DNA of 64,000 nt from Vulcanimicrobiota bacterium. Its GTDB lineage: Bacteria; Vulcanimicrobiota; Vulcanimicrobiia; Vulcanimicrobiales; Vulcanimicrobiaceae. The stretch is from NCBI GenBank assembly GCA_027306785.1, contig DAHUZB010000022.1, positions 1 through 64,000 on the forward strand, written 5' to 3'. A program made the position numbers and the translations under genes. Of the stretch, positions 1 through 64,000 are shown one piece after another; position 1 is the first letter of the stretch; each line of letters starts with the position of its first letter. Under the pieces are notes generated by a model that ran no database searches, was not told where the DNA came from, and saw only the letters and a list, made by a program, of their open reading frames with translations.

Positions 1-318
1 GCGCGATCCGGAGACCGAGAGCGTGACCACTTTGGGTTCGTCGCTGTTGAGCTTAACCGGCAGGCCTTTGAGGTTGAGCATCAGCGCGATCGTGTCCTCG
101 ACCATCCCCGGGATCGTCGAAAACTCGTGAAGCACGCCGTCGATCTTCATGTACGTGATCGCCGCGCCGGGAATCGAGCTCAGCAGAATGCGGCGAAGCG
201 CATTGCCGAGCGTGATGCCGAATCCGCGCTCGAGCGGCTCGATCACGAACTTCGCGTAATTTTCGCGACGCTCGCGAACTTCGATCGTCGCCCCCGCGGG
301 CGTTTCCAACATGTTCAT
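1..318 (-). CDS. rpoA: RNA polymerase subunit alpha, N-terminal part (runs off window)
   Basis: Translating the minus strand from the ATG at 318 gives 106 uninterrupted codons to base 1. The protein starts [20 protein letters not shown] and contains the alpha-NTD dimerisation motif [21 protein letters not shown] near residues 30-50. The alpha subunit nucleates RNA polymerase assembly through this domain. The C-terminal DNA-binding domain lies outside the window. A second ATG two codons downstream is also possible, and neither has a clear Shine-Dalgarno. It is the last visible gene of the rpsK-rpsD-rpoA segment and is separated from rpsD by about 200 bases that carry two repeat elements. Confidence 0.96.
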
Positions 319-423
319 CTGTGTTTTGGTCGTCCTTCGTTGCCGTTTACGTTATCCGCGGTCCCGTCCCCGACGAGCCCACGATCGTACGCCTAACGGC
401 GGAGTAGTTGTTTGTTTTTGCCT

Positions 424-450
424 CGCCCTTCGACAAGCTCAGGGTGACAC
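424..450. repeat. Short extragenic repeat, copy 1 (CTTCGACAAGCTCAGGG type)
   Basis: The 27-base stretch contains CCCTTCGACAAGCTCAGGG followed by TGACAC. It recurs with a single mismatch at 29347-29373. Both copies lie between genes of the translation cluster. From memory, this motif is a widespread dispersed extragenic element in many bacterial genomes. CCCT/AGGG can pair as a short stem. Function unknown. Confidence 0.75.
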
Positions 451-461
451 GTTTGTTCGGC

Positions 462-509
462 GCCGAGCGGTGACGTGGTCTAGAGACCACGGGCCGCTCG
501 GCAACGACA
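462..509 (-). repeat. Nested-hairpin extragenic element, copy 1 (rpsD-rpoA gap)
   Basis: This is a perfect two-layer inverted repeat. The outer arms GCCGAGCGG (462-470) and CCGCTCGGC (494-502) enclose inner arms GTGGTCT (475-481) and AGACCAC (484-490) around a 2-base loop. AACGACA follows at 503-509. The plan is the same as at 11476-11523, with a different outer stem but the same GTGG/CCAC inner core and the same AACGACA flank. In mRNA sense it reads TGTCGTTGC, then outer stem, inner stem, outer stem. It may act as an attenuator, an mRNA-stability element or a mobile REP-like element. Confidence 0.7.
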
Positions 510-524
510 CCAGCCGCGAGAAGA

Positions 525-1181
525 CTATCGGCTGTAGAATTCGACGATCAACTGCTCGTCGACCGGCGTGTCGATCTGCTCGCGGCTCGGAAGCTGCAGC
601 ACCTTCGCGCTGTTCTCCGCGTCGTTCCACTCGAGCCAATCCGGAGGACGGCGCGAGCGCGCGACTTCGAGATTCGCCTCGAAGACCGGCGCTTTGAGGC
701 TGCGCTCGCCGATCGTCAGCACGTCGCCGGGCTTCACGATGATCGAGGGCACGTTGACGATCTTGCCGTTCAGACGGAAATGACGATGCGTCACGAGCTG
801 GCGCGCCTGCGAGCGGCTGGTCGCGAGATTGAGACGGTAGATGACGTTGTCGAGACGACGCTCGAGCAACTGCAGGAACGTGCGGCCGGTCTGACCCGGA
901 ACGCGCGCAGCCTCGCGGAAGTAGTTCTCGAACTGCGTCTCGTGCACGCCGTAGTAGCGGCGCATCTTCTGCTTCTCGCGCAGCTGACGGCCGTACTCGG
1001 AAATCTTTTGGCGGGTCTTCCCGGCGGTCTTCTGACCCGGCGCGGTGCCGCGGCGTTCGACCGCGCACTTTTTGCTCAGGCAGCGGTCGCCCTTGAGAAA
1101 CAGCTTGATCTTTTCGCCGGTCTTGCTCGACGCGGTCTCGCGACGGCACAGACGGCACACGGGTCCGGTGTAACGCGACAT
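525..1181 (-). CDS. rpsD: 30S ribosomal protein S4
   Basis: The 218-residue protein is a full-length S4. The N-terminal region has cysteines C9, C12, C34 and C39, the zinc-binding C+ form of S4. The S4 RNA-binding domain follows (LERRLDNVIYRLNLATSRSQ, about residues 105-125). The C-terminus LIVEFYSR is typical. S4 is a primary 16S rRNA binder and in many bacteria represses the alpha operon. It lies 16 bases downstream of rpsK and before rpoA, as in the classical alpha operon. No anomaly was seen. Confidence 0.98.
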   Translation of the reverse strand: MSRYTGPVCRLCRRETASSKTGEKIKLFLKGDRCLSKKCAVERRGTAPGQKTAGKTRQKISEYGRQLREKQKMRRYYGVHETQFENYFREAARVPGQTGRTFLQLLERRLDNVIYRLNLATSRSQARQLVTHRHFRLNGKIVNVPSIIVKPGDVLTIGERSLKAPVFEANLEVARSRRPPDWLEWNDAENSAKVLQLPSREQIDTPVDEQLIVEFYSR

Positions 1182-1197
1182 ACTCTCTTCTTACCTG

Positions 1198-1593
1198 TTA
1201 AACGCGGCGACGCTTCGGCGGGCGGCAGCCGTTGTGCGGAATGGGCGTGACGTCTTTGATCATCGAGATCTCGAGGCCGGCGGCCTGGAGCGAGCGGATC
1301 GCGGCTTCGCGACCGGCGCCAGGTCCCTTGACCATGACTTCCGTGCTCTTCAAGCCGTGCTCCATCGCTTTGCGCGCGGCGGATTCGGCGGCCATCTGCG
1401 CGGCGAAGGGCGTCGATTTCTTCGAGCCCTTGAAGCCGAGGTTGCCGGCCGAGGCCCACGAGATGACGTTGCCGTGCGGATCGGTGATCGTGACGATGGT
1501 GTTGTTGAACGACGCATGCACGTGGGTGACGCCCGAGTGGACGTTCTTTACCTCACGCTTTTTGCGCGATTTGGTTTGCTTCTTGGCAGCCAA
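1198..1593 (-). CDS. rpsK: 30S ribosomal protein S11
   Basis: The 131-residue protein begins [20 protein letters not shown] and ends CRPPKRRRV, a standard S11 of the small-subunit platform. The start codon is TTG (minus strand, 1593-1591), with GGAG seven bases upstream deciding the start. It is the first gene of a separately promoted rpsK-rpsD-rpoA unit. In most bacteria rpsM precedes it directly. Here 5.5 kb of unrelated genes lie between rpsM and rpsK. Confidence 0.97.
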
Positions 1594-1617
1594 GAGGATT
1601 CTCCGGTTTATCCTGAT

Positions 1618-1632
1618 CCCCGAACGACGGGG
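1618..1632 (-). promoter_or_regulatory. Leader hairpin upstream of rpsK
   Basis: CCCCG (1618-1622) and CGGGG (1628-1632) form a 5-bp GC stem with a 5-base loop, about 20 bases upstream of the rpsK ribosome-binding site in the leader. S4 commonly autoregulates this operon through leader structure, so this is a candidate part of such an operator. The evidence is only the short stem and its position. Confidence 0.35.
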
Positions 1633-1764
1633 CTGTCGTCGCCTCGACCGGCTCGCCTTTCGCCATGCAGCGAAACCGCCCGATCTACTCTATCCGTCCG
1701 GGAGCTCGGCGATTGCCCCGGTGCCGCGTCGCCGCTGAAGAGAGAGGAGCGGCGCCAAGGCGCT

Positions 1765-1794
1765 ATATTACCGTAGGGGCCGCCCAGGGGTCAA
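1765..1794 (-). promoter_or_regulatory. Sigma70-type promoter of rpsK-rpsD-rpoA
   Basis: On the minus strand, TTGACC (1794-1789) and TAATAT (1770-1765) are separated by 18 bases. This predicts a leader of about 160 nt before rpsK. The -35 box sits next to the start of the divergent patatin gene. A fresh promoter here is expected because the upstream segment of the supercluster ends after rpsM, 5.5 kb away. Confidence 0.72.
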
Positions 1795-1800
1795 CCTATT

Positions 1801-3048
1801 GTGGCGGGGAAGCAGGCCCGCATGGCGGCTCCCCCTCAAACACGCGCAGCTTTTCTCGCCTGGGCGGCGGCCGCGGCGGCCTCGGCGGCGGCGCCTCCCG
1901 CGGCGGCCGCACCGCCCCCTCCCGACCCGCTCCACCCCGGGCGTCTGGGCTATGCGCTCGTGCTGAGCGGGGGCGGCGCCCGCGGCGCCTACGAAGCCGG
2001 GCTCATCGACGAGCTGCGGCTCGCCCGCCGCATCGCTCCCGGATCCCCGCTCGCTCCCTACGATATCGTCTGCGGAACCTCGATCGGAGCGCTGAACGGC
2101 TACTTCGTGGCGACCGGGCAGTACCATCTGCTTCGGGAGCTCTGGTACGGGATCGCAAGCCAGGACGTGGTGCGTCTCAAACCCCGCTACGCCAAGATCG
2201 CCAACCCCGAAAGCGGCATCGGCACCCGTGTGGCGGCGGCGATGCGTCTGGTACTCGGCCTCACGAGCCATGAGACCGGGGTCATCGACGGCGAGCACTT
2301 GCGCCGCTGGATGGCCCGCTACGTGGATCCCGAGCGCCCGGTGGTGACGCCCCTGATCTGGCCCGTGACCAATCTCTCCACCCAGTCACCGGAGTTTTTC
2401 TACGCGATCGATCGGCGCCTCACCGGAAGCGAGCGCGCGCGAGGGGAGGAAGCGATCCGCATCGTCGTCGGTCCGAACGCGGTGCTGCGCGAGGCCACGC
2501 CCGATCTGCTCATCGACGCATTGCGCGCGTCGGCCGCGATCCCGGTCGCCTTCGATCCGGTCGAACTTCCGTCGCCGCACGATCCGGCGCGCTACGATCA
2601 ATATGTCGACGGCGGCGTGACCGCGAATACGCCGATCAACGCGGCCCGTGCCGCCGCACGCACCGTGCACGTAGTCATGCTCGATCCGCCGTTCGAGCGC
2701 GAGCACTACAGCAACGCGTTCGATATCGGGTACGCCGTCTTCGGCGCGATGCAGCGTCGCATTCTCGATGCGGATCTGCGCGCCGCGTATCTGGAGACGT
2801 TCGGGAAGCGCGCGATCGCAACGCTGCCCGCGCGCGTGGAGGCGTTCGCCGTGGCGCATCGCACCGATATCGCCGCGCTCCGCGCGTTCGCCGCCACGCT
2901 CTTCGATTCGGATATCGCGATCGTGCGTCCCGAGAAAGAACTCCCCGTCTCGATCGTCGGCTTCGACGACGCCGAGAATCTCTTCAAAACGTTCGCACTC
3001 GGTTTCGAAGCCGCGCGCGCGGGGTTCACGCCCTACGTCTTCTCCTGA
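1801..3048 (+). CDS. Patatin-like phospholipase / lipid acyl hydrolase
   Basis: The product has 415 residues from a GTG start. An ATG at 1822 with purine-rich upstream sequence is an equally plausible start. The Ser-Asp dyad of the patatin family is visible: oxyanion loop GGGARG (57-62), nucleophile elbow GTSIG (Ser94), and DGG (Asp270). The Ala/Pro-rich first 45 residues with a hydrophobic run could be a signal or anchor segment, so an envelope location is likely but not proven. Patatins hydrolyse acyl esters of phospholipids. It is divergent from rpsK and convergent with the stalk-barrel gene, with a shared terminator hairpin. It is part of the 5.5-kb block inside the ribosomal cluster. Confidence 0.88.
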   Translation: MAGKQARMAAPPQTRAAFLAWAAAAAASAAAPPAAAAPPPPDPLHPGRLGYALVLSGGGARGAYEAGLIDELRLARRIAPGSPLAPYDIVCGTSIGALNGYFVATGQYHLLRELWYGIASQDVVRLKPRYAKIANPESGIGTRVAAAMRLVLGLTSHETGVIDGEHLRRWMARYVDPERPVVTPLIWPVTNLSTQSPEFFYAIDRRLTGSERARGEEAIRIVVGPNAVLREATPDLLIDALRASAAIPVAFDPVELPSPHDPARYDQYVDGGVTANTPINAARAAARTVHVVMLDPPFEREHYSNAFDIGYAVFGAMQRRILDADLRAAYLETFGKRAIATLPARVEAFAVAHRTDIAALRAFAATLFDSDIAIVRPEKELPVSIVGFDDAENLFKTFALGFEAARAGFTPYVFS

Positions 3049-3059
3049 CGATACGAAGA

Positions 3060-3086
3060 CGGGCTCGGCAGATGCTGCCGAGCCCG
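3060..3086. terminator. Bidirectional terminator hairpin between convergent genes
   Basis: CGGGCTCGGCAG (3060-3071) and CTGCCGAGCCCG (3075-3086) form a perfect 12-bp stem with loop ATG. It lies between the stops of the convergent patatin and stalk-barrel genes. There is no long U-tract on either side, but the stem strength and position fit transcription termination. Confidence 0.75.
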
Positions 3087-3123
3087 CGTTCGTTGCCGTT
3101 ACCGGCGTTCCGATTCGTCGAGG

Positions 3124-4431
3124 TTAGAACTTGATGCCGAGACCGAGGTACGGACCGTTCGCGGTCGTGTCACCCGGTGCGTTGGTCTTGTTCCGTCCGT
3201 CGAAGCCCTGCCAGCCGAGATCGAGGAAGACCGGGCTGTTGCCGAACACGTAGTTCAGGCCGAGCTGGTACTTCAGGATGTTGTACGAGAGGGTGTAGCC
3301 GATGCCCGTGCCGGGATCCGTGAAGTTCCCCTTGGCGTTCGGGTAGTACCACACGCTGCCGTACACCGAGAGCGGCTGGTTGAGATCCGGCAGCTTCTCC
3401 GCACCGAATCCGAACCCGTTCTCCTTCGGATAGCCGTAGTTATTCGTGCGCCACAGGTAGCCCACGCCGACGTAGATGCGCGGGTCGGCAACCTTGAGGC
3501 CGAAGCGGGCATCGAAGTCCTGATCGCGCGCCGTGAAGGCGGGAACGAAGACCTGACCGGTCTGACCGATCGTCGTCACTTGACACTGCGGGTCACCGCT
3601 GCCCACGCCCGCGCAATTGTGCGGGTACTGGTACTGTTCGAAGTTGCCTTCGAGCATCCACGGCAGATTGAACGCGTTGAATTCGACCGCGCCGCGCACG
3701 TCGTACGAGCTCTTGCCGGTGTTGCCGGGGCTGAACTCGTTGTATACCTTCGGCGAGAAGATGTAGTCGCCCGCGATGAACGCGTCTTTATAGGGCGTCG
3801 CTACCGGAGCCGGCGTCGGCGTCGGAGCGATCGTCGGCGCCTCGGTCGGCGCGACGGTCGGTTCCGGGGTCGGCGGCGGCGTCGGCGGCAGATAGCGCAC
3901 CACGACGACCTGTTTGTCGGGTACCCACTGCACGTACGCGCCCATGCCTTCGGAGATCACGCGGATCGGCACGAGCACGCTGCCCTTGTAGATCATCGGC
4001 GGCACGTCGAGCGGACGCGATTCGCCGTTGATGACGACTTCCGGCTTACCGACGGTGACCTTCACCTCGGCGCCGGGTTTGCTGACGGTCACGGTCTTGG
4101 TGCTCGCATCGTACGACACCGACGCGCCCATCTGTTCGAACATCGAGCGCAGCGGAATCAACACGGTGCCGCCCTTCACGATCGCCGCAAGAACGCGTCC
4201 CTGCTTGAGCGTGTCGGGTTTGCTGTAGACGTGGTGATCGTTGAAAAGAATCGGAATCTGTCCGGACGGCGGAGTTCCGAAGTTCGCCGCCGGCATCGAG
4301 CCCGACGCCTGCGCAACCACAGTGTTGCCGGAGTTTCCCTGTGTTTGCGAGGTCGTCGGCGCTGCCACCGCGGTGAGCCCGCAAGACACTACAACGAGTG
4401 CCGCCAGGACTCCGGTGCTCAGTCGTTTCAC
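3124..4431 (-). CDS. Stalk-domain (Cu amine oxidase N-like) protein fused to an outer-membrane beta-barrel
   Basis: The 435-residue protein starts at GTG, with a perfect AGGAGG (4442-4437) upstream. A signal peptide occupies residues 1-23 (cleavage after AVAA). Next comes a copper-amine-oxidase-N/stalk domain at about 60-185, with the paired strand repeats LIPLRSMFEQMGA and LVPIRVISEGMGA. A Pro/Thr linker of repeated TPEPTVAPTEAP-like units covers about 185-215. The C-terminal region of about 215 residues has alternating aromatic beta-strands and ends GLGIKF, a terminal-Phe outer-membrane-barrel signature. This suggests a surface or periplasmic domain tethered by a barrel. No copper-oxidase catalytic domain is present. 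The function is unknown. Confidence 0.8.
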   Translation of the reverse strand: MKRLSTGVLAALVVVSCGLTAVAAPTTSQTQGNSGNTVVAQASGSMPAANFGTPPSGQIPILFNDHHVYSKPDTLKQGRVLAAIVKGGTVLIPLRSMFEQMGASVSYDASTKTVTVSKPGAEVKVTVGKPEVVINGESRPLDVPPMIYKGSVLVPIRVISEGMGAYVQWVPDKQVVVVRYLPPTPPPTPEPTVAPTEAPTIAPTPTPAPVATPYKDAFIAGDYIFSPKVYNEFSPGNTGKSSYDVRGAVEFNAFNLPWMLEGNFEQYQYPHNCAGVGSGDPQCQVTTIGQTGQVFVPAFTARDQDFDARFGLKVADPRIYVGVGYLWRTNNYGYPKENGFGFGAEKLPDLNQPLSVYGSVWYYPNAKGNFTDPGTGIGYTLSYNILKYQLGLNYVFGNSPVFLDLGWQGFDGRNKTNAPGDTTANGPYLGLGIKF

Positions 4432-4539
4432 GAAGGCCTCCTAAGTCGATTCGAGTATTGCATGCGAACGCTGTACGTTTGCATCGGTCATAACGCCGGA
4501 GCGCTCTCTCGAGTTCCATGCAATCATGAGCCTTTGGCC

Positions 4540-5754
4540 CTATTTCCCGTCGTTTCGGGCCGGTAAACGCCGAATCCACAGCGTGCCGATGAGAATTTCC
4601 GCAGCGGCGGCGAGCATCGCGATGCGCGGTGCGACCGAAGACGCAGCGAGCACGCCCGTTCGGGCGAGCAGCACGGTCACGATCAACGGCGCGAGCATCT
4701 GCGGAATCACGATCGCGAGATTCCAGAGCGCCATCGTCGTCGCAAGCGAACTCTTGGGCAAAAGGCGGCAAGCGTATGCCCAGTCCGCACACAGAAACAC
4801 GCCCCACCCCGCGCCCGCGACGATCACCGCGAGGGCGACGAAAGCAAGCGCGTGCAGGCTTGCGAGCGCGAGCGCCGCGGCGGCCACCATGACGCCGCCC
4901 GCCGCGACCACCGCGCGCTCGTCGAAGCGATCCGCGGGGCGCGCACCGAGCGCGGCGCCGAGCGCGCCCGCAACCGTGAAGAGCAGGATGCAGACACCGC
5001 TCGCGGTCGTCGCGGGCAAGGGCGCGCGCGGTCCGAGCAGATCGCGCACGTAAAAGAACAGATAGCCGAGGATCGTGTACAGGCCCGCGTAAAACGCGGC
5101 GCGCGAAATAAAGAGATCGACGAGCGGCCGCGTCGGTACGAAACGATCGGGCACGATGCGCGCGAGCGGCGTCGAGCGCACGTGCGCGATCGTCACCGCG
5201 GCGCAGACCAGGAGTGCGAAGGCGATCGCCGCGCCGAGCGTCACTCCGCCGACGATGCTTGCGAGAATCGCACCGACCGCGTTACCCGCGCTCTGCATCG
5301 CCGCCATCCACCCCGAGGCGACGCCGAGCCGATCGTCGGGCATCGCGTCGGGAAGAATCGCTTGATAGGGGCCGATCGCGATGTTAAGCGCGACCTGCAA
5401 CAGCACGAATGCGGCCGCGAGCTCGCCGAGCGTCTGCGCGCCGTAAAACGCGAGCACCGCCGCCGCTCCGCCGAGCGCGCCGACAGCGTAGAACCGCGCG
5501 CGGCTTCCCCCGCGCACACGAAGCCGATCCGACCACGGTCCCACCGCGAGTTGAACGATCGCCGCAGCGAGCGCGCCCGCGAACGAGATCTCGCCGTACG
5601 CCGCAAGCGACGCATGCGCCGCCGCGAGTTCCGTGCAGCGCGCCTGCAGCGAGATGCCGAGAATCGCGCCCCACACGAGTTGGATGCCGAACCACATCGC
5701 CGCGAGGCGCGCGGGTTCGGGCCTACGCGCGTTCGCGCGCATACCGATATTCAT
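4540..5754 (-). CDS. Major facilitator superfamily transporter
   Basis: The membrane protein has about 404 residues and roughly 12 hydrophobic segments. A cytoplasmic loop of the form GPWSDRLRVRGGSR near the second and third helices resembles the MFS motif-A region. The start is uncertain: ATG at 5754 or 5742, neither with a clear ribosome-binding site. Either overlaps the end of the nucleotidyltransferase gene upstream (stop at 5723), implying translational coupling. The overall pattern recalls sugar/cation symporter-like MFS members, but the substrate cannot be read. It is the last gene of an SRAP-nucleotidyltransferase-MFS operon. Confidence 0.82.
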   Translation of the reverse strand: MNIGMRANARRPEPARLAAMWFGIQLVWGAILGISLQARCTELAAAHASLAAYGEISFAGALAAAIVQLAVGPWSDRLRVRGGSRARFYAVGALGGAAAVLAFYGAQTLGELAAAFVLLQVALNIAIGPYQAILPDAMPDDRLGVASGWMAAMQSAGNAVGAILASIVGGVTLGAAIAFALLVCAAVTIAHVRSTPLARIVPDRFVPTRPLVDLFISRAAFYAGLYTILGYLFFYVRDLLGPRAPLPATTASGVCILLFTVAGALGAALGARPADRFDERAVVAAGGVMVAAAALALASLHALAFVALAVIVAGAGWGVFLCADWAYACRLLPKSSLATTMALWNLAIVIPQMLAPLIVTVLLARTGVLAASSVAPRIAMLAAAAEILIGTLWIRRLPARNDGK

Positions 5755-6457
5755 CGGCGGTGTCGGCGTCGTACCCGAGTTCGGGCGCACAGCCGCGCAC
5801 CGCACGCACCTCGATGCCGAGCAGATCGCGTGCGCGCCCTTCGAGTGCCGGAATGTCCAGCCTGCCCGCGGCGAAGCGTAGCAGCAACGGCAGACCCGCA
5901 ATGGCCGCCATCTTCCACGGCGCTTTGCGCGCATCGAAGAGCCGCGCGGCGACATCAGCGACGCGGGCGCAGGCGCCCGGCGGCAGCACGAACGCGCCGC
6001 CGTTGACCACGCGTTCGCCCGCGAGCACGATTCCGAACGGCGGCGCGCCGGGAAAACGCCGCACGAACGCCGCGTGCTCCGCGAGCGGCATCGTCAGCGC
6101 CGCATGCGGCGATCGCGCGAGAAAATCATCGAGCGCGGGCGCATCGAGAAAGGGCATGTCGCAGGTGAGGTAGAGCAGCGGCTCGCCGTCCTCCGGCCAC
6201 GCACCGAGCGCGGCATGAACGTTGCCCGCCCCGCTTGCGCGATCCGCGATCATACGCACATCGCGCGTCGCGCAGCAGCGCGCGATCTCGTCGTCGCCGA
6301 CGACGGCGATGCGTTCGATGCGTAGCGCCGCAAGCACGTCGAGCGTGCGCTCGAGCATCGTCGTCGCACCGATCGGCGCGAGCGCTTTGCGTGCGGTTCC
6401 GGCGAGATTCGCGTACTCGCCCTCGATCGGAGCGCCCGCCGTGATCACCGCCTTCAT
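5723..6457 (-). CDS. MobA-like NTP transferase domain protein
   Basis: The 244-residue protein has a GT-A-type nucleotidyltransferase fold. The N-terminus MKAVITAGAPIEGEYA plus TARKALAPIGATTMLERTLD at about residues 20-40 resembles the nucleotide loop and conserved Lys. The metal-binding acidic motif is YLTCDMPFLD at about 96-105. These enzymes transfer NMP or sugar-nucleotide groups; MobA makes molybdopterin guanine dinucleotide. There are no molybdenum-cofactor genes nearby, so a MobA role is not supported. It overlaps the SRAP gene by 4 bases (ATGA) and the MFS gene by about 20-30 bases. Confidence 0.8.
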   Translation of the reverse strand: MKAVITAGAPIEGEYANLAGTARKALAPIGATTMLERTLDVLAALRIERIAVVGDDEIARCCATRDVRMIADRASGAGNVHAALGAWPEDGEPLLYLTCDMPFLDAPALDDFLARSPHAALTMPLAEHAAFVRRFPGAPPFGIVLAGERVVNGGAFVLPPGACARVADVAARLFDARKAPWKMAAIAGLPLLLRFAAGRLDIPALEGRARDLLGIEVRAVRGCAPELGYDADTADEYRYARERA

Positions 6458-7101
6458 GCGAAGAGATCGCCTTGCCGCGGCGGCCGCACCTCGCGCACGA
6501 GCGACGGATCGTCATTGCTCACGCGATTGACCGCGAGCGAGACGGGATAGGCACGCAGGCGATCGTCGGCACGCGCGACCACGCCCGCCGCCGCATCGGC
6601 CTCCATCGGTTCGAGGGAGAGCCACGCGCCGCAGTGCTCGTCGCGCAGAATGACCGGCATGCGGTGGTGGATCGGCTGCAGCGCCGGACTCGCCGCCGTG
6701 GTCAGCAGCGCGCAGGTATGCCGTGCGACGCCGTCCGCGGCGGCCTCCATGCTCCACAGTGCGGCGAAGGCGAAGGGCGCGCCGTCTTCACGCCGCACGT
6801 AGAAGGGCTGCTTGCCGTCGCCGAGCGCCTGCCATTCGTAGTAGCCGTCGGCGAAGACGAGCGCGCGCCGCAGGCGCAGCGACTCGCGAAAGGTCGGCTT
6901 CACCGCGACGCTCTCCGCGCGCGCGTTGATGTTGCCGCGCATCCCCCACACCAAGAGTTCCGCCGCGCGCTCGCCGCCGCGCAGGCCGAGCACGGGCTGC
7001 GTCGGCGCGATATTGTAGCGCGGCGCAACCGCCGGAAAACGATACGCCGGGAAGACGGCGGCGAGCCGCGCCGGGACCGTGAGCGTGTATCGTCCGCACA
7101 T
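6454..7101 (-). CDS. SOS-response-associated peptidase family protein (SRAP, YedK/HMCES)
   Basis: The 215-residue protein begins MCGRY, so Cys2 becomes the N-terminal catalytic Cys after Met removal. The conserved SRAP elements are all present: NARAE (59-63), GYYEW (86-90, catalytic Glu89) and HHRMPV (145-150, catalytic His). Family members cross-link to abasic sites in single-stranded DNA and shield them. It is the first gene of a small operon starting just after the hairpin that follows rpsM. No SOS-box-like operator was recognised. The genes downstream give no DNA-repair context. Confidence 0.93.
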   Translation of the reverse strand: MCGRYTLTVPARLAAVFPAYRFPAVAPRYNIAPTQPVLGLRGGERAAELLVWGMRGNINARAESVAVKPTFRESLRLRRALVFADGYYEWQALGDGKQPFYVRREDGAPFAFAALWSMEAAADGVARHTCALLTTAASPALQPIHHRMPVILRDEHCGAWLSLEPMEADAAAGVVARADDRLRAYPVSLAVNRVSNDDPSLVREVRPPRQGDLFA

Positions 7102-7110
7102 AACGAATCA

Positions 7111-7131
7111 GGCCCGGCAATTTGCCGGGCC
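7111..7131 (-). terminator. Hairpin downstream of rpsM
   Basis: GGCCCGGC (7111-7118) and GCCGGGCC (7124-7131) form a perfect 8-bp GC stem around AATTT; the next two pairs could extend it. It lies in the 39-base gap between the rpsM stop and the SRAP start codon. It has no U-tract, so termination may be partial, allowing readthrough into the SRAP operon. Confidence 0.6.
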
Positions 7132-7140
7132 CGAACGATC

Positions 7141-7524
7141 TTACTTCTTGGCGACCTTCTTCTTGCCGGCCACCGTGCGCTTGGGACCCTTGCGGGTGCG
7201 CGCATTCGTCTTGGTGCGCTGACCGCGAACGGGCAGGCCGCGGCGGTGACGCAGGCCTCGGTAGCAGCCGATGTCCATCAGGCGCTTGATGTTGCCCTGG
7301 ACCTCACGGCGCAGGTCGCCTTCGACGCGGAGCTGCAGCGCGTCGATCGCGTCGCGCAGCTTCTTCTCGTCGTCTTCGGTCAGATCTTTGACGCGCGTGT
7401 CGGGGCTGACGCCCGAGTGCGCGAGCAGCTTCTGCGCAACGGCGGGGCCGATGCCGTAGATATACTGCAGACCGATTTCGATGCGCTTTTCGCGCGGCAG
7501 ATCGATACCAGCGATACGAGCCAT
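7141..7524 (-). CDS. rpsM: 30S ribosomal protein S13
   Basis: The 127-residue protein begins [20 protein letters not shown] and has the helix-hairpin-helix region [14 protein letters not shown] and the C-terminal [20 protein letters not shown] signature. S13 sits in the 30S head and contacts tRNA and the 50S subunit. It is the last ribosomal gene of the long rplC-to-rpsM run. rpsK, its usual neighbour, is 5.5 kb away. Confidence 0.98.
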
Positions 7525-7567
7525 TTGCTTATACTTTCCTTTTCAGATCCTACAGCCAGTCGAAGGC

Positions 7568-7684
7568 CTACCCCTGCACTTGCTTGTGCTTGGGGTTGAC
7601 GTCGCAGATCACGCGCACTTTGCCTTCGCGGCGGATGACCTTGCACTTTTCGCAGATTTTCTTGACGGACGGACGTACTTTCAT
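7568..7684 (-). CDS. rpmJ: 50S ribosomal protein L36
   Basis: The 38-residue ORF on the minus strand starts at ATG 7684 and ends TAG 7568. It reads [20 protein letters not shown] and then [18 protein letters not shown]. The Cys-Cys-Cys-His set (C11, C14, C27, H33) is the zinc-binding form of L36. It is in the expected place between infA and rpsM. The length matches the family. Confidence 0.96.
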
Positions 7685-7718
7685 CTCGATCTACCTTATC
7701 GTATTTGACGTCGAAGGT

Positions 7719-8006
7719 TTACTTGTAGCGGTACGTGATCCGGCCGTGCGACAAATCGTACGGCGAGAGCTCGACCAGGACGCGATCACCGGGCAGAATG
7801 CGGATGAAATGCATCCGGATCTTTCCCGACACGTGCGCAAGCACACGGTGACCGTTTGCGAGTTCCACCCGGAACATCGCATTCGGCAGCGGCTCGACGA
7901 TCGTACCTTCGACCTCGATCGCTTCCTCTTTGGGCGTTGCGGTCTTGGCGACCGTGTCCGCCCGTTTTTTCGCCGGAGTATAGCGTCGCCCACCGCGGCG
8001 AGGCAT
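7719..8006 (-). CDS. infA: Translation initiation factor IF-1 with N-terminal extension
   Basis: Residues 27-95 are a standard OB-fold IF-1 ([20 protein letters not shown] through the C-terminal GRITYRYK). The protein is 95 residues instead of about 72. The only in-frame start codon is the ATG at 8006, because the reading frame contains no ATG, GTG or TTG near the usual start. The extra 25 or so residues are strongly basic ([20 protein letters not shown]). IF-1 occupies the ribosomal A site during initiation. It sits in the normal map-infA-rpmJ order. Confidence 0.95.
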
Positions 8007-8035
8007 TTACACTCCCTCTTCGTGCATACGCGAGT

Positions 8036-8848
8036 TCATGCTGAAACTCCCGACTGTTCACCTTCCGGAACGAATTTGAGCGCATCGGGATGCTCGCCGA
8101 ACTCACGGAGCGTCAGGATCTTCGGCCCCGTCTCGGTAACCGCAATCGTATGCTCGAAGTGCGCAGCGAGTTTACCATCTTCCGTGACGACTGTCCAGCC
8201 GTCCTTGAGGATCTCTACCCGATAATCTCCCTCGGTGATCATCGGCTCGATGGCCAGCACCAGGCCCGGACGCAGCTCGATGCCGCTCCCGGCCTTGCCG
8301 TAATTGGGTACTTGGGGCTCCTCGTGCATCGCGCGGCCGACGCCGTGGCCGACCAGTTCGCGCACCACCCCGTACCCGCGGCTCTCGGCGTGCCGCTGCA
8401 CGGCGGCGCCGATATCGCCCAGGCGGTTGCCCTTCTGCATCTGCGCGATCCCGAGCATCAGGCACTCCTGGGTGACCTCGAGCAGGCGCTGCGCGTTCTG
8501 CGCGATCGCGCCGACCGGCACCGTGACCGCGGTATCGCTCACGTACCCCTCGAAGGTCGTCCCGATATCGATCGAGAGCAGATCGCCCTCGCGCAGCACG
8601 CGGTCGCCCGGAATGCCGTGCACGACCTCTTCGTTGACCGAGGCGCAGATCGAGCACGGATAGTCGTGATAGCCCTTGAAGGTCGGAACGCCGCCGAGCT
8701 CGCGGATGCCGCGCTCGGCCATCTCATCGAGGTATCGCGTGGTGATCCCGGGGCGCACCGCCTGCATGAGATCGGTCAGCACCTTGGCCGTGATCTTGCC
8801 GCTGCGACGCATCGCCGCGATCTCGCGCGCCGACTTGAGGGTGACCAT
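8036..8848 (-). CDS. map: Methionine aminopeptidase type I
   Basis: The 270-residue enzyme removes N-terminal Met from nascent proteins. All five metal ligands can be placed: Asp94, Asp105, His168, Glu201 and Glu232. His77 is the substrate-contacting His in VVHGIPGD. The position between adk and infA is the classical spc-operon order. The gene is two bases from adk, suggesting coupling. No zinc-finger N-extension is present, so this is type Ia. Confidence 0.97.
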   Translation of the reverse strand: MVTLKSAREIAAMRRSGKITAKVLTDLMQAVRPGITTRYLDEMAERGIRELGGVPTFKGYHDYPCSICASVNEEVVHGIPGDRVLREGDLLSIDIGTTFEGYVSDTAVTVPVGAIAQNAQRLLEVTQECLMLGIAQMQKGNRLGDIGAAVQRHAESRGYGVVRELVGHGVGRAMHEEPQVPNYGKAGSGIELRPGLVLAIEPMITEGDYRVEILKDGWTVVTEDGKLAAHFEHTIAVTETGPKILTLREFGEHPDALKFVPEGEQSGVSA

Positions 8849-8849
8849 C

Positions 8850-9503
8850 TTAGTGGCCGTGCTCCACGCCGATCACGTGCATCAGCACGTGCGTCACGTC
8901 TTCGACCGGCAGCGTCGCGTCGATCGCGGCGAGGCGATGCGAACGATCGTAGTACTCCACGAGCGGCATCGTCTGCGCCTCGAAGACGTCGAGACGGCGT
9001 TTGATCGTCTCGGGCTTGTCATCGTCGCGCTGCACGAGCGGTCCGCCGTCTTCGTCGTCGATCCCGGCGACTTTGGGCGGGTTGAACGTCTCATGGTAGA
9101 CGCGTCCGGTACGCGGATTGGTCCAGCGTCCGAGCAGCCGCTCTTCGAGCTGCGTACGTTCGATGCGGAAGTAGACGGCGCCGGGCTTGCCGCGGCCGCG
9201 CGAGTCCAGGAGCGCATCGAGCGCTTCGGCTTGCGCCACCGTGCGCGGGAAGCCGTCGAAGAGCACGCCCGCGTCGTCGCGCAGCTCGCCTTCGACCATC
9301 TTGATGATCAGCTCGTCGGGCACGAGTTCGCCGCGCTTCATGAAGCCTTCGGCGGCTTTGCCGAGCTCGGTGCCGTCGTTACGGTGTGCGCGCAGCAAGT
9401 CGCCGGTCGAGATCTGCCGATAGCCGAAGTGCTTCTGCAGAATCTGCGCCTGGGTTCCCTTGCCCGCGCCCGGACCGCCGAGCAGCACGATATCGCGCAT
9501 CAT
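8850..9503 (-). CDS. adk: Adenylate kinase
   Basis: The 217-residue protein has the P-loop GGPGAGKGTQ (9-18) and the nucleotide motifs STGDLLRAH and FDGFPRT. The long LID domain (about 125-165) lacks the four-Cys zinc site of Gram-positive enzymes. It interconverts ATP + AMP and 2 ADP. Two consecutive ATGs (9503 and 9500) are possible starts. It sits two bases after secY and two before map. Confidence 0.97.
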   Translation of the reverse strand: MMRDIVLLGGPGAGKGTQAQILQKHFGYRQISTGDLLRAHRNDGTELGKAAEGFMKRGELVPDELIIKMVEGELRDDAGVLFDGFPRTVAQAEALDALLDSRGRGKPGAVYFRIERTQLEERLLGRWTNPRTGRVYHETFNPPKVAGIDDEDGGPLVQRDDDKPETIKRRLDVFEAQTMPLVEYYDRSHRLAAIDATLPVEDVTHVLMHVIGVEHGH

Positions 9504-9505
9504 CG

Positions 9506-10840
9506 TTACTTGTTGATGAACCCGCGGTAGTCGCGCATCGCGAGGCGCGCTTCGATCTGCGTGATCGTATCGAGCGCCACGCCGACCACGATCAGCAGCG
9601 AGGTCGAGCCGAGATAGAAGGTCGTCACCGAGAGGCCGCGCTGGAGCGCGCCCGGGATAACCGCGAGCAGACCGAGGAAGAGCGCCGCCGCCGTATTGAG
9701 GCGGAAGAGAATCTTGTTGAAGTAGTCGACGGTCGGCTGTCCCGGACGGATGCCCGGCACGAAGGCACCGGTCTTCTTCAGGTTATCCGCCATGTCTTTC
9801 GTGTTGATCACGATCGAGCTGTAGAAGAACGTGAAGACGACGACCAGGAAGAAGTACACGACGTTGTAGATCAGGCCGTTCGGGCTGAACCACACGTTGA
9901 GCGCTTCGGAAAGCGCCGCGATGTTGGTCGGGAACTCGACCTTCCAGAAGAGATGCGCCCAGGTCGCGGTCGTTCCGGCGTGTCCGGAGAACCACGTCAG
10001 CGCCTGCTGCGGCAGCAGCAGAATCGAGATCGCGAAGATGATCGAGATCACGCCCGCGTTGTTGAGGCGCAGCGGAATGTAGGTCGAGCGACCGGCGAAC
10101 ATTTTGCGGCCGACCACGCGACGCGCCTGCTGCACCGGGACGCGACGCTGCCCTTGATACATGAAGACGATGCCGATGATGACGGCGACCGCGAACAGGA
10201 TGTAGAGCACGAGGTTCAGCAGCGATTCGCCGCCCTGAGCGGCCGACGAATACGTCTGGGCCACGTAGGTGGGGTAGCGCAGCACGATGCCGATGAAGAT
10301 GATCAGCGAGACGCCGTTGCCGATGCCCTTGTCGCTGATCTGCTCGCCGAGCCACATCAGGAAGAGCGTGCCCGCCACCATCGCGATGATCGCGAAGAGC
10401 TGGAAGAACAGGCTCGTGTCGTAGAAGACGCCCGACGCCTTCATGGCATTGGTCATGAAGGTAGCTTGCAGCACGGCGAGCACGATCGTGAGCCAGCGGG
10501 TGTACTGGCTGATCTTCTTACGGCCTTCCTCGCCGCCTTTCTTCGCCATCTCCTCGAGCTGCGGTAGCACGACGGTCATCAACTGCATGATGATCGACGC
10601 GTTGATGTAGGGCGTGATGCCCATCGCGATGATCGAGAGCTTCTGCAGCGCGCCGCCCGAGAGGAAGCCGAGCAGATTGTAGAACGTGCCGCTCTGCAGC
10701 ACGCGCTGCCACGCCTGCTCGTTCACGTTCGGCAGCTGCACGTGGATCATGAAAACGAACCACGCGAAGGCGAAAAAGACGAAGCCGAGGCGCTTACGGA
10801 TCTCCGGAACTAGTAGCGCCGCACGGAGATTGTCGAACAC
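9506..10840 (-). CDS. secY: Preprotein translocase subunit SecY
   Basis: The 444-residue inner-membrane protein has the ten-helix SecY pattern. A plug-region sequence MGITPYINASIIMQL lies near residue 70, and conserved cytosolic loops include GQRRVPVQQARRVVGRKMF and PGIRPGQPTVDYF. It forms the core channel of the Sec translocon. It follows rplO by 3 bases and precedes adk, the usual order. Confidence 0.98.
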   Translation of the reverse strand: MFDNLRAALLVPEIRKRLGFVFFAFAWFVFMIHVQLPNVNEQAWQRVLQSGTFYNLLGFLSGGALQKLSIIAMGITPYINASIIMQLMTVVLPQLEEMAKKGGEEGRKKISQYTRWLTIVLAVLQATFMTNAMKASGVFYDTSLFFQLFAIIAMVAGTLFLMWLGEQISDKGIGNGVSLIIFIGIVLRYPTYVAQTYSSAAQGGESLLNLVLYILFAVAVIIGIVFMYQGQRRVPVQQARRVVGRKMFAGRSTYIPLRLNNAGVISIIFAISILLLPQQALTWFSGHAGTTATWAHLFWKVEFPTNIAALSEALNVWFSPNGLIYNVVYFFLVVVFTFFYSSIVINTKDMADNLKKTGAFVPGIRPGQPTVDYFNKILFRLNTAAALFLGLLAVIPGALQRGLSVTTFYLGSTSLLIVVGVALDTITQIEARLAMRDYRGFINK

Positions 10841-10843
10841 GTA

Positions 10844-11413
10844 CTACTGGCTTTCCTGGGGAAGCTCTGCGCCTGCAGCCTTCAGGGCTTCGGCGGCGCT
10901 CGCCGAGAACAGCACGTCGCGGAACTTCAGACCGCTCGGCAGCGATTTGCCGCCCTTCGCGCCGCCCAGGATCTTCACGCCGTCGCGCGTCGACTTCAGG
11001 ATGCCCTTCTCGACGAGCGATTCGGGCGAGACTTCGATCGCCGCATCCCAGCCGCTGAGCTGGTGAAGGTTGACGACCGCGTACGCCGTGCGGAAATGCC
11101 CGATATCACGGGCCTTCTGCGAGTAACCGCGACGATGCGGAAGACGGCGTGCCCAGGGCGTCTGTCCGCCTTCGAAGGCCGGGCCCTTACCGCCGCCCGA
11201 GCGCACGGTCTGACCCTTGCCGCCTTCGCCGCCGGTCTTCACCATGCCCGAGCCGTGTCCGCGGCCGATACGCTGGCGCTTCGGCCACGATCCCTTGGCG
11301 GGACGCAGGCTTCCGAGCTTCATCACGCTGCCCGCGGGCGCGCTCACCGCTGCGGCCTTCGCGCTGGACTTCGCGCTACCCGCAGCCTTCTTGGTCGTCT
11401 TCTTCTCTGCCAT
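10844..11413 (-). CDS. rplO: 50S ribosomal protein L15 with N-terminal extension
   Basis: The conserved L15 body starts at about residue 31 (MKLGSLRPAKGSWPKRQRIG) and contains GRGHGSGMVKTGGEGGKGQ. The protein is 189 residues, about 40 longer than typical. The extra N-terminus is an Ala/Lys-rich low-complexity stretch (MAEKKTTKKAAGSAKSSAKA). An internal ATG at residue 31 could give a normal-length L15, so the long form depends on the chosen start. rpmD (L30), which usually lies between rpsE and rplO, is absent. Confidence 0.95.
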   Translation of the reverse strand: MAEKKTTKKAAGSAKSSAKAAAVSAPAGSVMKLGSLRPAKGSWPKRQRIGRGHGSGMVKTGGEGGKGQTVRSGGGKGPAFEGGQTPWARRLPHRRGYSQKARDIGHFRTAYAVVNLHQLSGWDAAIEVSPESLVEKGILKSTRDGVKILGGAKGGKSLPSGLKFRDVLFSASAAEALKAAGAELPQESQ

Positions 11414-11475
11414 TGTTCTTTCTCTTATTTAATCAGTATGTCTATCTTTGCGGCTAATTTTCGTTCGGATTAGGC

Positions 11476-11523
11476 GCGAAGGGCCGAAGTGGACTCCGGT
11501 CCACGAGGAGCTTCGCAACGACA
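11476..11523 (-). repeat. Nested-hairpin extragenic element, copy 2 (rpsE-rplO gap)
   Basis: Outer arms GCGAAG (11476-11481) and CTTCGC (11511-11516) enclose inner arms GTGGAC (11489-11494) and GTCCAC (11499-11504) around TCCG. AACGACA follows at 11517-11523. This is the same architecture as 462-509. It fills the 122-base gap between rplO and rpsE, where rpmD would normally lie. It may affect the relative expression of upstream and downstream genes. Confidence 0.7.
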
Positions 11524-11535
11524 TCCGAGCGGAAG

Positions 11536-12051
11536 TTAGGCAGCAAAAATGTCTTTGACGGTTTTGCCGCGCAGCGTTGCGACCTGATCGGCCGTCTTGA
11601 GCGAGCGCAGACCTTCGATCGTCGCGAGCACCACGTTGATCGGGTTGTTCGTGCCGAGCGATTTGGTAAGGATGTCGTGGATGCCGGCGAGTTCCAGCAC
11701 CGCGCGCATCGAGCCGCCGGCGATAACGCCGGTACCGGGCGCCGCGGGCTTGAGCAGCACGCGCGCCGAGCCGACCGTCATCTCGACCAAGTGCGGGATC
11801 GTCTTATCGACCATCGGCACCGTCACGAGATTCTTCTTGGCCTGCTCGACCGCTTTGCGGATCGCCTCGGGGACTTCGCCCGCTTTGCCGATGGCGAAGC
11901 CGACTTTGCCCTTGCGATCGCCGACGACGACGAGCGCGCTGAAGCTGAAGCGCTTACCGCCCTTGACGACCTTCGCGACGCGATTCACGCGCACGACGGT
12001 CTCTTCGAATCCACTGTTGTCGCGTTCGCGACCACCACCACGATATTGCAT
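11536..12051 (-). CDS. rpsE: 30S ribosomal protein S5
   Basis: The 171-residue protein has the S5 N-terminal dsRNA-binding-like domain ([20 protein letters not shown]) and the C-terminal domain with [21 protein letters not shown]. It takes part in decoding fidelity at the mRNA entry site. It overlaps the rplR stop by one base. The genes that follow are a hairpin and then rplO, with no rpmD. Confidence 0.98.
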
Positions 12052-12416
12052 TAGAAGTTCAGCCCCGCTTCGCGCGCCGCGTCGGCAAGCGCCTGGACGC
12101 GTCCGTGATATTTGTAACCGCCGCGATCGAACACGACGTCCGAGATACCGGCGGCCTTCGCCTTCGCGGCGATCGCCGTGCCGACGGCCTTCGCCGCGTC
12201 GGTGTTGGTCATCGACTCGAGCGACTCCGCGATCGATTTGTCGCGCGTCGAAACGGCCACGAGCGTGTGGCCCTTCGTGTCGTCGACGACGGTCGCGTAG
12301 ATGTGGTGCAGCGTGCGGCGCACCATCAGGCGCGGGCAGTCCGAAGTACCGCTGAGCTTCTTGCGAAGCCGCGTGTGACGTGCGCGGCGCGATTCCTCAC
12401 GCGAAAAGCGCGACAT
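12051..12416 (-). CDS. rplR: 50S ribosomal protein L18
   Basis: The 121-residue L18 contains the conserved [20 protein letters not shown]-type core and ends with [21 protein letters not shown]18 binds 5S rRNA in the central protuberance. It is flanked by one-base overlaps with rplF and rpsE. No anomaly was seen. Confidence 0.98.
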
Positions 12417-12967
12417 TACTTCTTACCTGCCTTTCCGGCCTTACCGAGTTTCTTACGGATGACTTCGCCTTCGTAGCGGATGCCTTTGCCCTTGTAGGGC
12501 TCGGGCGCACGCAACTCGCGGATCTGCGCGGCGACTTGACCGACCTGCTGCTTGTCGATGCCCTCCACGTGGATCTTGTTCGTGCCTTCGACCGAGAGCG
12601 TGATGCCCTGCGGCGCCTGGAACACGACCGGGTGCGAGTAGCCGAGGCTCAGGTTCAGATTCTCGCCCGCCTTGGCGGCACGATACCCGACGCCCTGAAT
12701 CTCGAGGCTGCGGCGGAAGCCCTTCGTCACGCCTTCGACCATGTTGGCGATGAGGGTGCGGGTGAGGCCGTGCGCGGAGCGGTGCTCCTTCGCTTCGCCC
12801 TTACGCTCCACCACGATCGCGCCTTCGTTCATCTTGATGTCGACGACGTTCGCGAGGACGTGCTGGCGCAGTTCGCCTTTCGGGCCTTTGACGACGACTT
12901 CGCCGTCGCCGATCGTAACGTTGACGCCGCTCGGGACGGCAACGGGCAATTTACCAATGCGCGACAT
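12416..12967 (-). CDS. rplF: 50S ribosomal protein L6
   Basis: The 183-residue protein starts [17 protein letters not shown] and has the two-repeat L6 fold. The C-terminal signature is [20 protein letters not shown]6 lies near the factor-binding stalk base of the 50S. It follows rpsH by 15 bases and overlaps rplR by one base. Confidence 0.98.
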
Positions 12968-12982
12968 GACGTATATCCTCTG

Positions 12983-13384
12983 CTACCACACGTACGCCAG
13001 GACTTCACCGCCGACGCCGAGCTTCTTCGCTCGTTTGCCGGACATAATGCCCTGAGACGTGGACATGATGACGAGGCCGAGTCCGCCGAGCACGCGCGGG
13101 ATCTCGGTCTTGCCCGTGTAGACGCGCAAGCCGGGACGCGAAATGCGGCGCAGGCCCGTGATGACTTTTTCTTTTTCGGGACCGTACTTGAGGTGCACGC
13201 GGATCGTGCCCTGGGGTCCTTCGCTCAGGCGCTCGAAGCTCTCGATGAAGCCTTCGTCCGCCAGAATCTGCGCGATCGCGGCCTTCACGCGCGACGCCGG
13301 AATATCGACCGTCTTGTGGTTGGCCGTATTCGCGTTGCGGATGCGCGTCAGAAGATCGGCGACGGGATCGGTGATCGCTGCCAT
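12983..13384 (-). CDS. rpsH: 30S ribosomal protein S8
   Basis: The 133-residue protein begins [20 protein letters not shown] and ends with the S8 signature [21 protein letters not shown]8 is a primary 16S rRNA binder and, in E. coli, represses the spc operon through the rplE leader. Such regulation is not evident from sequence alone here. Confidence 0.98.
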
Positions 13385-13400
13385 AATTCTCTCTACTCTC

Positions 13401-13586
13401 CTACCACGACGCCTTGGTCACGCCGGGAACGACGCCTTTGTGCGCGTTCTCGCGGAAACAAATGCGGCACATGGCGAACTTGCGCAGATAGCCGCGCGGG
13501 CGACCGCAGAGCTTGCAACGGTTGTGCTGACGCACGCCGAATTTCGGCGACCGCTGCGACTTGACGATCATGCTCGTTTTAGCCAT
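13401..13586 (-). CDS. rpsN: 30S ribosomal protein S14 type Z
   Basis: The 61-residue short form of S14 has four zinc-ligand cysteines in two CxxC motifs, [10 protein letters not shown] (C24, C27) and CRICF (C40, C43). This is the ancestral zinc-containing S14 (rpsZ type), not the longer Cys-free paralogue. It overlaps the rplE stop by one base and precedes rpsH. Confidence 0.97.
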
Positions 13587-14137
13587 TACGCGTTCCCTTT
13601 CCGAAGCGGAAGACCCATGGCGGTCAGGAATTCCGACGCTTCCTCGTCCGACTTCGCCGTCGTGACGATCGTGATGTCCATGCCGCGCATCTTGTCGACC
13701 TTATCGAAGTTGATCTCCGGGAAGACGATCTGCTCGCGCAGGCCCATGTTGTAATTGCCGCGGCCGTCGAACGATTTCGGCGGCAGCCCGCGGAAGTCGC
13801 GGATGCGCGGCAGGACGATATTGAAGAGCTTGTCGAGGAAGACGTACATGCGATCGCCGCGCAGCGTAACCTTCGCGCCGATGTTCATGCCCTCGCGGAG
13901 CTTGAACGCCGCGATCGACTTCTTCGCCTTCGCGATGATCGGCTTCTGGCCGGTGATCTGCACGAGCTCGGCCACGGCGGCGTCGAGCGCCTTGCCGTTG
14001 GTGATCGCCTCGCCAACGCTCATGTTGATGACCACCTTCTCCAGCTTCGGAATCTGGTGGACGTTCTTGTAGGCGAACTTGTCCTGCAGCCGCTTGACGA
14101 CTTCGTTCTTGTACTTTTCTTGCAAACGCGTAGCCAC
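13586..14137 (-). CDS. rplE: 50S ribosomal protein L5
   Basis: The product has 183 residues from a GTG start at 14137 (protein [20 protein letters not shown]). That start gives the family length and begins two bases after the rplX stop. The longer upstream frame only reads through rplX and is not needed. It contains the L5 signature [17 protein letters not shown] and the C-terminal [20 protein letters not shown]. It binds 5S rRNA and contacts S13. Confidence 0.97.
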
Positions 14138-14139
14138 GT

Positions 14140-14499
14140 TTACGCTCCCTTCGCCGATTCGCGCGCGGGTTCGCCGCACTTCACGCAGATGCGATGCGCC
14201 ACGCCGTCCTTGGTGAGACCGCGACGCAGGCGGGTCGGCGTCTTGCACTTCTCGCAGACGTACTGCAGCGCCGAGATCGGAAGCGCGGCTTCCTTCTCGA
14301 TGATGCCGCCGGTCTGCGCGGAGCCCATATTGCCGCTCTCCTGACCCTGCTTGGTGTGACGCTTGACGATGTTCATGCCTTCGACCGTCGCCTTACCGGC
14401 ATCCGGGAAGACCGCCTTGACGACGCCGCGGCGGCCTTTTTCTTTGCCGCGGCGGATCATCACGGTGTCGCCTTTGAGAATATGCGTCTTGGCCGCCAT
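14140..14499 (-). CDS. rplX: 50S ribosomal protein L24
   Basis: The product has 119 residues from ATG 14499. The KOW motif region is [22 protein letters not shown]-terminal zinc-ribbon-like part has [13 protein letters not shown] and CVKCGEP, the C+ variant of L24. L24 initiates 50S assembly. It starts one base after the rplN stop. Confidence 0.97.
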
Positions 14500-14500
14500 G

Positions 14501-14878
14501 TTAGAGCACCTCCGGCGCAAGCGAAGCGATCTTCAGGAAGCCGCGGTCGCGCAGTTCGCGCATGACCGGCCCGAACACGCGCGTGCCGCGCGGATCGAGG
14601 TTATCCTTGTCGCCCTTGATGATCACGCAGGCGTTGTCGTCCGAACGAACGACCGAGCCGTCGGCGCGGCGAACCGGCGCGGTGGTGCGCACGATCACGG
14701 CCTTGACGACTTGACCCTTCTTCACGGCCGCGCCCGGTATCGCGCTCTTGACCGTGCCGACGACGATGTCGCCCACGTGCGCGTACGGGTGGCGGCTACC
14801 GCCGGTGACGTGAATCACGAGCAGTTCGCGGGCTCCCGAATTGTCGGCGACTTTGAGTCGCGTTTCTTGTTGAATCAT
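14501..14878 (-). CDS. rplN: 50S ribosomal protein L14
   Basis: The 125-residue protein begins [20 protein letters not shown], with the L14 signature [14 protein letters not shown] and the C-terminal [15 protein letters not shown]14 lies at the subunit interface. It is normally the first gene of the spc operon. Here only 13 bases separate it from rpsQ, so it is probably read through from the S10 part. Confidence 0.98.
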
Positions 14879-14891
14879 CGTACTTCTTCGC

Positions 14892-15152
14892 TTACTTCGC
14901 CCGCTCGACGATCTCGACCAAGCGCCAACGCTTGTCGCGCGAGAGCGGACGACACTCCATGATGCGGACGATATCGCCGATATTGGCTTCGTTCTGCTCG
15001 TCGTGCGCCTTGAAGCGCGTCGACTTGCGGACGATCTTGCCGTAGGTCGGATGCGGCACGCGCGTCTCCGTCACCACGACGATCGTCTTGTCCATCTTGT
15101 TCGATGCAACGCGCCCCTGCTTGACGCGGCGGGCCGTATTACGCTGCTCCAT
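14892..15152 (-). CDS. rpsQ: 30S ribosomal protein S17
   Basis: The 86-residue OB-fold protein carries the S17 signature ([20 protein letters not shown], then [13 protein letters not shown]). It overlaps the end of rpmC by 14 bases, implying translational coupling. It is in its usual place at the end of the S10 gene order. Confidence 0.97.
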
Positions 15153-15360
15153 GCTGCTCCTCGGCGATCTTCTTCTCGGAAATCACGGTCTGAATCTTGG
15201 CGTACGCGCGACGCATCTCGCGGATCTTGCTGAAGTCCGTCAGATGGCCGGTGCGCAGCGCGAAGCGCAGATTGAAGAGCTCCGACTTGGTCTCGCGAGC
15301 CTTCTGCTGCAATTCGGCGACCGTGAGCGCGCGCAGTTCGTTCAACTCACCCTTCTTCAT
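15139..15360 (-). CDS. rpmC: 50S ribosomal protein L29
   Basis: The 73-residue two-helix protein begins [20 protein letters not shown] and carries the motif [20 protein letters not shown]. It lies beside the polypeptide exit tunnel near the SRP and trigger-factor site. It overlaps rplP by 4 bases upstream and rpsQ by 14 bases downstream. Confidence 0.97.
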
Positions 15361-15776
15361 GCCGAGGCCTCCTCGCGCGAAACGATCTTCGTACCGATCG
15401 GGAGCTTGGCGGCGGCGAGGCGGAGCGCTTCTTTCGCGACGCTCGCTTCCACGCCGGCGAGCTCGAAGAGCACGCGGCCCGGACGCACCACGGCGACCCA
15501 GAACTCCGGATTACCCTTACCCGCACCCATGCGGACTTCGGCGGGTTTCTTGGTGACCGGCTTGTCCGGGAACACCTTGATCCACACCTTACCGCCACGC
15601 TTGATGTGGCGGGTCATCGCGATACGCGCCGCTTCGATCTGACGGTTCGTCATCCAGCACGGCTCGAGCGCCTGCAGACCGAACTCGCCGAACGTCAGCG
15701 TGCTGCCGCGCAGCGCGCGGCCCGTCATGCGGCCGCGGTGCACGCGGCGCCACTTGACTCGCTTTGGCGTCAACAT
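15357..15776 (-). CDS. rplP: 50S ribosomal protein L16
   Basis: The 139-residue protein begins [20 protein letters not shown] and contains the L16 signature [20 protein letters not shown]. It organises the A-site tRNA region and peptidyl-transferase centre. It lies two bases after rpsC and overlaps rpmC by 4 bases. Confidence 0.98.
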
Positions 15777-15778
15777 TG

Positions 15779-16627
15779 TTACTCAGCACTCCCTTCGGAT
15801 GCGGCCGCTTCGTGCACGACGGCATCGGGGTCAACGGTCACTTCGGAGGTCGCCGCCGGCGCAGCGCTCTGCTGCGGACGCGGTCCGCCTGTGCGCGGAC
15901 GACCGGCGCCCGGCCCACGGCCGCCACCGCCGCCGCGACGATCGCGGAAGCCGCCGCCGCCGCCGCCCTGACGGTCGACGGTATTCGACATGCGCGGCTG
16001 ATCCGGCAGCACTTCGCCGCGATAGATCCACACCTTCACGCCGATGCGGCCGAACGTGGTGAACGCTTCGACGTGGGCGTAATCGATGTCGGCGCGCAGC
16101 GTGTGCAGCGGCACCTTGCCGTCGGCGTTGCGCTCGGTGCGCGCGATTTCCGCGCCGCCGAGACGGCCCGAAACCTGCACCTTCACGCCGCGCGCGCCGG
16201 CCTTCATCGTACGCATGATCGCCTGCTTCATGGCGCGGCGGAACGCGATACGCTTCTCGAGCTGATCGACGATGTTCTGACCGACGAGACGGGCATCCAG
16301 TTCGGGATGCTTGATCTCCATCACGTTGACCTGAACGTTCTTACCGGTGAGCTTTTCGAGATTCTTGCGGATATCTTCGATGCCCACGCCGCGCTTGCCG
16401 ATGATGATGCCCGGCTTCGCGGTGTTGACGATCACGCGCGCCTGATTGGCGCGACGCTCGATCTCGATCTTGCTGATCGCGGCCGAACGCATCCACTTAT
16501 TGAAGAACTGACGGATCTTGACGTCTTCGTGCAGCCAATCGATGTAGTGCTTTTTCTCGAACCAGCGGCTGTCCCACGTACGCGTGATGCCCAGGCGAAG
16601 GCCGACCGGATGAATCTTCTGTCCCAT
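15779..16627 (-). CDS. rpsC: 30S ribosomal protein S3 with Gly/Arg-rich tail
   Basis: Residues 1-215 or so are a normal S3 with the KH domain ([20 protein letters not shown]) and C-terminal domain. S3 lines the mRNA entry channel. The protein is 282 residues. The final 65 or so form a low-complexity tail, first Gly/Arg ([20 protein letters not shown]), then acidic/Ala and ending SEGSAE. Such tails occur in some phyla but are not needed for the fold. Confidence 0.97.
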
Positions 16628-16630
16628 AAA

Positions 16631-17104
16631 TTACCCCTGGCTCGCAGCAGTCGTGGTACGCGGGCGACGCGTCGTCGCGTGCTTGACCGAAACGCTCGCA
16701 CCGGCGCGACGCTTGCGCGGCTTCGCGGGCGGCTGCTCGCCGACCACGACCGTCACGTGCGAGAGACGCTTGCGCTTGAAGTACGCGCGACCTTGAGCAC
16801 GCGGGTCCAGGCGTTTGGTGAAACGACCGCCGGGGCCGCCGTCGACCGTGATCCGCGTGATGTACAGATCGTCGGTATTCATGTTGTGGTTGTTGCCGGC
16901 GTTCGCGACGGCGCTACGCACGAGCTTCTCGATCGGCTCGGCGGCGAAGACGCCCGCGAACTGCAGCATCACGAGCGCTTCGCGCACGCTCTTGCCGCGG
17001 ATCGCGTCGGCGACGCGGCGGAGCTTACGCGGGCCCATGCGCACGAACTTGAGGTGCGCGACCGCCTGCGCTTTGGCGGCAGCGTCGTTTTGAAGAGCAG
17101 CCAT
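16631..17104 (-). CDS. rplV: 50S ribosomal protein L22
   Basis: The conserved L22 core (KFVRMGPRKLRRVADAIRGK through RAQGRAYFKRKRLSHVTVVV) is followed by a basic C-terminal tail rich in Arg/Thr/Ala, giving 157 residues against about 110-120 usual. L22 lines the exit tunnel through its beta-hairpin. It overlaps the rpsS stop by one base. Confidence 0.97.
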   Translation of the reverse strand: MAALQNDAAAKAQAVAHLKFVRMGPRKLRRVADAIRGKSVREALVMLQFAGVFAAEPIEKLVRSAVANAGNNHNMNTDDLYITRITVDGGPGGRFTKRLDPRAQGRAYFKRKRLSHVTVVVGEQPPAKPRKRRAGASVSVKHATTRRPRTTTAASQG

Positions 17105-17379
17105 TACTTCACACCAGCCTTATCGCCGCCGTGGCCTTTGAAGTGGCGCGTCGGCGCGAACTCGCCGAGCTTGTGCCCGACCATGTTCTCGGTAACGTAG
17201 ACGGGCACGTGCGCCTTGCCGTTGTGCACGCCGATCGTGTGACCGACCATCGACGGAACGATCGTGGACGCGCGGCTCCACGTCTTGATAACGCGCTTTT
17301 CGCGCGTCTCGTTGAGCGCTTCGACCTTCTTCAGAAGGTGATCCGCAACGAACGGACCTTTTTTGAGGGAACGACCCAT
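17104..17379 (-). CDS. rpsS: 30S ribosomal protein S19
   Basis: The 91-residue S19 begins [20 protein letters not shown] and carries [20 protein letters not shown] near the C-terminus. It is part of the 30S head. One-base overlaps join it to rplB and rplV. No anomaly was seen. Confidence 0.98.
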
Positions 17380-18206
17380 TACTTGGAACCCCGCTTACGA
17401 ACGATGAACTTCGTCGTGCGCTTGTTGCGGCGCGTCTTCTTACCCATGGTCATCTGACCCCACGGCGTCGTCGGCGGGCGACCCGAGGTCGAACGCGCCT
17501 CACCGCCGCCGTGCGGATGGTCGACCGGGTTCATCGCGATACCGCGCACGCTCGGACGCTTGCCGAGGTGACGCGAACGTCCCGCTTTGCCGATGACCTG
17601 ATTCTCGTGCTCGATGTTGCCGAGCTGACCGATCGTGGCGCGACACTCGATGTGGATCATGCGCACTTCGCCGGAGGGCATACGCACCTGCGAGTACTCG
17701 GTCTCCTTCGCCATCAGCTGCGCCGAAACGCCCGCCGAGCGCACGAGCTTGCCGCCCTGACCGGGACGCAGCTCGATGTTGTGGATCACGGTACCGACCG
17801 GAATGTGCTTGATCGGCAGACAGTTGCCGGGCTTGATATCCGCGCTCGGACCCGACTCCACCACGTCACCGACCTTGAGGCCGAGCGGCGCGAGGATGTA
17901 GCGCTTCTCGCCGTCCTTGTAATGGAGCAGCGCGATGCGCGCCGAACGATTCGGATCGTACTCGACGGTCGCGACCTTCGCGGGGATAGCATCCTTGCTC
18001 CGCTTGAAGTCGATGATGCGGTACTGCTTGCGCGTGCCGCCGCCCTTATGGCGAACGGTGATGTGCCCGTTGTTGTTGCGGCCCGAATGCTTCTTGCGAA
18101 CTTCGATGAGCGACTTCTCGGGTTCGACCTTCGAGAGGTCGGAGAAGTCCATCGAGGTCAGAAAGCGACGGCCGGGGCTGGTCGGACGATATTTCTTAAC
18201 CGGCAT
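17379..18206 (-). CDS. rplB: 50S ribosomal protein L2
   Basis: The 275-residue L2 begins [20 protein letters not shown] and carries the near-active-site motif [21 protein letters not shown]2 is needed for subunit joining and peptidyl-transferase assembly. It lies two bases after rplW and overlaps rpsS by one base. Confidence 0.98.
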
Positions 18207-18208
18207 GA

Positions 18209-18517
18209 TTATTGCTCGAAATAATTGACGCCGCCGAGTTCGATCTTCTGACCCGGCTTGAGGGTGACAATCGCCTTCTTGAAGTCGCTCTGCTTACCGC
18301 TGGTGCGGGTGCCGCGACGCGCGAAGTTGCGCGCTTTTCCGCGAACGTTGACCGTGTTGACGGCGACCACGTTCACGCTGAAGATCTCTTCGACCGCGTG
18401 ACGGATCTGCGTCTTGGTCGCGTCGGGATGAACGACGAAGGTATACTGCGTGCCGAGCGCATTGGCCATCGATTTCTCGGTGATGCGCGGCGAGACGATA
18501 ACGTCGCGTGCGTCCAT
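18209..18517 (-). CDS. rplW: 50S ribosomal protein L23
   Basis: The 102-residue protein begins [20 protein letters not shown] and has the L23 core ([20 protein letters not shown]). It sits at the tunnel exit and docks trigger factor and SRP. It overlaps the rplD stop by one base. Confidence 0.97.
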
Positions 18518-19176
18518 TACTTGCTGCTCCCGTTGCCGAGCGTCACGCCGGAGACGGCATCGAACGCGGCGGTCGTGAAGATGATGCGGTCGTAGCGAAG
18601 CACGTCCTTGACGTCGAGCGCACCGGTATCGGTGACGCCGACGCGCTGCAGGTTGCGGGCGACGCGATGGATCGCGTCGGCGTTCGCCTCATGCTTGCCG
18701 AGGACGACGAGCGTGCTCGGGCCGGACTTCGCGCCGTTCGCGCTGCCGAAGAGCAGCTGCGCGAAATCCTTGGTCTTCGCGATCGAGAAGCTCGAAGCGT
18801 CGAGCACGGTCACGGCACCGTTCTTGAAGCGGTCGGAGAGCGCCGCGACGAACGCGAGCTTGCGCTCCTTCTTGTTCAGATCGGTGACGAAGCTGCGCGG
18901 CTGCGGTCCGAAGACCACGCCGCCGTGACGCCACTGGGGCGAGCGGATCGAACCCTGACGGGCGCGGCCGGTGCCCTTCTGCTTCCACGGCTTGCGTCCG
19001 CCGCCGGAGATTTCGTCGCGCTTCTTCGTCGACGCGGTGCCCGCGCGCGGGCTCGCGAATTCGCGATAGACGGCGCGGAAAATCGTGTGCGTCTTGGCGG
19101 TGTAGTCGGCTTCGAAGATCGCGGGCGTCGCGATGTCGCGCACGACCTTGCCGGTTGCATCGATAACGTTGGGCAT
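18517..19176 (-). CDS. rplD: 50S ribosomal protein L4
   Basis: The 219-residue protein has the L4 extended-loop signature GGGRKPWKQKGTGRARQGSI followed by RSPQWRHGGVVFGPQPRSF. In E. coli L4 represses its own operon through the S10 leader. Here the leader in front of rplC contains a strong hairpin (19875-19901) that could serve that role, but this is untested. It is two bases from rplC. Confidence 0.98.
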   Translation of the reverse strand: MPNVIDATGKVVRDIATPAIFEADYTAKTHTIFRAVYREFASPRAGTASTKKRDEISGGGRKPWKQKGTGRARQGSIRSPQWRHGGVVFGPQPRSFVTDLNKKERKLAFVAALSDRFKNGAVTVLDASSFSIAKTKDFAQLLFGSANGAKSGPSTLVVLGKHEANADAIHRVARNLQRVGVTDTGALDVKDVLRYDRIIFTTAAFDAVSGVTLGNGSSK

Positions 19177-19178
19177 GA

Positions 19179-19811
19179 CTACGCTCCAGCCTTCGTCTTG
19201 ACGCTCTTGCGAACGACGACGAGGGCGTTCTTGGGACCCGGGATCGGGCCGCGAACGAGCAGCAGATTGCGCTCGGTATCGGCCTTGACCACTTCGAGGT
19301 TCTGATGCGTCGTACGATCGACACCGTAGTGACCCGGACGGCGGCTGCCCTTCACGGTGCGTCCCGCGTTGGTGTCGCCGTTCGAAGCGGGCTGACGGTG
19401 GATCATCGAGCCGTGGCTCGCGCCGCCGCCCGAAAAGTTGTGACGCTTGATGCCGCCGGAGAAACCGTGGCCTTTCGAGATGCCGACGACGTCGACGCGA
19501 TCGCCCGGCTCGAACCCGGCGACGGTCACCGTCTGCCCGACCTCGACGCCGTCGATGTCGTTGCGGAACTCACGCACGAAGCGCGTGGGTTCGACGCCCT
19601 GCTTTTTGAAATGTCCGGCAAGGGCACGGGAAACGCGAGCCTTTTTAACCGCACCGAAACCGAGCGCGACGGATTCGTATCCGTGCGACTCCTTCGTGCG
19701 GCGCTCCACGACCGTGCAGGGACCGGCTTCGATCACCGTGACCGGTACGTACCGGCCATCCTCGGTGAAGACGCTCGTCATCCCAACCTTGCGGCCAAGG
19801 ATATTTTTCAC
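19179..19811 (-). CDS. rplC: 50S ribosomal protein L3
   Basis: The 210-residue protein starts at GTG 19811 with GAGGAT upstream. The L3 signature FSGGIKRHNFSGGGASHGSM and GRTVKGSRRPGHYGVDRTTH are present. It is the first gene of the long ribosomal run, with its own promoter. In most bacteria rpsJ precedes it. Here rpsJ is 9 kb away as a separate unit. Confidence 0.98.
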   Translation of the reverse strand: MKNILGRKVGMTSVFTEDGRYVPVTVIEAGPCTVVERRTKESHGYESVALGFGAVKKARVSRALAGHFKKQGVEPTRFVREFRNDIDGVEVGQTVTVAGFEPGDRVDVVGISKGHGFSGGIKRHNFSGGGASHGSMIHRQPASNGDTNAGRTVKGSRRPGHYGVDRTTHQNLEVVKADTERNLLLVRGPIPGPKNALVVVRKSVKTKAGA

Positions 19812-19874
19812 GATAGATCCTCGTCCTGAAGTGTTATCAGCACACGGGTCCTGGCGTACTGCTTGATGTTTTCA

Positions 19875-19901
19875 CCGGCACGCGCGAAGAAGCGCGGCCG
19901 G
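19875..19901 (-). promoter_or_regulatory. Leader hairpin of the rplC operon
   Basis: CCGGC-A-CGCGC (19875-19885, bulged A) pairs with GCGCG-GCCGG (19892-19901) around GAAGAA. This is a 10-bp GC-rich stem within the predicted leader of about 100 nt between the promoter and rplC. It is a candidate for r-protein autoregulation of the L4-leader type. There is no U-tract, so it is not an obvious terminator. Confidence 0.5.
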
Positions 19902-19919
19902 CTGGACCACAACCCCGGA

Positions 19920-19949
19920 ACTATATCAAGGGCGCCGAGGCGGCGTCAA
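19920..19949 (-). promoter_or_regulatory. Sigma70-type promoter of the rplC operon
   Basis: On the minus strand, TTGACG (19949-19944) is followed after 18 bases by TATAGT (19925-19920). The -10 region reads CCTTGATATAGT, nearly the same as the rpsL promoter (CCTTGATATACT), suggesting a shared promoter design for translation genes. Confidence 0.8.
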
Positions 19950-20117
19950 GGGCTTCGGGCGGCGCGGCCACATCGACGGCAGTGCCGCTTAGCGAGAGTT
20001 TTGCAAAAACGGCATCGATTGCCTCATCCGTTTGCCGCCTTCGGGAGTTACAGTCGGTAACACCCTTCCGCGGCGCCCCCTCGTCGCTCACCCTTGTAAC
20101 GGACGGCTGACCTTCCC
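19950..20117. other. Intergenic DNA between divergent rplC promoter and chemoreceptor gene
   Basis: Together with the leader and promoter this makes the 306-base gap 19812-20117. I see no open reading frame with a credible start and family. No plus-strand -35/-10 pair for the chemoreceptor gene and no repeat copy were convincing. Confidence 0.5.
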
Positions 20118-21764
20118 ATGTCGCTCGCCTCTTTCCCGGCGTCCTCGCCTCGCGCTACCGCGCCGAGCCCCGTCGCCGACGATGAGCGGCCGCTCGCCGT
20201 ACTGCGCGGCCAGGCGACCCGCTTCTTTACCCTGCTCGCCTGGGCCCACGTGCCGATCGGCGTCGCGGTCGCGCTGCTGGCCCGCAACGATTGGGTCGGA
20301 CCCGCGATCGTGCTCGCCGTCACGGCCGGGCTGCTCACGCTCGCCGCGGCCCGCATGCGCGACGGACTCGCGCTGCGGTCGATCGTCGCGGTCGCGATCA
20401 CGGTCGCACCGATCGTCTTCGTCTTCGCCGGGCGCGGCGGGCACGACGGCTTCTCCGGACACGAAGACTGGCAGATCGACTATCATATGTACTTCTTCGC
20501 GGTCTACGCGATGCTCGCGGCGTACAGCGATTGGCGCCCCATCGCGATCGCGGCCGCGCTCACGGCCGTGCACCATACGCTCTTCGACATCTTCGTACCG
20601 TGGGCGGTCTTTCCGGAAGAGGGCCTGGATCGCGTCGCGCTGCACGCGCTCGTCGTCGTGGCCGAGTGCGGCGTGCTCTTTTGGATGACGGTTCGGGTGC
20701 GCGCGCTCTTCTACGAACTCGGCGCTTCGAACCGCCGGGCCGCCGATGCGCTCGCGGTCGCGGAGTCCGCCGCAGCCGAAGCGCGCCGGAACGCGGAGGA
20801 GCGCAGCCGCGCGGCGCTCGCGCTCGAAGAAACACTACAGGCACTGCGCGAGGCGAACGCGCGCGAAGCGCAGCTCGCGCTCGAACGCGCCGAGCTCGAG
20901 CGCTCCGAAGCCGAGCGCGCGAGCGGTGAGCGGCGCGCGCTCACCACGCAGCTCGACCAGAGCGTGGGCACCTTGCACCGCGGCCTCCGCGACTCGTCCG
21001 ACGAGATGCGACGCACGGCCGAGGCGATGGACGGCTCGCTCGCAACCGCATCGCGCGAGACCGCGGGGATTGCGAACGGCGCGCGTGCGATCGCCGAGAC
21101 GATCGAAGAACTCGCGGCATCGGCCGAGGAGCTCGCCGCCTCGGGACTCGAGCTGCAGCGCCGCGTGCTGGACGCCGCGTCGTCGACCGGCTCGGTGGCG
21201 GAGCGCATCGGCACCTCGTGGGAGCAGGTCGAGAGCGTCCGCGGCGCCGCGAGTCAGATCGGCGACGTGGTGCGTTTGATCTCCGACGTGGCCGATCAAA
21301 CGAATCTGCTCGCGCTCAATGCCGCGATCGAGGCGGCACGCGCGGGCGATGCCGGACGCGGCTTTGCGGTCGTCGCCGCGGAGATTCGCAAGCTCGCCGA
21401 TCAGACGAGTAGCGCGACGCGCCGCATCGCCGATCAGATCGCGACGATGCAGTCGATGACCGCCACCGCGGCAAGCACCATGACCGCGATGCAAGAGCAG
21501 GTGATGGATCTGAGCATCCTCTCCGCGGAGATGTCGTCGGCGGGCGAAGAGCAGACGCGCGCGACGTCGATGATCGCCGACCGCACGCGCTCCGCCGCGC
21601 GCGAAGTCGCGCGCATCTCCTCGGCGCTCGATACGATCGGCGTTTCGCACGACTCGCTCGCCGCCGCCGCGCAGCAAGTGCTCAGCACCGCCGATACCGT
21701 GCACGATCGCGCGCGTTCGCTCGACGAGCGCGTAACCGAGTTCGTGAAGGCGATCGCGGCCTAA
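20118..21764 (+). CDS. Methyl-accepting chemotaxis protein with six-helix membrane sensor
   Basis: The protein has 548 residues. About six hydrophobic helices occupy residues 32-205, with no large periplasmic loop. This module carries polar conserved-looking residues: [27 protein letters not shown] and HALVVVAE. A long coiled coil (about 205-290) leads to the MCP signalling domain. Its hairpin tip [20 protein letters not shown] is at about 390-410, followed by [20 protein letters not shown]. It should control a CheA kinase. No che genes are in the window. Its TAA overlaps the stop of the convergent ClC gene by 4 bases. Confidence 0.93.
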
Positions 21765-23347
21765 CGAATCGCCGGGAGCGCCGCGCGCAGTCGTCGCACG
21801 CGCCGGCGCTCCGATTCTCCGCGCATCCCCAAGCGCCACGCATCGAGCAGCGCATCGGCGCTCAACGTGCCGACCCACTCGCCTCGCTCATCGAGCACCG
21901 CCATCGCGGTGACACCGCGTTCGGCCATCGCATTCGCCGCTTCACGCACCTTGTCGCGGACACCGATCGCGTGCGTCGGTCGCTCGCCGTCGGCGGGACG
22001 CATGACCGCGGCGACGTCGATCAGTTCCAGCGGATGCACGGCGTATTCGCGGGCGACGTGCATGCCGCGACGCGCCAGCTTCTCGGTGAGGATCGAGCGC
22101 GGCACGAAGACGACGGTAAACGCCGTTGCCGCCACGCAGGCCGCGAATACGTCGGGTGCGAGACTCCACGCGTGCGTCGTCTCGAGCGCGAAGAGCGTGC
22201 CCATGAAAGGCGCGCGCATCGTACCGCCCATGAGCGCCGCCATGCCGACGATCGCCCAAAGGCCGCCGTCGTGTCCGGGGATGGCGAGCGCGCAGAGCGT
22301 GCCCACCGCGGCGCCGATCATCAGCAGCGGTGCGAGGACGCCGCCGGAGGTGCCCGACGACAGACTCGCCACCCAGATCGGAATCTTCACGAGCATGATG
22401 CCGACGACGAGCGAGAGCGCGAGCTGACCGTTGACCATGCTCGCGATCGTGGGATACCCGACGCCGAGCGCCGCCGGCACGATCCAGCCGCCGAGCCCCA
22501 CGACGAGGCCGCCGATCGCGGGCCACCACATCCAGTGGAGCGGAAGCTTGTCGTAGCCGTCCTCGACCAGATAGACGAGCTTCGTCATCACCATCGAGAC
22601 GACGCCGCCCGCGAGCCCGACCGCGACCGCCCACGGTACGAGCGCGATCGAGGCATCGTGCGCGCCCGTCGCGACGAAGGGCGGCTGCGCGCCGATCAGC
22701 GGCACGCGCAGCAGCGCCGCCACGAACGAAGCGACCGCGACCGGGACGAAACTGCGCGGGCGCCATTCGAAGAGCAGCAGCTCGACCGCGATCAGCACCG
22801 AGGCGATCGGCGCGCCGAACGTGGCCGACATGCCGCCCGCGGCGCCCGCGACGAGCAGCGTGCGGCGCTCGAGCGACGAGAGGTGCAGATACTGCGCGAA
22901 GAGCGATCCGAACGCGCCGCCGGTCATGATGATCGGCCCTTCCGCTCCGAAGGGGCCGCCGGTGCCGATCGTGATCGCCGAGGCGATCGGCTTCCAGAAC
23001 GCGACGCGCGCCTGCACGATGCTGTCGCCTTCGAGAATCGCCGCGATCGCCTCCGGGATGCCGTGCCCGCGAATCTTATCGGTCGCGAACTTGGCGATCA
23101 GACCCACGGCAAGCCCGCCGAGCACGGGAATCGCGATCGCGATCGGACCGAGGTGATGCGGATCCGGCTGCACGAGCGTACCGGTAAGCGTGCCGAAGTA
23201 CGCGAGGTGCGTAATGAGCCCGATCAGCAGGAGCAGCAGCTTGGCGACCACGGCCGATGCCGCGCCGACGAGCAGTGCGAGCAGCGAGAGCACCGCGAGG
23301 CGTTTGGGATCGGTCGAGAAGTCGCGAAGCGACGAAGCGTGCGGCAT
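21761..23347 (-). CDS. ClC-family chloride channel/transporter with C-terminal CBS region
   Basis: The product has 528 residues from ATG 23347; the longer frame upstream lacks membrane segments. ClC selectivity signatures are visible: [17 protein letters not shown] (gating-Glu position present) and GTSGGVLAP. About 10-12 hydrophobic helices span residues 15-430. A CBS-type region follows (VMRPADG ... [20 protein letters not shown] ... [12 protein letters not shown]), expected to bind nucleotides and adjust gating. The gating Glu favours H+/Cl- exchange, but transporter and channel cannot be separated here. It is convergent with the chemoreceptor gene. Confidence 0.92.
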
Positions 23348-23409
23348 GATCTCTGATGCTACCGCCCGCCCCGATCCCGTGCAGGAGGAAAAGTCGGGCC
23401 GCGGCCGCC

Positions 23410-26070
23410 CTAGACGACGTCGGCGTCGTAGATGATGCGGATCGTTCCCACCCGTTCGTTCTCGGCGAAGAGCGCGAGCGAGCAATCGTTATAGACGATC
23501 CCCGTGTCGCGCGCGTAGGTGTAGATGGCCCACGGCCGCGTGCCGCTCGGGCGCAGCAGCTGGGCGCCCGCGCGCTCGAAGGCCTCGTACGGCGAGCGCG
23601 GCGGGAGCGACTTCGCCGACTCGCCGAGCCCGACGCGCGAACAACGCAGGCTGAGCGCGTCTTCGAAGAAGCGCTTGATGCGGTTGTTGCTGAGATCGGT
23701 CGCGTAGTCGCCCGTCCACGCTTGACGGCACTCGCGATAGTGACCGAAGCAGAAGCCGTTGAGATCGACCGCAAACATCGCTTTGATCGCCGGATCGATC
23801 GGCACCCAACGATCGATGATCGCATTGATGCCCGCCTCGATCGCACGATCGTAGCGCGTCGCATACTTCGGCGGATCGAAGCCGTGCGGCGGCACGCGCG
23901 ACACGTCGAAGAGACGGCCGAGATCGGCGATGCGCGCGCCCTCGATCGGTTCGTACGCGGTATCGCGGCAATCGCCGAGCGAGATCGTTCCGCGATCGAT
24001 CGCCGCATCGAAGACCGCGTCCATCTCCGCCGCGAGTTCGAAGCCCCAAGCGCGCATGCGTTCGGCGAATATTCCGAGGCTGCGCTCTCCGGCGATCGCA
24101 AACGCGTGCGCGCCGACCTCGGCGAGTTCGAGCCGACGCACGTCGGTCGCGGCGGCGACGTTTGCGTCGATGGCGGCGAGGGCCGTATCCACTTCGCCGA
24201 TCAGCCCGTCGTATGCGCGCATCTCGTGGTGCGCGAGATCGGCGAGGCTGACGCTGCGCTCGACCGCGTCGTTCATGCGCAGGACGAGATCGCGCACCGC
24301 CGTCTCGGCTCCGCGCGCACGCGATTCCACGCGCTGCGCGAGCTCGGTCGACGACGCGGTTCCCATGCGGATGGCTTCGCCCGCCGCGCCGACCTGATCG
24401 ATCGTCTCGGCGACCGCTCCGGTCGCAACGTGCGTGCTGTCGGCGAGCTTGCGAATCTCGCCCGCGATGACCGAAAACCCGAGCCCGGCCTCGCCCGCGT
24501 GCGCGGCCTCGATCGCCGCGTTAAGGGCGAGCAGATTCGTCTCCGCTGAGATCTCGTCGACGAGCGAAAGAATCGAGCTCGCGCGATCGAGCGCTTCGGA
24601 CATATCGGCCACGACGTCGGCGACGAGCGCGACGTTCGAACGCACGCGTTCGAGCGATGCGACCGCATCGCCGAGCGCGGCCACGACCGCGTCGCTCTGT
24701 CCGCGTAGCGCATCGACGAAGGCTTGGATCGATTGCGAGGACTCGACGAGGGCGCTTGCCGCTTTGCGCGATTCGGTGAGCGCCGAGCGGGTGGATTCGA
24801 GGACCGCGCGCAGATCGTTCACGCTCGCCGCGATCGATCGCCAGAGAAAGCTATTGCGCGCGACCGCGACGGCGGCGCGAATGACCTGCGTGAGAATCTC
24901 GCGTTCGGTCGCGATGACGACATCGACGAAGGCGTTCGCGGCGTGCGCGAGCGAGCCGCTGCAGGCGCGAAGCGCCTCATCGTCGCCGTGGGCGGCGGCG
25001 ACGAGCGCATCGGCGAGCACGTCGCGCCCGCGTGCGGGCTCCATCGTCACCGCCGTCTCGTCGCGCAGGCGAATCCCCGCGAAGATCGCCCGCACGCGCT
25101 CGAAGAGCGCGGCGACCTCGACCTGCGCCGCCTCGTGCGCGGCGCGCGCGACCGCATCGGCCGTGCCCGTGACGAGATCGAACTGCTCGCGCAGATCGGG
25201 TAAGGCCGCTTGCTGCTCCTCCGCGATCGCGGCGATGCCGGAGACCGGCTCGACGAAGCCGCCCACCACGCGCTCGATCTCGCCGACACTCTCGGCGATA
25301 TGCCCCTCGGCCGAGGCGAGTTCGCGCGCGGCTCGGTGGGCGAGCGCGGTCGATGCCGCGGCGCGCTGCGTTGCCGAAGCGAGCTGCGCGGCAATCGCAC
25401 CGACGTCTTGGACGGCCTGTTTCGTGGACTCCGCGAGCGTGCGCACCTCGCCCGCGACGATCGCGAAACCGGCGCCGGTCTGCCCCAAGTGCGCCGCTTC
25501 GATGCGCGCGTTGGTGCTCAGCAACGCGGCCTGCCGCGAGATGCGCTGCACGCCGCTCACGAACGAGACGAGGCCGCCGGAGGTCGTGCGCAGCCGTCGT
25601 GACGCGGCATCGACCGCCGCCGTCGACTCGACCAGTGCCTCCGTGCCGCTCTCGGCCGATCCCACCACGAGCCCGCCCGCGGTCGCGGTCGCCTCCTCGG
25701 CGAGACGCGCGCTCTCTTGCAGGCCGAGCGTGTGCGCGGCGGCGCGCTGCGAGGCCTGCCCCATCGCTTCGAGTTGCTCGCGCGCCGCGGCGACCAGGGC
25801 CTGGTAGCGCTCCGCGCTCGCGCGCGCATGCGCCAACTGCTCGGTGTTGCGCGCGATCGCGCCGCCCGCATCGTCGACGGTCGCGCGAAAGCGCCGGAGT
25901 TCGGCGGCGCATCGCTCGACCAGCAGCACGACGGCGGCGACGAGCGCTTCGTCGCGCGCGTCGATCGGCGCGAACGACGGAGCGAGCGTAAAATCGCGGT
26001 TCGCGGCGATCGCGCCGAGCCAGTCGGCGAGATCGTGCTCGAGGTTGCGTGCGGGTGCTGCTGCGTTCAC
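23410..26070 (-). CDS. Soluble double-domain methyl-accepting chemotaxis protein
   Basis: The 886-residue protein has no membrane helix. Two MCP hairpin-tip motifs are present: [20 protein letters not shown] at about residue 187, and [20 protein letters not shown] at about 505, each followed by the GE(I/V)R.LA(E/D)ST helix. The C-terminal 220 or so residues resemble a region I recall from soluble alphaproteobacterial chemoreceptors ([17 protein letters not shown], then [16 protein letters not shown] and [17 protein letters not shown]), probably sensory. Tandem signalling domains in one chain are unusual, and the first tip is the more degenerate. It may act on a cytoplasmic array. Confidence 0.85.
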
Positions 26071-26093
26071 CGAACCTCCTGCGGCGGGTGCGT

Positions 26094-27284
26094 TTACGTG
26101 AAGGCGCTGATTCCCGTGATCTGTTGACCGATGACGAGCGTGTGTACCTCGCTCGTCCCTTCGTAGGTAAGGACCGATTCCAGGTTATTCATGTGACGGA
26201 TGACCGGATACTCGAGCGTCACGCCGTTCGCACCGAGAATCGTGCGTGCTTCGCGACAGATCTTCAACGCCTCGCGCACGTTGTTGAGCTTCCCGAAGCT
26301 CACCTGAGCCGGGTGCAGGCGCCCGTCGTCTTTCATGCGGCCGAGATGCAATGCGAGCAACGATCCCTTGCCGAGTTCGAGCAGCATGTTCGCGAGCTTC
26401 TCCTGCGTGAGTTGAAAACCGCCGATCGGGCGATCGAACTGTACGCGCGTCTTCGCGTAGTCGAGCGCCGCTTCATAGCACGCGCGTGCCGCGCCCATCG
26501 CGCCCCAGATGATGCCGAAACGCGCCTCGCTCAAACACGCGAGCGGGCCCGAGAGTCCCTTTGCGAGCGGCAGTTGCGCGTCGGCCGGCACGCGCACGTC
26601 CTGCAGCACGAGTTCGCTCGTGATCGACGCGCGCAGCGAGATCTTCTTGTGGATGTCCGAGGTGGAGAAGCCGCGCGTGCCCTTCTCCACGACGAAGCCG
26701 CGGATACCGTCGTCGGTATTCGCCCAGACGATCGCGAGATCGGCGATCGAGCCGTTCGTGATCCAGAGCTTCGTACCGTTCAAAATCCAGTCGCCGCCGT
26801 CGCGGCGCGCGAAGGTGCGCATACCCGCGGGATTGCTGCCGAAATCGGGCTCGGTGAGTCCGAAGCACCCGATCGCCTCGCCGCGCGCCATACGCGGCAG
26901 CCACGTACGCTTCTGCTCCTCCGAACCCCAGCGATAGATCGCAAACATCGCGAGCGAGCCTTGCACCGATGCGAAGCTGCGCACGCCCGCGTCGCCCGCT
27001 TCGAGCTCCATACAGGCGATGCCGTAGGCCACCGCGCTTGCGCCGGGGCAGTCGTAGCCGTGCAGGTGCATGCCGAGCAGGCCGAGTCGGCCGAGTTCGC
27101 GCCCGAGTTCGCGCGGCAGCGTCCCGGCTTCGAACCACTCGCCCACGTTCGGCAGCACGCGATCGCGCACGAACGAACGAACGGTATCGCGGATCAGCCG
27201 CTCTTCGTCGGAGAGCAGCGCATCGAGGCCGAGAAAATCGACGGCATCGGGAGCGGCGGCGGTTTTGGCATGCGTGGTCGTCAT
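26094..27284 (-). CDS. Acyl-CoA dehydrogenase, glutaryl-CoA dehydrogenase type
   Basis: The 396-residue protein is collinear with glutaryl-CoA dehydrogenase as I know it: [46 protein letters not shown], and the catalytic-base region [23 protein letters not shown]-dependent oxidation, coupled to decarboxylation, would turn glutaryl-CoA into crotonyl-CoA. That step lies in lysine, tryptophan and aromatic-acid breakdown, so it may serve the aromatic-CoA locus at 39-53 kb. Substrate assignment is by resemblance. It stands next to unrelated genes inside the ribosomal cluster. Confidence 0.88.
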
Positions 27285-27376
27285 GATCAGCTGTTCACGA
27301 ATCTCATATCGGAGTAGCGGTCGCCGAGCGCGGCGTTCGGAGGAAAGATCGCATCGATCGCGGGGGAGTTCGTTGT

Positions 27377-27802
27377 CTACCGCTTGAGCACGCGCCCGAT
27401 CTTATCGAAGAGGCCCTCCGTCGAGCGTTCGAAGGCGTCTTCGAAACGGCGCCAGAGTAGGCGGCCGTCGCTCTCGCTGAGCGTCGCTTCGATGCGATAC
27501 TCGAGCTTCGTCTCCTTGCCTTCGCTCGTCAGGTAGAAGCCGTGGGTGCCCTCCACGCCGTCGTTGAGGATCCGCCACACGATGCGGTCTTCGGGCAGAG
27601 CCTCACCGAGCACGGCGTGCAGACCGAGGTGCCATTCTTCGGTCTTTTCGGGCGTCAGCGGCCCGGGTGAGCGCATGAACGGCTGCGAGGCGAACGGCCA
27701 AATCTGGTCGCCGGAGGTCCCCATCTCTTCGAGGAGGTGATAGATCCGGCGTTTGGTTCCATGGAACGTCCGGCTGCGGGTTTCTCGAAGTGCGATCGGC
27801 AT
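27377..27802 (-). CDS. SRPBCC/START-like fold protein
   Basis: The product has 141 residues from ATG 27802 (MPIALRETRSRTFHGTKRRI). The pattern suggests the SRPBCC lipid/ligand-binding fold: an N-terminal strand, then the KRRIYHLLEEMG helices, central strands (EDRIVWRILNDGVEGTHGFY, KLEYRIEATLSES) and a long C-terminal helix ending FDKIGRVLKR. The ligand is unknown. It is 47 bases downstream of the methyltransferase on the same strand. Confidence 0.6.
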   Translation of the reverse strand: MPIALRETRSRTFHGTKRRIYHLLEEMGTSGDQIWPFASQPFMRSPGPLTPEKTEEWHLGLHAVLGEALPEDRIVWRILNDGVEGTHGFYLTSEGKETKLEYRIEATLSESDGRLLWRRFEDAFERSTEGLFDKIGRVLKR

Positions 27803-27849
27803 GCGGGCAGGGTTCTCTCCCCCGTCCGCCAGGTCATTCGACGAGCGCG

Positions 27850-28587
27850 CTACGCCCGGCGCTCGCCGAGGTGCGCGGTCGCGACCAGCGCGAAGCGTCG
27901 CTCGGCGGGTGCGGTCGTCTCGAAGAGCGCGCGCAGTTCCGCTTCCATCGCCGCGTAGGCGGCGCCGCTCTTGGGCAGGTACGATGCCGAACGCGAGAAG
28001 CCGATGAGCGTCTCCCAGTCGAGCGGGCGCGCGTGACGCACCGCGACGCGGCGGACGTCGGACCACCCGTGGCGACGCAGATCGCTATCGACGGTCCCCT
28101 CGCGCGCAATGCGCGCGCGTTCCGTGTCGTCGAGCACGTAGCGATCGATGATGCGCTGATACGCCGCCGCGAACGGATCCTCGAGATCGCGTTCGTTCCA
28201 CACCGCCGCGAACCGCGCGCGCGGCCGTGCGATGCGCGCCGCCTCGCGCAGCACGCGATCCGGATCAAACCAATGGTAGGCCTGAAACGCGGTTACGATA
28301 TCGACGCTCGCATCGGGTAGCGTCGTCGCTTCGGCGGTCGCATCGAGCGCCGTCACCGACGCGTGCGGCGCGATCGCATCGCGCATCGCCGCGTTCGGCT
28401 CGAGCGCGTAGACACGGGCGCCGCACTCGGCGAGCAGCGCGGATGAAATGCCGGTCCCCGCGCCGAGATCGGCGACGACCGGCGCGGCAAAGCCCTCGAG
28501 CACCGCCTCGACGAGCACGCGCGGATAGCTCGGTCGAAACCGCGCATAATCCGCCGCCCGCTCGCCGAAGCGGCGCGTCGAATCCAT
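27850..28587 (-). CDS. SAM-dependent class I methyltransferase
   Basis: The 245-residue protein has motif I VVADLGAGTGISSALLAE at about residues 37-54. An acidic residue follows the second strand (VYALEPNAAM), and the motif IV region DIVTAFQAYHWFD is present. It is a type-11/25-like methyltransferase with a C-terminal substrate domain. The substrate is not identifiable. Three bases separate it from the upstream small membrane protein gene, so they are probably co-transcribed. Confidence 0.85.
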   Translation of the reverse strand: MDSTRRFGERAADYARFRPSYPRVLVEAVLEGFAAPVVADLGAGTGISSALLAECGARVYALEPNAAMRDAIAPHASVTALDATAEATTLPDASVDIVTAFQAYHWFDPDRVLREAARIARPRARFAAVWNERDLEDPFAAAYQRIIDRYVLDDTERARIAREGTVDSDLRRHGWSDVRRVAVRHARPLDWETLIGFSRSASYLPKSGAAYAAMEAELRALFETTAPAERRFALVATAHLGERRA

Positions 28588-28590
28588 CGA

Positions 28591-28824
28591 CTACTTACTC
28601 GCCTTTTCGCGATCGGCCAGTTTGCCGAGCGCATTCACGACGACGATCGCGAGAATCGTCACGAGCACCGCATAGATGAGCTCGGCGATCACGCCGCTTC
28701 CCGGCTTGAGAAAGATCGCGATGACGTCGGCGATCAGCTTGTTCCACGCGCCCGCGGCGATCAGGCCGAAGGCCACGGTCGCAAGCGAGATCATCGTCCC
28801 GAGATAGGTCGGCTTGACTTCCAC
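28591..28824 (-). CDS. Small two-helix membrane protein (DUF5654-like)
   Basis: The 77-residue protein has two membrane helices, [20 protein letters not shown] and [20 protein letters not shown], joined by a short polar loop and ending in a charged tail. The arrangement (AFGL.AA.AWN ... GSG...LIYA..VTI.A) matches what I recall of DUF5654. The role is unknown. It lies between the methyltransferase and the rpsJ terminator. Confidence 0.65.
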
Positions 28825-28860
28825 GAATCTACCCTCCGTTCGGCAAAAAGCGAGACCACG

Positions 28861-28892
28861 AAAAAAGGACCCGAAGTCATCTTCGGGTCCTT
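28861..28892 (-). terminator. Rho-independent terminator after rpsJ
   Basis: The minus-strand transcript forms AAGGACCCGAAG / CTTCGGGTCCTT (28892-28881 with 28876-28865), a perfect 12-bp stem with loop ATGA. A U-run follows (A-run 28861-28866 on plus). It lies 29 bases after the rpsJ stop, so it ends the rpsJ transcript before the 9-kb inserted block. Confidence 0.92.
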
Positions 28893-28920
28893 GTCGATCG
28901 ATTCCGCGTCTGCCGCGGAA

Positions 28921-29229
28921 CTACGCCTTGAGTTCGATATCGACGCCCGCCGGCAGGTCGAGATGCATCAGCGCATCCATCGTCTTCGGCGAGGCCTGGA
29001 GAATGTCGATGAGTCGCTTGTGCGTGCGCATCTCGAAATGCTCGCGCGACTTCTTGTCGTTGTTCGTGGAACGCTGCACGCAGAACCGATTGATCTCGGT
29101 GGGCAGCGGAACCGGTCCGCTCACGAACGCGCCGGTACGCTTCGCCGTCTCGACGATACGCTCCGCGCTCTGATCGAGCACCTTGTGATCGAACGCTTTC
29201 AAACGAATGCGAATCTTCTGTTTCGACAT
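28921..29229 (-). CDS. rpsJ: 30S ribosomal protein S10
   Basis: The 102-residue protein begins [20 protein letters not shown] and has the S10 signature [20 protein letters not shown]. It is also the NusB partner in antitermination complexes. AAGGA with 9-base spacing precedes the ATG. It has its own promoter (29284-29313), two terminator hairpins upstream that end tuf, and a strong terminator downstream. This makes it an apparently single-gene unit instead of the head of the S10 operon. Confidence 0.97.
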
Positions 29230-29283
29230 CTCTATAAATCCTTAGTATCTGTTGTCAAAGATCGAACTCTGGGGCCGACGAGC

Positions 29284-29313
29284 AGTCTACCACGCCCGCT
29301 CACGCTTTGTCTA
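29284..29313 (-). promoter_or_regulatory. Probable promoter of rpsJ
   Basis: On the minus strand, TAGACA (29313-29308) is followed after 18 bases by TAGACT (29289-29284), about 60 bases before the rpsJ start. The match to the sigma70 consensus is moderate. A TTGACA/TATAGA pair also exists immediately before the ATG, but it overlaps the ribosome-binding site. Confidence 0.5.
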
Positions 29314-29346
29314 TGCCGCCTCCCACCCCCTTCGCCCTTCGCCCTT

Positions 29347-29373
29347 CGCCCTTCGACAGGCTCAGGGTGACAC
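29347..29373. repeat. Short extragenic repeat, copy 2 (CTTCGACAGGCTCAGGG type)
   Basis: It is identical to 424-450 except for one A-to-G change in the centre. It is preceded by tandem TTCGCCC units (29331-29350: three closely spaced copies of CCCTTCG-like sequence). It lies in the 388-base gap between the rpsJ promoter and the tuf terminators. The rest of that gap (29374-29525) holds nothing I recognise. Confidence 0.75.
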
Positions 29374-29525
29374 ATGGGGGAGACGGGCGACCGTTGCGGC
29401 GCGCCGCGCTACCTCGCGGAAGACGGCGAGAACGTGTCGGCGTTCTTCGGGTTGGTATGCGTGACGACGGGGGCGTCTGAGAATCGCCCGGAGCCAGGAT
29501 GGCGGGAGGGCGATTTCAGCGAGTA

Positions 29526-29551
29526 GCGTTTTTCCAAGGACGGAAAAACGC
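29526..29551 (-). terminator. Second hairpin downstream of tuf
   Basis: GCGTTTTTCC (29526-29535) and GGAAAAACGC (29542-29551) form a perfect 10-bp stem with a 6-base loop, directly after the first tuf terminator. Its 5' arm in the transcript also supplies that terminator's U-run. It could stabilise the 3' end or back up termination. Confidence 0.65.
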
Positions 29552-29595
29552 GGGCGTCCCCCGGCGGCACGTATGCCGACCCGAAGGACGCCCGC
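29550..29595 (-). terminator. Rho-independent terminator after tuf
   Basis: In the minus-strand transcript, GCGGGCGTCC (29595-29586) pairs with GGACGCCCGC (29559-29550). A second small stem GGCA/TGCC lies inside the loop. GTTTTTCC follows. It lies 22 bases after the tuf stop and closes the str-type operon before rpsJ. Confidence 0.85.
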
Positions 29596-29617
29596 ATAAG
29601 CAAGTCAGAGGGACGGG

Positions 29618-30817
<1,200 letters not shown>

Positions 30818-30846
30818 GGTGTTTCGTTATGTCCTCGTACTAGTAT

Positions 30847-30865
30847 CCGTCGAGCAGCTCGACGG
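30847..30865 (-). promoter_or_regulatory. Hairpin in the fusA-tuf gap
   Basis: CCGTCGAG (30847-30854) and CTCGACGG (30858-30865) form a perfect 8-bp stem with a 3-base loop, about 30 bases before the tuf start. There is no U-tract. It may be an mRNA processing or attenuation element. I saw no convincing promoter in this gap. Confidence 0.5.
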
Positions 30866-30917
30866 CGTGAGCTATGTTGTTGTGTTTAGGAACCTCTAGC
30901 TTATGCCGCCGAGGTAG

Positions 30918-33023
30918 TTACGCCGGAGCACCCTTTTTGCCGGCTGATTTGGCCACGATTTCCTCGGTGACCGACTTCGGAGCTTGCTCGTAGTGAGAGA
31001 ACTCCATCGTGTACGTCGCGCGACCTTGCGTTGCGGAACGCATGTCGGTGGCGTACCCGAACATTTCCGAGAGCGGGACGTGCGCGGTGATAACCTGCGC
31101 GCCGCCCGGCGCTTCTTCCGTCGCCTGGATCATGCCGCGACGACGATTGAGGTCGCCCGTGATCGCGCCCATGTAATCTTTGGGCGTCGTCACTTCGACC
31201 TTCATGATCGGCTCGAGCAGGACCGGACCCGCGGCGCGGTTGGCTTCTTTCCAGCCCATCGACGCGGCGATCTTGAACGCCATTTCAGAGGAGTCGACGT
31301 CGTGGTACGAACCGTCGAACGCCGTCACCTTGAAGTCGAGCACGGGGAACCCGGCGAGCACGCCGCTCTGCGACGACTCTTCGATGCCCTGCTGCACGGC
31401 CTTCTGGTACTCCTTGGGAACCGCGCCGCCGACGATCTTCCATTCGAACTGGAAGCCGCTGCCCGGCTCGAGCGGTTCGACGCGAAGCCACACGTCGCCG
31501 TACTGACCCTTACCGCCGGACTGCCGGACGAACTTGCCCTGCTTCTCGACGGTCTTGGTGATCGCTTCTTTGTACGCGACCTGCGGCTTGCCGACGTTCG
31601 CTTCGACTTTGAACTCGCGGCGCAGGCGGTCGAGAATGATCTCGAGATGCAGTTCGCCCATGCCCGCGATGATCGTCTGCTGCGTCTCCTCGTCGGTCCA
31701 CATGCGGAACGTCGGATCTTCCTGCGCGAGACGCTGCAGGCCCTTGCCGAGCTGATCCTGGTCGCCCTTCGTCTTCGGCTCGATCGCCTGCGAGATGACG
31801 GGTTCAGGGAACGTGATCGACTCGAGGACGATCGCATTTTTCTCATCGCAAAGCGTATCGCCGGTACGCGTGTCGGTCAGACCGACCGCCGCCGCGATAT
31901 CGCCCGCGCCGATCGAATCGATGTCTTCGCGATGGTTCGCGTGCATACGCAGGATGCGGCCGATGCGCTCTTTCTTACCCGAACGCGAGTTGTAGACGTA
32001 CGAGCCCTTCTCGAGCGTGCCCGAGTAGACGCGGAAGTACGTGAGGTTGCCGTACGGATCGGTCGCGATCTTGAACGCAAGCGCCGCGAACGGCTCGGCG
32101 TCGTCGGGCTTACGCACGATCTCGGCGTCCGATTTCGGCTCGGTACCGATGATGGGCTTGGCATCGAGGGGCGACGGCATGTACTCGACGATCGCGTCGA
32201 GCAGCGGCTGCACGCCCTTGTTCTTGAACGCCGAACCGCAGAGCATCGGCAGCACCGTGCCCGCGATCGTCGCTTTACGAAGCGCCGTCTGCATGCGCTC
32301 GACCGGCAGGTCGTCGCCGTTGAAGAACATCTCGAGCAGCTCGTCGTCCTGCTCGGCGATCGCCTCAACCAGCTCCTGACGCCACTTGTCAGCAAGCGCT
32401 TTGAGCTCGCCGTCGGCATCGGTAACCGGGTCCTGCGCCATCGTCGAACCGAGATCGTCGGTGTAGATGATCTTCTTCATCGTGAAGAGATCGACGACGC
32501 CCTTGAAATTGTCCTCAGCGCCGATCGGCACTTGAATCGGGACGGCGCGCGCGCCGAGGCGCTCGCGGACCTTGTCCACGACGTTGAAGAAATCCGCGCC
32601 CATGCGGTCCATCTTGTTGACGAAGATGATGCGCGGCACTTTGTACTTGTTCGCCTGGCGCCAGACGGTCTCGGACTGCGGCTGCACGGCGGCAACCGAG
32701 TCGAACAGCGCAACCAGACCATCGAGCACGCGCAGCGAGCGCTCGACCTCGACCGTGAAGTCCACGTGCCCAGGCGTATCGATGATATTGATGCGGTTCT
32801 CGCGCCACGTGCAGGCCGTCGCGGCCGACGTGATCGTGATGCCGCGCTCCTGCTCCTGAACCATCCAGTCCATCGTCGCGGCGCCGTCGTGCACTTCGCC
32901 GATCTTGTGCGTGCGGCCGGTGTAGAACAGGATGCGTTCCGTACACGTGGTCTTGCCGGCGTCGATGTGCGCGGCGATACCGATGTTGCGGGTCCGCTCG
33001 AGCGGAAACTCTCTAGCTGCCAT
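30918..33023 (-). CDS. fusA: Elongation factor G
   Basis: The 701-residue translocase GTPase has P-loop [20 protein letters not shown]2/G3 sequences [15 protein letters not shown] and [20 protein letters not shown], and NKMDR. Domains II-V are complete and the C-terminus is Lys/Ala-rich. It moves tRNAs and mRNA after peptide transfer. It sits 12 bases after rpsG in the str order rpsL-rpsG-fusA-tuf. Confidence 0.99.
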
Positions 33024-33035
33024 GATCCCTTGAAA

Positions 33036-33506
33036 TTACCAGCGGTAGTGGGCGAAGGCTTTGTTCGCCTCGGCCATCTTGTGCGTGTCTTCGCGCTTCT
33101 TAATCGTCGCGCCGGTGTTGTTGGAGGCGTCGAGCAATTCGCCCGCCAGCTTCTCCTCGAACGAACGGCCGCCGCGAGCGCGTGCGTAGCCGATCAGCCA
33201 ACGCATCGCCATCGCCTGACGACGATCCGGGCGCACTTCCATGGGGACCTGATAGGTCGCACCACCGACGCGGCGCGGGCGCACTTCCACGAGCGGCATC
33301 GCATTCGAAAGCGCCTGCTGGAAGACTTCGTACGGATCGCGGCCCGTCTTCTCGGCGATGATGTCGAGGGCGCCGTAGGTGACCTGTTCGGCGACCGACT
33401 TCTTCCCGTCGAGCATCACCTTGTTGATGAAGCGCGAGAGGATCTTCGAATTGTACTTCGGATCGGCGAGAATCTGGCGCTTCGGCGCTGGACCTTTACG
33501 AGGCAT
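33036..33506 (-). CDS. rpsG: 30S ribosomal protein S7
   Basis: The 156-residue S7 begins [20 protein letters not shown] and has the signature motifs [20 protein letters not shown] and [20 protein letters not shown]. It binds the 3' major domain of 16S rRNA near the E site and in E. coli represses the str operon. It is 18 bases downstream of rpsL. Confidence 0.98.
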
Positions 33507-33524
33507 CTGCTTCTAAATTCCCTT

Positions 33525-33965
<441 letters not shown>

Positions 33966-34025
33966 GAAGTTTGTATCCCCGATCATGCGGGCCGCGAAGC
34001 CCGCTATTGTAAGCACACACACAAA

Positions 34026-34052
34026 TTCGGCCGCACCTGCGGTGGGCCCGAA
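34026..34052 (-). promoter_or_regulatory. Leader hairpin of the rpsL operon
   Basis: On the plus strand, TTCGG-CC (34026-34032) pairs with GG-CCGAA-type sequence ending at 34052, with one bulged base. Inner arms CACC (34034-34037) and GGTG (34041-34044) surround TGC. It sits just after the predicted transcription start, about 60 bases before rpsL. It is a candidate autoregulatory leader structure. Confidence 0.45.
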
Positions 34053-34059
34053 CCTGGGC

Positions 34060-34088
34060 AGTATATCAAGGCGGATGGGGCGCGTCAA
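34060..34088 (-). promoter_or_regulatory. Sigma70-type promoter of rpsL-rpsG-fusA-tuf
   Basis: On the minus strand, TTGACG (34088-34083) and TATACT (34065-34060) are separated by exactly 17 bases, close to consensus. The -35 box overlaps the stop codon (34087-34085) of the upstream GntR gene, so regulator and str operon abut without spacer. The -10 region reads CCTTGATATACT, like the rplC promoter. Confidence 0.88.
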
Positions 34089-34486
34089 CGCCGTTTGAAG
34101 GGGTTTCCCTGCGGGTAACGCGCGAGGACGTGGGCAATCTCCTCGCTCGTATACCCGCGATGCCGCAAGCCGGCGACGAACTGCGCTACCGACTCGACCA
34201 GGGCGTTGGCCCGCGCGCGACGGTCTACTGCCGGGGTTTTCTCCGCGACGCGGGTCCCCCGCCTGCCCTCGCTGCGAAGCCAACCTTCGGCTTGCAGATC
34301 GGCATAGGCCCGGGCCACGGTGTTCGGAGCCACCCCGAGATCATCGGCGAGTTGCCGAACGGTCGGCAACGCTGCCCCCGGCGCAAGCGCACCGCGTTCG
34401 ATCGCCGCGCGAAGCTGATCGACGATCTGCTGATACGGCGGCGTCTCGAACGCGTGGTCAACCGCGATGAGCGTCTCCACGCTCAT
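34085..34486 (-). CDS. GntR-family transcriptional regulator (YtrA-like)
   Basis: The product has 133 residues from ATG 34486 ([20 protein letters not shown]). The winged-helix GntR domain is complete: [60 protein letters not shown]. Only about 55 helical residues follow, too few for a FadR/HutC effector domain, as in the short YtrA subfamily. It lies 4 bases after the membrane-protein gene. Its likely operator is the palindrome at 35324-35347. Its stop codon lies inside the rpsL promoter. Confidence 0.88.
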
Positions 34487-34490
34487 TGGG

Positions 34491-35324
34491 CTAGCATGCC
34501 GGCCGGGCGGGATTGATACGCGCCAAGACCCAGAGCAAAAACCCGCCATTGACGGCCGACGCGTACAGCGAGGCGAACGGGATTGCCCCGGCGATCAGGC
34601 GCGGCAAGACCACCGCTCCCTCATTGAGCAAAATGCCGGGGCTGACCGTGGCGAAGAATACGGACGGCACCCCGAGCGTCAATAGGAAGAGCCCGCGTAC
34701 GCGCCGCTCGCGCAAGCGGGTCTCGATCAAGACCTCGCGCTCCGGGTCCTCACCGCTCAGCAGCGCCGGCATTCCGCGAACGGCGATGACGGTCGCAAAC
34801 ATGACAAGCGTCGCGAGCGTCACGATGGTGCCGGGGACGCGGCCTACCGGCGCCCATACAACGACCAGGGGCGTCAGGCACGCCCCGGCGCCGAAGATGA
34901 GCCACAGAAGAGATAGGACCGATCCGGGACGCCGCGGCGAAAGCAGCGCCGCTCGACGAACACCGTGATTTCGAAGGTGGGCGAACGTCCACCCGAGTGC
35001 GAGCGCAAGCGCGGCACAGGCAAGGGCGTAGCCGACGGCGCTATCGAGGATGCGCGTGATGACGAGCACGCCGCTGAAGATCGCGACGGATCCGCCGACG
35101 CGCCACGGCTGCGTCGAGAGCGACTCGAGATCGGCTCGCCGCGTGAGGGCGGTCTCAAGCGCGGGCGAGAGCTCGCGGCGACTGAAATACCCCCTGATAT
35201 CGATGAGACGCGGTGCTAGAACGACGAGCACCACACCGAACCCGATCAGGAACACGCCATAAACGTTCGAGAACAATTCGATCAACCAGCGGTCCAAATG
35301 CGCGAGGCCCCCAATTGGAAACAT
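34491..35324 (-). CDS. Membrane protein co-transcribed with GntR regulator
   Basis: The product has 277 residues with about seven to eight hydrophobic segments (for example VYGVFLIGFGVVLVVLAP near the start, SVLSLLWLIFGAGACLTPLV mid-protein, and a C-terminal pair). I do not recognise the family. YtrA-type regulators are typically paired with membrane or ABC-transport proteins. The predicted -10 box is only about 14 bases before the ATG, so the mRNA would be almost leaderless unless translation starts at a downstream TTG. Confidence 0.65.
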   Translation of the reverse strand: MFPIGGLAHLDRWLIELFSNVYGVFLIGFGVVLVVLAPRLIDIRGYFSRRELSPALETALTRRADLESLSTQPWRVGGSVAIFSGVLVITRILDSAVGYALACAALALALGWTFAHLRNHGVRRAALLSPRRPGSVLSLLWLIFGAGACLTPLVVVWAPVGRVPGTIVTLATLVMFATVIAVRGMPALLSGEDPEREVLIETRLRERRVRGLFLLTLGVPSVFFATVSPGILLNEGAVVLPRLIAGAIPFASLYASAVNGGFLLWVLARINPARPAC

Positions 35325-35342
35325 TTGTATTAGCGCTATAAT
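35315..35342 (+). promoter_or_regulatory. Possible plus-strand promoter toward the acyltransferase gene
   Basis: TTGGAA (35315-35320) and a perfect TATAAT (35337-35342) are separated by 16 bases. It overlaps the palindromic operator and the opposing promoter. It would give a leader of about 50-70 nt for the acyltransferase-3 gene. Confidence 0.5.
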
Positions 35343-35347
35343 ACAAA
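35324..35347. promoter_or_regulatory. Palindromic operator, probable GntR-family site
   Basis: TTTGTATTA (35324-35332) and TAATACAAA (35339-35347) are perfect 9-base inverted arms with a 6-base spacer. The site covers the minus-strand -10 box, the plus-strand -10 box and touches the ATG of the membrane-protein gene. It is AT-rich in a GC-rich genome. Autoregulation by the GntR protein encoded downstream is the natural reading. Confidence 0.7.
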
Positions 35348-35367
35348 CGCGCTTACGATTGTGTCAA
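35338..35367 (-). promoter_or_regulatory. Promoter of the membrane protein-GntR operon
   Basis: On the minus strand, TTGACA (35367-35362) and TATTAT (35343-35338) are separated by 18 bases. The -10 box lies inside the right half of the palindrome, so a bound repressor would block it. Confidence 0.72.
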
Positions 35368-35394
35368 CCCTTTGAGACAATCGCCGGCCGCGGG

Positions 35395-36567
35395 ATGATT
35401 CGCGCCGGGCCGTCGTCAATGCTCGATGGCGTGAACGATCGTTTGGGCGTACTCGACGGCCTGCGCGGGATCGCCGTGCTCCTCGTGCTTTGGTATCACG
35501 TCTGGGAGATCTCCTGGTATCCGGCACCCTTCGCGTGGCTCCAGTTCGTCCCGGAGACCGGCTTCATCGGCGTGCACCTCTTCTTTTTCTTGAGCGGGTT
35601 CGTGATCGCGTATCCGTTCGTGCGGGCGCAGTTCGGCGGGAGGCCGCAGCCGCGCTGGGCGCACTTTGCGTGGCGCCGCTTCATCAAGATCGTGCCGTCG
35701 TACGCGCTCTCGATCGCGGTCGCGTACGCGATCGGCTACGCGGCGAGCGTGCGCTGGGATTCGACGCCCTGGCAAGAGATTTGGACGCATGCGCTCTTCA
35801 TCCACACCTGGTGGCCGCAGACGTACGGCTCGATCAACGGCGTGCTCTGGACGCTCGCGGTGGAAGTGGAGTTCTATGCGATCTTTCCGCTCGTGTGGTG
35901 GTGCTTTCGCCGTCAGCCGATCCTCACGTGGCTCGGCATGGTCGCGTTCGCGTTCGCGTGGCGGCTCCATGCCGACGCCTGCTGCGCCTCCACCTCGCTG
36001 CCGCTCCTCTCGGAAAATCTGCCGGGCTATCTCGATATCCTCGGCAGCGGTATGCTCTGCGCGTGGCTCTACGTGCGTTCGGGCGAGCGCACGGCGGCGT
36101 CGCGTGCGCGCGCGTACATGCCGCTCGTCGCGCTCGCCGCGATCGCGGTGCTCGTCGCGCTGCTCGAATGGGCGTACGGACAACGCCTGCTGCCGAATTG
36201 GGAAGTGACGTCGCAGATCTCCACTCGCGCACTCTTCGGCATCGCCTTCGGCGCGATCGCCTATGCGTCGCTCTGCGCGCCCGCGTACTGGCAGGGACTC
36301 TTCGCCAACGCACCGCTGCGCTTTCTCGCGCTGATCTCGTACAATCTCTATCTCTATCACCAGATGTTCGCGCGCGAACTCGTGCAGCACCGGGTGCCGT
36401 CATATCACGGCGATCCGCATTTCGATCCGCACTGGCAGTTCTGGTTCACGATCGTCGCGTCGCTCGGATCGATCGCTCTCGCCGCCGGCGTCACCTATTT
36501 TTTCGAACGTCCGCTGCTGCGAATTCCCGATCCGCGTCTCGTCGCGCGCGAGGACGGGCACCGATGA
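35395..36567 (+). CDS. Acyltransferase-3 family membrane protein (OafA/YrhL-like)
   Basis: The product has 390 residues from ATG 35395; ATG 35419 is also possible and neither has a strong ribosome-binding site. The family motif DGLRGIAVLLVLWYHVWE is at about residue 20, with the conserved catalytic-type His, followed by FFFLSGFVIAYPFVR. About ten membrane helices follow. These enzymes move acyl groups to envelope sugars or lipids. The acceptor is unknown. It is divergent from the GntR operon and ends 4 bases before the pilin-like gene. Confidence 0.9.
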   Translation: MIRAGPSSMLDGVNDRLGVLDGLRGIAVLLVLWYHVWEISWYPAPFAWLQFVPETGFIGVHLFFFLSGFVIAYPFVRAQFGGRPQPRWAHFAWRRFIKIVPSYALSIAVAYAIGYAASVRWDSTPWQEIWTHALFIHTWWPQTYGSINGVLWTLAVEVEFYAIFPLVWWCFRRQPILTWLGMVAFAFAWRLHADACCASTSLPLLSENLPGYLDILGSGMLCAWLYVRSGERTAASRARAYMPLVALAAIAVLVALLEWAYGQRLLPNWEVTSQISTRALFGIAFGAIAYASLCAPAYWQGLFANAPLRFLALISYNLYLYHQMFARELVQHRVPSYHGDPHFDPHWQFWFTIVASLGSIALAAGVTYFFERPLLRIPDPRLVAREDGHR

Positions 36568-36571
36568 GCCC

Positions 36572-37009
36572 GTGGACGATGCGGAGCGCGGCGAGAGCCT
36601 GATCGGCGTCGTCGTCGCGGTCGCGCTCGTTGCGACGGCGATGACGGCGCTGCTTGCGAGCCTGCTCGCCGCGGCGCACCGCTTCGGCCCGGATCCGGTT
36701 GCCGCCGCGCTGCAGCGCTCGGCGCGACGGGAGTTGCGTATCGCGGCCGACCTCGCGAAGTATCGCGGCGCCTCACTCGTACCGACAAGCGTCGCGACCA
36801 CGCTCCCGTTGCCGAGCGCCGCGCCGATCGCCGCACATCTCAGGCTCGACGCGATCGCCGACGCGGACGGCTCGCTCGATGTGACGATCACCGCCACGAG
36901 CGACGCGAATCCGAACGAACGTGCGGTTGTGACGCGCCTGCTCGCGCCGCCGGTGCCGCTGCCGTCGTCCGACGTACCCGCCGCGCGCGACGGAGCGGCG
37001 CCGCAGTAA
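36572..37009 (+). CDS. Prepilin-like protein with atypical cleavage region
   Basis: The 145-residue protein starts at GTG. The N-terminus DDAERGESLIGVVVAVALVA has the short basic leader, Gly and long hydrophobic helix of type IV pilin or type II pseudopilin precursors. At the position of the usual Glu5 it has Gly (RGxSLIGVV instead of RGFSLIEVL), as in some minor pilins. The rest is a soluble domain with no recognised family. A TAATG overlap joins it to the next gene. No other pilus-assembly genes are in the window. Confidence 0.6.
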   Translation: MDDAERGESLIGVVVAVALVATAMTALLASLLAAAHRFGPDPVAAALQRSARRELRIAADLAKYRGASLVPTSVATTLPLPSAAPIAAHLRLDAIADADGSLDVTITATSDANPNERAVVTRLLAPPVPLPSSDVPAARDGAAPQ

Positions 37010-37686
37010 TGCTGCTGCGTGCGCTGTTTATCGTCGCACTCGTCGCGCTCGTGACCGAAAGCATCGTGCACGCCGCGGCGGCGCTCGCGGACGCAGCGCT
37101 GCACGTGCGCGCCGCCGCCGCCGCGCGCACCGCCTACCTGGCTGCCGCCGCGAGCGCGCAGCGTGCCGTCGCGCAGGAGATGCGGGCGGGTCGCGATCCG
37201 AGCCTCGCCCCCGTGCCCGCGCCGGTCGCAACCTGCCTGCTCGCCGACGCCGACGGCTGCGCGCTCACGGTCGTTGCGACGATCGCCTCCCCGACGCCGA
37301 GCCCGAGCGCCGCCCCTGCGCCGTGCGGCAGCAGCGCCTGCGCCGTGCTGCTCCAGGCCAACAGCGCGGTGCGCGAATCGCGCATCGCCTTCCATCTGCG
37401 CGCCGCGGTGAGCGGGCGCGACGGCGTACTGCTCGCGACGCGCGAAGGCGACGTGCACCTGCGCACCTTCGATTCGCCGCCGTACGTCGCGCTCGCGGGC
37501 GCGCTCGACGGATCGCTCGCGCTACGCGCGAACGGAACCGGCGACGACGGCGGCGTCTCCGCGCCGAGCGCGACGACGCTCGTGACGGTCGAGTACCGCG
37601 CCCCGGGCGCCGTCCCGCTTGCGGGCAACGTCTGGCAGCGTCGCGACGAGCACGCGCCGGCGCAGGCGCCCGCGTGGGATCCCTGA
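37009..37686 (+). CDS. Hypothetical membrane-anchored protein, pilus-associated candidate
   Basis: The 225-residue protein has an N-terminal hydrophobic helix (LLRALFIVALVALVTESIVH) and an Ala-rich helix, then a soluble part with a Pro/Ser linker and four cysteines in two close pairs (about 75-115). It has no recognised domain. Its placement directly after the pilin-like gene (1-base overlap) and its topology are reminiscent of PilX/minor-pilin-type partners, but there is no sequence proof. Confidence 0.5.
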   Translation: MLLRALFIVALVALVTESIVHAAAALADAALHVRAAAAARTAYLAAAASAQRAVAQEMRAGRDPSLAPVPAPVATCLLADADGCALTVVATIASPTPSPSAAPAPCGSSACAVLLQANSAVRESRIAFHLRAAVSGRDGVLLATREGDVHLRTFDSPPYVALAGALDGSLALRANGTGDDGGVSAPSATTLVTVEYRAPGAVPLAGNVWQRRDEHAPAQAPAWDP

Positions 37687-37693
37687 GGCGGCG

Positions 37694-38083
37694 CTATGCG
37701 ACCTGCGCGCCGAAGAAGCGCTGCGTGAGATCGGCGATCACCGGCAGCCGCACCTCTCTGCCGGAGAACGCGGTAATCCACGTCCACAGCCAGGCCGCGA
37801 ACGCAAGGACCGCCGCGAGCATCCACACGATGCTCATGAGCCCGAGCAGCGGCCAGAGGCGAAGCATGCCGATCATCGAGTCGACGATCGAGATCGCGAT
37901 CCAAACCGCGACCCATGCCACCCAGAGCGTGATCGACTGACAGGCGGCCCACTTGACGAACTTGTTGGTACCACCGCCCACCAGCATCACGATGCCGCCG
38001 ATGACCCCGAGTAGGTAGGCGAGCCCCGCCGCCAAGTTCGGTTCGAGACCGAAGGGTGTGTCGTGTTGCGGCTGACTGACCAT
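37694..38083 (-). CDS. DUF4870-like small membrane protein
   Basis: The product has 129 residues from ATG 38083, with AAAGGGG seven bases upstream. The pattern is as in DUF4870/Tic20-like proteins: a short cytoplasmic start (MVSQPQHDTPFGLEPNLAAG), a first helix with LLGVIGGIVMLVG, a conserved NKFVKWAACQSITLW, then two or three helices. The function is unknown. It is convergent with the previous gene (7-base gap). Confidence 0.75.
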   Translation of the reverse strand: MVSQPQHDTPFGLEPNLAAGLAYLLGVIGGIVMLVGGGTNKFVKWAACQSITLWVAWVAVWIAISIVDSMIGMLRLWPLLGLMSIVWMLAAVLAFAAWLWTWITAFSGREVRLPVIADLTQRFFGAQVA

Positions 38084-38172
38084 CTGAAGCCCCTTTCGAT
38101 GACCCGCGTGCATACCACGGGTTACGAACCTAGGCTTCGGCGCCGCCCCGGCTGCTACTTCGGTCGAAAGAC

Positions 38173-38958
38173 CTATTGCGAAAATCGGGTGACCGCGGCG
38201 GCGATCTCGTCGGGACGTTCGATCGGGAGGTTGTGGCCCGCGTCGCGCAAGAGCACGAAGAGGGCCCCCGCGATCGCGTCGGCCACGTCGCGCTTGACGC
38301 GCGGCGACGGCGCGAGCGGGTCCCCGGCTCCCGCGACGACCAGGGTCGGGACCGCGATCTCGCCGAGGCGATCGGCGAACTCGATGCCGCGACCGCGGTC
38401 GTACCACCCGATCCAGTGCTCGTACTGGCAGAGCAGCGCGTCGTCGACGATGCGCTCCATGCTCGCCGCGGCGGGCTCGCGCGCCATCGCCGCGCGCTGA
38501 AAGCGCTCGATGCGCTCGCGCGAGCCGTAGGCGGCCAGGGTAAGCTCGCGATGCTTGGCCGGAAACCGCGTCGCGCGCGCACTGCCGGGCGCGACGAGGA
38601 TCAGGCGCTCCAGATTCGGCGGGCGTTCGGCGGCGAGGTACTGCGCGAGCTTCCCGCCCATCGAGTGGCCCACCAGCGTCACCGGGGCCTCGATCGCGCC
38701 GAGCGCGCTGCGCAAATCGCCCGCGTAGCCCGCGAGATCGTGCCCGTCGCTCGGCCGATCCGACAGACCGCAGCCGCGAAAATCGAGCAGGTGCAGCGTG
38801 AAGCGCTGCGGATCGAGCCGCTCGACGACGTCGTACCACATACGCCGCGACGAAATCCACCCGTGCGCAAAGAGCACGTGACGCGGCCCGCCCCCGCGCG
38901 TCTCGCAGCAGAGTTGCACGTCGCCGTTGCGTACGAAACGGTGCATGGAGTCGCTCAT
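38173..38958 (-). CDS. Alpha/beta-fold hydrolase
   Basis: The product has 261 residues from ATG 38958. The oxyanion HG motif is FAHGWISSRRMW, the nucleophile elbow GHSMGG (Ser at about 98), a late Asp lies in VVAGAGDPLAP, and the catalytic His in RDAGHNLPIERP. It therefore has a complete Ser-Asp-His triad. The substrate is unknown; lactone, ester or C-C bond hydrolysis are all possible. It is divergent from the EamA transporter gene with only 24 bases between starts. Confidence 0.87.
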   Translation of the reverse strand: MSDSMHRFVRNGDVQLCCETRGGGPRHVLFAHGWISSRRMWYDVVERLDPQRFTLHLLDFRGCGLSDRPSDGHDLAGYAGDLRSALGAIEAPVTLVGHSMGGKLAQYLAAERPPNLERLILVAPGSARATRFPAKHRELTLAAYGSRERIERFQRAAMAREPAAASMERIVDDALLCQYEHWIGWYDRGRGIEFADRLGEIAVPTLVVAGAGDPLAPSPRVKRDVADAIAGALFVLLRDAGHNLPIERPDEIAAAVTRFSQ

Positions 38959-38982
38959 CGTCGCTCGAATCTGCGGCGCATC

Positions 38983-39903
38983 GTGCTGCGTCGCCTGCTG
39001 CTCCCGCTCGCGCTCCTCTACGTCGTGCTCGCGTGGGCGCTCAATACCGTGCTCGCAAAGCAGGCCGTCGCGCAGATGGATCCGCTCGCGTTCACCTTCT
39101 CGCGCTTTCTCGTGATGACACCGCTTGCGTTCGCGCTCGCGCGGCTCGGCGGCAATCGCATCCACGTGGCGCGCCGCGACGTCCCCGCGCTGCTCGTCTG
39201 CGGCGCGTGCGGCTTCGGCGTCTATCAGTATTTCTGGATCGTCGGACTCGCGCACACCACGCCCTTCGCATCCGCGCTGCTCGGCGCCATGTCGCCGATC
39301 TTCACGCTTGCGATCGTGGCGCTGCTCGGGCACGAGCGCGTGCGCAGCGGACGCTGGCTCGGGGTGCTGATCGCGTTTGCGGGAATCGCGATCTTCGAAG
39401 GCGCGTTTTCGGGCGCGGCGACGCTGCGGCTCGGCGACCTCCTCACCCTCTGCGGCGCGCTCGTCTTCGCCGGGTACAACGTCGTGAGCGCGCGTCTGCT
39501 CGATCGCTACACGCCGCTCGAACTGCTCGCGATCACGATGGCGATCGGCACGGTCATCATCGCGCCGGGCGGCATTCCCGCGCTCGCGCGCACCGACTTC
39601 GCCGCGCTCGGCTGGGATGTGTGGTGGCGGCTCATCTACGCGACGCTCTTTCCCATCCTGCTCACCTATCCGGTGTGGAGCTACGGAATCGGACGGATCG
39701 GCGCCGCGCGCGTCTCGATCTTCAGCTTTCTCGTGCCGGTGCTCACCGGTCTCCTGAGCGTGCCGATCCTGCACGCCTCGTTTCCGCGCTACGAACTGCT
39801 CGGCGCCGCGATCTGCATCGCGGGGATGTTCGTTGCGAACCTGCTCGGGCGCGTCTCGCTCACGAGCATCTGGTCCCAGCGCACGCTTCCCCTGGAAAGG
39901 TGA
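38983..39903 (+). CDS. EamA/DMT-superfamily transporter
   Basis: The product has 306 residues from a GTG start chosen because it begins just before the first helix (LLLPLALLYVVLAWALNTVL). Ten hydrophobic segments form two EamA repeats, with the typical ALLGAMSPIFTLAIVALLG and FSFLVPVLTGLLSVPIL stretches. It is probably an inner-membrane exporter of metabolites or amino acids; substrate unknown. Confidence 0.85.
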   Translation: MLRRLLLPLALLYVVLAWALNTVLAKQAVAQMDPLAFTFSRFLVMTPLAFALARLGGNRIHVARRDVPALLVCGACGFGVYQYFWIVGLAHTTPFASALLGAMSPIFTLAIVALLGHERVRSGRWLGVLIAFAGIAIFEGAFSGAATLRLGDLLTLCGALVFAGYNVVSARLLDRYTPLELLAITMAIGTVIIAPGGIPALARTDFAALGWDVWWRLIYATLFPILLTYPVWSYGIGRIGAARVSIFSFLVPVLTGLLSVPILHASFPRYELLGAAICIAGMFVANLLGRVSLTSIWSQRTLPLER

Positions 39904-39932
39904 GGCATCGCGGCGCACCTAACGACGGCGCG

Positions 39933-40127
39933 ATGAGAAAACGCGCGTGGTACGCGCTGCTCGTGCTGCCGTTCGTCGGGACGCTCTTCCCGCAACTCTA
40001 CAATCGAGCCGAGCCTGCGCTTTTCGGTCTCCCGTTTTTCTACTGGTATCAGCTCGCGTGGGTGATTCTCACCACGCTGCTGCTCGCCGTCGTCGTCTAC
40101 GCGACGCGCAGGCCCGACGATGCCTAG
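39933..40127 (+). CDS. DUF3311 small membrane protein, pair 1
   Basis: The 64-residue protein has two helices (WYALLVLPFVGTLFPQLYN and FYWYQLAWVILTTLLLAVVV). The intervening sequence NRAEPALFGLPFFYWYQ fits the DUF3311 pattern (N..EP..FG.PF...Y). It overlaps the following sodium:solute symporter gene by 8 bases. Such pairs are commonly co-encoded, so DUF3311 may be an accessory subunit. A second pair is at 51387-53047. Confidence 0.82.
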   Translation: MRKRAWYALLVLPFVGTLFPQLYNRAEPALFGLPFFYWYQLAWVILTTLLLAVVVYATRRPDDA

Positions 40128-41619
40128 CGGCACGCTGATCTTCGCCGTCCTCGTCGTCGGCGTCACCGTGATGGGCTTTCTCGCCGCACGCTGGGGCGGC
40201 GCGAACCTCGGCAATCTCGATGAATGGGCGCTCGGCGGACGGCGATTCGGCACGCTCGTTTCGTGGTTTCTGCTCGGCGGCGACCTCTACACCGCCTACA
40301 CCTTCATCGCCGTGCCCGCGCTCGTCTACGGCGCGGGTGCGATCGGTTTCTTCGCGGTGCCCTACGCCACGATCGCCTATCCCATCGCGTTCGTCGTGCT
40401 CAGCCGCTTTTGGGGCGTCGCGCATCGCCGCGGCTACGTGACCGCGGCCGACTTCGTGCGCGACCGGTTCGGCGATCGCACGCTCGAGATCGCGGTCGCG
40501 CTCACCGGCGTCGCCGCCGCGCTCCCGTACATCGCACTGCAACTCGTCGGCATGCGCGCGGTCTTCGCGCAGATCGGCGGCGCCTTCGCCGCGAGCGGCG
40601 GATTCCTCGCGCTCGGCGTCGCGTTCGTGCTGCTCGCCGCCTACACGTACACGAGCGGCTTGCGCGCTCCCGCGCTGATCGCGTTCGTGAAGGATACGCT
40701 GATCTACGTGACCGTGATCGCCGCGATCACGATCATCCCGGCGAAGCTCGGCGGCTGGGCGCACATCTTCTCGCTCTCGCAGAGCGCGCTTGCGACGCGG
40801 GCGAAACCCGCGAGCATCCTGCTCGCACCGCAGCAGTATTTCGCCTACGCGACGTGGGCCTTCGGCTCCTCGCTCTCGCTCTTCATCTATCCGCATTCGA
40901 TCACGAGCGTGCTCGCGGCGAAGAGCCGCGGCGTGATTCGCCGCAACGCCGCGCTGCTACCGATCTACTCGCTGCTGCTCGGCTTTCTCGCGCTACTCGG
41001 ATTCTGCGGGATCGCGGCGGGCATCGAAACGACCAATACCTCGAGCGTGGTGCCGACGCTGATCGACCGCTTCTTCCCGTCGTGGTTTGCCGGGGTCGCG
41101 CAAGCGGCGATCGTCATCGGCGCGCTCGTCCCGGCGGCGATCATGGCGATCGGCTCCGCCAATCTCTTCGCCTCGAACGTGCTTGCCGGATTCGCGCCGA
41201 CGCGCGGCAACGGCAGCGCCTCCACCGCGAAGCTGCTCACGCTCGCCTTCTGCGCGATCGCGCTCGTGCTCGTGCTCGTGGTGCCCGTGCAGTACGCGAT
41301 CTACTTCCAACTGCTCGGCGGCGCGTGGATGCTGCAGATCTTTCCGCCGTTCGTCTTCGGCATGTACACGCGCTGGTTCCATCCGAAGGCCCTGCTGCTC
41401 GGTTGGGCCTGCGGCATGCTCTCGGCGACCGCGATGGCGTTCGCCACGCACTTCACGCCGAACATCGCGCTTCACCTCGGCGGCGCGACGATCGTGGGCT
41501 TTCTCGCCCTGTACGCGCTCGCGATCAACCTCTGCGTCGCGACGCTCGGCACGTGGGCGCTGCGCTCGCTGCGCGTGGATGCCGGCATCGATATGACCAC
41601 GGAGGCCGATTACGCATGA
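40120..41619 (+). CDS. Sodium:solute symporter (SSS family), pair 1
   Basis: The 499-residue protein has about 13 hydrophobic helices. SSS hallmarks are WALGGRRFGTLVSWFLLGGD at about 36-55, GYVTAADFVRDRFGDRTLEI, and a conserved GLRAPALIAFVKD loop. By analogy to pairs of this type it may import a carboxylate, and the neighbouring genes suggest an aromatic or short-chain organic acid. This is context inference. RidA follows by an ATGA overlap. Confidence 0.9.
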   Translation: MPSGTLIFAVLVVGVTVMGFLAARWGGANLGNLDEWALGGRRFGTLVSWFLLGGDLYTAYTFIAVPALVYGAGAIGFFAVPYATIAYPIAFVVLSRFWGVAHRRGYVTAADFVRDRFGDRTLEIAVALTGVAAALPYIALQLVGMRAVFAQIGGAFAASGGFLALGVAFVLLAAYTYTSGLRAPALIAFVKDTLIYVTVIAAITIIPAKLGGWAHIFSLSQSALATRAKPASILLAPQQYFAYATWAFGSSLSLFIYPHSITSVLAAKSRGVIRRNAALLPIYSLLLGFLALLGFCGIAAGIETTNTSSVVPTLIDRFFPSWFAGVAQAAIVIGALVPAAIMAIGSANLFASNVLAGFAPTRGNGSASTAKLLTLAFCAIALVLVLVVPVQYAIYFQLLGGAWMLQIFPPFVFGMYTRWFHPKALLLGWACGMLSATAMAFATHFTPNIALHLGGATIVGFLALYALAINLCVATLGTWALRSLRVDAGIDMTTEADYA

Positions 41620-42005
41620 CTGCGATCGAACCCAAAGGCTGGCCGCGCCCGCGCGGCTATAGCAACGCGATCCTCGCGCGCGGCCGCGTGCTTGCGATCG
41701 CGGGGCAGATCGGTTGGAACGAGCGCGGCGAGTTCGTCTCCGACGACTTTGTCGCGCAGGCCGAACAAGCGCTGCGTAACGTTGCGACGATTCTGCGTGC
41801 GGCGGGCGGCTCGCCCGAGCATCTCGTGCGCCTGACCTGGTACGTGACCGACAAGCACGCGTATCTCGCCGCGTCGCGCGCGCTCGGCGCCGCCTATCGC
41901 GAGATTTTCGGCGCGGTCTATCCGGCGATGACGCTGGTGCAGGTCGCCGCGCTGCTGGAAGATCGCGCCAAAGTAGAGATCGAAGCGACCGCGGTACTGC
42001 CCTAA
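41616..42005 (+). CDS. RidA-family enamine/imine deaminase
   Basis: The 129-residue protein starts at the ATGA overlap with the symporter. It has the YjgF/RidA core: YSNAILARGRVLAIAGQIGW, VAQAEQALRNVATILRAAGG, VRLTWYVTDKHAYLAASR, and the C-terminal AMTLVQVAALLEDRAKVEIE. The conserved substrate-binding Arg falls in the last part as Ala-Lys-Val, so the archetypal Arg is not evident. RidA proteins hydrolyse reactive enamines. In this locus a 2-amino-enoyl-CoA from anthraniloyl-CoA turnover is a logical substrate (inference). Confidence 0.85.
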   Translation: MTAIEPKGWPRPRGYSNAILARGRVLAIAGQIGWNERGEFVSDDFVAQAEQALRNVATILRAAGGSPEHLVRLTWYVTDKHAYLAASRALGAAYREIFGAVYPAMTLVQVAALLEDRAKVEIEATAVLP

Positions 42006-42009
42006 CGCG

Positions 42010-42804
42010 TCAGCCCAGCTCGTCGCCGTGTTCGAGCAGCATCGGCTGCGACGCGCCGCGATCGACGAATGCGATCGGCACGCCCCGGGCCACGTCGACG
42101 CTCTGCGAGGGACGATTCTGCGCGTGGATGTGCAGGTGCGCGCCGCGCGTATTGCCCGAATTCCCGCACCGTCCGATCTCCTGACCGACCGCGACGCTAT
42201 CGCCCACGCGCACGCAGACCGATCCCATGCGCAGGTGCGCGAGGAGCACGTAGCCGCCCGTCGTCTCTATCGAAACGTAGTTCCCGAAGGGGCGCTTGTA
42301 ATTGCGACGCGCTTCGTCGGGCGGCGCATCCTCCTCTCGGTTCTCGACGTGCACGACCATGCCGTTACAGGGAGCGAGGATCGGCCGATCCCACGACTCG
42401 CCCGCCACGCGCAAAAAATCGTACGCGAAATACTGGTCGGTCACGACCTGATGGTGGTTGAAGCGCGGATTCGGCCCTCCCGCGGCAACGCGCCAGCGAT
42501 CGGCGAAGGGCGGATGCAGCACGATCGCGCCGTGCGTCGCGCGCGCCAGCCAGCGCCGCGATGCGCCCGCCACGTCGAAATACGCCCACGCTCCGAGCAG
42601 CGCGGCGAGCACGCCGCAGAGCCAGTAGCCGCCGACGCGCAGTTCCGGCGCGATGCTGCCCGCGAATCCGGCGGCCACGCCGAGGATGATCACGCCGGTC
42701 ATCAGACGATACTGCAACGAACGCGGGCGCATCGCGCGCAGCGCGGCGAGCACCGTAACGAGCGAGACGCCGAGCGCGAAGGTCGGGTTATTCAGCAGCT
42801 GCAC
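42010..42804 (-). CDS. Membrane-anchored M23-family (LytM-like) peptidase
   Basis: The 264-residue protein has three N-terminal membrane helices (about 5-80) followed by a LytM domain. NHHQVVTDQYFAYDFLR gives the first zinc His and Asp, and GNSGNTRGAHLHIHAQNRP gives the HxH. These enzymes usually cut peptidoglycan cross-bridges, or serve as degenerate scaffolds. The motif here looks active. It is the last gene of the operon and overlaps the ligase gene by 17 bases. Confidence 0.82.
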   Translation of the reverse strand: MQLLNNPTFALGVSLVTVLAALRAMRPRSLQYRLMTGVIILGVAAGFAGSIAPELRVGGYWLCGVLAALLGAWAYFDVAGASRRWLARATHGAIVLHPPFADRWRVAAGGPNPRFNHHQVVTDQYFAYDFLRVAGESWDRPILAPCNGMVVHVENREEDAPPDEARRNYKRPFGNYVSIETTGGYVLLAHLRMGSVCVRVGDSVAVGQEIGRCGNSGNTRGAHLHIHAQNRPSQSVDVARGVPIAFVDRGASQPMLLEHGDELG

Positions 42805-44410
42805 GCTGCCTCAATTTGAAGCGCTGCACCTTGCCGGTCTCGGTGCGCGGCAGTTCGCTCACGAACTCGATCTCGCGCGGCGCCTTGAACGGCGCGATCA
42901 ACCGCTTGCAGTGCTCGCGTAGCGCATCCACCGTGCCCGCGTGCGCGTGCTCCGGCGCCACGAGCACTACGTAGGCCTTGACGATGAAGGTCTCGCGTTC
43001 GCGATCGGGCTTCCCGACCACGGCGACCTCTTTGACGTGTTCGTGCACGAGCAGCGCCTGCTCCACCTCGGGCCCCGAGACGTTGTAGCCGGAGGTCACG
43101 ATCATGTCGTCGGTACGCGCGACGTAGCGGAAATAGCCCTCTTCGTCCATGCGATACGCATCGCCGGGATAGTTCCATCCGCGCTGCACGTAGCTCGTCT
43201 GGCGCGGATCGTCGAGATATCTGCAGCCCGTCGGTCCTTTGACCGCGAGGCGTCCGACCTCGCCGGGCGGCAACGGCCGGCCGTCGTCGTCGTGGATCTC
43301 GACGAGGTAGCCCGGCACCGCGCGCCCGGTCGAGCCGGCCCGCACGTCCTCGAGCGGGCTGCCGACGAAGATGTGCAGCATCTCGGTCGAGCCGATGCCG
43401 TCGAGAATCTTCACGCCCGTCGCCCGATGCCATGCGTCGAAGACCGACGCGGGCAGCGTCTCGCCCGCGGAGACGCAGACGCGCAGCGCCGACGCATCGT
43501 AGCGATCGAGCATTCCGAGCATCGCCCGATAGGCGACCGGTGCGGTGAAGATCGCGCTCACACGAAACTCCGAGACCGCGCGCAGCAGCTCTTCGGGGCC
43601 CGCTCGCTCGAGCAGCAGCATCGACGCACCCGCGTCGAGCGGGAAGAGCAACAGTCCGCCCAGGCCGAAGGTGAACGCGAGCGGTGGTGAACCGCTTACG
43701 AGATCGTCGTCGCGCAGACGCAGTACGTGCCGTCCGTAGCTGTCGCAGGTGGCGAGCAGATCGCGGTGCGTGTGCATCGCCGCTTTCGGAGCGCCGGTCG
43801 TTCCCGACGTGAACGCGATCAGCGCCACGTCCTCGGCGGCGGTCTCGACGTTCTCGAAGCGATCCGCCTTGTCGTGCAATCGCGCTTCGAGCGCGTCGGG
43901 ACGATCGGCATTGAAGCACACGACGCGCACCGCGTCGCCCTCGCAGGCGCGATCGAGCTCCTCGAGCAGGCGTTCGTCGCAGAGCGCGAGCGAGACGCGC
44001 GCTTTGGCCATGATCACGCGTAGTTCGGTTTCGCGATAGAGCGGCATCGTCGTCACCGCGATCGCTCCCGCCTTGAGCACCGCGAGCCAACAGGCGGCGA
44101 GCATCGGTGTGTTCGCCGCACGCAGCAGCACGCGGTTGCCGGGAACGACGCCCAGATCGTCGCGCAGCACGTGCGCGATGCGATTCGCCGTTCGCTGCAG
44201 CTCCGCGTAACTCCACGAACTACCGCCCGGCGCTACGAGGCAGCGGCGCGCGCCGCGCCCTTGCGCGATATGACGATCGAGCAGACGCGTCACGGCGTTC
44301 AGCCGCTCGGGATACTGCAACTCGGGAAGATCGAAGCGCAGTTCCGGCATCTGCTCGGGCGGCGGCAGATGTTCGCGTGCGTACCGATCGACGTGCCCGG
44401 TGTACGCCAT
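42788..44410 (-). CDS. Aryl-CoA ligase, 2-aminobenzoate/benzoate-CoA ligase type
   Basis: The product has 540 residues from ATG 44410, sharing TGATG with the upstream stop. It is an ANL adenylate-forming enzyme: P-loop TSGTTGAPKAAMHTH at about 190, aromatic-acid-pocket region SGSPPLAFTFGLGGLLLFPL, A5 DGIGSTEM, A8 region YVARTDDMIVTSGYNVSGPE, and A10 PRTETGKVQRFKLR. It would convert an aromatic acid + CoA + ATP to aroyl-CoA + AMP + PPi. Aminobenzoate specificity is inferred from the fused flavoenzyme at 48659-50974. Confidence 0.88.
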   Translation of the reverse strand: MAYTGHVDRYAREHLPPPEQMPELRFDLPELQYPERLNAVTRLLDRHIAQGRGARRCLVAPGGSSWSYAELQRTANRIAHVLRDDLGVVPGNRVLLRAANTPMLAACWLAVLKAGAIAVTTMPLYRETELRVIMAKARVSLALCDERLLEELDRACEGDAVRVVCFNADRPDALEARLHDKADRFENVETAAEDVALIAFTSGTTGAPKAAMHTHRDLLATCDSYGRHVLRLRDDDLVSGSPPLAFTFGLGGLLLFPLDAGASMLLLERAGPEELLRAVSEFRVSAIFTAPVAYRAMLGMLDRYDASALRVCVSAGETLPASVFDAWHRATGVKILDGIGSTEMLHIFVGSPLEDVRAGSTGRAVPGYLVEIHDDDGRPLPPGEVGRLAVKGPTGCRYLDDPRQTSYVQRGWNYPGDAYRMDEEGYFRYVARTDDMIVTSGYNVSGPEVEQALLVHEHVKEVAVVGKPDRERETFIVKAYVVLVAPEHAHAGTVDALREHCKRLIAPFKAPREIEFVSELPRTETGKVQRFKLRQRAAAE

Positions 44411-45537
44411 CACCCCTCCATACTCGCGCGCGCGATCACGACCTTCTGGATCTCGCTTGCGCCTTCGTAGATACGCAGCGCGCGCACGTCGCGATAGAGT
44501 CGCTCGACGATCTCGCCCTGCGTCACGCCGCGGCCGCCGAAGAGCTGCACCGCGCGATCGCAGACGCGTCCCGCGGCCTCGGTCGCAAAGAGCTTCGCCA
44601 TCGCCGCCTCGCGCGTGACGCGGGCCGCGCCGCGGTCCTTCGTCCAGGCCGCGCGATAGACGAGCAGCGCGCTTGCGTCGATCTCGGTCGCCATCTCCGC
44701 GATCGCCGCCTGCGTGAGCTGCAGCGCCGCGAGCGGCGCACCGAAGAGCCGACGCTGCGCGGCGTGCGCGCGCGACTCGTCGAACGCGCGCCGCGCAAAG
44801 CCGAGCGCAGCCGCACCGACCGTGCTGCGAAAGAGATCGAGCGTCGCCATCGCGATCTTGAAGCCTTCGCCTTCGGCGCCGAGGCGCTGCGCGGCGGGGA
44901 TGCGGCAATCGCGAAAGCGCAGCGTTCCGAGCGGATGCGGCGAGATCGTCTCGATGCGTTCGATCGCCTCGCATCCGGGCGCATCGGCATCGACGACGAA
45001 CGCGGAGAGTCCCTTCGCGCCCTCGCCGCCCGTACGCGCGAAGACGACGTAGAAATCGGCGATGCCCGCGTTCGAGATCCACGTCTTTTCGCCGTCGAGC
45101 ACGTACGCGTCGCCGTCGTGCCGCGCGCTCGTCGCAAGCGCGGCCACGTCGGAGCCCGCCTCGCGCTCCGATAGCGCGAAGGCCGCGATCGCATCACCCG
45201 CGATCACGCGCGGCAGATAGGCACCGCGCAGCTCCTCGCCGCCGAAGAGCGAGATCGCACCGCTGCCCAGGCCCTGCATCGCGAACGCGAAATCGGCGAG
45301 CGCCGAGCGATAGGCGAGCGTCTCTCGCGCGAGGCAGAGCGTGCGGACGTCGAGGCGCGCGCACGCTTCGAGCCACCCGTTCGCGCCGAGTTCGTGCACC
45401 CACGCGCGCACCGAACCGTCGGCGTCGCGTTCGTCGTCGCGGAGTTGCGCGTGCGCGCACCACGCCTCGAGACGATCGGCGAAGACGCGATGCGCGTCGG
45501 TGAAGAACGGCCAGGCCAGATCGCGCGCGGGAATCAT
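44410..45537 (-). CDS. Acyl-CoA dehydrogenase
   Basis: The 375-residue FAD-dependent enzyme has [17 protein letters not shown] (FAD/substrate loop), [20 protein letters not shown], the Arg-rich [20 protein letters not shown] region and the catalytic-base segment [18 protein letters not shown]. It is probably an alpha,beta-desaturase for a cyclic or branched CoA ester in the aminobenzoyl-CoA route. It is coupled by TGATG overlaps to both the hydratase upstream and the ligase downstream. Confidence 0.9.
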
Positions 45538-46343
45538 CAGTTGCCCTCGAAGCGCGGTTCGCGCTTGGCGATGAAGGCTTCGTACGCGCGACGGAAATCC
45601 CGCGTTCCCATGCAGATCGCCTGCGCGGCGGCTTCGGCATCGATCGCCGCGTCGAGCGGCATCTCCCATTCGTCGTGCAGCATCTTCTTCGTCATCGCGT
45701 GCGCGAAGGTGGGTCCGTGCGCGATCGCGGTCGCGCGTTCGAGCGCGTGCGCCCGAAGCGTCGACGGTTCGCAGAGCTCGTTGTAAAATCCCCACGCGAG
45801 CGCCTGCTCGCCGGAGATCGCGCGCCCGGTGTAGAGCAGTTCGGAGGCACGGCCGAGTCCCACGATGCGCGGCAGCATCGCGCAGGCACCCATATCGCAC
45901 CCGGCCAGTCCCACCCGCACGAAGAGAAAGGCCACCTTCGAGCGCGCGGTGCCGTAGCGTAGATCCGATGCCATCGCGAGGATCGCACCCGCGCCGACAC
46001 AGACGCCGTCGATCGCGGCGACGATCGGCTGCGGCGCGGCGCGCATCGCCTTGACCAGATCGCCCGTCATCTGCGTGAACGCATGCTGCTCCTCGGGCGT
46101 TTGTTCCGTCAGCGGTCCGATGATCTCGCGCACGTCCCCGCCGGAGCAAAAATTTTCGCCCGCGCCGGTCAGGACGACCGCCTTCACGTCGTCGCGCTCG
46201 CGCAGCGCGCGAAACCAGTCGCGAAGTTCGGCATAGAGTTCGAACGTGAGCGGGTTCTTGCGCTCCGGACGATCCAACGTGAGGATCGCGACGCGATCGT
46301 GAATCTCGTAACGAGCGACGGTCATTGCGACAAGGGTCGTCAT
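45537..46343 (-). CDS. Enoyl-CoA hydratase/isomerase family
   Basis: The product has 268 residues; ATG 46325 ([10 protein letters not shown]) is an alternative start. Crotonase motifs are [15 protein letters not shown] (first oxyanion-hole strand) and [38 protein letters not shown] is where the catalytic Glu pair normally lies. Here Gly-Leu-Ala-Gly-Cys-Asp replaces the usual GLxPExG, so Asp may serve instead. It is the first gene of the hydratase-dehydrogenase-ligase-peptidase operon. Confidence 0.88.
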
Positions 46344-46366
46344 CGACGGTGCGGAATTCCTGCCGC

Positions 46367-47890
46367 ATGATCGCCGTCGCTACCTTTCTGCTGCACTGTG
46401 CGACGGCATGGCGCTACGGCTACTTCCGCGACGAGCTCTACTTCATCGCATGCGGCGGGCATCTCGCGTGGGGCTACGTCGACCAGCCGCCGCTCGTCGC
46501 CTTCGTCGCCTGGCTCGCGCGCCCCACGCACGATGCGCAGTTCGCACTGCGACTTCTACCCGCGCTTGCCGCCGCGCTCGCCGTCGTCGTCGGCATGCAG
46601 ATCACGCGCGAGCTCGGCGGCGGCCGCTTCGCCCGCGCGCTCGCCGGCATCGCGATCGCGCTGCTGCCCGCCTATCTTTTGCTGGGCAACCTGCTCACGA
46701 CCACCTCATTCGAACCGCTCTCCTGGACGCTCGTCGTCTGGCTCGCGATCCGCATGGTGCGTGCGCACGAAGCGGGCACTGCCCCCACCCGGGAGATCGC
46801 GCTCGCGCTCGCCGCGTCGGTTGCATTCGGCCTCTACGGCAAGTACTCGATGGGGCTGCTCGTCGCGGCGCTCGTGATCGGCCTGCTCGTCACGCGCGAA
46901 CGACGCGTCCTCGCTTCACCCGCGATCGCACTCGGCGCGGTCGTGACGGTGCTGCTCGTGCTCCCCAACCTGCTGTGGCAGGCGACGCACGGCTGGGCGT
47001 TCCTCGCCGTGCTGGCGGGCGACGCCGCCCACCGTCACGCGTTCAACGACGGCCTCGTGCTCGAGACGCGGAACCTCGCGAGCAACACCCTCGCCTTCGC
47101 CGCCGAGCAGTTGCTCTACACGAACCCGCTCTCCGCGCCCGTTTGGATCGCGGGTTTGATCGTGCCGTTTACGCGGCGTCCGCTGCGCGCGCTGCGCTTC
47201 ATCTCGATCGCGTATGCGGTGCTGCTCGCGGTCGCGGTGGTGCTCGAAGCGAAGGGGTACTACGTGATCGGCATCTATGCGCCGCTGCTCGCAATCGGCG
47301 CGGTCGAGATCGAACGCGCCGCGGGTGCGCTGCGTGTCACGCTCTTCGCAGTGCTCGCGGCGGTCGCGGTGCTCACCCTTCCGCTCTCGATTCCGGTCTT
47401 GCCGATCGACGGATTCATCGGCTACACGAAAGCCCTCGGCATGACGGGGCGCGACGGCACGCCCGCGCGGCTCATCCAACCCGTCTATGCCGAAGAGTTC
47501 GGCTGGGAGCGCTTGACGCGCGACGTCGCGGCGTACTATCACGCGCTGCCGCCCGCGCAACGGGCGCGCACGGCGATCTACGCGGATACCTATGCCGATG
47601 CGGGCGCGATCGACTTCTACGGCGCGCGATACGGCTTGCCGCACGCGATCGGCAGTCAGAATACCTATTGGCTGTGGGGCACGCGCGGCTACGACGGCTC
47701 GAGCCTGATCGCGATCGGCGCGACGCGTTACGCGCTGCTGCGCACGCAATACGCGTCGTGCCGACTGCTCGGGACATCGGACGAGCCGCTGAAATGGGTC
47801 GTCGAGGGCCCCTCACCGATCTATCTCTGCACGCACCCGCTCGCGCCGTTCGCGACGATCTGGGCGCGCCTGCGCTGGTACGGCGCGTAG
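46367..47890 (+). CDS. Glycosyltransferase family 39-like membrane protein (ArnT/PMT type)
   Basis: The product has 507 residues from ATG 46367. The GT39/ArnT-like hallmark is in the first periplasmic loop: [20 protein letters not shown] followed by [13 protein letters not shown], where Asp-Glu binds metal and polyprenyl phosphate-sugar. About 11-12 helices and a C-terminal periplasmic domain follow. It would transfer a sugar from an undecaprenyl-linked donor to lipid or protein. It is divergent from the hydratase gene (23 bases) and unrelated in function to its neighbours. Confidence 0.88.
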
Positions 47891-47904
47891 GGACGCCCGC
47901 GCTC

Positions 47905-48658
47905 TCAGGCTTCCATGCCGCCCGGGATCACGAGCGAAATCCCGCTTTTTTCACTGCAGATCAAGGCGAGGGCGGCATCGGCCACCTCCTCGACCGTCGC
48001 GATGCGCCCCTCGGGATTCATCCCGGCGAGCGTCTCGCGAGCGGCGGCTTCGCTCGCACCGGTATGCTTGACGATCTTCGAGATCGCCTGATGCATCATT
48101 TCGGTCTCCGTGTACCCGGGGCAGATGGCGTTGGCGGTGATGCCGGTCCCGGCAAACTCCGCGGCGATCGCGCGCGTAAGACCGATCGCGCCGTGTTTGC
48201 TCGCGCAATACGCCGCGATGTACGGCGCGCCGTAGAGTCCGGCGATGCTCGCGACATTGAGCATGCGTCCCCAGTGCGCGAGCACCATATCCTGTGCCGC
48301 CTCGCGCGAGCACAAAAACGTGCCCGTGAGATTGGTCGCGATGATGCGATCGAAGAGCGATTTGCTGGTCCGCATCAGCGGCGCCGAATCGGAGATCCCC
48401 GAATTGTTGACGAGCACATCGATCGGTCCGTTGGCTTTGCGGCACGCGGCAAAGGCGCGGCGCACCTGCTCTTCGTCGGAGACATCGGCCTGCGCGCGGG
48501 TGAAGCGCGCGTCGTCGGCGCCGTTCCCCGCCGCGGCCGAACGGCTTACGATGCTCACGCGCGCACCCGCGTTCGCGAGCGCGAGCGCGATGCCGTAGCC
48601 GATCCCGCGCGCACCCCCGGTGACCAGGGCGTGTTTGCCGGTGAGAACCGAAGTGTCG

Positions 48659-48669
<11 letters not shown>
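47905..48669 (-). CDS. Short-chain dehydrogenase/reductase
   Basis: The product has 254 residues from ATG 48669. It has [16 protein letters not shown] (NAD(P) GxxxGxG), [10 protein letters not shown], and the catalytic Ser-Tyr-Lys set [22 protein letters not shown]. The C-terminal GGMEA is typical. It would be a 3-hydroxyacyl-CoA-dehydrogenase-like step for ring beta-oxidation. It overlaps the end of the flavoenzyme gene by 11 bases, so the two are translationally linked. Confidence 0.92.
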
Positions 48670-50974
<2,305 letters not shown>

Positions 50975-50981
50975 CGCGCCC

Positions 50982-51323
50982 TCAGGCCGCGTGATGCGGG
51001 GTTCCGAAGAAGATCACCCACGCGCCGAAATCCCGGCTGAACGTCGTGAAGCGGTGCTCGGCCAGCGCCGGAACGTAGAGCACGTCACCCTCGACGAAGG
51101 GAAAGCGCTCCTGCTCCACCTCGAGCACGCCGGTGCCGCGAGCGATGACGTAGAGTTCGTCGCGTTCGTGCGGCTGCTGCAGATCGACCAGATGCGGCGA
51201 GTAGAATTCGAGATCGAGTCCCTCGTGCCGCATGATCTCCGCCGCCAGGTTGTTCGGCGACGGTCGTGAGGCCAGGGCTTTCGCGAGCGCGACGTGCGCG
51301 CCGCTCTGCTGCGGTTCCTTCAT
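50982..51323 (-). CDS. Small cupin-domain protein
   Basis: The 113-residue single cupin has motif 1 [20 protein letters not shown] with metal-type His/Glu, and motif 2 [20 protein letters not shown] with His. TAGGAG precedes the ATG. It is the first gene of the cupin-flavoenzyme-SDR operon, 7 bases before the flavoenzyme. It may be an isomerase, hydrolase or dioxygenase in the pathway, or a ligand sensor. The sequence does not decide. Confidence 0.85.
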
Positions 51324-51386
51324 CGCGGCTCCTATTCGCTGCGACGAAGGTATTCCCGGTGCACCGCTGCGAAGAGCGGGCGAGGG

Positions 51387-51584
51387 ATGTCGACAAAACC
51401 AACATCGTTTCGCTACGTCCTGGCCGCGATCCCGATGCTCGCGCTGAGCCTTGCCGTGCCGTTCGTGAATCGCGTCGAGCCGCGGGTGCTGGGTCTCCCG
51501 TTCCTACTCGCGTGGATCGCCTTCTGGGTGCTGGTGACGCCGCTCTTCGTCTGGGGCATCGGCCGCATCGAGCGGCGCTGGTGA
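51387..51584 (+). CDS. DUF3311 small membrane protein, pair 2
   Basis: The 65-residue protein from ATG 51387 has two helices (LAAIPMLALSLAVPFVN and FLLAWIAFWVLVTPLFVWGI) around NRVEPRVLGLPFLLAW, the same layout as 39933-40127. It overlaps the following symporter by 4 bases (GTGA). It is divergent from the cupin gene with 63 bases between starts, which must hold both promoters. Confidence 0.82.
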   Translation: MSTKPTSFRYVLAAIPMLALSLAVPFVNRVEPRVLGLPFLLAWIAFWVLVTPLFVWGIGRIERRW

Positions 51585-53047
51585 ACGCGCTCATCGCCCT
51601 CGGTACGATCGCGGTCGTCGTGCTCGGCACGATTCTCTTCGCGGTCGCGAGCGTACGGCGCATTCGGATGTCGCCGCACGAGTACATCATCGGCGGACGC
51701 GGCTTCGGTGCCGTCTTTCTCTGGGTGCTGCTCGCGGGCGAAATCTACACGAGCTTCACCTTTCTCGGCGCGGCGGGCTGGACGTACTCCTTCGGCGCGC
51801 CCGCGTTCTACATTCTGGCCTACGGCACGTTCGGCTACGTGCTCGGCTACTTCTTGCTGCCGTGGATCTGGTCGTACGCCAAAGAGCGCGGACTGCTCAC
51901 GGCCCCGGATTTCTTCGCCGCACGGTACGGCAGCAAAACGCTCGCGACGATCGTCGCCGTGGTGCAATTCGCCGCGGTGATTCCGTACGTCACGCTGCAG
52001 CTCTCCGCGATCGAAATCTTTCTCAAGATCGCGGGCTACGGCACCGTGAATGCCGAGTTCGGCGCGGTGCTGAGTTTTATCGCCATCATCGCCTTCGTCT
52101 TCGCCACCGGCCTGCGCGGCACGGCGTGGGCGAGTATCGTCAAAGACGCGCTCGTGATCGGCGCGCTGCTCTTCGTCGGCGTCGCGATCCCGCTCCACTT
52201 CTTCGGGTCGCCCGCGGTGATGTTCGATCAGGTGCTGCGCGCGCATCCGAATCACGTGGTGCTCGGGGCGCTCACGGCGCCGAAGGGATCGATCTGGTTC
52301 GTCACCACCGTGCTGCTCACCGGAATCGGCTTCTTCATGGGGCCGCACTCGATCGCCGCCGTGTACAGCGCCAAAGACGCCGGGGTGCTGCGGCGCAACG
52401 CGATGTTCTTGCCGCTCTATCAGCTGGTGTTGCTGCTCGTCTTCTTCGCCGGGTTCAGCGCGCTCTTGATCGCACCGGGGCTGCACGGGCCCGCCGCCGA
52501 TCAATCGTTCCTCACGATCGTCGTGCGGTACTATCCGGCCTGGATCGTGGGGTTCGTGGTCGCCACCGGAACGCTCTGCGCGCTCGTCCCGTCGACGGCG
52601 CTGCTGCTCGCGACGGCGAGCATCGTCTCGAAGAACATCGTGAGCGATCTCTTCGATCGCGCGCACGACGATCGCGCGCGCCTGCTCGTCACGCGGGTGA
52701 TGGTCGTCGCGATCGGTCTGCTCGCGCTCGGCCTCTGGATCGCATATAAGACGACGCTCGTTTCGCTGCTGCTGCTCTACTACAACGGCGTGACGCAGTT
52801 CACGCCCGCGTTCGTTTTCGGCGCGCTCTCGCGCCGCACGCCCGCCTGGGGCATCATCGCCGGCATCGTGGCGGGCATCGCCGTCGCCCTCGCGCTCGCG
52901 CTCACGAACACCGCTCCGTTCGGCTGCAATCCCGGCTTCGTGGGGCTCATCGCGAACGTCGCGATCGTGGGCGTCGCCACGCTGCTTTCGAAAGCGAACG
53001 AGCCCGCCGCAATCGCGACGGGCTCGACGCTCGATCCCGTGCCCTAA
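51581..53047 (+). CDS. Sodium:solute symporter (SSS family), pair 2
   Basis: The product has 488 residues from a GTG inside the GTGA overlap. About 13 helices are present. SSS features include YIIGGRGFGAVFLWVLLAGE, LLTAPDFFAARYGSKTLATI and GLRGTAWASIVKD. It parallels the first symporter in length and motifs but is clearly diverged. By position it may import the substrate of the aminobenzoate route; this is inference. Confidence 0.9.
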   Translation: MNALIALGTIAVVVLGTILFAVASVRRIRMSPHEYIIGGRGFGAVFLWVLLAGEIYTSFTFLGAAGWTYSFGAPAFYILAYGTFGYVLGYFLLPWIWSYAKERGLLTAPDFFAARYGSKTLATIVAVVQFAAVIPYVTLQLSAIEIFLKIAGYGTVNAEFGAVLSFIAIIAFVFATGLRGTAWASIVKDALVIGALLFVGVAIPLHFFGSPAVMFDQVLRAHPNHVVLGALTAPKGSIWFVTTVLLTGIGFFMGPHSIAAVYSAKDAGVLRRNAMFLPLYQLVLLLVFFAGFSALLIAPGLHGPAADQSFLTIVVRYYPAWIVGFVVATGTLCALVPSTALLLATASIVSKNIVSDLFDRAHDDRARLLVTRVMVVAIGLLALGLWIAYKTTLVSLLLLYYNGVTQFTPAFVFGALSRRTPAWGIIAGIVAGIAVALALALTNTAPFGCNPGFVGLIANVAIVGVATLLSKANEPAAIATGSTLDPVP

Positions 53048-53050
53048 GCG

Positions 53051-53371
53051 CTACCGATAGCTCGGACGCGACGCGAAGCAGTCTCGGCAGAAGACCGGCT
53101 TATCGCCGCGCGGATTGAACGGCACCTCGGCGACGTTGCCGCAGTTGCTGCACGTCGCTTGGAACATCTCGCGCGGACGCGCGCCGCGTTCGCCGCCGCC
53201 CATGCCGCCGCCGCCGTTCTGCGCGCGCATCGCCTTGCGTGCGCTCCGGCAATCCGGGCAACGATTGGGTTTGTTTTGAAAGCCTTTCTGCTCGTAAAAC
53301 TGCTGCTCTCCGGCAGTGAAGGCGAACTGACGACCGCAGTCGACACAGGTGAGCATTTCATCTGAGTACAC
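53051..53371 (-). CDS. Zinc-ribbon domain protein
   Basis: The product has 106 residues from GTG 53371, preceded by GGAG; ATG 53356 is an alternative start. Four CxxC pairs are arranged as two ribbons: LTCVDCGRQFAF plus NRCPDCRSARKA, and TCSNCGNVAEVPF plus FCRDCFASR. A Gly-rich linker joins them. Proteins of this type (CxxC ribbons) are often small RNA/DNA-binding or RNA-polymerase-associated factors. The target is unknown. Confidence 0.85.
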   Translation of the reverse strand: MYSDEMLTCVDCGRQFAFTAGEQQFYEQKGFQNKPNRCPDCRSARKAMRAQNGGGGMGGGERGARPREMFQATCSNCGNVAEVPFNPRGDKPVFCRDCFASRPSYR

Positions 53372-53402
53372 GAATAACGAACTCCGCTGTAGGAACGAGG
53401 GA

Positions 53403-53834
53403 TTACGTAAAGCGCTTTGCTCTCGTGAGCGAATCGAACAGCTCCTCGAAGATGTACAGCGGACCGATCAGGAGATAGATCAGATTCTCCAAGAACTTCG
53501 GTTTCGTACCTTCGAAACGATGGCCGACGAGTTGGAAGACCCATCCGAGGACGAAGGCTCCCAGCGAGATCTGCCACGACAGATGGATCGCGACGGCGTA
53601 GAGCACCGCGAAGACCACGAGCGAGAGCAGAGCTCCTCGGAGATCGATGAAAGCGTAGTAGATCAGGGTGGCGATCGCGGCCACGACCGCGAGATCGACC
53701 GGACCGATCGCGCGCAGATGCGCGACGCCCATCACTCCGAGCACGATGAGGGGGATGCCGAACGAGTGGCAGACGCGATTGCGCCGGTCCTGATGGTAGG
53801 AGCCGTACTCCGCGAATAACGCCGTCTTGTCCAT
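53403..53834 (-). CDS. Mpo1/DUF962 family membrane protein
   Basis: The 143-residue protein has four hydrophobic helices and the DUF962 pattern SYHQDRRNRVCHSFGIPLIV, then VGHRFEGTKPKFLENLIYLL. Four histidines (14, 23, 84, 105) match the iron-binding His of yeast Mpo1, a dioxygenase of fatty-acid alpha-oxidation. It could be a 2-hydroxy-fatty-acid dioxygenase, but bacterial members are little studied. It is divergent from the amidohydrolase. Confidence 0.85.
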   Translation of the reverse strand: MDKTALFAEYGSYHQDRRNRVCHSFGIPLIVLGVMGVAHLRAIGPVDLAVVAAIATLIYYAFIDLRGALLSLVVFAVLYAVAIHLSWQISLGAFVLGWVFQLVGHRFEGTKPKFLENLIYLLIGPLYIFEELFDSLTRAKRFT

Positions 53835-53937
53835 TGATCGAGGTCCCTTTCAAAGCGTGTGGCGGCATCTGCGACCCGTGCGACTTATGTCCCTGCCGGA
53901 CGGGGGTACGGGAAGTGCCACGCAGAACTCCGCTCGC

Positions 53938-55116
53938 ATGTCCGCCACGATCATCGTTCCCGAGCGGGTCGTCGACGACGTCGTCCTGATCCGCCGCGAT
54001 CTCCACATGCACCCCGAGCTCGGCTTCCAGGAGCACCGCACCGCCGGCATCGTCGCCGACCGCCTGCGCGCGCTCGGTTACGAGGTGCACGAAGGCGTCG
54101 GCCGCACCGGCGTGGTCGGCGTGCTGCGCGGCGCCAAGCCGGGGCGCACCATCATGCTGCGCGCCGACATGGATGCGCTGCCGATCACCGAGGAACGCGG
54201 GCATTCGTACCGCTCGCAGGCCGAAGGGCGCATGCACGCCTGCGGGCACGACGGCCACGTGGCGATTCTCCTCGGCGCCGCGGCGCTGATCGCCGACCGT
54301 CGCGACGATCTGGCCGGTACGCTCTGCCTCGTCTTCCAGCCCGCCGAAGAGGGCCTGGGCGGCGCCAAAGTGATGATCGAAGACGGCCTCTTCGAGCGTT
54401 TCGGCATCGAACGCGCCTACGGGCTCCATCTCTCGTCGAAGTATCCGACCGGCGTGCTCGGCTTTCGCGAAGGGCCGATGTACGCATCGAGCGATTCGAT
54501 CGAGATCGAGGTCAAAGGCGTGGGCGGACACGGCTCCGCGCCGCACGACGCGATCGATCCGATTTACACGGCCGCGACCTTCATCACGTCGGTCCAGTCG
54601 GTCGTCTCGCGCCAGATCGATCCGCTGGAACCCGCGGTGGTGACGATCGGCGCCATGCACGCGGGCACCACGCACAACGTGATTCCGCGCAACGCCGCGA
54701 TGCTCGGTACCGTGCGCGCCTTCGATGCGGGCGTGCGCGCGCAGATGCCCGAGCGCATCGAGCGCGTGCTGCGCGCCTGCTGCGACGCCGCGGGCGCCGC
54801 GTACGACTTTCGCTACCTCTGGCGCTACCCGGTCACCGCGAACGATCCCGCGCAAACGCAGTACGCGCGCGCGCTCGCCGCGCGCGTGGTCGGCGAAGAA
54901 CGCGTGATCGACGCGGCACGGCTCATGGGCGCCGAGGACTTCTCCTTCTACGCCGAACGCGTGCCCGCGTGTTTCTACACGCTCGGTTGCAGCAGCGGGG
55001 ACGATACGAGTCACCCGCATCACTCGAGCTTCTTCGACATCGACGAACGCGCGTTGCCGAACGGTGTCGCGATGATGACGGCCCTCGCTCTCGATGCCGC
55101 GCGCAACGCCCCCTGA
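53938..55116 (+). CDS. M20-family amidohydrolase (aminoacylase/hippurate hydrolase type)
   Basis: The product has 392 residues from ATG 53938; an in-frame ATG at 53887 adds 17 unconserved residues. Dinuclear-metal motifs of the M20D group are present: DLHMHPELGFQEHRTAG, RADMDALPI, HACGHDGHVA (Cys102, His104), FQPAEEGLGGA (Glu137/138), and a C-terminal HHSSFFDIDE. A lid domain lies around GHGSAPHDAIDPIYTA. It would hydrolyse N-acyl amino acids or aryl amides. It could feed the aromatic locus by releasing benzoates, but that is speculative. Confidence 0.92.
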   Translation: MSATIIVPERVVDDVVLIRRDLHMHPELGFQEHRTAGIVADRLRALGYEVHEGVGRTGVVGVLRGAKPGRTIMLRADMDALPITEERGHSYRSQAEGRMHACGHDGHVAILLGAAALIADRRDDLAGTLCLVFQPAEEGLGGAKVMIEDGLFERFGIERAYGLHLSSKYPTGVLGFREGPMYASSDSIEIEVKGVGGHGSAPHDAIDPIYTAATFITSVQSVVSRQIDPLEPAVVTIGAMHAGTTHNVIPRNAAMLGTVRAFDAGVRAQMPERIERVLRACCDAAGAAYDFRYLWRYPVTANDPAQTQYARALAARVVGEERVIDAARLMGAEDFSFYAERVPACFYTLGCSSGDDTSHPHHSSFFDIDERALPNGVAMMTALALDAARNAP

Positions 55117-55636
55117 CGCGCGCGCGTCCGCCGTTCCCGACGTCGTCATCGCGCCGTCGCCGAACGACGTGCTCGCGGTCATCACGCGCGCGGTCTTCCA
55201 GACGGGCGTGAGCTGGGCGCAGATCGCGGCGCACTGGGATGCCTACGGGCGCGCCTTCGCCGACTTCGATCCCGCGCGGGTCGCCGCGTTTACCGAGATC
55301 GACGCCGCGCGCGCGCTCGAAGAGCCGGGCGTGCTGCGATCGCCGCGCAAGGTGCGCGCGATCGTGGCGAACGCCGCCGCGCTCGTGCGTCTGCTCGCCG
55401 AGTTCGGCAGCCTGCACGGCTACGCGTCCTCCTTCGCCGACTATGCGTCGCTTGCGAAAGATGTCAAAAAGCGCTTCGCCTTCATGGGCGATATGAACGC
55501 GTGGTACGTGCTCTTTCGCCTGGGCGAGCCCGTGCCGCGTTTCGAAGCGTGGGTGACCACGATTCCCGGCGAGCACCCGCGCATGCGCGAGATGGTCGAA
55601 CGCGCGCGCGCCGCCGGGCGTTCCTCGGAGCGTTAG
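55094..55636 (+). CDS. DNA-3-methyladenine glycosylase I-like (Tag/HhH) protein
   Basis: The 180-residue protein overlaps the preceding gene by 23 bases. It matches the Tag core: VITRAVFQTGVSWAQIAAHW, AFADFDPARVAAFTEIDAAR, RSPRKVRAIVANAAALVRL and KDVKKRFAFMGDMNAWYVLF. Classical Tag zinc-binding Cys/His are not obvious, so it may be a divergent member. It would remove alkylated adenine from DNA. Its TAG overlaps the stop of the convergent TonB receptor gene. Confidence 0.8.
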   Translation: MPRATPPDARASAVPDVVIAPSPNDVLAVITRAVFQTGVSWAQIAAHWDAYGRAFADFDPARVAAFTEIDAARALEEPGVLRSPRKVRAIVANAAALVRLLAEFGSLHGYASSFADYASLAKDVKKRFAFMGDMNAWYVLFRLGEPVPRFEAWVTTIPGEHPRMREMVERARAAGRSSER

Positions 55637-58600
55637 CCCGGCGGCCGTTCCGGCCGCACGAGATAGATGCCGAGCGCGGGCGTGTAGTTCAAGCCCGGAA
55701 TCACCACGCCGTCCCACCCGCGTTTCACCAGATCGTCGGGCTGCGCCGCGGCGACGCGTCCGCACATCAGGAGCGCGCGCACGAGCCCCGGGTCGGCCGG
55801 CTCGAGCTCGTACCAGGCGCCGTTCTTCGCTCCATGCGGTGAGATCGTCCACAGCGCGGTCGCGCTCCCGTGCGCGAAGTGCGCGCGTAGTTCGGCGAGC
55901 GCCGCCGCCGCATCGGCGTGCAGCTCGGGCGTACAGCTCGCGGCGCCGCCGCGCAGTTCGAACGGGTCCTTGGGCGGCGACGAAGGCAGCGCATAGACGC
56001 GGAAGCTCTCCTTTCCGGCCTGTGGCGGATGCGTTTGAATGTAGAGTCCGACCGACGGCATGAAGACGATCGGACGCGAGAACGCCCCGCCCGGCGCGAC
56101 GTACAGGTGGTGGGCGGCGATCTCATCGGACGATGCCGTATGCAGGGTGAGGCAGCCGATGAACACGCGGAACGGTCCGCCGCCACGCGGCGCTCCCGGG
56201 CTCGGTGCGGGCGCGGCGCCGTGGTTCGCCACCAGTTGCGACGCGAGCACGCGCGGGGCGGCGTTCGCGGCGAGCTTCGGTGCGATCGCGAGCGCATAGG
56301 TAGAGCCCATGCCATGATAGGTGACGGTCGCCGTCGCGAACGAGGCGGGCGGCATCGCGGGCGGATAGCCCGCCGCGGTCTTCGCCGCTTCGATGCGTGC
56401 GACGTAGGCTTTGAGTTCGCCCGCGAGTGTCACCGCATCGGCGTGCGCATCGGCGGGACAGATATCGAGGCTATCGCGAACCGCGAACGGATCGCTCGGC
56501 GGCGACTGCGGGACCGGTGTGATCATGCGGCGGAACCCGCCCGGACCGCCGAAGCGTCCGCGCCGGGCGCCGAGCGACGGTGCCGCACGCGGTGCATTCG
56601 CGGCGCCGGGGCCGAAGCGCGCGGTGTAGGTCACGGCATAGCTGCGCGGCTGCAGCGGGCGCGCGAGCGTGGGGAGCTGCAGCCCGTTCTGCGTGACGTA
56701 CGGCACCGCATTCTGCGGACTCGTGAAGATGCCGGCGTACGCGTTCGTGAGATTGTCGGCCGCGAAGGTGAGCGAACCGTGCGCGAGCGTGGCGCTCACC
56801 GCGGCATCGAACGTAGTAAAGGCGGGCAGATTGTTCGGATTGTTCTTCCCCGTGTACTGCGCGTCGGCGAGCCATTCGAGCGCGGAGTGCGGCGCTTTGT
56901 AATCGAGCACCAGACCGGCGCGTTGCAGCGGGACGTTCGGCAGTTGCCGGCCCGAGACGGTGATCGAGTACGGATTATCGATGCGCGGATCGTTCGAGAG
57001 CAGTTTCGCGACCGTTACGTCGTAGAACGGTTGCACCACCAGACGCCCGAGCGAGAGAAAGCCGGTGAGCGATCCGCCCTCGTAGACGCGCCGCACGCCG
57101 CCGACCGGGCTCGAAAAATAGAGCTGCGACGCCGCGAATGTCGCGCTCGTGTTGCAGCCGGCGGAGGATGCGTACTGTTGGGCGACCGCCGCGAGATAGG
57201 CGGGTGAAAGGACGCCTTGCGCGGCAAGCACCGAGCCGTTCACCTGCACCGGCGCGACGACGTCGTTTTGGACCTGTCGGTAGAGCTGCAGTGAGAGCGA
57301 GCCGCCGCGCAGCGTGCGCGTGTACCCGACCCGCTGCGAGATCGAGGAGCTCGCGCCCGGCTCGTCGCCCGGCGCGTTGCCGTACGCCACGTTGCCGTTG
57401 CAGTCGAAACGGAGTGATTGCGGATCGGTGAGCGTCATCGCCCGCGACGGACCGGCCGCCGCGCCGCCGACCGCGTACGAAGCAAAGAACGCATCGTGCG
57501 CGGTCGGACGCCAGCTGAAACCGGCGCTCGCGAGCGCACTGCCGCGAGCATTGGTCGAACGGCTCAGTCCGACCGATTCGTTGAGGGTGAGCGTATCGTT
57601 CGAGCGCACCGTGTCGGTGAGTTGGAGCGCACCGTAGCTCGAGCTCTGCTGCGCGTTGTAGTACGGAATTGCCTGCGCCGTGAGCGGCGTGGTAAAGCTG
57701 TCGCCCCACGAGCCGTAGGCCTGCACCGAGAGCGTGTGCCGCAGGCGCGCGGGCAGCGTGGCGTTCACGGTAAACCCACGGTTGCGGGAGAGCGTGGAGA
57801 ATCCGATCGGCTGCGCCGCTCCGGCGACGTAGCGATCGAGCTGATCGTTGCGCGAATCGAAGGCGCTCGAGAAGATCGATGCCTGCACCGTCGTCTCGCC
57901 GAAGAGCGCGGTATCGGTGAGCGAGTAGAGCTGCACGTTGCCGTCATCGAAGTTTCCCGGGCCGTAACCGCACGGCAACCCGCGCGAGACGCGCAGACAC
58001 ACGATGCCGGTCTGCCGCGCCGAGCTCAAAAACATGCCGGTGAGGCTCTGGGTGTCATTCACCTCGTATCGGAACTTCGCGAGGTTCCCGCTGATCGAGG
58101 AGTCCCCGTTATGCACGTAATCCAATCCGCTCGCATCGAGATAGCGCATGCCGTCGACGAGACTCGGATTGAGCCGATAGGTCGACTGCAGCGCGACGCC
58201 GAGTCGACCGAACGATCCGCTCTCGGCAAATCCGTAGTTGTAGCGCCCGTTGCTCCCGGTCGCAAGCGAGGCTTGCGACATCCAGCTCAGCGTCGGTTCG
58301 AGCGTCGAGAAGTTGACGCCGCCCGCAAGTCCGCCGGGTTGCGGCCCGTTGTGTACCGCGGCACCGCTGAAGAGATCGGTCGCGAACATTCCCAGATTTC
58401 CGGCCGTGCCGGGCGCGTTGAGCGGGATACCGTCGAGCGAGAGCTGCGTTTGGCTCGGATCCTGACCGTCGAGCGAGATCGTTTGCGTCGCATCGCTGTC
58501 GTCGCTCGTCGTCTGCACGGAGACGCCCGAGAGTTTGTTCAGGGCATCGGCGAGATCGTTCGAGAGCTTCCGCTGCGCCGAATCGGCACCGATCACCGAA

Positions 58601-58986
58601 CTCGACACCACCGCGGACGAGCGTGCGATCGACGTGCCGATCACCTTCAAATCGGAGCTCGGCGCAAGCTTCACCGTCACGGTGACGGCCCGTCCGTTAA
58701 TCACCTCGAACGGCGCCGACGTGATGATCTGATAGTCGCGCTTCGCGATGCGTGCGTGATAGATGCCGTCGGGAACGTCGGTAAAGAGCACCTCACCGTT
58801 CGCGCCGGTCAGTTCGCTTGCGATCACGGGGCCGTTCAAGAGCACGCGCGCGAGATCGATCGGCGTCTTGCCGTCGATATCGGTGACGACGATGCGAATC
58901 GAGCCCGAATCACTCTGCGCGAGCGCGTAGAACGGGGAGCAAACGACGAGCAGCGCGGCGACCGCAGCGAGGAAGAGACGCATCAT
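55633..58986 (-). CDS. TonB-dependent outer-membrane receptor with duplicated C-terminal extension
   Basis: The 1117-residue protein starts with a signal peptide (1-23). A carboxypeptidase-regulatory-like beta-sandwich spans about 28-105, and the plug about 110-240 (ADALNKLSGVSVQTTSDDSD, then TISLDGQDPSQTQLSLDGIP). The barrel runs to about 791, where RSYAVTYTARF reads like a normal terminus. A further 326 residues form two related halves, beginning SPPSDPFAVR (about 828) and SPPKDPFELR (about 1003). Each has a Cys, a HADA(V/A) motif and a terminal P(S/A)xGxY. The substrate is unknown. It is downstream of a two-component system on the same strand. Confidence 0.88.
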   Translation of the reverse strand: MMRLFLAAVAALLVVCSPFYALAQSDSGSIRIVVTDIDGKTPIDLARVLLNGPVIASELTGANGEVLFTDVPDGIYHARIAKRDYQIITSAPFEVINGRAVTVTVKLAPSSDLKVIGTSIARSSAVVSSSVIGADSAQRKLSNDLADALNKLSGVSVQTTSDDSDATQTISLDGQDPSQTQLSLDGIPLNAPGTAGNLGMFATDLFSGAAVHNGPQPGGLAGGVNFSTLEPTLSWMSQASLATGSNGRYNYGFAESGSFGRLGVALQSTYRLNPSLVDGMRYLDASGLDYVHNGDSSISGNLAKFRYEVNDTQSLTGMFLSSARQTGIVCLRVSRGLPCGYGPGNFDDGNVQLYSLTDTALFGETTVQASIFSSAFDSRNDQLDRYVAGAAQPIGFSTLSRNRGFTVNATLPARLRHTLSVQAYGSWGDSFTTPLTAQAIPYYNAQQSSSYGALQLTDTVRSNDTLTLNESVGLSRSTNARGSALASAGFSWRPTAHDAFFASYAVGGAAAGPSRAMTLTDPQSLRFDCNGNVAYGNAPGDEPGASSSISQRVGYTRTLRGGSLSLQLYRQVQNDVVAPVQVNGSVLAAQGVLSPAYLAAVAQQYASSAGCNTSATFAASQLYFSSPVGGVRRVYEGGSLTGFLSLGRLVVQPFYDVTVAKLLSNDPRIDNPYSITVSGRQLPNVPLQRAGLVLDYKAPHSALEWLADAQYTGKNNPNNLPAFTTFDAAVSATLAHGSLTFAADNLTNAYAGIFTSPQNAVPYVTQNGLQLPTLARPLQPRSYAVTYTARFGPGAANAPRAAPSLGARRGRFGGPGGFRRMITPVPQSPPSDPFAVRDSLDICPADAHADAVTLAGELKAYVARIEAAKTAAGYPPAMPPASFATATVTYHGMGSTYALAIAPKLAANAAPRVLASQLVANHGAAPAPSPGAPRGGGPFRVFIGCLTLHTASSDEIAAHHLYVAPGGAFSRPIVFMPSVGLYIQTHPPQAGKESFRVYALPSSPPKDPFELRGGAASCTPELHADAAAALAELRAHFAHGSATALWTISPHGAKNGAWYELEPADPGLVRALLMCGRVAAAQPDDLVKRGWDGVVIPGLNYTPALGIYLVRPERPPG

Positions 58987-59043
58987 GACCGCACGATTGT
59001 GCCGAGGCGGTCTGATAGCGTCCTGAGCGGCGGTACGGGGACG

Positions 59044-60501
59044 TTAGAGCGTGATGAGAACCGTCGTGCCGCGCCGCGGCGAGCTTTCGAGCGCGATCGT
59101 ACCGCCCGCGCGCTCGACCGCGCGCTTGGCGATGGCGAGACCGAGACCGCTGCCCGCGATCTCGCCGCGGCGATCGCCGCGGTAAAAGCGTTCGAAGGCG
59201 TGAATGCGCTCGGATTCGGTCATGCCGGGACCCTCGTCGACGATCGCTATCGTGGTGTGACCGTCGTTACGCGTCGCACGCAGATGAATCGGGGATTCGG
59301 GCGCGTACTTCAGCGCGTTTTCGACCGCGTTCCAAATCGCCTCGCCGAGTTCGGCGCGATCGCCGACGACCTCGTGCACGCCGTCGACGCTGTAATCGAC
59401 ATCGCGGGCTTCGTCGAGCCGCTTGGCAGCTTCGACCTGCGAGCGCAGCAGATCGGCGACGTCGATCGGTTCGCGGCGCGGCGGCGTGTCGGCATCGAGG
59501 CGCGCGAGACGCATCAGCCGCTCGATCAGGCCGCGCATATGCTCCTTCTCGATCGACATCGTGCCCAGGATCTGCCGCGCGATCGTCGGCTCTTCGATCG
59601 CGCCGCGCCGGAGCACGTCGATATACCCGCCGATCACGGTCAGCGGCGTGCGCAGTTCGTGTCCGGCATCGGAGACGAATTGCCGCATGCGCTCCTCGGT
59701 CTCCCGGCGTTCGCCCATGGCCGAAGAGACGCGCGCAACCGCATCGTTGTAGGCGGCGGTAAGCGTTCCGATCTCGTCGCCGCCCGGCGCGACGAAGCGA
59801 CGCTGCGTGAAGTCGCCCTCCGCGAGCGCGCGCAGCGACTCGGTCACGTCGTTGATCGGGTGGAGCGCTTGCCGCGCAAAGAGCCGCCCGACGAACCACG
59901 AGAGAAAGATCGCCACGACCGCGATCGTGAGCACCAGACGCCAATAGGGCACGAGCGAGACGAGCAGCAGCGGCAGCGATGGTGCGAAGGCGACGAACCC
60001 GCCGTCCACCGCCGTCAGTTCGAGCGGTTCGGGCCGCGCCGGCCCCGGCCCGTCGCGAACGATCAAACGATACGCGAAATCGTGCTTATCGAGCGGCGAG
60101 GGCGGCTCCGGCATGCCGCGCAGCTCGATCGGGTCGCCGAGCCGCACCTCGGGCGAGAGCATGCCGGCCTTTCCCGAGACGACCCGATCGAGGATCTTCG
60201 GCCGCAGCGTCTTGTCGCCCGCGAGATACTTGCCGTTCTTATCGAATACGGTGACGCGCAGACCGATGCCGCTGAGAGTGTGTACGATCTCGGGGGCCGC
60301 CTGCCGCAGCGACATGCCCGCCATCTTGTATTGCGCGGTGAGGAAGCGTGCCTCTTCGTGCTTGGCGATCACGATGTCGCCCGTGAAGTTGGCCATCTCG
60401 AGCACCAGCGCCACGCCCGACGCGATGATCACGAGGACGATCGTGATCCCGAGCAACGTGGCGTATAACGCCGAGAGGCGCGACGCGAGCGAATGCTTCA
60501 T
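59044..60501 (-). CDS. Sensor histidine kinase
   Basis: The 485-residue protein has membrane helices at about 12-35 and 180-205 enclosing a periplasmic domain. A HAMP linker (LHPINDVTESLRALAEGDFT) follows, then HisKA with DAGHELRTPLTVIGGY (phospho-acceptor His281), and an ATPase domain with N box ENALKYAPES, G1 DEGPGM and G2 GSGLGLAIAKR. It is the partner of the OmpR-type regulator 3 bases upstream. It may control the adjacent TonB receptor gene. The signal is unknown. Confidence 0.95.
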   Translation of the reverse strand: MKHSLASRLSALYATLLGITIVLVIIASGVALVLEMANFTGDIVIAKHEEARFLTAQYKMAGMSLRQAAPEIVHTLSGIGLRVTVFDKNGKYLAGDKTLRPKILDRVVSGKAGMLSPEVRLGDPIELRGMPEPPSPLDKHDFAYRLIVRDGPGPARPEPLELTAVDGGFVAFAPSLPLLLVSLVPYWRLVLTIAVVAIFLSWFVGRLFARQALHPINDVTESLRALAEGDFTQRRFVAPGGDEIGTLTAAYNDAVARVSSAMGERRETEERMRQFVSDAGHELRTPLTVIGGYIDVLRRGAIEEPTIARQILGTMSIEKEHMRGLIERLMRLARLDADTPPRREPIDVADLLRSQVEAAKRLDEARDVDYSVDGVHEVVGDRAELGEAIWNAVENALKYAPESPIHLRATRNDGHTTIAIVDEGPGMTESERIHAFERFYRGDRRGEIAGSGLGLAIAKRAVERAGGTIALESSPRRGTTVLITL

Positions 60502-60504
60502 CGA

Positions 60505-61197
60505 TTAGGGTTGCTGCGAGAGGCCATAGCCGACGCCGCGCACGGTGCGAATGAACGAACCGCGCTCGCCGGGCCGATCGATCTTGGCGCGCAGATACGA
60601 GATGTACGTTTCGACGATGTTCGGACCGCCCTCGAAATCGTGTCCCCAGACGATCTCAAGCAGATGGTCTTTGCTGAAGACGCGCCGCGGTTCGCGCATG
60701 AGCACCGCGAGCAGATCGAATTCACGCTGCGTGAGTTCGATCGTGTCCTTGCCGCGAAAGAGTTCGTGCGTCTGGGGATTCATCGAGACATCGCGCCAGC
60801 GCAGCACATTCTCTTCGATGAGCTGCGGGCGCCGCAGCTTCGCCTGCAAGCGTGCGATGAGTTCTTCGAATACGAACGGCTTGACGAGATAATCGTCGGC
60901 GCCCGCGGCAAGGCTGCGGACCTTATCGCCCGTATCGCCCTTGGCGGTAAGCATGAGGATCGGGGCCTGCGAGATTTCGCGCAGCTTGGGAAGCAAGGTG
61001 ATCCCGTCGATCTTCGGCATCATGATGTCGAGGACGATCACCTCGGGATCGAACCGGCGCACCAGATCGAGTGCCGCGTACCCGTCGGCCGCGGTTTGCA
61101 CGTCGAAGCCTTCGCGCGAGAGCCCGAGTTCGAGCATTTCGCGCACCATGCGGTCGTCGTCGATCACCGCGACCCGAGCGTTTGACATATTGATCAT
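60505..61197 (-). CDS. OmpR-family response regulator
   Basis: The product has 230 residues; ATG 61188 (MSNARVAVIDDD) is an alternative start. The receiver domain has acidic pocket DDD (13-15), phospho-acceptor Asp57 (VLDIMMPKIDG), and Lys106 (DYLVKPF). The C-terminal winged helix carries LTQREFDLLAVLMREPRRVF and YISYLRAKIDRPGERGSFIR. It is co-transcribed with the histidine kinase. No target box was identified. Confidence 0.95.
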   Translation of the reverse strand: MINMSNARVAVIDDDRMVREMLELGLSREGFDVQTAADGYAALDLVRRFDPEVIVLDIMMPKIDGITLLPKLREISQAPILMLTAKGDTGDKVRSLAAGADDYLVKPFVFEELIARLQAKLRRPQLIEENVLRWRDVSMNPQTHELFRGKDTIELTQREFDLLAVLMREPRRVFSKDHLLEIVWGHDFEGGPNIVETYISYLRAKIDRPGERGSFIRTVRGVGYGLSQQP

Positions 61198-61243
61198 TTA
61201 GCCCGATGGTGCGGTTTGCCCCTTGGAGGCGCCTGAACGCTCT

Positions 61244-61699
61244 CTAAGCGGCGCGAAGCGGCGAGACCCACCGCGAGTAGGTCTGTCCGGAGATCAGAGC
61301 GGCTTGGCGGATGGCATCGAGCGGATGAACCACCAGGCCGACCCCCGCGCGGCGCAGCGCCGCCGTCATCACGTCATCGGGCATCCAGTGGGCAAAGCAA
61401 TGGACCTCGCGGCTCCCGGAGGCCTGGGCCAAGCGCGCGAGCACCTCGACGAGCGAACACTCCGCTCGACTGAGCAGCGGGCGCACGAGCTCGGCCTCGA
61501 CGCGCCGGGGATTCCAACCCGCACCGATGACCACGACTTTCGAAAGCTCGCCGAGACTCGGGGACTCGAAATCGAGCAGGGCCGCGCGAACGCCGGCCGC
61601 AAGCGCCGGATCCGTCTGCGCGTGGAGGGAGGCCGCGGCGATCGTGGCCTGTGGACCCGCGGTGAGGACCGCTCCCGAACCGATCACATAGTCGTTCAT
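61244..61699 (-). CDS. Hypothetical protein, unknown function
   Basis: The product has 151 residues from ATG 61699 (MNDYVIGSGAVLTAGPQATI). It is an alternating alpha/beta-looking soluble protein. KVVVIGAGWNPRRVEAELVR in the middle and LRRAGVGLVVHPLDAIRQAA near the end resemble Rossmann-like strands and helices. There is no signal peptide, no Cys cluster and no family I recognise. It is 46 bases upstream of the response regulator on the same strand, so it could belong to that operon. Confidence 0.6.
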   Translation of the reverse strand: MNDYVIGSGAVLTAGPQATIAAASLHAQTDPALAAGVRAALLDFESPSLGELSKVVVIGAGWNPRRVEAELVRPLLSRAECSLVEVLARLAQASGSREVHCFAHWMPDDVMTAALRRAGVGLVVHPLDAIRQAALISGQTYSRWVSPLRAA

Positions 61700-61740
61700 G
61701 GGACGAGTATCGCCCCATAAGATGCCATCTGGGTGGCACC

Positions 61741-61773
61741 AAAAAATAGGAGGCGCCGCATACACGGCGCCTC
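61741..61773 (-). terminator. Rho-independent terminator after the HD-GYP gene
   Basis: In the minus-strand transcript, GAGGCGCCG (61773-61765) pairs with CGGCGCCTC (61758-61750), a 9-bp GC stem with a 6-base loop. CTATTTTTT follows (A-run 61741-61746 on plus). It separates the HD-GYP gene from the hypothetical gene at 61699. Confidence 0.88.
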
Positions 61774-61799
61774 TGCCCACCACCCGATAGCGGGATTTC

Positions 61800-61824
61800 C
61801 CTCCGCATGGACGTTATGCGGAGG
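61800..61824 (-). other. Hairpin spanning the stop codon of the HD-GYP gene
   Basis: CCTCCGCAT (61800-61808) and ATGCGGAGG (61816-61824) form a perfect 9-bp stem whose 7-base loop contains part of the TAA stop of the HD-GYP gene (61814-61816). It stands 27 bases before the U-tract terminator. It could slow ribosomes or protect the mRNA end. Confidence 0.55.
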
Positions 61825-62806
61825 AAAGTTGTGCGGCCGTATGCGGCACGAACGTCGTGCGCCGGCTGAACATACCGAGCATCGCGTCGACCACATCGGG
61901 GTCCCATTGCGAGCCGCGGCCTTCTTCGAGAATCTTGAGCGCCTGGCGAGGCGGAATCGGCTTGCGGTAGGGCCGCTCGCTGATCATGGCGTGGAACGCA
62001 TCGGCAACCGCGACGACGCGCGCTTCGAACGGAATGCTCGTTCCGATCAGACCGTCGGGGTACCCCGCGCCGTCGAAGCGTTCGTGATGCGCACGCACCA
62101 CGAGCGAGCAGCGCTGCAGCGACGGAATCTGATTGAGAATCCGCGAGCCGGCGGCCGAATGATCGCGCATGATGTCCCATTCCGCCGGTGAGAGCGGGCC
62201 GGGTTTCATCAGCACCTCATCGGGCGTCGAAATCTTTCCGATGTCGTGGAGCAGCGCGCAGAGAGCGATGAATTCGACCGTCTCCGGCTCGCAATCGAGC
62301 GCCGTCGCTAGGCGGCGAGCCCATTCGGCCGTCGCCTTCGAGTGGCAGCAGGTCCCGTAATCGCGCTCCGCAAGCATTGCCAAAAGCGCATTGACGCTGT
62401 CGGCCGACGGATGCGTGCGATCCGCATCCTCATCACCATCCGCGCCGAGCGCGGCGCGCTCGACCTCTTGCGTGAGTACATCGAGGAAAGCCAACAGTCG
62501 ACGATGATCGACCTCAAAGGCCCCCGATGCGAGGGTGATAGCGTGCGCGGCGGCGCTCGTCATGTCAACGACGGATGCGCGACCAAGTCGCTCGGTTTCG
62601 CGTTCGGCCCAGGCGACGAGCCCGACGGGTTTCGCGAGCGTCAGCGAGAGGCAGAGCCGGTCGAGCAAAACCTCGAGGGTCTTCTCGACATCCTGATCGT
62701 GCGCCGTCGAGGCCAAAGAGAGCTGCTGCACCGCACCATGCGCGAGCGCCGGAATCTCCTGACCAAGTGCGGCCCCAAGGGCCGTCAGCGTACGAACAGC
62801 AGACAT
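61814..62806 (-). CDS. HD-GYP domain protein (probable c-di-GMP phosphodiesterase)
   Basis: The product has 330 residues from ATG 62806. The N-terminal 140 or so residues are helical with no recognised sensor. The HD-GYP domain follows: CHSKATAEWARRLATALDCE, LCALLHDIGKISTPDEVLMK (HD), AHHERFDGAGYPDGLIGTSI (HHExxDGxGYP) and ARVVAVADAFHAM. All metal residues are present, so it probably hydrolyses c-di-GMP. There is no receiver domain. It is downstream of a short peptide ORF and the LuxR-type gene. Confidence 0.92.
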   Translation of the reverse strand: MSAVRTLTALGAALGQEIPALAHGAVQQLSLASTAHDQDVEKTLEVLLDRLCLSLTLAKPVGLVAWAERETERLGRASVVDMTSAAAHAITLASGAFEVDHRRLLAFLDVLTQEVERAALGADGDEDADRTHPSADSVNALLAMLAERDYGTCCHSKATAEWARRLATALDCEPETVEFIALCALLHDIGKISTPDEVLMKPGPLSPAEWDIMRDHSAAGSRILNQIPSLQRCSLVVRAHHERFDGAGYPDGLIGTSIPFEARVVAVADAFHAMISERPYRKPIPPRQALKILEEGRGSQWDPDVVDAMLGMFSRRTTFVPHTAAQLSSA

Positions 62807-62817
62807 GAGCTCTTCGC

Positions 62818-62895
62818 CTAGCCGACCGACGGTCCCGGAAGATCGGCACAAATGACGCCAATCGCGACGGCAGCAAGAACAACAGCGGTGATCAT
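62818..62895 (-). CDS. Possible 25-residue hydrophobic peptide
   Basis: The minus-strand ORF ATG 62895 to TAG 62818 reads MITAVVLAAVAIGVICADLP then GPSVG. The first 17 residues form one hydrophobic helix, like a signal or membrane segment. GGAG lies 11-12 bases upstream of the ATG. It fills part of the 197-base gap between the LuxR-type gene and the HD-GYP gene. It may be a membrane micropeptide, a secreted signal or chance. Conservation would decide. Confidence 0.3.
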   Translation of the reverse strand: MITAVVLAAVAIGVICADLPGPSVG

Positions 62896-63003
62896 TGGTA
62901 CAAAAGTCTCCAAAACGAAAGAGTTCTGGAAGTACTGTACCGCGAGGGTCAGGCCAAAGACCCTACTGAAATTTAAGTAGACCCGTTCCGAACGACCGGG
63001 ACT

Positions 63004-64000
63004 CTAACGTACTACTTCGACATATCCAAGTTTTTTCGCGGCAGCGATCGCCTCGGCTCGCCCGTGACACCCGAGCTTTTCTATGAGATTTTGAATATGA
63101 GTCTGCACGGTGTAGACGGAGCGTCCCATCTCGCCGGCGATCTCCTTCGGTGAGAGACCCGCTGCAAGGTCACGAATAATGCGAATCTCAGAAGGGGTTA
63201 GTGATACTACCTCTTGCGGCTCGCGGCGCTGTTCGATCGCCTCAATCGCAATCGCAAAATAGCGACCGTATCCTCCGAAACCGGCTTCCCGCACAACGTC
63301 AAGGTCACCGTTAATGTCACGTGGCTCATAAGATGAGCTTTTAACCGCTCGTAGCAGTTCCTCGGTAATCTTCGAAAGCGCCAAAACAGCCGGGTGGCGA
63401 GATATCTTGACCTTCTTCAGAACCCTTTGCGCCATGGTGAGGCGACCGGTTAAAGCTTCGGCCAGAACGAGCATCAAGCAGCCGACATCTACGAGTTCTA
63501 CATTCGGTGACTGAGCCGGTCGAGTCTGCGCGAGCATCTCGATAGTGCTTTCAACCACCATCGCACTCTGCTTCGCCATTCCGTCCAAGGCTAAACACAA
63601 CGCGTATGATGCTCGCACGATAAAGCGGTCTGCGTAATATGGCTGACGATCTAAGATCGCACCGAAAAGACGATGCGCATCAGCGAAGTGCCGAGACCAG
63701 GCGTGGCGATGAGCTTGACTTGACGCGATGAAGTTAGCTCGAAGCGGATCGTCCATGCGGAGATCGGCCAATTGCCTTTCAATCTGACTCGCTCGATCCG
63801 CGTTCCCTCGCCTCGTCTCGAGGCTGAGCATAATAATCAGGGCATTCTGCAGTTCAAGGTAGTCGCCGGCTCGTCCGGATGAAGCAGCGGCCTGCTGGGC
63901 GTACCATAACGCCAACGCCGCGTCCGCTTCCGAAAGAAAGACGCCTAAGGAGAGATTATTATACGCTTTAGCGGCGATTGCCCACAGTGAACAGCCGGAG
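63004..64000 (-). CDS. LuxR-type transcriptional regulator with TPR-like sensor region (5' end outside window)
   Basis: The frame stays open from 63004 to the window edge. An internal TTG at 63915 begins the longest start-bounded ORF, but codons upstream (AIAAKAYNNLSLGVFLSEAD) continue a TPR-like helical repeat, so the gene is cut by the edge. The C-terminal LuxR helix-turn-helix is complete: LTPSEIRIIRDLAAGLSPKE, then MGRSVYTVQTHIQNLIEKLG. The middle is a helical-repeat region as in MalT/LAL-type regulators. Base composition is visibly AT-richer than elsewhere in the window, hinting at foreign origin. Confidence 0.85.
   Translation of the reverse strand, partial: SGCSLWAIAAKAYNNLSLGVFLSEADAALALWYAQQAAASSGRAGDYLELQNALIIMLSLETRRGNADRASQIERQLADLRMDDPLRANFIASSQAHRHAWSRHFADAHRLFGAILDRQPYYADRFIVRASYALCLALDGMAKQSAMVVESTIEMLAQTRPAQSPNVELVDVGCLMLVLAEALTGRLTMAQRVLKKVKISRHPAVLALSKITEELLRAVKSSSYEPRDINGDLDVVREAGFGGYGRYFAIAIEAIEQRREPQEVVSLTPSEIRIIRDLAAGLSPKEIAGEMGRSVYTVQTHIQNLIEKLGCHGRAEAIAAAKKLGYVEVVR

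Follow-up and report, generated by a model that had tools for sequence, protein, structure and literature searches.

Organization of the receptor locus

The window, the whole stretch of 64,000 nucleotides that was analyzed, carries a frame of 1117 amino acids on its minus strand (complement 55633-58986) that encodes a TonB-dependent receptor, with genes for a histidine kinase and an OmpR-type response regulator directly upstream. The features of the locus are listed below in the order of transcription, together with the grounds for each assignment.

60505..61197, minus strand: OmpR-type response regulator, first in the regulator-kinase-receptor order (Pfam; 68-97% identical in the linked loci of the family)
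59044..60501, minus strand: histidine kinase with HAMP, HisKA, and HATPase_c domains, directly upstream of the receptor (Pfam; linkage conserved in the window's family)
58915..58986, minus strand: signal peptide, residues 1-24 (MMRLFLAAVAALLVVCSPFYALAQ) (reading of the sequence; predicted helix at 2-15)
58666..58902, minus strand: N-terminal carboxypeptidase-regulatory-like domain, residues 29-107 (PF13620, E 1.7e-5, below the curated cut-off)
58336..58617, minus strand: plug domain, residues 124-217 (PF07715, above cut-off)
56614..58281, minus strand: 22-strand beta-barrel, residues 236-791, with the Phe-terminated strand 782-791 last (AlphaFold2 model; VIA-align to BtuB)
56518..56613, minus strand: flexible Gly/Arg/Pro-rich linker, residues 792-823 (pLDDT <50 at 798-816; variable in orthologues)
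55987..56517, minus strand: tail module 1, residues 824-1000, including the connector to module 2 (confident fold; conservation in orthologues; homology to module 2)
56458..56460, minus strand: Cys843, first invariant cysteine of module 1 (28/28 orthologues)
56152..56154, minus strand: Cys945, second invariant cysteine of module 1 (28/28 orthologues)
55636..55986, minus strand: tail module 2, residues 1001-1117 (same grounds as module 1)
55933..55935, minus strand: Cys1018, first invariant cysteine of module 2 (28/28 orthologues)
55762..55764, minus strand: Cys1075, second invariant cysteine of module 2 (28/28 orthologues)

Apart from its tail, the receptor is ordinary, with a signal peptide, a CarboxypepD_reg-like domain, a plug, and a 22-strand barrel. 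The plug matched PF07715 at 37.1 bits (cut-off 23.9), and the match to PF13620 (CarboxypepD_reg) that precedes it was weak, at 25.5 bits versus a cut-off of 32.3. Neither the Pfam barrel model nor the Pfam model of the secretin/TonB short N-terminal domain (STN) matched the receptor. TonB is present in the host genome, with 10 TonB_C matches over cut-off. Four cysteines within the barrel region, C330, C339, C529, and C611 (57154-57999), are also invariant in the 28 receptor orthologues; these probably lie in extracellular loops and may form two more disulfides. Elsewhere in the window, positions 48659-50974 encode a 771-amino acid protein that, judged by eye, resembles a fusion of an FAD-dependent monooxygenase with an old-yellow-enzyme-type reductase.

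End of the barrel and side of the membrane

The full-length receptor was modelled with AlphaFold2 from 59 aligned sequences (mean pLDDT 82.5). Our count of DSSP elements gave 22 barrel strands, the last at residues 782-791, followed by a stretch of low confidence (798-816, pLDDT <50). The model aligned to BtuB with a VIA-align Z of 29.7, and structural alignment stopped at residue 791, where BtuB (594), FecA (741), and Cir (663) also end. Tail-less homologues in related genomes likewise end shortly past the equivalent of strand 782-791. Results are consistent with the first-pass annotation of this DNA, which had placed the end of the barrel at about residue 791. The receptor of the window does not stop at its last strand, the usual although not defining end of such proteins, and continues for 326 residues. 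Extra barrel strands in residues 792-1117 were ruled out by both the full-length model and a model of the tail alone (791-1117; 54 sequences; pLDDT 85.8, pTM 0.72), in which the tail forms a separate folded, duplicated unit.

Known receptor topology places the tail most likely on the periplasmic side, since a chain whose plug lies in the periplasm is expected to return to that side after an even number of strands. Of the two locations initially considered for a new topology, the periplasmic one is therefore supported, by the even strand number and by the signal peptides of stand-alone modules (see below), and surface exposure is not. The accompanying premise that outer-membrane barrels normally end at the last strand was overstated, as OmpA and the fimbrial ushers similarly place a C-terminal periplasmic domain after a barrel; those are other barrels, however, the tail of the window's receptor matches no known family by sequence, and such an arrangement is indeed unusual for a TonB-dependent receptor.

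A false fusion, frameshift, or assembly artefact as the origin of the receptor-tail frame is refuted by uninterrupted frames of ~1100 amino acids in dozens of genomes and by purifying selection that spans the junction of receptor and tail. Furthermore, no orthologue splits the tail from the receptor into a separate gene, the outcome in relatives that had been named as a sign of false fusion. With no point found in its favor, the probability of such an artefact is negligible.

Structure and sequence of the tail modules

The two modules begin with SPPSDPF at residue 828 and SPPKDPF at residue 1003. Self-alignment of the modules scored 88 versus a maximum of 65 in 1000 shuffles, and after removal of the first 12 residues a score of 52 was retained, which was reached by 4 of 1000 shuffles. 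Profile-profile comparison of module 1 with module 2 (hhalign: Prob 99.5, E 1.5e-22, 112 columns) confirmed the two related modules initially read from the single protein and, at the level of sequence, leaves no doubt that they are homologous. The tail had been described as a 326-residue duplicated module; the duplication holds, and the 326 residues comprise two modules of ~165 (module 1) and ~110 (module 2) residues plus a linker rather than one module. Each module is predicted to fold as a long helix, hairpin, helix, strand, helix, and final hairpin. The Gly-rich linker before the modules is disordered in the model and variable in length and sequence among orthologues, and an insertion of ~28 residues in module 1 was seen only in the genus of the window and in a few of its close relatives.

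Conserved features in the orthologues are the SPP(S/K)DPF start, two cysteines per module, and a terminal P..G[LIF]Y, all in agreement with the initial description. The HADA(V/A) motif, listed there as a further module feature, is not conserved and was rejected as a functional motif, being a coincidence of the window's protein. All 39 two-module tails contain exactly four cysteines, two per module, and in the 28 aligned orthologues these four are invariant and are the only cysteines of the tail. The same holds for the number in paralogues (four in 11/11 tails), and intact one-module tails contain two (10/10). The simplest reading is that each module is probably closed by one disulfide. Strict pairing, with two cysteines per module and no others, fits disulfides better than a metal site, which is disfavored within the modules; the proposal that the tail binds a metal or cofactor is not supported.

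No match to the tail was found in Pfam, NCBIfam, or PDB sequences, nor to the module in plasmids, and a fold search of viral proteins gave no usable match (fold searches used module 1). None of the libraries searched has an entry for this domain family, which, within the reach of these searches, is undescribed.

Distribution and evolutionary history

Intact full-length frames with the same tail were found in dozens of genomes from three families of one class. The module is carried by 97 of 149 genomes searched in the phylum, all 97 in those three families. The records behind the 76 related loci are labelled Candidatus Eremiobacterota or WPS-2, or are unlabelled bacterial MAGs, and the window's genome is itself that of an Eremiobacterota bacterium; the labels Proteobacteria and Rhodospirillales on two related loci are probably wrong. 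The layout is class-wide in the mostly uncultured Eremiobacterota, and the tail may occur beyond them, the wide scan outside this group having used plug and barrel patterns rather than the tail.

The modules are under purifying selection, with dN/dS of about 0.19-0.47 in the genus and its nearest relatives. Within the genus they evolve faster than the barrel (57-66% versus 79-81% identity), which gives no hint of a single ligand site under strict conservation.

Other receptors, forming a second group, have a single module and a Gly-rich LPQGGGS end. In three one-module receptors (L154, L167, and L176) the module is interrupted by long Gly/Pro-rich insertions, and the ends are LPQGGGSLK-like. 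In a tree based upon the barrel only, all 39 two-module receptors cluster together (support 90/93), apart from a group of one-module receptors that includes one tail-less member. The tail-less receptor L258 nests near the one-module group, showing that at least one lineage can do without the tail. A profile of the one-module receptors resembles module 1 about as closely as module 2 and so favors neither as the older copy.

Stand-alone modules

The first-pass annotation proposed a search for the module alone, and stand-alone genes do exist, mostly beside receptors that keep both modules. Small exported proteins with a single module lie directly upstream, on the same strand, of two-module receptors in genomes G066 (twice), G013, G001, and G083; further copies were found near a contig end (G065) and without an adjoining receptor (L330; G073). 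The four receptor-linked copies other than that of G083 matched module 1 in profile comparison with probabilities of 77.7-91.1% and scores of 36-42, versus maxima of 16-26 in the shuffles used as controls, and the G083 copy was matched by HMM (E 1.5e-13). None of the stand-alone modules matched Pfam. Their signal peptides, read by eye, are cleavable-looking and ordinary, with no evident lipobox. The existence of the module alone with a signal peptide, shown here by computation and in five cases upstream of receptors, indicates an independent exported domain that is most likely periplasmic, and barrel assembly is not required as an explanation of the tail. At one locus of G066 (L300:1067-4272), a two-module receptor extends over two overlapping frames beside an intact stand-alone module gene; this split receptor is frameshifted or misassembled.

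Linkage to a two-component system

In the window, gaps of 3 and 57 bases separate response regulator, histidine kinase, and receptor. The same order and strand were found in 32 of the 46 two-module loci with enough upstream sequence, including nearly all loci of the window's family, and those without it belong mostly to family f2, family f3, and the paralogues. In three loci of family f3 the regulator is inverted but adjacent. Several loci of the one-module group (L158, L167, L169, and L172) have the pair downstream, in the order receptor, regulator, kinase. Members of family f2 and every paralogue examined retain the tail despite lacking a two-component neighbor. The linkage, likewise shown by computation, suggests shared regulation, and the retention of both modules in paralogues without a two-component neighbor ties the role of the tail to the receptor rather than the kinase. 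An ECF sigma factor and a FecR-type anti-sigma factor are absent as upstream neighbors, their place being taken by the kinase and the OmpR-type regulator. Just upstream of the response regulator, on the same strand, positions 61244-61783 encode a 179-amino acid protein without a match in Pfam or NCBIfam, which also adjoins the regulator in many relatives (34-75% identity).

Comparison with known receptors

A survey of 34,893 TonB-dependent transporters described five N-terminal architectures and named no C-terminal domain (PMC6434023). The Oar-type architecture of that survey (CarboxypepD_reg, plug, and barrel; PMC6434023) has a 22-strand barrel and, as far as the weak PF13620 match of the window's receptor holds, the same N-terminal order; the receptor of the window differs in being elaborated C-terminally, in a PF13620 match below cut-off, and in the unmatched Pfam barrel model. 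Transducers of the FecA/FpvA/PupB type likewise combine a receptor with an extra small periplasmic domain beside regulatory genes, but their signalling domain is N-terminal and acts on an anti-sigma factor (PMC9249621), whereas the window's receptor has C-terminal domains and a two-component neighbor. No description of a receptor with a C-terminal tandem tail was found in the open-licence literature on TonB receptors. TonB receptors have thus been described so far as elaborated at the N-terminus, and the C-terminal tandem is undescribed as far as searched.

Possible functions of the tail

The architecture is secure with respect to the barrel end, the domain nature of the tail, its duplication, its conservation, and the pairing of its cysteines. 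With regard to its use, we favor a tethered periplasmic binding or adaptor unit of an ordinary receptor, a reading that we believe and doubt in about equal measure. In this view a periplasmic C-terminal tail was added in evolution to an ordinary TonB-dependent receptor, its flexible linker bearing a small alpha/beta domain in duplicate, with probably one disulfide closing each copy. The tail would sit where cargo leaves the barrel and TonB works, and would hold cargo or a partner protein there, a role that is hypothetical. The stand-alone modules, exported and encoded beside some of these receptors, would then probably be partners of the tail or share its ligand.

Alternatively, the tail could be a signalling domain, which in the loaded receptor would touch the sensor region of the neighboring histidine kinase through its periplasmic modules. 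The regulator-kinase-receptor order of most two-module loci, the downstream pair of the one-module group, and the inverted but adjacent regulators of family f3 all argue for this possibility; however, co-location may reflect transcriptional control only, and direct signalling is ranked below a binding or adaptor role because receptors that lack the two-component link keep the tail. We consider it unlikely, and a little less likely still in its fuller form, with the receptor signalling via the C-terminal tandem to a dedicated histidine kinase and the module serving also as a separate periplasmic partner. An anchor or stabilizer, comparable to the C-terminal domain with which OmpA holds peptidoglycan, or an aid to barrel assembly would be in keeping with the order of barrel, linker, and periplasmic domain, which resembles the OmpA layout. 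Yet by sequence the tail matches neither OmpA-like nor other known families that bind the cell wall, tail-less homologues exist, and an anchor would not lead one to expect a soluble exported module next to the receptor, rendering this role improbable.

Eight type IV pilin entries (Z 5.7 to 3.4; best 4d40 at Z 5.7, a weak match, with 5g2f and 4bhr also among them) led the structural matches to module 1, and type IV pilins were the only consistent group among solved structures; they share a long helix on a small antiparallel sheet. In the module a helix also leads into a YP motif and a hairpin, and pilins of the same clade (L221-L235) recall the module in having one cysteine ahead of the soluble helix and another within a CPGxH motif. 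Descent from type IV pilin-like proteins, with pilin-like assembly or docking of a pilus or secretion component at the outer membrane, nevertheless appears slightly more improbable than an anchor: the Foldseek E was 0.37, a Z below 8 may reflect a common arrangement only, and profiles of the clade's own pilins were marginal, two of three barely exceeding 60 shuffles and the third not doing so. Moreover, the modules differ from pilins in lacking a prepilin leader and a hydrophobic helix and in being fused to a receptor, and the stand-alone forms have ordinary signal peptides. The resemblance seen in the model is a structural hint, too weak for a claim of homology.

As a class-wide, duplicated, cysteine-paired C-terminal domain that also occurs as a free exported partner, the module represents a new domain family for the libraries searched. 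It raises a defined question, namely what use a receptor has for a folded domain tethered at the periplasmic opening of its own barrel. Furthermore, a TonB receptor here tolerates having its final strand inside the chain, a point relevant to the recognition of barrel ends by the assembly machinery. If the signalling reading were true, the tail would be the C-terminal counterpart of the FecA-type N-terminal signalling domain, and these bacteria would have a route of trans-envelope sensing distinct from the FecA-FecR-sigma route.
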